Made by a program: the position numbers and the translations under genes
Shown here: one piece after another, positions 1-26,491 of the stretch
Numbering within the stretch: position 1 is the first letter of the stretch
How the letters are laid out: every line of letters begins with the position of its first letter
The notes under the pieces: model-generated
The model's input: only the letters and a program-made list of their open reading frames with translations
Databases searched by the model: none
What the model was told of the DNA's origin: nothing
Virus record (IMG/VR): IMGVR_UViG_3300043331_001349
Location: 1-26,491 of that record
DNA: 26,491 nt
Source: a virus
Direction: 5' to 3' (one strand)

Positions 1-697
1 CGCGCTCTTCTGCCGCGTACCCGAGCGCCGCTGCGTCGCGCTGTTGCTGCGCCGCGAGCTCGGCGTCACCCTCGGCCATCGTTCCCGCGCGCTGCGCACC
101 GAGCACGTCGCCAGACGCCTGAAACGCCGAGAGCGAACGGTCCCGATGGCGCGCCGTCTCATCAGCGCGGAGGCGCGCGGCCTCATTCGCGGCGCCAGCC
201 TGGATACCAGCGGCCGCGCCCGCGGCTCGCCCGAGACTCGACGCGCTCTCGCCGAAGCCGCTCCCGGAACGAGCGACCGCGAGCTGGCTGTTGAGTGCCT
301 GGTTCGTGCCCTGGCGGAGCGTAGCCTGCGCCGCGCTCGGCCCCTCGGGAGCTTCGGCGAACGTCCGGAGCCGCTCCGCGAGACTGCTTTGCGCGGCGCC
401 GGTACGCGCGCTCTGCCCGATCTGGGTGACCGCGGGGTTCGCGCGGCCCTGTGCCGCGAGCTGGTTGCGATTGGCGCTTGCCGCAGCCAATCCGGCTGAA
501 CCGCGGACTAGGTTTTGCTCCGCACTGGCGGTGTTGGCGCGAGCGTTTGCTTGACCGGCGAAGTTCTTGGCGTAGTCCGGATCCTCACCGAGAACGAAGG
601 CCTCTTTGTCCGGTCCGAGGTACTGACCCTCGTCCTGGAAGTACCCCGCGACCTTCCTCGGCCGCTGCACAGTAGTTCCGCCAATTCCGCTTGCCAT
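1..697 (-). CDS. Ala/Gln/Arg-rich virion protein, partial (runs off the left edge)
   Basis: An uninterrupted frame of 232 codons starts at ATG 697, one base after the stop of the large tail gene, and is still open at base 1. The upstream context AAGAGGTCTTGAG is a usable ribosome site. The product is rich in Ala, Gln, Arg, Gly and Ser, with long stretches of helical, low-hydrophobicity sequence (for example QANARANTASAEQ near residues 48-60). It shows no Cys-based motif, signal peptide or membrane segment in the visible part. Its position after the tail proteins suggests a late structural protein. In podoviruses, Ala/Gln-rich helical proteins at this place are often internal virion or DNA-ejection proteins. 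That role is inferred from context only. The C-terminus is missing, so no domain can be assigned. Confidence 0.8.
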   Translation of the reverse strand, partial: MASGIGGTTVQRPRKVAGYFQDEGQYLGPDKEAFVLGEDPDYAKNFAGQANARANTASAEQNLVRGSAGLAAASANRNQLAAQGRANPAVTQIGQSARTGAAQSSLAERLRTFAEAPEGPSAAQATLRQGTNQALNSQLAVARSGSGFGESASSLGRAAGAAAGIQAGAANEAARLRADETARHRDRSLSAFQASGDVLGAQRAGTMAEGDAELAAQQQRDAAALGYAAEER

Positions 698-698
698 C

Positions 699-3600
699 TC
701 AAGACCTCTTGTTCCCGGCCAAGCCGCTCATGCCATGAACGGACTCGACCATCAATCCGAGCCCGTGAATTAACACACCCTCGGAGTCGACCAATTCATC
801 ACCGCCTCCTTCAGCAGCGGGAAGCCCCACCTCGATCTCGTACGCAATCGAATTCAGGTCCGTCGACCCCGCGCGCGGCTTGAAGTCCAGCGCTACGCGG
901 TCGCCTGCAGTGTCCGTTGCTCCTAGCTCGATCCGAGTCTGTGCATACGCCTGCGAATACTTGCCGTTGTGAGTCACGCGCACGGCAACCGCGCACGGAG
1001 CGCGATACTCCGCGAGCAAGCGCCCATTGAACACCGTCCCGCGGCCCAGCAACCCAAAGGGACGAATCTCCCCTGTCTCAATCCGGAAGCGCGGAGAGGG
1101 AGACAAAGCTGTCGCCCACGAGTCGAGATAGCCGTCCGCCTCAACGGCCACACCGTTGCTGCCGGTAACAGTCGCACGCGCGATAACCGCACGCCCAGCC
1201 CACGAACCCATGACTTTCACGTGATCCACGTCGACTGTGTGCAGCACATCCGTCGAAATCCACTGGAGTGTGTCTGCATCGAGCACGAGCACCTTTCGGA
1301 CATCGGTCGCTCCGACGCCGAAGTAAACCAGATGCTGACCCTCGTCTCTATCTCCCGCAAACACTGGATACGGGGTCGCATCGTGCGAAACATGCGCGTA
1401 CGTCAACACGCGGCAACCCAAGAGGTCTTCTTTTACCGGACCACTGAGGTACTTGGGCGGCCCGAATCCGCGCGGCAGCAGATAGAGGCCGCGCCTGCCC
1501 TGGAAGACAAGTCCAGACGGCAGTTCGATGATCGGCGAGTCCGGCAAGCAACCAACGTCCGTCGGCAAGCGCTCTGGAGTAGGCAGCGCCGGGAAGCCTT
1601 GGTCGTTAGGAGGCGACGTTGCATTCACCAAATAGATACCGGTCTCGCTGAACGCGACAATCTGGCCATCGAGATACGCGACTCCAGTCATTGCCTCCGG
1701 CAGAACGAACCGGAACTCAGGCGCTCGCGTAAACTCAGTGGGCTGGTTCGGCCGAAAGTACTTCGAGATCTCGCCGAGCCGCGGATCGAACATTCCACCA
1801 AGCACGAGGCGATTACCAGCGACACACCCAAAGCGATGGGCAGGAGCTGGCTGATTAGGTAGGACGTTGCCGACCGTATAGAGGATCTCCGACGTTGGAT
1901 CAGGTGGCCCGAAAACGAGGAAGTCGACATTGTAGTTTTCCGAGTAGGCGCGCGGAGCGAAGTTGTTATCAGTAATGCGATAGAAAACCGCCCCGTCCGG
2001 ACCCGTACAGTAGACATGCACCGAGGTTTGCTTGGCAGCGCTCGAAACCTCACGCTCAAACGCAGAGTACGCGGCGATGGTGAGTGTAGCCGCATTGTTC
2101 GACGGACCAGTGACAGTCCAGCTCGCGACGTTACTCGGCGCCGAGCGATGACGTCTCCCGTCTGAGTCGATGTACTCCGCAACTGCAACCGCCTGATACA
2201 GGCCAGTTGCCAGCGCTCCAGATCCAGCCTGAGTCACCTTCAAGATCGCGAGGTCGCGCGCAAACCCGTTCTCGAACCCGATTCGCGTCGGGAGGTACGA
2301 CGGCGCCGTAATCCTGTCGCTCGGAAGCTCCTGCAGGTGGCCCCCTACCAACACCGGCGCGTTGCCGGCATACGCGACCTGCACAGTGTCGAGATCGTCG
2401 TACTCGTAAAGGACCAAAGCGCTTGAGTCGATCGAGAATACAGGCTCTTCGGAGACTCCGTTGATCCGCGTGCGTATCGGAACGGTGCAAGCCTGGTAGT
2501 ATCGCGTCTTGCCGTCTATCACAATTCTCGTGATCTCTGGCAACCAGCCCTGTCCGCTCTCGAGTGGCGGAGCACCAAAATCAATGCTGCCGAGGTCGAT
2601 GTGCGCGCGTTCGTCAGGAATCAGCTCTGGCCGCAACACAACACGATCTCCGCTGTGAACCGTACAAGTCTCCAGAGAGTACTTACGCTGAACACCCCAC
2701 GCCGTATTCAGCGAATCGTCGGCGTCGGACATGTTGTTGTCCGTGTGCATCCACGCACGGAAACCTTCCGCCGATCCGTCGGTCGGCCGAGACGCGAGCT
2801 GTAGGTGGTGAATCTTGAGCGTGGGCGCGAGAAGCTGGCCGTTGGACGCATCGAGGGCACCCGCGCCAAGCGCGTACCTCAGCGGAGACAGCGCCGTCTC
2901 GCGCCAAAGCATCCAGACGGTGTTTGCCGTGCGCTGGCAAAATACAGCCTCAGACACCGCACCGTAGAAGGTCGGACCACCGGTGACAACAAGCGACGTC
3001 GAGAGAGTAAGCGTCGAGCTGCCTCCATCACCCACATTGAAATAGCTGACCCAGGCACCGACACCATCAATGGCGAAGATCTTCGCCGCCAGCAGACCAG
3101 ACGTCACCGTCACGTTCACCGCCCCGTTGAGCGTAAACGCGCCCGTCGGCGCGAAGCTCGAAACCCGAAGATTTGTGCTCGTGGTCGAGGATACCAGTAA
3201 CAGCTCGCCACCCATGGCGCATGCATCAATGGCGTAACCCGCAGCCGCAGGTAGTGTCTCTATGTGCGTGCCAGTGCTCAGCAAACCAAGGTTAACCAGG
3301 TACCTGTATCCGTATATCTTGCCGTCGTCGTCATCGACAATGATGAGCGTAACATCGTCACCGAATCTGACTAGTCGCGGCTGCGTGCACCCGGAAAACC
3401 GATGGTGCAGCGCCTTAACACCGGTCATCGCATCCAAGACGATGAAGTCCACGTTGTGTACGTTGCTTGCATCAACGAATGCGTATGCAACGGCAACGAA
3501 GTACCTCACTCCGTCTGAACACGCCTCCACATTCGACTGATAAACAGATCCAGCTGCGTCGTCGTAGTGCACCCAGTGCATTCGGCGCGGCTTGAACGCG

Positions 3601-3902
3601 CTCGCGCGGCCTGACTCCTGCCAGCCACCACTAGCATCACGCCGAGGGCGCATGTACGCGCGCCAGTTACTCACGATCACGTCGCGCCCAGCGATCTCTC
3701 CGATGGCTTGCGGGCTACCGGTAATCGCCGTCGACGTCAGGCTCGCCAGGATACCTGCCGCACTGTACCCGTTGCGCTTGCCCCACGCGACTCCGCTCCG
3801 GAGTCGGCCGTCCTGCACGCGGAACACTGCGCCATCGGGAGTTACAGCGCGATCCACGTCCTGACGCGGACCCTGCACGAACGGTCGATCGACGACTCTC
3901 AT
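699..3902 (-). CDS. Large tail/virion structural protein (1067 aa)
   Basis: The ATG at 3902 overlaps the stop of the preceding tail gene (ATGA). The product is 1067 residues with no membrane segment. Composition is that of a beta-rich virion protein: many short Val/Thr/Ser/Gly strands, few Lys, and Trp/Tyr-rich turns. The N-terminal part (VVDRPFVQGPRQDVDRAVTP, residues 3-22) resembles the opening of phage proteins that bind the head-tail connector. The middle (about 520-620) contains a fibronectin-like strand pattern (LYQAVAVAEYIDSDGRRHRS). The C-terminal half has WD/propeller-like blocks such as VAGNRLVLGGM and YLDGQIVAFSETGIY. Its place after the adaptor and LamG-like gene suggests a tail nozzle, hub or stabilisation protein of a short-tailed phage. 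The exact part cannot be told from sequence alone. Confidence 0.85.
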   Translation of the reverse strand: MRVVDRPFVQGPRQDVDRAVTPDGAVFRVQDGRLRSGVAWGKRNGYSAAGILASLTSTAITGSPQAIGEIAGRDVIVSNWRAYMRPRRDASGGWQESGRASAFKPRRMHWVHYDDAAGSVYQSNVEACSDGVRYFVAVAYAFVDASNVHNVDFIVLDAMTGVKALHHRFSGCTQPRLVRFGDDVTLIIVDDDDGKIYGYRYLVNLGLLSTGTHIETLPAAAGYAIDACAMGGELLLVSSTTSTNLRVSSFAPTGAFTLNGAVNVTVTSGLLAAKIFAIDGVGAWVSYFNVGDGGSSTLTLSTSLVVTGGPTFYGAVSEAVFCQRTANTVWMLWRETALSPLRYALGAGALDASNGQLLAPTLKIHHLQLASRPTDGSAEGFRAWMHTDNNMSDADDSLNTAWGVQRKYSLETCTVHSGDRVVLRPELIPDERAHIDLGSIDFGAPPLESGQGWLPEITRIVIDGKTRYYQACTVPIRTRINGVSEEPVFSIDSSALVLYEYDDLDTVQVAYAGNAPVLVGGHLQELPSDRITAPSYLPTRIGFENGFARDLAILKVTQAGSGALATGLYQAVAVAEYIDSDGRRHRSAPSNVASWTVTGPSNNAATLTIAAYSAFEREVSSAAKQTSVHVYCTGPDGAVFYRITDNNFAPRAYSENYNVDFLVFGPPDPTSEILYTVGNVLPNQPAPAHRFGCVAGNRLVLGGMFDPRLGEISKYFRPNQPTEFTRAPEFRFVLPEAMTGVAYLDGQIVAFSETGIYLVNATSPPNDQGFPALPTPERLPTDVGCLPDSPIIELPSGLVFQGRRGLYLLPRGFGPPKYLSGPVKEDLLGCRVLTYAHVSHDATPYPVFAGDRDEGQHLVYFGVGATDVRKVLVLDADTLQWISTDVLHTVDVDHVKVMGSWAGRAVIARATVTGSNGVAVEADGYLDSWATALSPSPRFRIETGEIRPFGLLGRGTVFNGRLLAEYRAPCAVAVRVTHNGKYSQAYAQTRIELGATDTAGDRVALDFKPRAGSTDLNSIAYEIEVGLPAAEGGGDELVDSEGVLIHGLGLMVESVHGMSGLAGNKRS

Positions 3903-5146
3903 GGCAACCTACCGTAGACAGGCCCCAGCAGCGTATTGTACGCCGCTTTAATCTGCGCCGTGCTGCGCACGGTATTGCTAATGCGGATCTCAGCAATTGC
4001 AAAAGATTCGTGGTTGGTACCACCAACCACGAGCCTGCCGTTGGTCCCGCCGGTCGGAGCCGTGAGGGTGGTACTTGGTGTTCCGGCTTGCACGCCCTGC
4101 AAGTACGGAGTCACGACCTGTGAAGCACGAGTGAATGCAACATAAAACGGCGTAACAAATGACGGCACGTCATTTGAAAATAGCGCTATGGCATCGGCTC
4201 CAGGAGAGCCAGCTCGCTGGCTCCAAACGAGTACCTCACTGGAGGTGGCCGTATTCACACGCACGTCATACACATTGTTATTCGCCTCCAAACCCACTGA
4301 GTCGGTACCGTGATAAATAACCTGGTTACCCGAGCCAACGAATCCCCCGTTGGCTATAAACAAGAGGAACTCGATGGTCATATCGCCGAGGATGCGCAGC
4401 GCGGAGCCAACCGCAGTTGTCGCGAGGCGATCCACGGTACGAAGAAAGAATGTCCGGTAACCCGGGAACATATGCGTATACCGAATGGTGCCGGAACCGA
4501 GTACTCCTCCGGCGAATCCCTGGAGCGTGAACCCGTTCGGGCCCGAGTCAGCGAGCGAGTCGTCGCCGTGCCAGAGCGCGACGGTGTCCGCCTCGACAGA
4601 GAGGCGGCCAGGTGTGCGCGCACTCCAAGCCGGAGCGCCGCTGACGATCGTTAACACGTCTGACTCTGTGCCTGGGCTCAGCAGGGTCCACACCCCGCCA
4701 GCAGAGACCATCACCTGTCCGTCAGCGTTCGGGGCCGGAACTACAACAGTAGGTCCTTGGCCAGGGCTGCGCCACCACGACGACCCATTGAAGTCGTAAA
4801 CGATCGCACCAGGGTCGGTCAGAGCGTCATTCGCCGAGCCATTCACAGATGCTGAGACAGCACGCACGGTCACGTTGCCTGGCCCACTCAGAGCAATAAG
4901 CACGCGCTTTCCAGCGTCCTGCAGACTCCCGCTAGGTAGACGGACGAGCGTCGTTGCGCTCGAGACGAGTATCGCATCATCGAACTGCGCAACGACGTGC
5001 GCTGTAACCGCCTGGCGCCAGTTCCAGCGCGCGTTTTTTTCGCGCGCTATCCGCGCGAAGACGTCCGACGTCGATTGTTGTTGGCGCCGAAGGTCTGCGT
5101 CCAACAGCACCGGGTCACCAGTGCGAAAGCCTTTGATCGCGTTCAC
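3899..5146 (-). CDS. LamG/concanavalin-like tail protein
   Basis: I place the start at GTG 5146, which overlaps the adaptor stop as GTGA, giving 415 aa. A longer TTG start at 5173 is possible. The N-terminal about 160 residues look like a tail-attachment region (VNAIKGFRTGDPVLLDADLR) followed by a short repetitive beta segment of the type found in phage fibres (FNGSSWWRSP, AGGVWTLLSPG). From about residue 180 the sequence has the pattern of a LamG/concanavalin-like jelly-roll: ALWHGDDSLADSGPNGF, then MTIEFLLFIANGG, then FYVAFTRASQVVTPYLQG, and ISNTVRSTAQIKAAYN near the end. Such domains in phage tails bind host glycans or act as spacers, so a fibre or receptor-binding role is likely but inferred. 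It ends in an ATGA overlap with the 1067-residue tail gene. Confidence 0.75.
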   Translation of the reverse strand: MNAIKGFRTGDPVLLDADLRRQQQSTSDVFARIAREKNARWNWRQAVTAHVVAQFDDAILVSSATTLVRLPSGSLQDAGKRVLIALSGPGNVTVRAVSASVNGSANDALTDPGAIVYDFNGSSWWRSPGQGPTVVVPAPNADGQVMVSAGGVWTLLSPGTESDVLTIVSGAPAWSARTPGRLSVEADTVALWHGDDSLADSGPNGFTLQGFAGGVLGSGTIRYTHMFPGYRTFFLRTVDRLATTAVGSALRILGDMTIEFLLFIANGGFVGSGNQVIYHGTDSVGLEANNNVYDVRVNTATSSEVLVWSQRAGSPGADAIALFSNDVPSFVTPFYVAFTRASQVVTPYLQGVQAGTPSTTLTAPTGGTNGRLVVGGTNHESFAIAEIRISNTVRSTAQIKAAYNTLLGPVYGRLP

Positions 5147-5862
5147 GCTGGCCACCCGTGCCCGTGCGGCCAACGATCGTGGTTGCTGAAGTCGGGCGAC
5201 TCGTCGCGGATGCGCGTCGGAGTTCCCGCGTCTCGCTGTGCCGCGAGCTCGGCAATACGCTCGCGCTCACGGTCGAACTGGTTCATCAGGAACGACGCCG
5301 GCTGACCATTGATGGTGCGCAAGTCGATTGCCACGCCGAGCGAGATGAGACGATCCCATCCGTTCACCGAGTCGAACACATCGCTGACGCCAGGATCCGA
5401 ATCGTCCAGTACTGGGCAAACGGGCACGAAACGCACCTCGAGCACTGCAGCGAAAGTCGGCGTCGGAAAGAGCTCGATCAGAGCGCCGCGCAGCCGGTAG
5501 CGCTTGCTGTTCCCGCGCGCCCACGACGCGATCAGGAACTGATGAGCATCCTTCAGCGATGTCAGCGCACGCAGCTCTTCGCGGTCGCTGGAGCTCCACA
5601 CCGCGTGCAGCGAAAGCAGCTGGTAGAAGGAGTTCGGCAGGTTGATCGTCGCAGAGTTCGGCGTCGCCGTGAGCTGCGTAACCGTCTCGAAGTGTTCATG
5701 CCCTCGCGCACTCACGAGCAAGTCGTAAAACTCAGCGAGGCGCAGATTGATGAGCCGGTCGATCTCGGTGTCCGAGACGAATCCAGTCGATGCATCTGCG
5801 CCTCGCAGGTCAGCGAACAGGCGACTGTTCGCGCGGAGAGTAGCGAGAGCTACTTGGTACAA
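5143..5862 (-). CDS. Head-tail adaptor (connector) protein
   Basis: 239 residues. The start is TTG 5862, directly after the previous stop (TGATTG), with GAGGA five to six bases upstream. No later start would keep the conserved N-terminus. The opening is typical of podovirus adaptor proteins: VALATLRANSRLFADLRG, then FVSDTEIDRLINLRLAEFYD (about residues 28-47), followed by a segment in which NLPNSFYQLLSLHAV and an arginine-rich strand alternate. In this family the protein forms a ring under the portal after packaging and provides the seat for the tail. The C-terminus is polar and His/Trp-rich (NHDRWPHGHGWP). Gene order portal-scaffold-capsid-adaptor-tail supports the call. Confidence 0.78.
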   Translation of the reverse strand: MYQVALATLRANSRLFADLRGADASTGFVSDTEIDRLINLRLAEFYDLLVSARGHEHFETVTQLTATPNSATINLPNSFYQLLSLHAVWSSSDREELRALTSLKDAHQFLIASWARGNSKRYRLRGALIELFPTPTFAAVLEVRFVPVCPVLDDSDPGVSDVFDSVNGWDRLISLGVAIDLRTINGQPASFLMNQFDRERERIAELAAQRDAGTPTRIRDESPDFSNHDRWPHGHGWPA

Positions 5863-6102
5863 TCAGTCCTCGTACTCGTGCTCCGTATCGGCCTCGGCCT
5901 CTCCCTCCGACCCCTTCATCGCGCATGCGTCGTACGCGGTCTGAAACTCCTCCGCCGCCGCGTCGAAGTTGCCGGACTTCATCGCGCTCCACATCGCCTT
6001 CAGCGCGCGCGCCTTGGCGGAGCCTGGCTCCGAGTCAGAAGACTCGGAGCCTTTCTCTTTCTTCTCGCCAATGATGGCGAGCAGTCCGTCAGGAGCTGCC
6101 AC
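5863..6102 (-). CDS. Small acidic head-region protein, function unknown
   Basis: 79 residues from GTG 6102, three bases after the preceding stop; the gene ends next to the adaptor's TTG. The product is acidic and Glu/Ala/Ser-rich. A Lys/Glu linker and Ser/Asp run (GEKKEKGSESSDSEPGSA, about residues 12-29) is followed by a helical segment (AKARALKAMWSAMKSGNFDA) and an acidic tail (ADTEHEYED). No catalytic or metal motif is visible. The DNA for the GSESSDSEPG segment is a perfect 11-bp inverted repeat, described separately. The helical part resembles short phage proteins annotated only as hypothetical. A minor head or head-completion role would fit its position but is not shown by the sequence. 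Confidence 0.65.
   Translation of the reverse strand: MAAPDGLLAIIGEKKEKGSESSDSEPGSAKARALKAMWSAMKSGNFDAAAEEFQTAYDACAMKGSEGEAEADTEHEYED
6026..6060 (+). terminator. Perfect hairpin with T-rich tail, reading on the plus (antisense) strand
   Basis: GGCTCCGAGTC (6026-6036) and GACTCGGAGCC (6041-6051) form a perfect 11-bp stem with an AGAA tetraloop, followed on the plus strand by TTTCTCTTT (6052-6060). This has the layout of a rho-independent terminator, but for transcripts antisense to every gene here. On the sense mRNA the same stem forms, without a following U tract. It lies wholly inside the small acidic gene at 5863-6102. It may block antisense transcription, stabilise or pace the sense message, or be a codon-driven accident. 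Confidence 0.45.
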
Positions 6103-6105
6103 CGC

Positions 6106-6618
6106 TCACATCCTCCGCAATCGACAGGTGACGGTGCGAATCGGAAGCTGCACACCGGTCCCGCCCTTCGCCTGCACGAACATCAGGTTCCCGCCGGGAG
6201 GAATCGTGCAGTTCGCGCCAGTCAGCGTGAAAGCCTCCGCCACGTCCGCCGTCGTTCCGAACGGGTTCGCGTCGTCCGAGTCGCTTGTGGTGGTGCCCGC
6301 TGTCGCCGGTGCTCCGTTCGCGCCGTCGTCCACCTGCAACGTGAGCGTCGCGTGGTTGTTCGCGTCCGGCGTCACCGCCGCGCCGGACGTAACGATTACG
6401 GCCCTCACCAAACGCACCGGGAAGTTGTAGAGATTGTTGAACAAGACTGTCTGCGCAATCGTCGAGTTCGCCGCCGAGTCCGCGGCGAAGTCTTTCGTTA
6501 CGAGAAAATCCGTGAGTTGGTCCGACACGTCACCCTCGGCCTCCGTCGGGGACGTGTCAGTGTTGTACGGGTTGACGAGGCCGCTCAGGCCGCGCTTTGC
6601 AGAAAGTACGTCACTCAT
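6106..6618 (-). CDS. Probable capsid decoration or minor head protein
   Basis: 170 residues from ATG 6618, 11 bases after the capsid gene, with a good GGAG site (GAGGAGATGAGTCATG). The first 40 residues are polar (LSGLVNPYNTDTSPTEAEG). The rest is a beta-rich, Thr/Ala/Val-rich body with long strands (VRLVRAVIVTSGAAVTPDAN, then HATLTLQVDDGA, then IPPGGNLMFVQAKGGTG). There is no Cys pair, transmembrane stretch or enzyme motif. Its place straight after the major capsid protein, its size, and its strand-rich make-up resemble head-decoration (cement) proteins, but I recognise no specific family. A head fibre base is the alternative. Confidence 0.65.
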   Translation of the reverse strand: MSDVLSAKRGLSGLVNPYNTDTSPTEAEGDVSDQLTDFLVTKDFAADSAANSTIAQTVLFNNLYNFPVRLVRAVIVTSGAAVTPDANNHATLTLQVDDGANGAPATAGTTTSDSDDANPFGTTADVAEAFTLTGANCTIPPGGNLMFVQAKGGTGVQLPIRTVTCRLRRM

Positions 6619-6629
6619 GACTCATCTCC

Positions 6630-7859
6630 TCAGGCGGCGAGGTCCACGGCCATCCAGCCGCCTGGCCCTTCGTCCTTGTCCTTCACGTGGCAGTTGCCGT
6701 AGCAGCCGAGCCGCCCTTGCCACGCATCCGCGCTTGGGAGCAGCATGAGACCCGACTTACCCATTCCCTCGGTGAGCACCTTCGGTGCGTCACCCGCCGT
6801 CGCGAAGATGAACTTGCTCGTGTCACCGAGCCAACCGAAACCGAACGGCACGTAAGCCTCGGGGATGATCTCGCACGGGCCAGTCGCGAGAAAGAGCGTG
6901 ATGGTCTTGTATCCGACGTAACCCTTGCCCTCGGAGATCTGCACCTGATTATCGAGCAGGTCCACGATGGTGCGATACTGCAGCGGGTTGCAGTAGAAGT
7001 GCTTCGGAGTCATCCCGTTGAGACTCGCTTCCGCGCCCGCGTCGTGCAGCGTCGTGATGATATCGGTGTTGAACGGGATGCGATGACCCGCGAGGCGCGT
7101 GACATCCGCAGTGCGGTCGAGTCCGAAGAACGACTCGCCAGGTGACGGCGCCGTGAACGGACACCAGCCGGGCAGACCGGTCATCGCTTGCGCGTATGCG
7201 CCCGGGCCGAAAACGAAGTCGCCCGTCTGACCACCGACGCTCGCGAACGTCGCGTTCAGCGTCAGCGTCCCGGTATGCCGGTTGATGCTGTCGACGATAA
7301 CAGCCTGATTCGACCGCAACCCGAGCGGATTGGTTGCCGTGCCGTCGTCGTCTGCGAAAAAGAGCCGCGAACCCTTGTTGATGCCGCCGATGACGTCCGT
7401 GCGCCGCGTGAAGACGAGCGACGTGCCGCTCGAAGTTGCATCGACGACTCCGTACGAGCCTCCGCCGCCAGACCACACGCGGCGCGAGATGTTCTCGAAG
7501 AACAACTGCCGCGCGCCGTCGGTCTGCGCCTTGAGCGCATCGACGACGGCTCCTGTACCGGCCTTGCCGACCTCGATCAGCTCGTTGTCGATCGTGAAGA
7601 TCGAGTACTCGCGCTTCCGGCGAACCTCGAAGGTCTTCTCGGTCGTCGGCGACTGCGCCGCGACGGCCTCCGCGAAATCGGGACCGCCGCCGGCAGTCGG
7701 CGCGATATTGGTGACGATCTCTCGGAGCTTGCCGACGAACTTGGTATCCTTCGTGACGTTCGCGAAGAACCGGCTTTTCTCGTACAGTGGCTTGGCAACG
7801 TCGTTGCCGTAAATCCGCTTGAGCAGCGGAGCTTGGGTACTCGTAGTTGCGAGACTCAT
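6630..7859 (-). CDS. Major capsid protein, HK97-fold type
   Basis: 409 residues from ATG 7859. Identity rests on length, position after portal and scaffold, and sequence style. An N-terminal arm (LLKRIYGNDVAKPLYEKSRF) is followed by an E-loop-like region (VRRKREYSIFTIDNELIEVG, near 80-100), a spine-helix-like segment (VDALKAQTDGARQLFFENIS), and a C-terminal A-domain-like part with NPLQYRTIVDLLDNQVQISE and YVGYKTITLFLATGPCEIIP. An insertion around 140-230 has extra strands (SGTSLVFTRRTDVIGGINKG; VIVDSINRHTGTLTLNATF) resembling a surface domain. The 30 bases upstream hold no obvious strong Shine-Dalgarno site, which is odd for the most abundant virion protein; translation may be coupled to the scaffold gene. 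Confidence 0.85.
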   Translation of the reverse strand: MSLATTSTQAPLLKRIYGNDVAKPLYEKSRFFANVTKDTKFVGKLREIVTNIAPTAGGGPDFAEAVAAQSPTTEKTFEVRRKREYSIFTIDNELIEVGKAGTGAVVDALKAQTDGARQLFFENISRRVWSGGGGSYGVVDATSSGTSLVFTRRTDVIGGINKGSRLFFADDDGTATNPLGLRSNQAVIVDSINRHTGTLTLNATFASVGGQTGDFVFGPGAYAQAMTGLPGWCPFTAPSPGESFFGLDRTADVTRLAGHRIPFNTDIITTLHDAGAEASLNGMTPKHFYCNPLQYRTIVDLLDNQVQISEGKGYVGYKTITLFLATGPCEIIPEAYVPFGFGWLGDTSKFIFATAGDAPKVLTEGMGKSGLMLLPSADAWQGRLGCYGNCHVKDKDEGPGGWMAVDLAA

Positions 7860-7889
7860 GGGTAACCCCGTGATCTCGAGCGAGTGGAC

Positions 7890-8972
7890 TCAGCGGAACA
7901 GATTCGCGATGTAGTCCGCGTCTCGCTTGAGCTCTTCGATGCGCTCGTCCTCGGTCAACACTCGGACCGTAGGATTCGTGCGCGCGACTGATGGTGCGAT
8001 GCTTGTCGTCTGAGCACTCTGGCTCGACTGTCCACCAGGCTTTTGGGCGGGGGCCTTACCCGTGCTCTGCGGATTCGCCACCGCAGCTTGGCCAGAGGAG
8101 CCGCCTTTGATGGCGACGATCTCTGATTCAATGATAGCCAGCGCTTGCGCGTCGGTCAAATTCTTCCCCTCTTCGACTGCGGCGGCTTTCAGCTGGACGA
8201 CATAGTTGACGATCTCGCGCTCCTTGCCGGCGGCGCGGTACTTCGAGAGCTCGGGATACGTCTCGGCATTACCCGCGGCCTCCCCGATCTCGCGTTTCCG
8301 CTTGGCGACGAACGCCTTCCGTTGCTCGGCTTTCTCCTCGCCGCCCTTTTGCTCGATTCCGTCGAGGCGCTCCTGCAGCTCGCGGTTCTTCTGCTCGAGC
8401 TCGGCGAGCTTCGGGTGCTCCGGCGGCTCTTTCCCGTCGCGCAAGGCGGCCTGCGTGAGGTCTTCCCAGACTTTGCGCCCCGAGCGTCCCGTAAGGTTGC
8501 CGAGGGTCTCGAGCAACTGCGCGGTGGTGCCCGTTTTCAGCAAGCCAATCTGCGCGTGAAGCCAGCGCGCTGTCGCGCGGTCGTTCGCGAGCGCCTGCTG
8601 TTGTTCGGCGAGCTCGCGGCCCTTATTTTGGAGCTTGATGTCGAATTTATCGAGCTTCCGGCGGCGAACGTCATGCTCGGCGCGCTCCTCGAGCAGCTTC
8701 GTGCGCGCCGTCTTGATACCCTCGGGAGTTTTCAGCGCTTCGTCCGAGAACGGGTCCACCGCGGGCGCGGTCTTCTTCTCCGGTTCCGGCTTCTTCTCCG
8801 GCTCCTTCGTCTCGGTCGACCCCTCGCTCGTCGTCTCGTTCGATTCCGGCGCCACGATCGAGTCGATGGCGGCGCCGAGCGCGTCGAACACGCCGTCGTC
8901 GGTGCTCGAATCGGCTCCGGAGGTATCGGCCGTCGTTTCGGTCACCGTTGCGGTAGTCGCTGCGTCACTCAT
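7890..8972 (-). CDS. Capsid scaffolding protein
   Basis: 360 residues from ATG 8972, overlapping the portal stop (ATGA). The N-terminal 70 residues are Thr/Ser/Glu-rich and disordered, ending in a Lys/Pro/Glu repeat (EKKPEPEKKTAP). The centre (about 75-230) is a highly charged helical coiled-coil stretch (RRRKLDKFDIKLQNKGRELA, ELEQKNRELQERLDGIEQKG). The C-terminal 80 residues are Gln/Ser/Pro-rich and end in a basic/acidic helix (DERIEELKRDADYIANLF). That layout, with the position between portal and capsid, is characteristic of phage scaffolding proteins, which direct procapsid assembly and bind capsid through a short C-terminal helix. No protease motif is visible, so a protease-scaffold fusion is unlikely. 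Confidence 0.82.
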   Translation of the reverse strand: MSDAATTATVTETTADTSGADSSTDDGVFDALGAAIDSIVAPESNETTSEGSTETKEPEKKPEPEKKTAPAVDPFSDEALKTPEGIKTARTKLLEERAEHDVRRRKLDKFDIKLQNKGRELAEQQQALANDRATARWLHAQIGLLKTGTTAQLLETLGNLTGRSGRKVWEDLTQAALRDGKEPPEHPKLAELEQKNRELQERLDGIEQKGGEEKAEQRKAFVAKRKREIGEAAGNAETYPELSKYRAAGKEREIVNYVVQLKAAAVEEGKNLTDAQALAIIESEIVAIKGGSSGQAAVANPQSTGKAPAQKPGGQSSQSAQTTSIAPSVARTNPTVRVLTEDERIEELKRDADYIANLFR

Positions 8973-10912
8973 GCTGCCTCCGGCGGCGCCTGAACGGGCG
9001 CGGCGGTGTTGGCGGGAGCCGCGGGCGCGGTTCCCTGCTGCAAAGCCTGCTGCTCAGCGAGCAGCTTCAGCTCGAGCTCGTGGGACATCTTCCAGAAGGT
9101 GCGAATATCGTCGATGTGGTCCGGATCCTCGCCGTCCGCTTCGAGCGCGTTGATGACGTTGGCCGAGATGCGCTTGCACTCGCTCGGATTCATCCAGGCG
9201 TTGGGCGCGTTATCCTCGTTCAACCCGTGTTTGAGGATGTCGGCAAGCTTCGCCTCGATGTTTCGCTGCACGGCGTTCGAGTCGCCGATGAGCGCTTCGA
9301 TGTCCGGATACTCCGCGGCGGCCGCGAGACCCTGTTGCGGCGTGAGCATGCCGTTTTGGACGTACTCGACGATGCGCGAGGCTTTCGCCGCGGGCGTCGA
9401 GGGCAAGAGATTGGTCGGCCAGAGCCGAATCTCGAACTTGTCGCGGTCGAGGTCGACGTCCTTCCACCTGATGCGCTTCAGGTCCTTCGTGTTGCCCCAG
9501 ATGACCTCGAAGTTCTCGTCGTGCTCTGCGAGCTGGCGGAACGCATCGACGAATCCGCGCGCGAGCGAGAGGTGAAACGTGCGCCACGCGCGAAACGCCG
9601 GCGTGTGACGAACGCTCTCGGTATCCGCGAGCATCTGCAGGCCCGGCGCGTGGTCCACTCCCGCGGGTTTCTGCGCGAACGCGCTGAGCTCGGAGATGCC
9701 GACCTGCTGGCGCGCGCGCGCTTCGAGCGCATCCTCACGTTTGAAGAGCTCCGTGGGTACCGATGGGAACGCGACCTGGTAAACCGACTGCTGCGGTGGC
9801 ATCGAGGACTCGATGACGGCGAGGTAGTCGTTCGTCGCGAGGTGGTTCTTGTTGATTTTCGCGTTCCGCCACGTGATGAGTCGCGGGATCGCGAGGAAGT
9901 GGATGAGGTTCTGGATACGGCGTCCGAGTTTAATGAGCTCGAGCTGGATGCCTGCGAGCGTCTCGGGGATGCTGCGACTCCAGAAGCCAATCGGATCGAG
10001 CGACGGGCGGTAAAAGAAGATGGGGAAGTAGTCGTACGGCCACGGACGGTCGACGAGCGTCACTCCGTCGATGGCAACAACGTGGCGACCGTCGTGTCCG
10101 CAGTCGACATTGGGATCGAACTCGCCCTTCTCGTTCAGCCCGAACGACTTCTTGTCGTCCAAGTCGACGCGCCCCGAGGGACGATGCCAGCCTTCCCACA
10201 CCGCAACGAGGTCGCTCGTCGCGCTGCCCATCGACGGCGAAGCGAACATCCAGTCGTCGGGACACGCGGGCGCGTTCTTGATGGCCTCCGCGTGTGCCGG
10301 GAACATGTCGATGAGCACCTGCCGATCGACTGGCTGTCGATGCAGCATCTGCCGCGGGTCACCCGAGCGCGCCTCCTCCTCGGGCACGAAGCACTCCCAC
10401 GAAAACACGCGGTCGGCGATGACGCGGTTGTTCTTGAAGTCCACGACGAGCTTGACGCCGCCGCCCTCGAACAGATGCCCATCTTGGCAGACGAGGAAAC
10501 CCTTCTCGTCGTAGATGCCGGCGGCGAAGAATGCGCCCTCCACGGCCTTCGTGATGCCCTCCGCGCGCTCGCGCATGGTCGCGTCACCGCGCGACGTGAG
10601 CGCGAAGCAACGAACCTGCTCGCGGAAGATGTGCGCCGTCTTCGTGTCCGCGCACGACTGGATGACGTTGATGAACGGCGGGTCCTCGGCGAACATCGCG
10701 TCGAGCATCAGGCGCGATCCGCGAAGGCTCTGGCGCGCGTTGCCGTGATAGAAAAAGAGCGCCGCGTCGGCGCGCGAGCGTCTGTCCTCGCCTTGCTCGG
10801 CAAAGAGCTCCTGCCCGAAGGCGAAGAGCGCCTTGCCCGGGTCGAGCTCGTGCGGCACGTCGCCGTCGAAGCCGACTACCCATTCACGCGCCCACCAAGG
10901 TCGCTGTCTCAT
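8969..10912 (-). CDS. Portal protein
   Basis: 647 residues from ATG 10912, overlapping the previous stop (ATGA). The protein follows the large terminase (with one small gene between) and precedes the scaffold. It has portal-like features: an N-terminal block with INVIQSCADTKTAHIFREQV (about 79-98), a strand-rich wing (FKNNRVIADRVFSWECFVPE), a stem/crown region with IPETLAGIQLELIKLGRRIQ and a long helix (QVGISELSAFAQKP), then a helical Gln/Ala-rich tail (LKLLAEQQALQQG, then Ala/Pro-rich). In the family, twelve copies form the DNA channel at the capsid vertex and dock terminase and adaptor. The Pro/Ala tail is probably disordered. Confidence 0.83.
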   Translation of the reverse strand: MRQRPWWAREWVVGFDGDVPHELDPGKALFAFGQELFAEQGEDRRSRADAALFFYHGNARQSLRGSRLMLDAMFAEDPPFINVIQSCADTKTAHIFREQVRCFALTSRGDATMRERAEGITKAVEGAFFAAGIYDEKGFLVCQDGHLFEGGGVKLVVDFKNNRVIADRVFSWECFVPEEEARSGDPRQMLHRQPVDRQVLIDMFPAHAEAIKNAPACPDDWMFASPSMGSATSDLVAVWEGWHRPSGRVDLDDKKSFGLNEKGEFDPNVDCGHDGRHVVAIDGVTLVDRPWPYDYFPIFFYRPSLDPIGFWSRSIPETLAGIQLELIKLGRRIQNLIHFLAIPRLITWRNAKINKNHLATNDYLAVIESSMPPQQSVYQVAFPSVPTELFKREDALEARARQQVGISELSAFAQKPAGVDHAPGLQMLADTESVRHTPAFRAWRTFHLSLARGFVDAFRQLAEHDENFEVIWGNTKDLKRIRWKDVDLDRDKFEIRLWPTNLLPSTPAAKASRIVEYVQNGMLTPQQGLAAAAEYPDIEALIGDSNAVQRNIEAKLADILKHGLNEDNAPNAWMNPSECKRISANVINALEADGEDPDHIDDIRTFWKMSHELELKLLAEQQALQQGTAPAAPANTAAPVQAPPEAA

Positions 10913-11121
10913 GACTCCTCCGCTCCCATCGGCTTGTGCTTCGCGAGCAGCTTCGCGGCAGCCATGTACGGTTCATCGATCGGATCGTCGACTTCCGGCT
11001 CGACCGGGAACGTCGGCGGCGCCGACTCGAACTCGACTTGCAGCAACGCGCCAGAGGCATCGAAGGATGCTCTCCGTACGCCGCGCGCCTTCAGCGCATC
11101 CAGGGTTTCTTCCAACGTCAT
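10909..11121 (-). CDS. Small acidic protein between terminase and portal
   Basis: 70 residues. ATG 11121 overlaps the terminase stop (ATGA); a TTG further up at 11148 would add nine residues but breaks the start-stop pattern. The sequence opens with an amphipathic helix (MTLEETLDALKARGVRRASF), continues as a strand (GALLQVEFESAPP) and has a Pro/Glu/Asp-rich middle (VEPEVDDPIDEPYMAAAKLL). It ends in an ATGA overlap with the portal gene. I do not recognise a named family, though small acidic proteins are common in phages between terminase and portal. No enzymatic motif is visible. Confidence 0.75.
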   Translation of the reverse strand: MTLEETLDALKARGVRRASFDASGALLQVEFESAPPTFPVEPEVDDPIDEPYMAAAKLLAKHKPMGAEES

Positions 11122-12656
11122 GACCAAGCCTTTGCTGCGTTCTGCCAAGGGTCATCACCAGGCGGAGTGAAGTCGGGATCGTCCTCTTCCTCCGTCGGTT
11201 TCACGTAGTCGCGCGCGATGGGCTCTTCCGGCGCGTTCATCATGCAGAGCCCGACGGCGGTGAAGAAGTCGCAGTGCCTTCCGTCGCCGCTGGTAGGGAG
11301 ATGAACCATCGGGCGCGCGGAGCTGTTGACCAGCTTCTTTTTCACGCGCACGAGATCTTCACGGAGCTCGCGCATCGGCGGGAGCTCGAGTGCGTTGTCC
11401 TCGAGCGCGGTGCGGATGGCCATCGCCATCGTCCACTTCAGGTCCGCGTCGATGTTGTGGATGAGCAGGTTGAGCCCGATGTCGTCGGCGAGCGCTTGCA
11501 ACGCCTCCGCCGAGAATTGGTCCGTGTTCACATCGCTGATGTGGTAGCGGTCGCAGATAGCCTTGATCTCGGCGAGGATGGTCCGAGGATCCATCCCAAC
11601 GACTTCCTTGCCGCGACGAGCTGCACGCCACTGGCGCGCGAGCACGACGGAGAACTTCCCGACCTCGACCTGGCCGACGATGGTGAACGTCCAAGCCGAT
11701 GCGCGCGCGCCTGGATCCATCGACGCGACGTAGAAAACGCCCGGCTCTGGCTTCCGCTCGAGGTCGCCGCCTTTCCGGATGGCGCGGTCGAGCGCGAGCG
11801 ACGAGAAGAGCGCGTCCTCGGGGTCATCGAACTCTGCGAGGACGTCCGTGCGGTACTCCTGCGGTCGCGTGCGCGCGGCTTCCTCGCAGGCTTCTGGCGT
11901 CCAGATTGTCGGGTTCAGATCTGCCCCCGGCGCACGCACGATGACGACGTCAGGACCGGGCTTGCCGAAACGCTCCTGCACCAAGTCGTACACGGGCCCG
12001 AACGCGGCGTAGGGCGAGCCGATGAGCAGGATCTGCCCGCCAGGAAGGATGCGCAGGCCGACGGCGCGAATGGCTTCATCGAGGTTTTTCACGCCGTCCT
12101 CGACGCCGACCATCCTCGGTGCCTCGTCGAAGATGCACGTCGCAATCCAGCGCGACGTGAGCGTCACGCCGTACTTCGCGAGCGCAGTTACGACGATCTC
12201 GATGCCGCGCCCCGAGGGGTGACGGAGCCACACGCTCTCGCCCGTCGGCTCCCCCATCATCAGCGACTTGAGGAAGGGACTCGCGCTAAGCGTTCCGACG
12301 AGGTGCGTGTACGTCTGGCGCGCGGCGTCCTTCGTGGGCGCCAAAATCGGGATGCGCACCTCGTCGCCGGGCTTCAACCGAGAGACGTCGACGGTCTGCG
12401 AGGCAATCACCGCGCGGTCCGCCGCGAGAATCGACTTCGCACAGCGGATCGCAGCGATGAGCCCGAAGATGCGCGGCGGCGTTCCGCCCTGAGGCGGGCG
12501 CTTGTACCCGAACGCCTTCTGAATCTCCGGACGCTTCCAGAGTCTGTCCCCGATGGGTCGCCCGTCGATCGCGCGCGTGATGGCGATCTGCAGCGGCGAC
12601 GCCGTCGTGATGCCGAAACCCTGCGGGTGACGGAAGAGGAGCTCAGTCGTGAGCAA
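11118..12656 (-). CDS. terL: Terminase large subunit
   Basis: 512 residues; the motor that cuts and packages phage DNA. The start is TTG 12656, inside a seven-codon ORF that begins at the preceding stop (12666). ATPase part: a degenerate Walker A at 68-75 (AAIRCAKS), Walker B CIFDEAP at 174-180, and coupling motif LIGSP at 211-215. Nuclease part (RNase H-like): three acidic sites at D314 (SMDPG), D379 (NTDQF) and D463 (HCDFFTAVG). N-terminal ITTASPLQIAITRAIDG is a typical opening for this type. The Walker A lacks the usual GKS/T glycines and retains only K74-S75. The C-terminal tail (TEEEDDPDFTPPGDDPW) is acidic and may contact the portal. Linked by ATGA to the small gene before portal. Confidence 0.93.
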   Translation of the reverse strand: MLTTELLFRHPQGFGITTASPLQIAITRAIDGRPIGDRLWKRPEIQKAFGYKRPPQGGTPPRIFGLIAAIRCAKSILAADRAVIASQTVDVSRLKPGDEVRIPILAPTKDAARQTYTHLVGTLSASPFLKSLMMGEPTGESVWLRHPSGRGIEIVVTALAKYGVTLTSRWIATCIFDEAPRMVGVEDGVKNLDEAIRAVGLRILPGGQILLIGSPYAAFGPVYDLVQERFGKPGPDVVIVRAPGADLNPTIWTPEACEEAARTRPQEYRTDVLAEFDDPEDALFSSLALDRAIRKGGDLERKPEPGVFYVASMDPGARASAWTFTIVGQVEVGKFSVVLARQWRAARRGKEVVGMDPRTILAEIKAICDRYHISDVNTDQFSAEALQALADDIGLNLLIHNIDADLKWTMAMAIRTALEDNALELPPMRELREDLVRVKKKLVNSSARPMVHLPTSGDGRHCDFFTAVGLCMMNAPEEPIARDYVKPTEEEDDPDFTPPGDDPWQNAAKAWS

Positions 12657-12665
12657 CGAAGCGCA

Positions 12666-12893
12666 TCAGACCCGCGGCGGCCAATTCCAGCAGCCAGGCT
12701 TCGGCTCGGCGCTGTACTTCACACGGTTGAAGAAGATGCCCATCGGATTGAGCACGCAGACGGTGACTTCGTTGTCCTCGTGCACATCGGTGACGACCGC
12801 CGCGCGGGGAACCGACTTGAATTCGCCTCCGGGCGTTCCGTAGGCCTGGTAGTGGACGATTCTTCCGACACTCGGTTTTGGTTCTTGGTTCAT
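12666..12893 (-). CDS. Conserved small phage protein of unknown function (GRIVHY/YGTPGGE type)
   Basis: 75 residues from ATG 12893, overlapping the preceding stop (ATGA). It carries SVGRIVHYQAYGTPGGEFKS (residues 8-27) and, further on, VCVLNPMGIFFNRVKY and a Trp/Pro-rich end (GCWNWPP). I recognise this pattern as a family of small proteins found in many phages, with a short SH3-like strand body and no known role; this is from memory and should be checked. It has no membrane segment and only two scattered cysteines. It sits at the end of the accessory cluster, just upstream of the large terminase. Confidence 0.8.
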   Translation of the reverse strand: MNQEPKPSVGRIVHYQAYGTPGGEFKSVPRAAVVTDVHEDNEVTVCVLNPMGIFFNRVKYSAEPKPGCWNWPPRV

Positions 12894-13393
12894 TGCATCC
12901 TCGCGAAGTAGCGGTCGCGACCTGCCAGAATCTCGCGCACGACGTCGTCGAACAGGCGACGAACGAAGCCATCGTGACCGTAGATGGCGATCTTCTCGTC
13001 GGCGTCGGCGTACTTGATGGTCGTTTCGTAACGCCGGCCAGCCTTGTCGCGCGCCAAGATGACGTAGCCGTCGCGCTCGCCCGTCTCGACGACGCGCGTG
13101 ATGTTGATGCCATGAGCCTTGAGGCTCTGGTTGCACTGCTGCACGAGCGCCGCCTTGAACTCGGCCTCCTGCCGGTCGAGCTTCTCGCGTTCGTGCGTCG
13201 TCTCCGCGTCCTGGAACACGATGCTCGACGGGCGAGTGTGCAGATTGTCGAGCACGTCCTCGAAGTACTTCATCAACTTCGGCGTGTCGTGCTCGCGGAT
13301 GGCACGGTTCACGTCAGCCGCGAGCGCATCGATCTCCTTCGAGCTCTCGCTCTCGTAGTCGTTCGAGTCGTCATCGAGAACGGCTTTGCTCAC
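12890..13393 (-). CDS. Hypothetical helical protein
   Basis: 167 residues from GTG 13393, overlapping the previous gene by 23 bases. The first half is strongly charged and helical (SESSKEIDALAADVNRAIRE; FEDVLDNLHTR; ETTHEREKLDRQEAEFKAAL). The second half has a strand-rich part (GYVILARDKAGRRYETTIKY) and a basic C-terminus (ILAGRDRYFARM). I recognise no family. The coiled N-terminal part suggests oligomerisation or a partner protein. It lies in the cluster between the terminase subunits and ends in an ATGA overlap with the next gene. Confidence 0.75.
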   Translation of the reverse strand: MSKAVLDDDSNDYESESSKEIDALAADVNRAIREHDTPKLMKYFEDVLDNLHTRPSSIVFQDAETTHEREKLDRQEAEFKAALVQQCNQSLKAHGINITRVVETGERDGYVILARDKAGRRYETTIKYADADEKIAIYGHDGFVRRLFDDVVREILAGRDRYFARMQ

Positions 13394-13547
13394 GGTCGCG
13401 CTCCTTGTTCACTTCGACCAAGGCGTCGACGAGCATCGCGTGGCGGTACTCGTGGAATGACGGACCAAAGACAGGCCCACGCTCCTCGATTACCGTCGTT
13501 CCGTCCGCGTAGCGCAGCACGGCCATGACGAATACGGGCGTGTTCAC
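13371..13547 (-). CDS. Small hypothetical protein downstream of the Tad2-like gene
   Basis: 58 residues from GTG 13547, overlapping the Tad2-like stop as GTGA, with GGAGG about five bases upstream (GGGAGGAAGCGTG). That is a strong site and decides the start over a much longer upstream frame. The sequence opens with a hydrophobic strand pair (TPVFVMAVLRYADGTTVIEE), then GPSFHEYRHAMLVDALVEV and a Lys/Arg/Glu tail. No known motif. Tight coupling to the Tad2-like gene suggests co-expression, not necessarily shared function. Confidence 0.7.
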   Translation of the reverse strand: MNTPVFVMAVLRYADGTTVIEERGPVFGPSFHEYRHAMLVDALVEVNKERDREQSRSR

Positions 13548-13843
13548 GCTTCCTCCCAATCGCACGAGAGCAAGTCCGTTTGCGACGCGAGCCACGGGAC
13601 GAACGCGCCATCCGCCGTGAAGAACATCAGATACGGCAGGAACCGGCAGACAGTCCCTTGAGGGATGCCTGTCGCCTCCGCCGTGTTCGCGTTGATCGGA
13701 ATGCCATCCGGGTAGCCCTTCTGGAGCACGACGAACATCCCCTTCCCATTCCACCCATTCCACCCAGCACGCCGGAGCTTTGCCCCTTTGCGCAGCCGAG
13801 CGAGTGCCGTTTCGAAACCGAAGAGTGGTTCGTTGGTGTTCAT
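13544..13843 (-). CDS. tad2: DUF2829 / Tad2-like protein (candidate anti-Thoeris sponge)
   Basis: 99 residues from ATG 13843, overlapping the metalloprotease stop (ATGA). The full DUF2829 pattern is present: FGFETALARLRKGAKLRRAG at 8-27, GKGMFVVLQKGY at 33-44, NANTAEATGIPQGTVCRF at 51-68, PYLMFFTADGAFVPW at 70-84 and the hallmark LASQTDLLSCDW at 85-96. Known members of this family (Tad2, Thoeris anti-defence 2) form tetramers that bind the cyclic ADP-ribose signal of the host Thoeris system and so stop host NAD depletion. That function here is inferred from family. One oddity is WNGWNG at 28-33 where the family usually has one WNG. It sits among small accessory genes between the terminase subunits, a typical cargo position. 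Confidence 0.85.
   Translation of the reverse strand: MNTNEPLFGFETALARLRKGAKLRRAGWNGWNGKGMFVVLQKGYPDGIPINANTAEATGIPQGTVCRFLPYLMFFTADGAFVPWLASQTDLLSCDWEEA
13745..13765 (+). repeat. 9-bp tandem duplication inside the Tad2-like gene
   Basis: CCCATTCCA is repeated head to tail at 13745-13753 and 13754-13762, followed by a further CCC. On the coding strand this gives TGGAATGGG twice and encodes WNG-WNG. The extra copy is in frame and adds three residues near the conserved Gly-Lys-Gly, a likely product of replication slippage. Confidence 0.85.
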
Positions 13844-14256
13844 TGCATCACCTCGTGGTCGGCGTCCGTGCAAGAGAGCGCGCCGTGCGCGAGCTCGTGG
13901 GTGAGCACCTCGGCGAGCAGCAGGCGACCGTGCTGCGGGTCGCGCGCGCGGCGGTTGATCTCGCCGACGTAGATGGTGAGGTAGCGCACGCCCGCGGCTG
14001 TCGAGCACTTGCCCAGTACCGGTGAGCGGCTCACGAAGTCGATGAGCAGAATCGGCGGCGTCGACGCGCCTGGGTTCTTGAACTGGTGTTCGAGCAGCGC
14101 ATCCTCGACGCCCATCAGATACTCGCCAGTTGGTGAGTGCTGCCCGCCGAGCGCAGCACACCCGTAGAAGAGTGTGATGGTAACGAAGGCTACCAGCGCC
14201 GTGCGGATGCACCTGCACCAGAGGTTGAACTCGCCGCACTTCGCGCACGGGTTCAT
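13840..14256 (-). CDS. Membrane-anchored HExxH zinc metalloprotease-like protein
   Basis: 138 residues from ATG 14256, overlapping the previous stop (ATGA). The first 18 residues have four cysteines (CAKC at 4-7, CRC at 14-16), like a small zinc knuckle. A membrane segment follows (TALVAFVTITLFYGCAALGG, 19-38) with a lipobox-like FYGC ending at C33, so a lipoprotein is possible. The C-terminal part carries THELAHGALSC, with the zincin motif HELAH at 120-124 and a further His at 134 in DADHEVM as a possible third ligand. The catalytic Glu is E121. This would be an exported or membrane-facing protease or a cell-wall-related enzyme; the substrate is unknown. It is immediately upstream of the Tad2-like gene. 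Confidence 0.72.
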   Translation of the reverse strand: MNPCAKCGEFNLWCRCIRTALVAFVTITLFYGCAALGGQHSPTGEYLMGVEDALLEHQFKNPGASTPPILLIDFVSRSPVLGKCSTAAGVRYLTIYVGEINRRARDPQHGRLLLAEVLTHELAHGALSCTDADHEVMQ

Positions 14257-14558
14257 CGCTTTCCCTCCGGGCAGACGACGCAGCGGATGACGGCGAGCTG
14301 GTGCTCGAGTTTCAAGCGCTCGCGGAGAAGCTGCTGCTCGCGGTCAAGTGATGCGCGGAGCTGCTCGTGCGTGAGACGCAGCTCGCGTTCCAGCTCGGCG
14401 ATGCGTTTGCCCTCGCGCGGCGGAGCGAAGCCGCAAGCGTCGCACGGTCCGGACCGCAAACCACAGGAGTGAATCGGACCGACCGGAGAACGGTAAACCT
14501 CTCGCTCCCGCTCACCGGCGGCGTACACGGGCGGTTCGGGCTGGTTGTGCCAGTTCAC
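14253..14558 (-). CDS. Cys-containing coiled-coil protein, unknown
   Basis: 101 residues from GTG 14558, which overlaps the previous stop (GTGA); an ATG at 14603 would overlap the upstream gene by 49 bases and is less likely. The first part has a Pro/Arg-rich region and a Cys cluster (CGLRSGPCDACGF, about 32-44). Then comes a strongly helical heptad-like segment (KRIAELERELRLTHEQLRAS), continuing with LDREQQLLRERLKLEHQL, and a closing CVVC. Cys pairs at both ends of a coiled coil suggest a metal-stabilised dimer. No family is recognised. Confidence 0.68.
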   Translation of the reverse strand: MNWHNQPEPPVYAAGEREREVYRSPVGPIHSCGLRSGPCDACGFAPPREGKRIAELERELRLTHEQLRASLDREQQLLRERLKLEHQLAVIRCVVCPEGKR

Positions 14559-14779
14559 TTGACGCTCGCGGGGTCGTAGTCGGCCGTCTTCACGCACGCC
14601 CAAGGGATGAGCTTGTTCACAAGGCTCTTCCCTTCGCCCTTCTCGGCTCTAACTCCCCAGGGTGTTCCGGTGAGAGTCCAGCCGCCTTGCGCGCCGTCGC
14701 CGGCCGACGTGAGACAGGACGCAGTCGGGTGTCCCTTGATGCTGATCTTGACGCTGAGGTCAACTCGCAGAATCTTCAT
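14555..14779 (-). CDS. Small hypothetical protein after the small terminase
   Basis: 74 residues from ATG 14779, overlapping the small terminase gene by 20 bases. It begins with a strand pair (MKILRVDLSVKISIKGHPTA), has a Gly/Trp-rich middle (GAQGGWTLTGTPWGV) and a basic end. It has two cysteines, no membrane stretch and no recognisable family. It ends with a GTGA overlap with the next gene. Confidence 0.62.
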   Translation of the reverse strand: MKILRVDLSVKISIKGHPTASCLTSAGDGAQGGWTLTGTPWGVRAEKGEGKSLVNKLIPWACVKTADYDPASVK

Positions 14780-15389
14780 CGAACTCGCCTTTCTCGATGG
14801 GCGGGAGCAGGTTCTGTTTCGTCACCGTCGCTCCCGCGAATTGCGGACGCAGGTTGTGGTTCGCCTCGCGCGGAGGCGGCGGCCCGTAGCGCTCTGGGTC
14901 GATGATCTCGAGCATGCGGAGCGCGAGCTTCGGATCGCTCACGGCGTGAGTGCGCACGACCTTGAGCAAGGCGCGCTCGGCAATCACCGTTGCGCGCTGC
15001 AGTGCTTCGAGGAACGACCGATAGGGCTCGGTACCCTTCTCAGCTTCCTTCGTCCACCGCTGAATGGTCGAAGGGCTCACCGCGAGTCCGGCGAGCGCTC
15101 GCCGCGGAGTGAGTCCCTCGGTGACCCAAACGACGACTCGCTCAGCGAGCGGTAGCGTCAGCTTGCGTGCTTCGCTGCCCGGTGCGCCGTGCTCTACCCA
15201 ACCCGCGCGCAGTGCTTCCAGGAGCTCGACCAGCGCGTCGCCGGAGTCGGTAGGGACTCCGAGGCCCTCGGCGCTCTTGCTCGCGTCAGAGGCGGCAGCT
15301 TGCCGCTCCGCGAGGCGCGCAGCGCGGTCAGCCTCGGTGACGCGCTTGCGGGGCACTGGCCAGCTCGGTGGGAGCGGCCAGGGGTACAC
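14760..15389 (-). CDS. Probable terminase small subunit (HTH DNA-binding)
   Basis: 209 residues from GTG 15389, overlapping the HNH gene by 62 bases; a GTG at 15356 is an alternative start. A helix-turn-helix lies about residues 91-114 (GLTPRRALAGLAVSPSTIQR), followed by a helical region (EPYRSFLEALQRATVIAERA) and then DPKLALRMLEIIDPERYGPP, a pattern common in small terminase or phBC6A51-type phage HTH proteins, where the C-terminal part follows the DNA-binding domain. Small terminases recognise the packaging site and pass it to the large subunit. Here eight genes separate it from the large subunit, which is unusual but not unique. It could instead be a regulator. Confidence 0.62.
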   Translation of the reverse strand: MYPWPLPPSWPVPRKRVTEADRAARLAERQAAASDASKSAEGLGVPTDSGDALVELLEALRAGWVEHGAPGSEARKLTLPLAERVVVWVTEGLTPRRALAGLAVSPSTIQRWTKEAEKGTEPYRSFLEALQRATVIAERALLKVVRTHAVSDPKLALRMLEIIDPERYGPPPPREANHNLRPQFAGATVTKQNLLPPIEKGEFDEDSAS

Positions 15390-15933
15390 GGGCGAGCGAG
15401 ACGTATTGGCGTACGGTGTTCGGCTTCAGCGCGAGTCGGCTGGCGACTTCATCGTGAGAGCGACCGGCGCAGACGAGAAGGACGGCAAAACGATGAGCGG
15501 CGGCGAGAGACGCGACACGCTCGACGGTGATTGGACGGCCGGGCTTGCTGTGCAGATACTTCTTACCACGGGGGCGCCCGGTGTTGCCCGGCTTCCGTCC
15601 GACGCTGCGGCCCTTGAGTCGCATGTCGCGCATGTTGTCCTCGTGCGTGCCGAGGTACAGGTGCTCGGGATTCACGCACGGCGGGTTGTCGCACTTGTGC
15701 AGGACGAACATGCCGGTCGGAATCGGACCGAATGCACGCTCGTACGCAACTCGGTGTGCGCGTTCCTTCTTCGCGCCGACGCGAACCTTCCCGTAACCCT
15801 TCGGAGTGCGGTAGCCGGGCCACTCCTCGCAGGGGGTCTGCAGATTTCTAAATAGGGGCCCCGGCAAACCCCCTCCCCGGGGGTCGGAAGGGGAAGTGGG
15901 GGTGTGGGGCGGGGTGGGCCGGTGTGCGCTCAT
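15328..15933 (-). CDS. HNH endonuclease with C-terminal HTH
   Basis: 201 residues from ATG 15933; a further ATG at 15969 lies at the predicted transcription start of the promoter just upstream, so it is less likely. The first 30 residues are Pro/Ser-rich and encoded by a G/C-run region. The HNH_3-type domain follows: GYGKVRVGAKKERAHRVAYE (47-66), then VLHKCDNPPCVNPEHLYLGT (77-96) and the Asn-rich HEDNMRDM. The catalytic site is H79 with C81, C86, N88 and H91 forming the metal site. The C-terminal part (about 140-181) is a helix-turn-helix (RSHDEVASRLALKPNTVRQY). HNH genes next to terminases can assist DNA packaging; homing is the alternative. It is the first gene of the late block. Confidence 0.78.
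   Translation of the reverse strand: MSAHRPTPPHTPTSPSDPRGGGLPGPLFRNLQTPCEEWPGYRTPKGYGKVRVGAKKERAHRVAYERAFGPIPTGMFVLHKCDNPPCVNPEHLYLGTHEDNMRDMRLKGRSVGRKPGNTGRPRGKKYLHSKPGRPITVERVASLAAAHRFAVLLVCAGRSHDEVASRLALKPNTVRQYVSLARVPLAAPTELASAPQARHRG
15890..15918 (+). other. G-quadruplex-capable G-run cluster
   Basis: Five G runs lie close together on the plus strand: GGGG at 15890, GGGGG at 15898, GGGG at 15906, GGGG at 15911 and GGG at 15916, with loops of 1-4 bases. This fits the classic quadruplex rule. The plus strand is the template for the late genes, and the cluster is about 50 bases downstream of the predicted transcription start, inside the 5' end of the HNH gene. Confidence 0.6.
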
Positions 15934-16040
15934 GTAGGTAACTCGAGTCGGTCGGCCGGAACTGAACACCGAACACTGTACGCGCGGCCACTGAACATGG
16001 CAAGTGTCCCGTATTCTCGGGACGCAATCGCTGGATTCAT
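15930..16040 (-). CDS. Possible leader ORF of 36 codons (low confidence)
   Basis: ATG 16040 opens 36 codons ending in a TGA that overlaps the ATG of the HNH gene (ACATGAGCG), the same coupling seen between real genes here. The product (starting MNPAIASREYGTLAM) has no recognisable motif, and no clear Shine-Dalgarno site precedes it. It also overlaps the predicted promoter, so a transcript from that promoter would lack its start. It may be a chance frame. Confidence 0.25.
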   Translation of the reverse strand: MNPAIASREYGTLAMFSGRAYSVRCSVPADRLELPT

Positions 16041-16126
16041 CAATGGTTTCAAGGGTTGGCTTTAGCTAGGCCAGCCGGCGCTCGGTGGTTACCATCACGG
16101 ATGTTCAGTGGAGTCGCATGTTCATG
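15961..16126. promoter_or_regulatory. Cluster of TGTTCAG boxes (candidate operators)
   Basis: TGTTCAGT or its complement ACTGAACA occurs at 15961-15968, 15990-15997 and 16102-16109. Two related boxes are at 15970-15976 (TGTTCGG-like) and 16117-16126 (CATGTTCATG, partly palindromic). CACTGAACAT (15989-15998) and ATGTTCAGTG (16101-16110) form a perfect 10-bp inverted pair about 100 bases apart. The boxes at 15961 and 15990 lie over the start point and spacer of the predicted promoter, so a regulator bound there could repress or activate it. Which protein binds is unknown; the excisionase-like or Fis-like proteins in this window are candidates. Confidence 0.5.
15975..16003 (-). promoter_or_regulatory. 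Sigma70-like promoter for the late (packaging/structural) block
   Basis: On the minus strand TTGCCA (15998-16003) and TACAGT (15975-15980) are separated by exactly 17 bases. That is five of six matches to the -35 and four of six to the -10 consensus. Transcription would begin near 15968 and run through the HNH, terminase and structural genes. It is the only convincing promoter I found, and the only long gap in the gene chain. TGTTCAG boxes overlap the spacer and start region. Confidence 0.5.
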
Positions 16127-16167
16127 CATCACTAGTAGGCCCGGTGGCCCGAAGTCCGGTGGAAACG

Positions 16168-16202
16168 TCCGGTGCGCCCTAAAGGGCGGGCGCACCACCG
16201 GA
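16168..16202. repeat. GC-rich inverted repeat within the iteron region
   Basis: GGTGCGCCC (16171-16179) and GGGCGCACC (16188-16196) form a perfect 9-bp stem with an 8-base loop, flanked by inverted iteron halves (TCC on the left, CCGGA on the right after a short bulge). An internal GCCC-TAAA-GGGC hairpin is an alternative fold. No T run follows on either strand, so it is not a good intrinsic terminator; a cruciform at an origin or a protein site is more likely. Confidence 0.5.
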
Positions 16203-16228
16203 CAAGGTTTCCACGAGCCACCGGACAA

Positions 16229-16327
16229 TCACCGGATAGTGATTTGGCCGATCCGGACTTCCACCGGACCACCGGAGATCTTGTTTTCGGCTTCACCGGA
16301 CGTTTCACCGGAGTAACAACGCATCAT
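16229..16327 (-). CDS. Possible 32-codon ORF encoded by the iterons (low confidence)
   Basis: Directly after the helicase stop, AGGAG (16333-16337, overlapping the TAG) lies five bases before ATG 16327. This is one of the best ribosome sites in the window. The frame runs 32 codons to a TGA at 16229. The product, starting MMRCYSGETSGEAENK, is made largely of Ser-Gly-Glu/Gly units because the iteron TCCGGTG reads as Ser-Gly. It may be a leader peptide or a fortuitous frame. No domain is seen. Confidence 0.35.
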   Translation of the reverse strand: MMRCYSGETSGEAENKISGGPVEVRIGQITIR

Positions 16328-16335
16328 TCCAGCTC

Positions 16336-17886
16336 CTAGACGTCATCTCCGGTGAAACTCGTGGTCGGCTGGTACCGTTTTGCCTTCCCAACGGTCTCAA
16401 TCCACACATCTTTTGCACTCACAAGAGAATTCAGAGCTGCTCGGTACAGCTGCCGGTTGTCCTTCCCGATGCGCGCCGTTCTCTCGAGCATGTCGGAGGA
16501 GATTCCGGGCGTGTCCCGGATGATGGCGAGCACCCGAGAAGCCATCTCGACCATCGGATCGATCTTGACAACGACCGGCTTTTGCTCATCGACGGCCACG
16601 ACCGCGAGCCCGCGACGCAGGCTCCCGCACTCCGACCGAATCCGCTTGACATCTGTAATTGAAGCAATCTCTGCAGGTATCTCCTCCACAGGAACAGACG
16701 GATCGATAGCATTCAAGAGGAATGGCTCGACGGTATCACCGGTAAAGCGCGCCTTCTTGTGTCGCACCTGCACGGGGTCGTGCATAGTGCTGCCGAGCTT
16801 CTCGAGCTCGAACACGGACTCGGCGCCGTCGAAGATGGCCGTCGAACCACGAATGCCGGAGCCGCTGACTTCGCCCACGTCGTTCTTGCTCGGCTTCCTA
16901 CCGTGGTGGATGACGAGCACGGTGCAGCCCGTACGCATCGAGATCTGCGAGAGCTTGTCGAGCCACGTGCGAATCTCCGAGCTGTTCTCGTCGACAGTCG
17001 GAAATGCGCCGCGGAGAGCGTCGATGATGCACAACTTCCGACCGACGCAGAGCTTCTCGAGCTCGCGCAGTGAGCCCGGAGCGTCGAGATACGGCTTGGT
17101 CGTGTTCGCTACCACGTCAAGGTTGTCCCAGAGTTCACCCCACACGTGCATCGCGAGCGCGAGCCGCTGGTAGCGCAGGACGGTCAGGTGCGCACCCTGG
17201 TCGTAGTCGACGTGGACGACGCGCCCCTGAGAGGCCTCGAATCTGTTCCAGACGAGCCCGATGCCCGTGGCGATGGTCGCAGCCATGGCCTGCACCGAGA
17301 GCGTCTTGCGGCTGAAGCCGAGGCCAGCAACGAGCGTGTAGGGACCCGGGCCGATGCCGAGCGCCTCGACGAGGAACTCACGGTCCGGCAATCGCTGAGC
17401 AAGAGACGCGCCGGTGAGCACCTCGAATCGCTTCCCCGCCCGGTCGGCGACGACACGCTCGAGTTTCTCGCCGACCTTGCCGAGCCACGCATCCACGTCC
17501 GGGATACGACCTGAACGGGCTTCGATTGCCAGCGCTGTGAGTTGCTCCTCGGCGCGCCTCAACCGCGCGAGGTTGTGGACGATGCGCGCCGAGGCCTCCG
17601 GGTCGCCCGCGAGGCCAGCGAGATTGCCGATGTACGTCGTGCCACCGACGCGCTCGAGTAAACCGTGGGAGCGGAGACGCGCAACGAGTGAGCGAACATC
17701 GAGAGCGCCCTCCGCACGGAGCGCGACTACGTGCTCCCACAGGACGCGATTCGAGTCGAAGTAGAAGTCCGGCGGAGAAACGATGGCCGCGCTGATATCG
17801 ACCGTTTCTGGCTCATGCAGCGCGGCCGATAGGACGACGCTCTCGGCGTCCTCGTCACATGGGAACGGGGGCCGCTGTTCCGGCAT
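16336..17886 (-). CDS. Replicative helicase, DnaB N-domain plus RepA/RecA-like ATPase
   Basis: 516 residues from ATG 17886. Residues about 10-115 match a DnaB-type N-terminal domain (DEDAESVVLSAALHEPE opening, then LWEHVVALRAEGALDVRSLV and GGTTYIGNLAGL). The RecA-like core has P-loop GLGFSRKT at 188-195, where the usual Gly before Lys-Thr is replaced by Arg; VVHVDYDQG at 223-231; Walker B LCIIDAL at 285-291; and a sensor-like VIHHGRKP at 325-332. The core resembles RepA/AAA_25-type helicases more than canonical DnaB. The C-terminal 100 residues look winged-helix (RVLAIIRDTPGISSDMLERT). It probably unwinds the phage origin; an iteron cluster lies just past its stop. Its start lacks a strong Shine-Dalgarno site. 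Confidence 0.85.
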   Translation of the reverse strand: MPEQRPPFPCDEDAESVVLSAALHEPETVDISAAIVSPPDFYFDSNRVLWEHVVALRAEGALDVRSLVARLRSHGLLERVGGTTYIGNLAGLAGDPEASARIVHNLARLRRAEEQLTALAIEARSGRIPDVDAWLGKVGEKLERVVADRAGKRFEVLTGASLAQRLPDREFLVEALGIGPGPYTLVAGLGFSRKTLSVQAMAATIATGIGLVWNRFEASQGRVVHVDYDQGAHLTVLRYQRLALAMHVWGELWDNLDVVANTTKPYLDAPGSLRELEKLCVGRKLCIIDALRGAFPTVDENSSEIRTWLDKLSQISMRTGCTVLVIHHGRKPSKNDVGEVSGSGIRGSTAIFDGAESVFELEKLGSTMHDPVQVRHKKARFTGDTVEPFLLNAIDPSVPVEEIPAEIASITDVKRIRSECGSLRRGLAVVAVDEQKPVVVKIDPMVEMASRVLAIIRDTPGISSDMLERTARIGKDNRQLYRAALNSLVSAKDVWIETVGKAKRYQPTTSFTGDDV

Positions 17887-17910
17887 CGTGAGGCGAGTCG
17901 ATGCGGCCCA

Positions 17911-18195
17911 TCAGTTCGCCTTCGCAGTCGGTAGTGGTTCTTCTGGCCGGTCGTGAATCACCGCGACGTCGGCGATGCTCCTTCCTTGAGCGTTGTTCAA
18001 CATGTCGACGAAGATGCGCATAACGCCGACCGGACTACCCGACCGCTGTATAACTGCGCTCATGAGAGCGGCCGCTACACCAACGACCACTGTATCTGTG
18101 CAGCATCCACCGACGTCTTCCGGGATCTGGTCGACTGCGGCACGCGCTGCCTTCGTGGACAGATCCATCAACTCTTCAGGTGTAAGGTGTTTCAT
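17911..18195 (-). CDS. Small hypothetical protein upstream of the replicative helicase
   Basis: 94 residues from ATG 18195, overlapping the previous stop (ATGA). It has an N-terminal helix (MKHLTPEELMDLSTKAARAA), two adjacent cysteines (GGCCTD, 43-48), a hydrophobic segment (TVVVGVAAALMSAVIQ), then VMRIFVDMLNNAQGRSIADV and a Pro-rich tail. The hydrophobic stretch is short and followed by charged residues, so a soluble helical protein is more likely than a membrane one. No family is recognised. A gap of 24 bases separates it from the helicase. Confidence 0.72.
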   Translation of the reverse strand: MKHLTPEELMDLSTKAARAAVDQIPEDVGGCCTDTVVVGVAAALMSAVIQRSGSPVGVMRIFVDMLNNAQGRSIADVAVIHDRPEEPLPTAKAN

Positions 18196-18395
18196 GATTG
18201 TTCCTTCCCGAGGGTCGCCGCGTAAGCGCGCTCCCATCTGCGTTTCTCAAGCTTCGTGTTCGTGTGAGCCATGTGCTCGGCGAATAGGCGCTCCTCGAGC
18301 ACTGAGCAGCGCATGCACTCGTGCGTATGTTGCCTCGGTCGGCGCATGCACAGCCCGAGAGTGAGCAGCAGGGCGAACAGCAGGAACGGGTTCAT
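18192..18395 (-). CDS. Small membrane-anchored protein
   Basis: 67 residues from ATG 18395, overlapping the methyltransferase stop (TGATG). It begins with a clear transmembrane or signal-anchor stretch (PFLLFALLLTLGLCM, 3-17), then a basic stop-transfer region (RRPRQHTHE), CMRC at 27-30, and a charged helical tail (EKRRWERAYAATLGKEQ). The GLC at 14-16 is not a good lipobox because the residue before Cys is Leu. Topology is probably a single anchor with the helix in the cytoplasm by the positive-inside rule. Role unknown. Confidence 0.72.
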   Translation of the reverse strand: MNPFLLFALLLTLGLCMRRPRQHTHECMRCSVLEERLFAEHMAHTNTKLEKRRWERAYAATLGKEQS

Positions 18396-19285
18396 CAGAA
18401 CAGCTCCTGCGTGACCGCCGGGAACAGCGACTGCTGCCTGTTCGCGTTCTCGAGGTTGCGTGTCGCCTGCTCCCAGTACGAGCGCTTGAGCTCGCAGATG
18501 ACGGCGCGGCGGCCCATCTTCAGCGCGCACACGCCAGTGCTCCCGATGCCGCCGAACGGGTCGAGCACGTTGTCACCCGGATTCGACCAGAGCTCGACGC
18601 ATCGCTCAATCACCTGCGTTTGCAGCGGGCAGAGGTGCGCCTCATCTTCGTCTTCGCGCGCGCTCTTGCCCTGCAGTGTTCGCGACTGATCGATATCCAT
18701 CCAGACGGGTGACGCCACCTGCTGCCACTTATGCACCGGGTACTCTTCCTCGGTGTGCGAGACCGGCTCGGGATTCTCGCCTGGCTTCCTGAACGCGACG
18801 AGGTAGTCGGCGATGCCGCACCGACTCATCGTCGAGTCCTTCTTCAGCTGCTTCCAGAGCAGCCCGAGCGCCTTCGTGCGCTGCATCGCCGTGACTGGGT
18901 CTTTCCAGATGGCCGTCTCGGAGTGGAAGATCCAACCGCCGTCCACCATCGCGCGCACCACTTCACCGCGGAAGTCGTGCAGCCCAATGAAGCCGTCGCG
19001 CGTCTTCGACGACGGGAGGATCATGCAGTGGATGGCCGCGATGCGCCCCGGGATGGTGACGCGCTTGAGCTCGGCCACCCAGAATGCGAATTGCTCGAAG
19101 AACTCCGCGTGCGAGCGGCAGTTTCCGAAGTCGCGGTCACTTGCCGAGTACGTGAATAGCGACGCGAACGGGATGCTCGTCACCGTGAGGTGTACCGAGC
19201 TCGACGGCATCGACCGCATAAGCTCTACGCAGTCACCCTGCGCCGCCGCCCACCCGTTGCCCTCCTTGTAGTCGAGGACCTTCAC
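18395..19285 (-). CDS. DNA methyltransferase (beta-class amino-methyltransferase)
   Basis: 296 residues from GTG 19285, overlapping the previous stop (GTGA). Motif order is catalytic first: SIPF at 37-40 (the D/N/S-P-P-Y/F motif with Ile in second place), HLCPLQ at 217-222, then the S-adenosylmethionine motif LDPFGGIGSTG at 241-251. This order is typical of beta-class N6-adenine or N4-cytosine methylases. The S-x-P-F form favours N4-cytosine but does not prove it. Phages carry such orphan methylases to mask their DNA from host restriction or to regulate packaging. No partner nuclease is adjacent. The SNF2-like helicase lies three genes upstream. Confidence 0.85.
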   Translation of the reverse strand: MKVLDYKEGNGWAAAQGDCVELMRSMPSSSVHLTVTSIPFASLFTYSASDRDFGNCRSHAEFFEQFAFWVAELKRVTIPGRIAAIHCMILPSSKTRDGFIGLHDFRGEVVRAMVDGGWIFHSETAIWKDPVTAMQRTKALGLLWKQLKKDSTMSRCGIADYLVAFRKPGENPEPVSHTEEEYPVHKWQQVASPVWMDIDQSRTLQGKSAREDEDEAHLCPLQTQVIERCVELWSNPGDNVLDPFGGIGSTGVCALKMGRRAVICELKRSYWEQATRNLENANRQQSLFPAVTQELF

Positions 19286-19641
19286 GGCGTCACCACCTTC
19301 AGATTCTCAGCCTCGGCCCTACGCATGCAGTCGCGCGTGCCGACGCTCTCGCTGTCCGGGAAAGCTGCAACCGTCACGTCGGCGCCATCCTTCGCGAAGG
19401 CGCGCGCGACTTTGACCATCACGCCGTTGCGCTGCATCCCGGCAGCGCGACCAGCTCCGAGCCACGGAGCCTGACCAACCAACGCCGTGATGCTGTGTGT
19501 GTTCGCCCACGTGCGCGCCTCGGCATCGACGCCACGAGCGCACCCGACGATGACGATGTCTGGCTTGAGCTTGTCGAGGTAGCTGAACACCTCGCCTGCG
19601 CGTGTCGGCCTGCGGGTGCCAGTAACTAGAACGACTTTCAT
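19282..19641 (-). CDS. SLOG-domain (DUF2493-like) nucleotide-binding protein
   Basis: 119 residues from ATG 19641, overlapping the stop of a 15-codon ORF (ATGA), with AAGGAG about 11 bases upstream. It has the hallmark start VVLVTGTRRPTRAG (3-16) and the Rossmann-like IVIVGCARGVDAEARTWA (29-46), with the G-x-A-R-G-x-D phosphate-binding turn, then AAFPDSESVGTRDCMRRAE (92-110). SLOG proteins of this type bind nucleotides or nucleotide-derived signals. In phages they are common but their substrate is not known. Sits between the exonuclease and the methyltransferase. Confidence 0.75.
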   Translation of the reverse strand: MKVVLVTGTRRPTRAGEVFSYLDKLKPDIVIVGCARGVDAEARTWANTHSITALVGQAPWLGAGRAAGMQRNGVMVKVARAFAKDGADVTVAAFPDSESVGTRDCMRRAEAENLKVVTP

Positions 19642-19685
19642 AGGCCGCGCTCCTTGAACAGCTCCGTTCTCGTCGGCTTGTTCAT
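19638..19685 (-). CDS. 15-codon bridging ORF between exonuclease and SLOG genes
   Basis: ATG 19685 overlaps the exonuclease stop (ATGA), and its own TGA at 19638-19640 overlaps the ATG of the SLOG gene (ATGA). The peptide MNKPTRTELFKERGL contains the codons that form AAGGAG, the Shine-Dalgarno site of the SLOG gene. It is too short for a folded product. It may be a translational-coupling device that carries ribosomes across the spacer. Confidence 0.4.
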   Translation of the reverse strand: MNKPTRTELFKERGL

Positions 19686-20179
19686 CGCTTCACCCGCTGC
19701 ATCAGCCACTCGTGCCGCGCCTTGATGTTCCGCGCGTCGTCGAGCGCATTGTGCGCCGTGCCGACAATGGGAACTGCTGCTTTCATCTCATCGGCGAGCC
19801 CCAGTCGCTTCGCTTCCTGGATGAGGTCCCTGCAGAACATCGGAAAGCCCTTGGGCAGATCTACCATCGCGCCGAAGAGCTGACAGAAGAGCACCCAATC
19901 GTAGTCGGCGTAGTAGCCCCAGAACTCCGGAGATGGGTCGGAGCCGACCAAGATCTTGATGGCGCGCGCAACGTTCTCGCGCGAGGTCCTGACGTTTTGA
20001 GCGTGTATGTGTGGTAGGACATTCGCCCGCACCCAATCGTTCGCGTGCGCTGTCGACCATCCGTCTGCGAGCGTCCGGTACAACTCTCGGTCGTCCTCCG
20101 CCACGATCGCAATCGAGATGAGCTCGATCGGGTGCTCGTGCCCGCGCTCGTTGAATTCCGTGTCGATGTAGTACTTCAT
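19682..20179 (-). CDS. RNase T-like 3'-5' exoribonuclease (Rv2179c-like)
   Basis: 165 residues; ATG 20179 overlaps the helicase stop (ATGA), and a frame starting ten codons earlier is less likely. DEDD-type exonuclease motifs are all present: MKYYIDTEFNE with D6 and E8, then YYADYDWVLFCQLFG with D92/D94, and TAHNALDDAR with H143, D147 and D148. The IELISIAIVAED strand after motif I and NVLPHI are typical of the small Rv2179c-like family, which acts as a 3'-5' RNase on single-stranded RNA overhangs. In a phage it could help degrade host or tRNA transcripts or process its own. Linked by ATGA to a 15-codon ORF and the SLOG gene. Confidence 0.82.
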   Translation of the reverse strand: MKYYIDTEFNERGHEHPIELISIAIVAEDDRELYRTLADGWSTAHANDWVRANVLPHIHAQNVRTSRENVARAIKILVGSDPSPEFWGYYADYDWVLFCQLFGAMVDLPKGFPMFCRDLIQEAKRLGLADEMKAAVPIVGTAHNALDDARNIKARHEWLMQRVKR

Positions 20180-21585
20180 GCTGCCTCTGTCTTCATCCAC
20201 TTCGGCCACTTAACCTCGCGCGTCGGCTCGTACGCGATGGTTTCGCGCACCGACGCGCCGAGCGATGCGCGGACGTACCGCGCAACGAACTTGCTGGTCT
20301 CGCTCGACAGCTCAGCGGCTGCCGCAGCCTTGAGCTTGAGCGACTCGACGACGCGGCCCTCGAGTTCGCTCGTCACGATGTGCACGTCAACGGAGCCATC
20401 GACGCCGAAGCGCCAGCTCCGCCGCACCGCCTGATAGAACGCCTCGAACGAATGCGTCACACCGCAGAACACGACCGTGCGCGCGAATTGGAAGTTCAGA
20501 CCGAACCCGCAGAGCGACGGCTTGCTCACGAGCACGCGCTTCTCGCCGGCGACGAACGCGCGGATCGCTTCCTCCTTCTCGTCGTCCGACATCGATCCGG
20601 TGAGCTCGACGGAGTCGTCGATGGCCTTCGCCAACGCCTTGCTCTCGTCGTTCAGGTCACACCAGACGATGACGTGGCCGCGAGCGCTCGACGTGTTCGC
20701 GATGTCGGCTGCGATCTGGACGCGGCGTGAGAGCGACCCCTTGCGCGCGCGCCGCTGGTCGGTGAGCGTCTCGGCCGCCTGCGCGAACAGCAAACCCGTA
20801 GCGTGCGCCTGTTGGTGGTCAGCCGGCACGACGTGCTCGTGATAGACGAGCGGCGGGAGCAGGTAGCCCTCGTCGCTGCAGCCGAGGTCGCTCGGCATCT
20901 TCACGATGGCGCCCCACGAGCAAACCCACTTCCAGAAGAGCTCGCGCGCGTGACCCTTCAGTCGCCAGTCGCCCGTGTGCGATAGGTCGTTGATGAAAAA
21001 GGTCGCGAGCATCTCGGAGTGCTTCATCACCCCGAGAAACTCGGCCTGCCCTCCGAGCTCAGTGTGGTCGTTCGGCGACGGCGTCGCCGTCGCCGAGAGT
21101 CGGAACGGCACGTCACGGCACGCCTCGATGAGCTCCGCGCGCGTCTTGCCGTCGAGCGACTTCAGGATCGAACTCTCGTCGAGCGCGACTCCGCTAAACC
21201 GCGACAGGTCGAACTTGTGCAGCTTTTGGTAGTTCGTGACGTTGATTCCGTGCTGCACGTCCGCCTGACTCGAACAGATGGTCAACTCCGGGCGTAGGTA
21301 GAGCTTCGCCGCCTCGCGCTCGAACTGCTGCGAGACCGCGAGCGGCGCGAGCACGAGCACCGGCTTGCTCGTGTGCCACGCCACCGCTCGCGCCCATTCG
21401 AGCACCATCCAGCCCTTGCCCAAGCCGGTGTCTGCGAAGATGGCGGCTCGCCCACGGCGCAAAGCCCACGCAGTGAGCAGTCGCTGATGCTCCTTCAGCT
21501 TCGGCGAGAGGGGCGCAGCGCCCGTGATGCCAGTAGCTGGCACCACGAGCGCCTTGCGCGCGATGAAGGATTCGTAGGCGTTCAT
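20176..21585 (-). CDS. SNF2-like SF2 helicase/translocase
   Basis: 469 residues from ATG 21585, overlapping the previous stop (TGATG). Motif I is ADTGLGKGW at 51-59, with Gly in place of the usual Thr after K57; motif Ia VLVLAPLAV; motif II DESS at 136-139 instead of DEAH; motif III SATATP at 164-169; and motif VI QAVRRSWRFG at 385-394. These are the features of phage SNF2/DEAD-like ATPases that often sit close to methylases. It is probably a DNA translocase or annealing helicase used in replication or repair. The Ser-Ser in motif II is a known variant in this group. The C-terminus is helical and Lys-rich. Confidence 0.85.
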   Translation of the reverse strand: MNAYESFIARKALVVPATGITGAAPLSPKLKEHQRLLTAWALRRGRAAIFADTGLGKGWMVLEWARAVAWHTSKPVLVLAPLAVSQQFEREAAKLYLRPELTICSSQADVQHGINVTNYQKLHKFDLSRFSGVALDESSILKSLDGKTRAELIEACRDVPFRLSATATPSPNDHTELGGQAEFLGVMKHSEMLATFFINDLSHTGDWRLKGHARELFWKWVCSWGAIVKMPSDLGCSDEGYLLPPLVYHEHVVPADHQQAHATGLLFAQAAETLTDQRRARKGSLSRRVQIAADIANTSSARGHVIVWCDLNDESKALAKAIDDSVELTGSMSDDEKEEAIRAFVAGEKRVLVSKPSLCGFGLNFQFARTVVFCGVTHSFEAFYQAVRRSWRFGVDGSVDVHIVTSELEGRVVESLKLKAAAAAELSSETSKFVARYVRASLGASVRETIAYEPTREVKWPKWMKTEAA

Positions 21586-21857
21586 CAGTCCTCGAACGAG
21601 GGCAATTCGACCGGAGCAACGCGCGGCTCGACTCCGCGGCTCTTCAGATTCCGAGAAACGATTCCAGCGCCGACGTCGTTCAGCTCCGAGTCTCTCGGAG
21701 ACACTGAAGCGCGCTTCAATGTCAGAAGCTCGTGCAAAACCTGAAGCGACTCGACATCGTTCGCTTCGTTTACCATGTCGATGAAGTCGCTGACGTCACG
21801 CGCAAGCACCGCATAGAGGCCGATCGCGCGCCTTTCGGATGGTGTAGCCAGGCTCAT
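21585..21857 (-). CDS. Small helical protein upstream of the SNF2-like helicase
   Basis: 90 residues from ATG 21857 (ATGA overlap with the phosphatase gene); a longer frame from 21989 would overlap it by 136 bases and is unlikely. Two amphipathic helices are visible (RRAIGLYAVLARDVSDFIDM; NDVESLQVLHELLTLKR), then a Ser/Asp/Pro-rich tail (SVSPRDSELND, ending VELPSFED). No motif. It could be a partner of the helicase, with which it is translationally coupled. Confidence 0.7.
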   Translation of the reverse strand: MSLATPSERRAIGLYAVLARDVSDFIDMVNEANDVESLQVLHELLTLKRASVSPRDSELNDVGAGIVSRNLKSRGVEPRVAPVELPSFED

Positions 21858-22204
21858 TCCAGGGCCCCATCGGCGCGCCGGCCTTCGTTCGGGACGACTT
21901 GCACGGCGCGATCGTCCCAGAGCTGAGTCATCGCGAAGTCTTTGATGTTCGTGATAGGCAGCACTGTGCCGATGTGGCGCGCGCACCACTTCTCGATCGC
22001 GTCGATGGCGGCGTACAGCTCCTGAGCGTTGCGCGATGCGATGCGCGCCGTGAAGATCCGGACATCACGTCCCTCAGCAATCCACTGCCTCACGCGCGCA
22101 ACCATCGGAGCGATGGGTTCTCCGATGTGCTCAACGCCGCTCCAGCCCTCGTACCTCGCGAGCGTCCCGTCGAGGTCGACGCCGATCCATCCCTGCGAAC
22201 TCAT
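21854..22204 (-). CDS. HAD-like phosphatase
   Basis: 116 residues from ATG 22204 (TGATG overlap with the MazG-like gene). All HAD motifs can be seen: motif I DLDGT at 10-14 with nucleophile D10 and acid D12; motif II FTAR at 51-54; motif III K88 in NIKDF; motif IV LWDDRA at 95-100. It lacks a visible cap domain, as in small phage HAD proteins, which act on nucleotides or 5'-phosphates. Next to a MazG-like pyrophosphohydrolase, it may act in nucleotide turnover; the substrate is not known. Confidence 0.82.
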   Translation of the reverse strand: MSSQGWIGVDLDGTLARYEGWSGVEHIGEPIAPMVARVRQWIAEGRDVRIFTARIASRNAQELYAAIDAIEKWCARHIGTVLPITNIKDFAMTQLWDDRAVQVVPNEGRRADGALE

Positions 22205-22527
22205 CACATCACCTTCCCGTGCTTGTGCGGACGTTTCTCGTTGTAGGCGGCCTTTCGAGCGACCTCGGCATCGAGGTCGATGTCGAGCCACGCCGCCATG
22301 TCGCAAACGCGAATGATGATGTCGGCGAGCTCAGAAGGAAGTCCGGTCGGTTTGCCATCGGGCTCCGTCTCGCTGAGCAGCTTTCCTTCGCGGAAGTCCT
22401 CGAGCGCTTCGCTCACCTCGGAGTGAATGAGGCAGAGTCGCTCGGGAATGTTCGGAGGTCTATCGTAGAAACCTTTGCGGACTGCGCGCTCGTACGATTC
22501 TTTTGCGATCTCATTCAGAGTTGCCAT
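22204..22527 (-). CDS. MazG-like nucleotide pyrophosphohydrolase
   Basis: 107 residues. ATG 22527 is preceded by AAGGAGAAAAGAA, a strong site that decides the start over a frame 37 codons longer. The all-alpha NTP-pyrophosphatase signature is present: EVSE at 37-40 and ELAD at 66-69, with DFREG following helix 1, giving the metal-binding ExxE/ExxD pairs. MazG-type enzymes remove pyrophosphate from nucleotides and in phages are thought to lower alarmone levels or modified nucleotides. The C-terminus is basic and His-rich (EKRPHKHGKVM). Coupled to the HAD-like gene. Confidence 0.88.
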   Translation of the reverse strand: MATLNEIAKESYERAVRKGFYDRPPNIPERLCLIHSEVSEALEDFREGKLLSETEPDGKPTGLPSELADIIIRVCDMAAWLDIDLDAEVARKAAYNEKRPHKHGKVM

Positions 22528-22700
22528 TTCTTTTCTCCTTTGGAAGGGATGCATCGGGAACCGAACCGACCGGTTATCCACGCTTGCGCGTGCCGGCGTT
22601 GGCGTGGCCACGGGCTCGAAAGTGCGAAAAGAGCCCACGCTGTTACGGCCTCAGTTCCCGCCTGACGCACTTCTTCTTCGGTGCATCCCAGAGTCTTCAT
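22515..22700 (-). CDS. Small hypothetical protein between nuclease and MazG-like genes
   Basis: 61 residues from ATG 22700, overlapping the nuclease stop (ATGA); it overlaps the MazG start by 13 bases. The N-terminal half looks like a helix with Trp (EEEVRQAGTEAVTAWALFA); the rest is Arg/Trp-rich (SPWPRQRRHAQAWITG) and basic. Composition is less protein-like than its neighbours. It may only serve to carry ribosomes to the MazG start, but the start-stop overlap argues it is read. Confidence 0.45.
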   Translation of the reverse strand: MKTLGCTEEEVRQAGTEAVTAWALFALSSPWPRQRRHAQAWITGRFGSRCIPSKGEKKWQL

Positions 22701-23077
22701 AGAGAGCGAGCTTTCTCGAGCAACACATCGAGGTTGTTCGCATCGCTCAGAACTTCCGCGTACCCGCCGAGTCGGTTGACGAGGTTGCGGAACATCTGCT
22801 GATTCTCGGCGCGTTTCGGTTCCGTGCGTGCACCTGGCGCCTTGAGCTCGATCGCCGTGAAGCGCCCGAGCGTCTTGCCCACCATCTCGGGAGTCACGAG
22901 CACCGAGACGATGGCGATAATGTCAGAACTGCCGACGCACAGTCCGTAAGAGACTCGCTGCACGAGACCTTGCGGCGAGACGAACTCGGCTTGACCGACG
23001 TTGTTCCGCCACGCGGCGACACCGTCGGCCTTCCCGAGCGCGAGCCGCACATCCCGCTGGAGTAGCGACTCTTTCAT
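22697..23077 (-). CDS. VRR-NUC domain nuclease
   Basis: 126 residues. ATG 23077 overlaps the previous stop (ATGA); a longer frame at 23203 overlaps that gene by 130 bases and is unlikely. The VRR-NUC (PD-(D/E)xK) pattern is clear: KESLLQRDVRLALGKADGVA near the start, GSSDII at 49-54 with catalytic D52, FTAIELKAPG at 73-82 with E78 and K80, and ENQQMF at 91-96. The family cuts branched or flap DNA; phage copies probably resolve replication or packaging intermediates. It lies downstream of the SF2 helicase and Fis-like genes. Confidence 0.82.
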   Translation of the reverse strand: MKESLLQRDVRLALGKADGVAAWRNNVGQAEFVSPQGLVQRVSYGLCVGSSDIIAIVSVLVTPEMVGKTLGRFTAIELKAPGARTEPKRAENQQMFRNLVNRLGGYAEVLSDANNLDVLLEKARSL

Positions 23078-23268
23078 GCTGCCCTCGGTCTTTTCGAATT
23101 CGCGAACCACGCAGCGCGCGTGCGCAGTGCGTGACACGGCTCCGGCGCTTCGCGGTCGTGCGGGTACGTTTCGCACTCGCACGAACCCGGCATGCGGCCG
23201 CACTCACACCGCGCATCGCAGGTGATGACTGCGTCCTCGAACGGCAGATAGAGAGACCTATCGATCAC
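23074..23268 (-). CDS. Small Cys-rich protein (CxCxC cluster)
   Basis: 64 residues from GTG 23268, which overlaps the preceding stop region, and ending in an ATGA overlap with the nuclease. Cysteines are packed in the first half: CDARCECGRMPGSCECETY at 17-35 (C17, C21, C23, C30, C32), with a further Cys at 45. This suggests a small metal-binding or disulphide protein. The rest is Pro/Arg-rich. No family is recognised. The long frame reaching 23421 is a shadow. Confidence 0.6.
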   Translation of the reverse strand: MIDRSLYLPFEDAVITCDARCECGRMPGSCECETYPHDREAPEPCHALRTRAAWFANSKRPRAA

Positions 23269-23434
23269 GTCGTGCGCTCCCGAGATGCCACTGCCGGCAA
23301 AACTGGCACCGATACACCTGGAGCCCGCCGCGCATCGACTTGCTCTTGTGCTTCCGATTGCGCACCTGCGAAGCGAGCTCGTGAGACGCGAACGCGACCT
23401 TTCCCTGGCAGTGGTCCTCATACGAGACGGCCAT
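23258..23434 (-). CDS. Small zinc-finger-like protein
   Basis: 58 residues from ATG 23434, overlapping the stop of a 31-residue gene (TGATG). The pattern is that of small phage zinc-binding proteins: YEDHCQGKVAFASHELASQV near the start, a basic stretch (RNRKHKSKSMRGG, 26-38), then YRCQFCRQWHLG at 41-52. C43, C46 and H50, perhaps with C9, could bind one zinc ion. It may bind nucleic acid. A long upstream frame (from 23509) is a shadow. Confidence 0.7.
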   Translation of the reverse strand: MAVSYEDHCQGKVAFASHELASQVRNRKHKSKSMRGGLQVYRCQFCRQWHLGSARRDR

Positions 23435-23529
23435 CACATCCCTCGCGAATCGAGGAACAGCCGCACAAGGAACGCGAAACACAGGATGCCCACGCACCCG
23501 ACCACGCACGTAATCATCTCCTCAGACAT
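23434..23529 (-). CDS. 31-residue membrane peptide
   Basis: ATG 23529 overlaps the previous stop (TGATG), and its own TGA overlaps the next ATG (TGATG). The peptide begins MSEEM, then has one long hydrophobic segment (ITCVVGCVGILCFAFLVRLF, 6-25), then LDSRGM. Acidic residues before and an Arg at 23 give a single membrane-spanning microprotein. It is too short for most gene finders. Function unknown: small phage membrane peptides often act on host envelope proteins or as lysis or exclusion factors. Confidence 0.6.
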   Translation of the reverse strand: MSEEMITCVVGCVGILCFAFLVRLFLDSRGM

Positions 23530-23729
23530 CACGACCTCCGTGAGGCACAAAACGCGAGAGCCTTGGCCTTGTCTTCCGTCCAGATCTTGTCGAGCGCAGC
23601 GCAGTCTTGTTCGCGCGATCGCTTGTCGAGCGGCATATTGTGCGCGCGTTCGCGCTCCGGCATGTGAGTCCCGAAAACGGCATTACGAACGAATCTACGG
23701 TGGCTCGCCTGCCAACCCTTCCCGCTCAT
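23529..23729 (-). CDS. Small hypothetical protein after the Fis-like gene
   Basis: 66 residues from ATG 23729, overlapping the Fis-like stop (ATGA). It is basic (GKGWQASHRRFVRN, then ERERAHNMPLDKRSREQD) and ends in a helix and ASRRS. One HMPERER segment is present but no known motif. It ends in a TGATG overlap with the 31-residue membrane peptide. Confidence 0.65.
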   Translation of the reverse strand: MSGKGWQASHRRFVRNAVFGTHMPERERAHNMPLDKRSREQDCAALDKIWTEDKAKALAFCASRRS

Positions 23730-23932
23730 TGGTTCACCGTGTACGGGATGGGCCGATTCGCTTTGCGCTCGAGTTCATACTTCTCGAGCTTGCGGTAGAG
23801 CGTCCGCCGGTCGATGCCGAGCACGCGCGCAGCTTGCACCTTGTTGTCGTTGAGCAGCTGCAACGTCTGCTCGATGTGCGCTTGCTCGACCTGGTCGAGC
23901 GTCATGATGGTGGTGTCTTCGTCAGCTGACAT
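23726..23932 (-). CDS. Fis-type helix-turn-helix DNA-binding protein
   Basis: 68 residues from ATG 23932, with GGAGG eight bases upstream and an 11-base overlap with the helicase. The product matches the C-terminal Fis/NtrC HTH: LDQVEQAHIEQTLQLLNDNK (12-31), then VQAARVLGIDRRTLYRKLEK (32-51) with the recognition helix around RRTLYRKL. It has no AAA+ or receiver domain, so it is a free-standing Fis-like protein. It could bend DNA at the phage origin or promoter, or mimic host Fis; which is not shown. It ends in an ATGA overlap with the next gene. Confidence 0.82.
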   Translation of the reverse strand: MSADEDTTIMTLDQVEQAHIEQTLQLLNDNKVQAARVLGIDRRTLYRKLEKYELERKANRPIPYTVNQ

Positions 23933-25223
23933 TTGCTTCCTCCTTCAACCAAGCCGGCGGAGGCCAATGGCCGAACCGCCAGCGGAACCTGTAGGCAGCC
24001 CATCCGGGCTTCTTCCCGTCGACACGTGCCTTCGCGAGCTGTCCACGCAAGAAAGCGTGCTTTGCACTCTCGGGAGTGACGTTGTCGACGGGGCGCGCCT
24101 CACCGGAGACCTCGCGCACCTCGTGCCGATCGATGGGCCACACGTAGCCACACCGCTCGCAGCTCGGAGCTGTCGGAAACACGGCCGCGCACTGCGGACA
24201 CTGCCGAATCGGCGGTAGCCCGTCGGCGAGTCGAATCGGGTTCCCGCGCAACGAGAAGACGCGCTCCGAGTCAGGGAGCCCGTGCTCGTACACCGCACCC
24301 TTGCAATCGATGAGCAGTGAGCCGCTCTTGCCCTCATGCGGTCGACGGACGCGACCTACCATCTGAATGAACGTCGCGGCCGACTCGCAGCCACGCGCGA
24401 GGACGCAGACCTCGACGGGCGGACAGTCCCATCCCTCGGTCAGCACGAACACGTTGACGACGCCGCGGAGACGACCCTGCTCGAGTGCATGCAGGATCTT
24501 GTCGCGGTCCTTCGTGTCGCCGTCGACGTACGCGACGCCGTCGCCGAAGCGCGCTGCAAGTTCCTTCCCGTGCGCGCGCGACGCCGCGAAGCAAACGAAC
24601 GGACGCTCGGCGCCGTGCTTCTCGTACTGCGCCACGGGGTCCAGGATGTTCGTCTTGTCGAGACGGTGCGGCGGACCGATGACGTCGATGGGCACCAGGT
24701 GGCCAGCGGCGACGAGCTCGGCATTCGTGGCGACGACTTCGAGCGCATCGAACATGTTGCCGAGCGCGGTGCCATCGCTGCGCATCGGAGTCGCGGTGAA
24801 CCCGAGCGTAGGAACGCCAGCGTAGTGGCGCGCGACCTGGTTCCACTGCTCGGCGAGGAAGTGGTGGCACTCGTCGGGAATGAGCAGCGTCGCATCGGGG
24901 CGAGCCCCGCGCGCGAGTAGCGTCTGAATCGAGCAGACGACCGTGCGCGCGGTCGGATTGAATCCGCCGTTCGCAGCAACCGCGCCGATGTCGCGGAGCC
25001 CGGCCTTCCACAGCTTGTCGAGCGTCTGTCGCAGCAGTTCGTCGCGATGGACGAGCACGACCGTCCGCCCTCCGCGCTCGCTGTGTCCTACCGCAGCGAT
25101 CGCAATCATTACCGTCTTGCCGGCGCCCGTCGGCGCGACCAAGCACACGGACTTCTTGCCGGCGCGGAAGTGCGCGCGTCCACGGTCGAGCCCTCGCTGC
25201 TGGTACTCGCGGGCTACGAGCAC
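23922..25223 (-). CDS. DEAD/DEAH-box SF2 helicase with C-terminal zinc ribbon
   Basis: 433 residues from GTG 25223, overlapping the previous gene by 10 bases. All helicase motifs are in order: Q-like YQQRGLDRG, Walker A APTGAGKT at 30-37, motif Ia VLVHRDELL, motif II DECH at 117-120, motif III TATP at 143-146, helicase C-terminal VFVLTEGWDCPPVEV and motif VI QMVGRVRR at 287-294. A zinc ribbon follows (CPQC and CERC; C342, C345, C355, C358). The overall plan is that of phage UvsW-like or RecG-like branch-migration helicases. It probably acts in replication or recombination with the VRR-NUC enzyme. Confidence 0.9.
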   Translation of the reverse strand: MLVAREYQQRGLDRGRAHFRAGKKSVCLVAPTGAGKTVMIAIAAVGHSERGGRTVVLVHRDELLRQTLDKLWKAGLRDIGAVAANGGFNPTARTVVCSIQTLLARGARPDATLLIPDECHHFLAEQWNQVARHYAGVPTLGFTATPMRSDGTALGNMFDALEVVATNAELVAAGHLVPIDVIGPPHRLDKTNILDPVAQYEKHGAERPFVCFAASRAHGKELAARFGDGVAYVDGDTKDRDKILHALEQGRLRGVVNVFVLTEGWDCPPVEVCVLARGCESAATFIQMVGRVRRPHEGKSGSLLIDCKGAVYEHGLPDSERVFSLRGNPIRLADGLPPIRQCPQCAAVFPTAPSCERCGYVWPIDRHEVREVSGEARPVDNVTPESAKHAFLRGQLAKARVDGKKPGWAAYRFRWRFGHWPPPAWLKEEANVS

Positions 25224-25336
25224 GAGTCCTCCGCTTCCGTGAGCGCAAGCTCACAGTCGGCGCAGACCGGCTCAGAGTCGGCGTACTTCTCGACCTGCTC
25301 GTTGTCGACTGGCTCGTCGCAGAAAGGACAGGTCAC
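25214..25336 (-). CDS. 40-residue zinc-ribbon microprotein
   Basis: The GTG at 25336 overlaps the HNH stop (GTGA), and the gene overlaps the helicase by 10 bases; the long upstream frame from 25477 is a shadow of the HNH gene. The product has two CxxC pairs: CPFC at 3-6 and CADC at 25-28, spaced as in a rubredoxin-like zinc ribbon, with acidic residues between (DEPVDNEQVEKYAD). A last Cys is at 39. It may be an accessory factor of the adjacent helicase, which has its own zinc ribbon. Confidence 0.65.
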   Translation of the reverse strand: MTCPFCDEPVDNEQVEKYADSEPVCADCELALTEAEDSCS

Positions 25337-25668
25337 GTCGCCTCCGGAAGCGGTCGGTTCAGCTGCCCGACGATGCGATTGACGACGGCGACCGCGACGT
25401 CGTCGAAAGCGTGCGCGATGCCCGTAGCAAACAGGAACACCGGTGTGTTGCCGCGGCTCCGATTGCACCGCATGCACGCGGTGAAGAGATTATCTGTCGC
25501 GTTCGATCCTCGCCGGCAACGCGGCGTGAAGTGGTCGAGCGTGAGCGACTCCTTCGAGCCGCACCAGAGGCAGCAGTGGTTATCGCGAGCGTAGATTCGG
25601 TGGCGACGCTTGGGAGTGATCCACTTCGAGCCCTGCCCGCGGTTGCCCGCGTTCTTGCCGCGGGCCAC
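25333..25668 (-). CDS. HNH endonuclease
   Basis: 111 residues. The start at GTG 25668 overlaps the zinc-ribbon stop (TAGTG); an ATG at 25740 would overlap that gene by 73 bases. A classic HNH domain is present: RRHRIYARDNHCCLWCG (21-37), LTLDHFTPRCRRGSNATDN (42-60) with catalytic D45-H46, and LFTACMRCNRSRGNTP (61-76). Two CxxC pairs hold a zinc ion. It resembles phage-encoded HNH nucleases found near replication genes. It may nick DNA for replication or packaging, or be a homing enzyme. The C-terminus is hydrophobic/acidic (IAHAFDDVAVAVVNRIVG). Confidence 0.8.
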   Translation of the reverse strand: MARGKNAGNRGQGSKWITPKRRHRIYARDNHCCLWCGSKESLTLDHFTPRCRRGSNATDNLFTACMRCNRSRGNTPVFLFATGIAHAFDDVAVAVVNRIVGQLNRPLPEAT

Positions 25669-25925
25669 TAGAACAGCTTCAGTTGGTTCTTCGACCCTTT
25701 GCTCTTCACTGGAGCAGGCTTCGCGCCACAGCGCGCACACACTTTACTTAGCATGAGATCAATCATTTCTGGTTTCGACTCGTAGTTGTTCGGCCACGGC
25801 GGCGGCTCAGGACCTGGCCACCACATCTTCGCGTTCGTCCTGAATCGGTAGACAACCAGTCGGTGTGTCGCTCCGCACCGAATGCACCTCAGGGACTGCG
25901 GAAGCTTCACGGACGTCAACGACAT
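25668..25925 (-). CDS. Zinc-ribbon protein
   Basis: 85 residues from ATG 25925 (GTG 25910 is possible). Two CxxC pairs stand at the ends: CIRCG at 14-18 and CARCG at 63-67, with a Trp/Pro-rich middle (MWWPGPEPPPWPNN, 34-47). The tail is Lys-rich (VKSKGSKNQLKLF), like a nucleic-acid-binding end. It overlaps the 3' third of the upstream winged-helix-like ORF by 119 bases in another frame, which is unusual. The role is unknown; a transcription or recombination accessory factor is a guess from the zinc ribbon. Confidence 0.68.
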   Translation of the reverse strand: MSLTSVKLPQSLRCIRCGATHRLVVYRFRTNAKMWWPGPEPPPWPNNYESKPEMIDLMLSKVCARCGAKPAPVKSKGSKNQLKLF

Positions 25926-26049
25926 GTCGGACGAGAGCGCGCCCGAGCGGCGTCAGGCGATACTCGGTTACTCGACCATCTGCAGTGCGCGCCGTCGGAA
26001 CCGCGGCGCGGATCTTCAAAAGGATCTCAAGGTCTCGTTGCGTAAGCAC
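25807..26049 (-). CDS. Winged-helix-like ORF overlapping the zinc-ribbon gene
   Basis: 80 residues from GTG 26049, overlapping the excisionase-like gene by 23 bases. The first 50 residues look like a small winged-helix protein: LTQRDLEILLKIRAAVPTAR (2-21), then DGRVTEYRLTPLGRALVRHV (24-43), a pattern seen in MarR/PadR-like domains. From about residue 41 the DNA is also read in another frame by the zinc-ribbon gene, and the product loses regular character (SDTPTGCLPIQDERED). Either the two genes truly overlap, or a frameshift (programmed or sequencing) joins them into one HTH plus zinc-ribbon protein. Confidence 0.5.
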   Translation of the reverse strand: MLTQRDLEILLKIRAAVPTARTADGRVTEYRLTPLGRALVRHVVDVREASAVPEVHSVRSDTPTGCLPIQDEREDVVARS

Positions 26050-26284
26050 GGGTCCGCGACCACTCGACTACTTCTGCCAACCGGAACCGCGGTTTGCCAG
26101 ACGGCATGATGTGCGGGCAGCCGCGCTCGACCATGTCGCGAACAGTCGGCAACGATAGACCGAGCTCGTTTGCTAGCTCGGTCATCGAGAGCCATTCCTT
26201 TTCCGGCTTCGGGCGGTTGATCTGCGTCACCGCGCGCTCGAACTCTTCGCGCACGATGGTGCGGAGAAATTCGTCAAGCTGCAC
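26027..26284 (-). CDS. Excisionase-like HTH DNA-binding protein
   Basis: 85 residues. GTG 26284, with GAGG seven bases upstream and an 11-base overlap with the previous gene, is preferred to ATG 26326, which lacks a ribosome site. After an acidic helix (DEFLRTIVREEFERAVTQIN) comes an excisionase/MerR-type winged HTH: EWLSMTELANELGLSLPTVR (30-49), then DMVERGCPHIMPSGKPRFRL, and EVVEWSR. Such proteins bind DNA as excisionases or regulators. Without a recombinase in the window, a regulatory role is equally likely. Confidence 0.78.
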   Translation of the reverse strand: MQLDEFLRTIVREEFERAVTQINRPKPEKEWLSMTELANELGLSLPTVRDMVERGCPHIMPSGKPRFRLAEVVEWSRTRAYATRP

Positions 26285-26462
26285 TGCGGAACCTCGACTT
26301 GGTCCCGGCGAATTCGAGTTCGTCATTCGGCACGAGCCACAGGAAACCGTCCACCGATCTGATCTGGTAGACGCGCGCGTTCGCCGCGCGAACGATGGTT
26401 CCGCGATAGCGGCGACCGCTCTCGCTCACCCAGGATACCCGACACTCGGATTGCTTCGTCAT
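26274..26462 (-). CDS. Small basic hypothetical protein
   Basis: 62 residues from ATG 26462, with GGAGG ten to fourteen bases upstream and ATGA overlap with the upstream ORF. It has a strand-rich pattern (CRVSWVSESGRRYRGTIVRA, then YQIRSVDGFLWLVPNDELEF) and a basic end, as in small SH3-like phage proteins. No named family is recognised. Confidence 0.6.
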   Translation of the reverse strand: MTKQSECRVSWVSESGRRYRGTIVRAANARVYQIRSVDGFLWLVPNDELEFAGTKSRFRSAA

Positions 26463-26491
26463 GCTGCTGTCCTCCGTTCCAGTTCGCCCAA
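26459..26491 (-). CDS. 3' end of a gene running in from the right edge
   Basis: The last 33 bases read LGELERRTAA then TGA, and this stop overlaps the next ATG (ATGA), as in other gene pairs here. Only ten codons are visible, so no product can be named. It is included because the overlap pattern argues that it is coding. Confidence 0.4.
   Translation of the reverse strand: MGELERRTAA

Follow-up and report, generated by a model that had tools for sequence, protein, structure and literature searches.

A private 9-bp tandem duplication in the predicted pocket loop of a Tad2-like phage protein

A tailed phage encodes a Tad2-like protein in which a perfect 9-bp tandem repeat has doubled a Trp-Asn-Gly (WNG) motif. 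The gene lies in a 26.5-kb virus fragment with a G+C content of 63% (referred to below as the window, the whole stretch of DNA that was analysed). What is new here is an insertion that is genuine, private and well placed; what is known is the Tad2-like family, of which the protein is otherwise an ordinary member. The composite reading of a Tad2-family sponge of a tailed phage, with a pocket loop lengthened by replication slippage and with function probably retained, is judged, taken as a whole, to have a good chance of being right.

Membership of the product (MNTNEPLFGFETALARLRKGAKLRRAGWNGWNGKGMFVVLQKGYPDGIPINANTAEATGIPQGTVCRFLPYLMFFTADGAFVPWLASQTDLLSCDWEEA) in the Tad2-like family is clear from its sequence, its profile match and its predicted fold. 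The sequence-only reading had claimed a complete DUF2829 pattern, including LASQTDLL and PYLMFFTADG blocks, and had proposed an HMM search against DUF2829/Tad2. That search was run and bears the claim out: the Pfam PF11195 (Tad2-like) profile matches the product at 74.9 bits, far over the cut-off of 25 (E 7e-21), with an alignment spanning profile positions 3-72 of 73, and the fold agrees. The family motifs RxGWNGxxM, PYL, W-x-x-S-x-x-D-x-L and DW are all present, with WNG doubled; the product reads GWNGWNGKGM, PYLMFFTADG and WLASQTDLL at the corresponding places. The PHROG matches (1048 and 872) carry no annotated function, NCBIfam and PADLOC searches gave no match, and every noteworthy PDB sequence match is to HgmTad2/AcrIIA7, SptTad2, ModTad2 or SPO1 Tad2. 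The gene is in frame with no stop within, and its ATGA overlap with the upstream gene makes it probable that the two are translated together. Where not saturated, dN/dS against relatives is 0.06-0.28 over 66 codons, so that the Tad2-like lineage is under constraint; this ratio gives no date for the insertion, and the constraint that it shows does not extend to the insertion itself. The coordinates of the gene and its features are collected in Table 1.

Table 1. Features of the Tad2-like locus and its surroundings, in window coordinates
Feature	Position	Strand	Remarks
Tad2-like (PF11195, formerly DUF2829) protein gene	13544..13843	minus	99 aa; ATG start; stop codon inside coordinates
Perfect period-9 tandem run	13745..13766 (22 bp)	minus	TGGAATGGG x2 at 13745-13762 plus flanking bases; duplicated WNG, residues 28-33
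beta1-beta2 loop AGWNGWNGKGM, residues 26-36	13736..13768	minus	AlphaFold secondary structure
Segment from beta2 to PYL, with YPDGIPINANTAEATGIPQGTV	13637..13735	minus	33 residues between GKGM and PYL; subfamily hallmark
Likely ribosome-binding site GAGGTG	13849..13854	minus	5 nt ahead of the ATG, within the last part of the upstream gene; consensus match only
Upstream gene	13840..14256	minus	138 aa; overlaps the start of the Tad2-like gene as ATGA
Likely large terminase	11118-12656	minus	Divergent; weak PHROG match

The two perfect copies of TGGAATGGG that encode WNGWNG form the sole perfect period-9 tandem duplication of at least 18 bp in the whole window; an order-3 Markov model of the window predicts 0.025 period-9 runs of at least 20 bp. 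The origin of WNGWNG in a 9-bp tandem repeat, already noticed from the letters of the DNA, is confirmed, and the repeat is found again in a second contig, IMGVR_UViG_3300036858_000045. This contig and the window agree at every position in the 8,997 bp surrounding the gene, WNGWNG included, and are mismatched at 2 sites in another 7,675 bp. At positions 26440-26491 the window carries a 52-bp stretch that is present as two tandem copies in the second contig; because the window ends there, its assembly probably broke at the repeat. Near-identity combined with the 2 mismatches and the difference in copy number of the 52-bp repeat identifies the second contig as a separate assembly of the same virus. 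The two contigs may stem from related samples, and thus their agreement is no evidence that the insertion has spread. Short tandem repeats are prone to mis-assembly, but an assembly or sequencing artefact is highly improbable here and was rejected, since WNGWNG appears in both contigs despite their differences elsewhere, and the 22-bp run is far below read length.

Judged by the sequences searched, the doubled WNG is private to this virus. A second WNG occurs in none of 89 relatives from viral contigs. The distance between the conserved Arg and GWNG is one residue in 84 of these relatives and two in the other 5, and the Arg, Gly, Trp, Asn and Gly of the RxGWNG motif are invariant in a 56-row alignment. 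Pattern scans covered 2.9 million viral contigs and 84,980 species genomes. A loose scan for WNGWNG in the viral contigs returned at least 120 stretches; among the matches listed, Tad2 is encoded only in this virus. A tighter pattern, consisting of WNGWNG followed by any residue, an RRN codon (G, N, K, D, E, R or S) and Met, and therefore blind to a degenerate copy or to a doubled motif with other following residues, was found over all viral contigs in this virus only. The same pattern gave 14 matches in the 84,980 genomes, none of them Tad2-like: these are short open frames or WNG repeats, with HMM scores of at most 10 bits that come from the motif itself. The existence of a clade of double-WNG Tad2 proteins was considered and rejected, no other such protein having been found in the scans of viral contigs and genomes. 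Synonymous sites between the two copies of the repeat are too few to date the duplication.

The AlphaFold model of the product, a single chain built with 56 window and locus sequences, has a pLDDT of 92.5, and its top rows in Foldseek and VIA-align are all Tad2 (Z 10.6-11.8, 72-88 aligned residues, rmsd 1.7-4.0 Å); the next row is at 6.4. Weaker structural matches, at Z 6.4 or below, are to the phage 812 neck protein and to mitoribosomal proteins. In the model, strand beta1 comprises residues 23-25 and strand beta2 residues 37-41, and there is a short turn at residues 31-33. A relative without the insert (L147, 73% identical) is predicted to have the same order of strands and helices, with a beta1-beta2 loop of 8 residues versus 11 here (AlphaFold models in both cases); model confidence is lower near the loop in both (means of 86 and 85 for residues 21-30). 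In these models the longer loop takes up the extra residues and the predicted core is unchanged.

What gives this position its significance is the location of the ligand in solved Tad2 proteins. A review describes a gcADPR pocket shared between protomers: one contributes strand beta4 together with loops beta1-beta2 and beta3-beta4, another contributes helix alpha3 together with loops beta1-beta2 and beta4-alpha3 (PMC12043709). From the order of elements (the review's strand numbers being those of solved Tad2), we infer that the WNG loop is this pocket-forming beta1-beta2 loop. The pocket uses that loop of both protomers, and so the extra WNG would be part of the pocket-forming loop in each protomer, giving four copies if the protein is a tetramer. 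The sequence-only reading had put the duplicated WNG next to the conserved GKGM segment; its association with a functional part of the protein holds, but the insert is placed by the model inside the loop itself and does not merely adjoin it.

Comparison with known systems brings out how far the protein follows the family and where it departs from it. HgmTad2/AcrIIA7 (PDB 8kbi-8kbm, 8wjc) is the best PDB sequence match (E 6e-10; 5e-20 with a profile), has the fold predicted here (Z 11.6, rmsd 2.5 Å over 83 residues) and likewise carries WLASQTD near its C-terminus; however, it has one WNG, and 45 residues separate its GKGM from the next core strand versus 33 here. The top structural match (Z 11.8) is ModTad2 of a Myroides prophage (8v3e, 9eib), with one WNG and a 28-residue spacer in contrast to the doubled WNG and 33 residues here; it binds His-ADPR of type II Thoeris (PDB entry title; PMC13299392). 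The founding anti-Thoeris member, SPO1 phage Tad2 (8sme, 8smf, 8smg, 8wje), has the fold seen here (Z 10.6-11.7) at about 30% identity, but lacks the duplicated WNG, its sequence match being shorter by the insert; it binds 1''-3' and 1''-2' gcADPR (PDB entry titles) and does not bind 3'3'-cGAMP (PMC11722364). The nearest named phage proteins are DUF2829 records without assigned function, from Brevibacillus phages Jimmer1 and Abouo (72% identity), Listeria phage A511 (gp64, 52%) and Bacillus phage G (gp59, 56%). These identities span about residues 29-97; matches that start only near the second WNG are as expected if the proteins are single-copy.

The spacer between GKGM and PYL varies across the family, from 28 residues in ModTad2 and 33 here to 39 in SptTad2 and 45 in HgmTad2; its 33-residue form is shared by 54 of the 89 relatives. 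Sequence similar to the segment YPDGIPINANTAEATGIPQGT occurs in 51 of the 89 and, within the matched stretch, in the Brevibacillus, Listeria and Bacillus phage proteins. A YPxGIPxNxNTAxATGxPxGT segment after beta2 is highly conserved in this subfamily, whose members come from phages of several hosts. A long insertion between beta2 and beta5 is reported to let HgmTad2 and SptTad2 hold cyclic dinucleotides as well; in HgmTad2 this site is apart from the gcADPR pocket (PMC12043709). For the YPxGIPxNxNTAxATG subfamily the literature yielded no assay and no stated ligand. Since the ligand is gcADPR, His-ADPR or a cyclic dinucleotide depending on the Tad2 relative, and since that of this subfamily is unstated, 'anti-Thoeris' is one option for this protein and not a finding.

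The source virus is a tailed phage by its SU10-like adaptor and terminase genes; the window also holds genes for an SU10-like portal (sub-threshold), a DnaB-like helicase, a DNA methylase, a 3'-5' exoribonuclease-like protein and a SNF2-type helicase. The Tad2-like gene is situated in a same-strand run of small genes, with the small terminase gene to one side of it and the probable gene of the large terminase to the other. For the large terminase, the viral contigs yielded no relative beyond the one on the same virus's second contig, and 50,697 phage records yielded a single protein, at 25% identity; judged by this enzyme, the phage belongs to a little-known lineage without a close relative in the collections searched. 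The Tad2-like gene, in turn, has DNA matches of up to 82% identity across 168 bp in genes of other phages, whose compared DNA shows no further match to the window, and this suggests that the gene travels horizontally. The product of the upstream gene, for which Pfam, PHROG and NCBIfam searches gave no match, has an N-terminal hydrophobic segment that closes with FYGC, carries an LTHELAHG (HELAH) motif, and is possibly a phage lipoprotein zinc peptidase. Elsewhere in the window, a 119-aa product (19282-19641, minus strand) matches the YAcAr (YspA, cpYpsA-related SLOG) family below threshold, scoring 25.5 bits where the cut-off is 28.2. The part of ThsA that binds its signal is itself a SLOG domain, and, with a Tad2-like gene in the same phage, a signal-related role for this product is conceivable.

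Tad2 sponges are built of V-shaped dimers paired into a tetramer, and a sponge mechanism is, by analogy with these relatives, likely for the protein described here. The product would most likely assemble as such a tetramer and tightly bind a nucleotide-type immune signal, so that the host effector would not be switched on. Replication slippage within GGGTGGAATGGG would have generated the in-frame 9-bp duplication, lengthening the pocket-forming beta1-beta2 loop by Trp-Asn-Gly. As the fold tolerates the insert and the gene is still intact, the protein is probably still functional. The insertion may nevertheless be very recent, and the protein may have been damaged by it.

What the insertion does to such a sponge is best approached through three readings. 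That it is neutral, with the protein binding its relatives' ligand and the extra WNG doing no more than lengthen a tolerant loop, is quite possible: the modelled fold is unchanged, and the 5 relatives with one extra residue right before GWNG indicate that small changes of length are tolerated there, although a length otherwise fixed in the remaining 84 and the invariance of W, N and G bespeak a constrained loop. The product may, functionally, be a plain family member and nothing more. That the insertion weakens or abolishes binding is unlikely. Such a loss of function would do no harm where the defence is missing, or would be selected for by hosts that guard their nucleotide pool, and it would follow from a change in a pocket-loop motif that is invariant elsewhere. 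The Panoptes defence, in which hosts guard the nucleotide pool against Acb2, offers a precedent, since phages lose sponge function under it; of four Tad2 proteins assayed against Panoptes, SptTad2 had a slight effect (PMC12657218). Yet the frame, the start and all conserved motifs of the gene are intact, with no other sign of decay. That the insertion alters ligand choice or affinity, as an adaptation to another immune signal, is more doubtful still. On this account the insert would sit in the pocket loop of both protomers (the role of the loop from PMC12043709, its placement from the model), in a family already varied in its ligands (gcADPR, His-ADPR, cyclic dinucleotides). The insertion also brings in a further aromatic side chain, and nucleotides are commonly held by aromatic stacking. 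Set against this is its occurrence in a single virus, which gives no hint that it has been retained over time or has arisen convergently. A change of oligomer contacts, which the sequence-only reading had proposed alongside a change of ligand choice, is conceivable. It is correspondingly improbable that the doubled WNG confers a ligand or an affinity absent from single-WNG Tad2 proteins, that is, a one-step change of specificity by slippage.

Tad2 proteins are a phage means of blunting signal-based immunity, and the signal held varies from member to member. A 9-bp duplication that arose naturally, is private to one virus and falls in the predicted pocket loop makes a clean test case, with the same protein less three residues as its control, and would reveal whether simple slippage is enough to retune a sponge.
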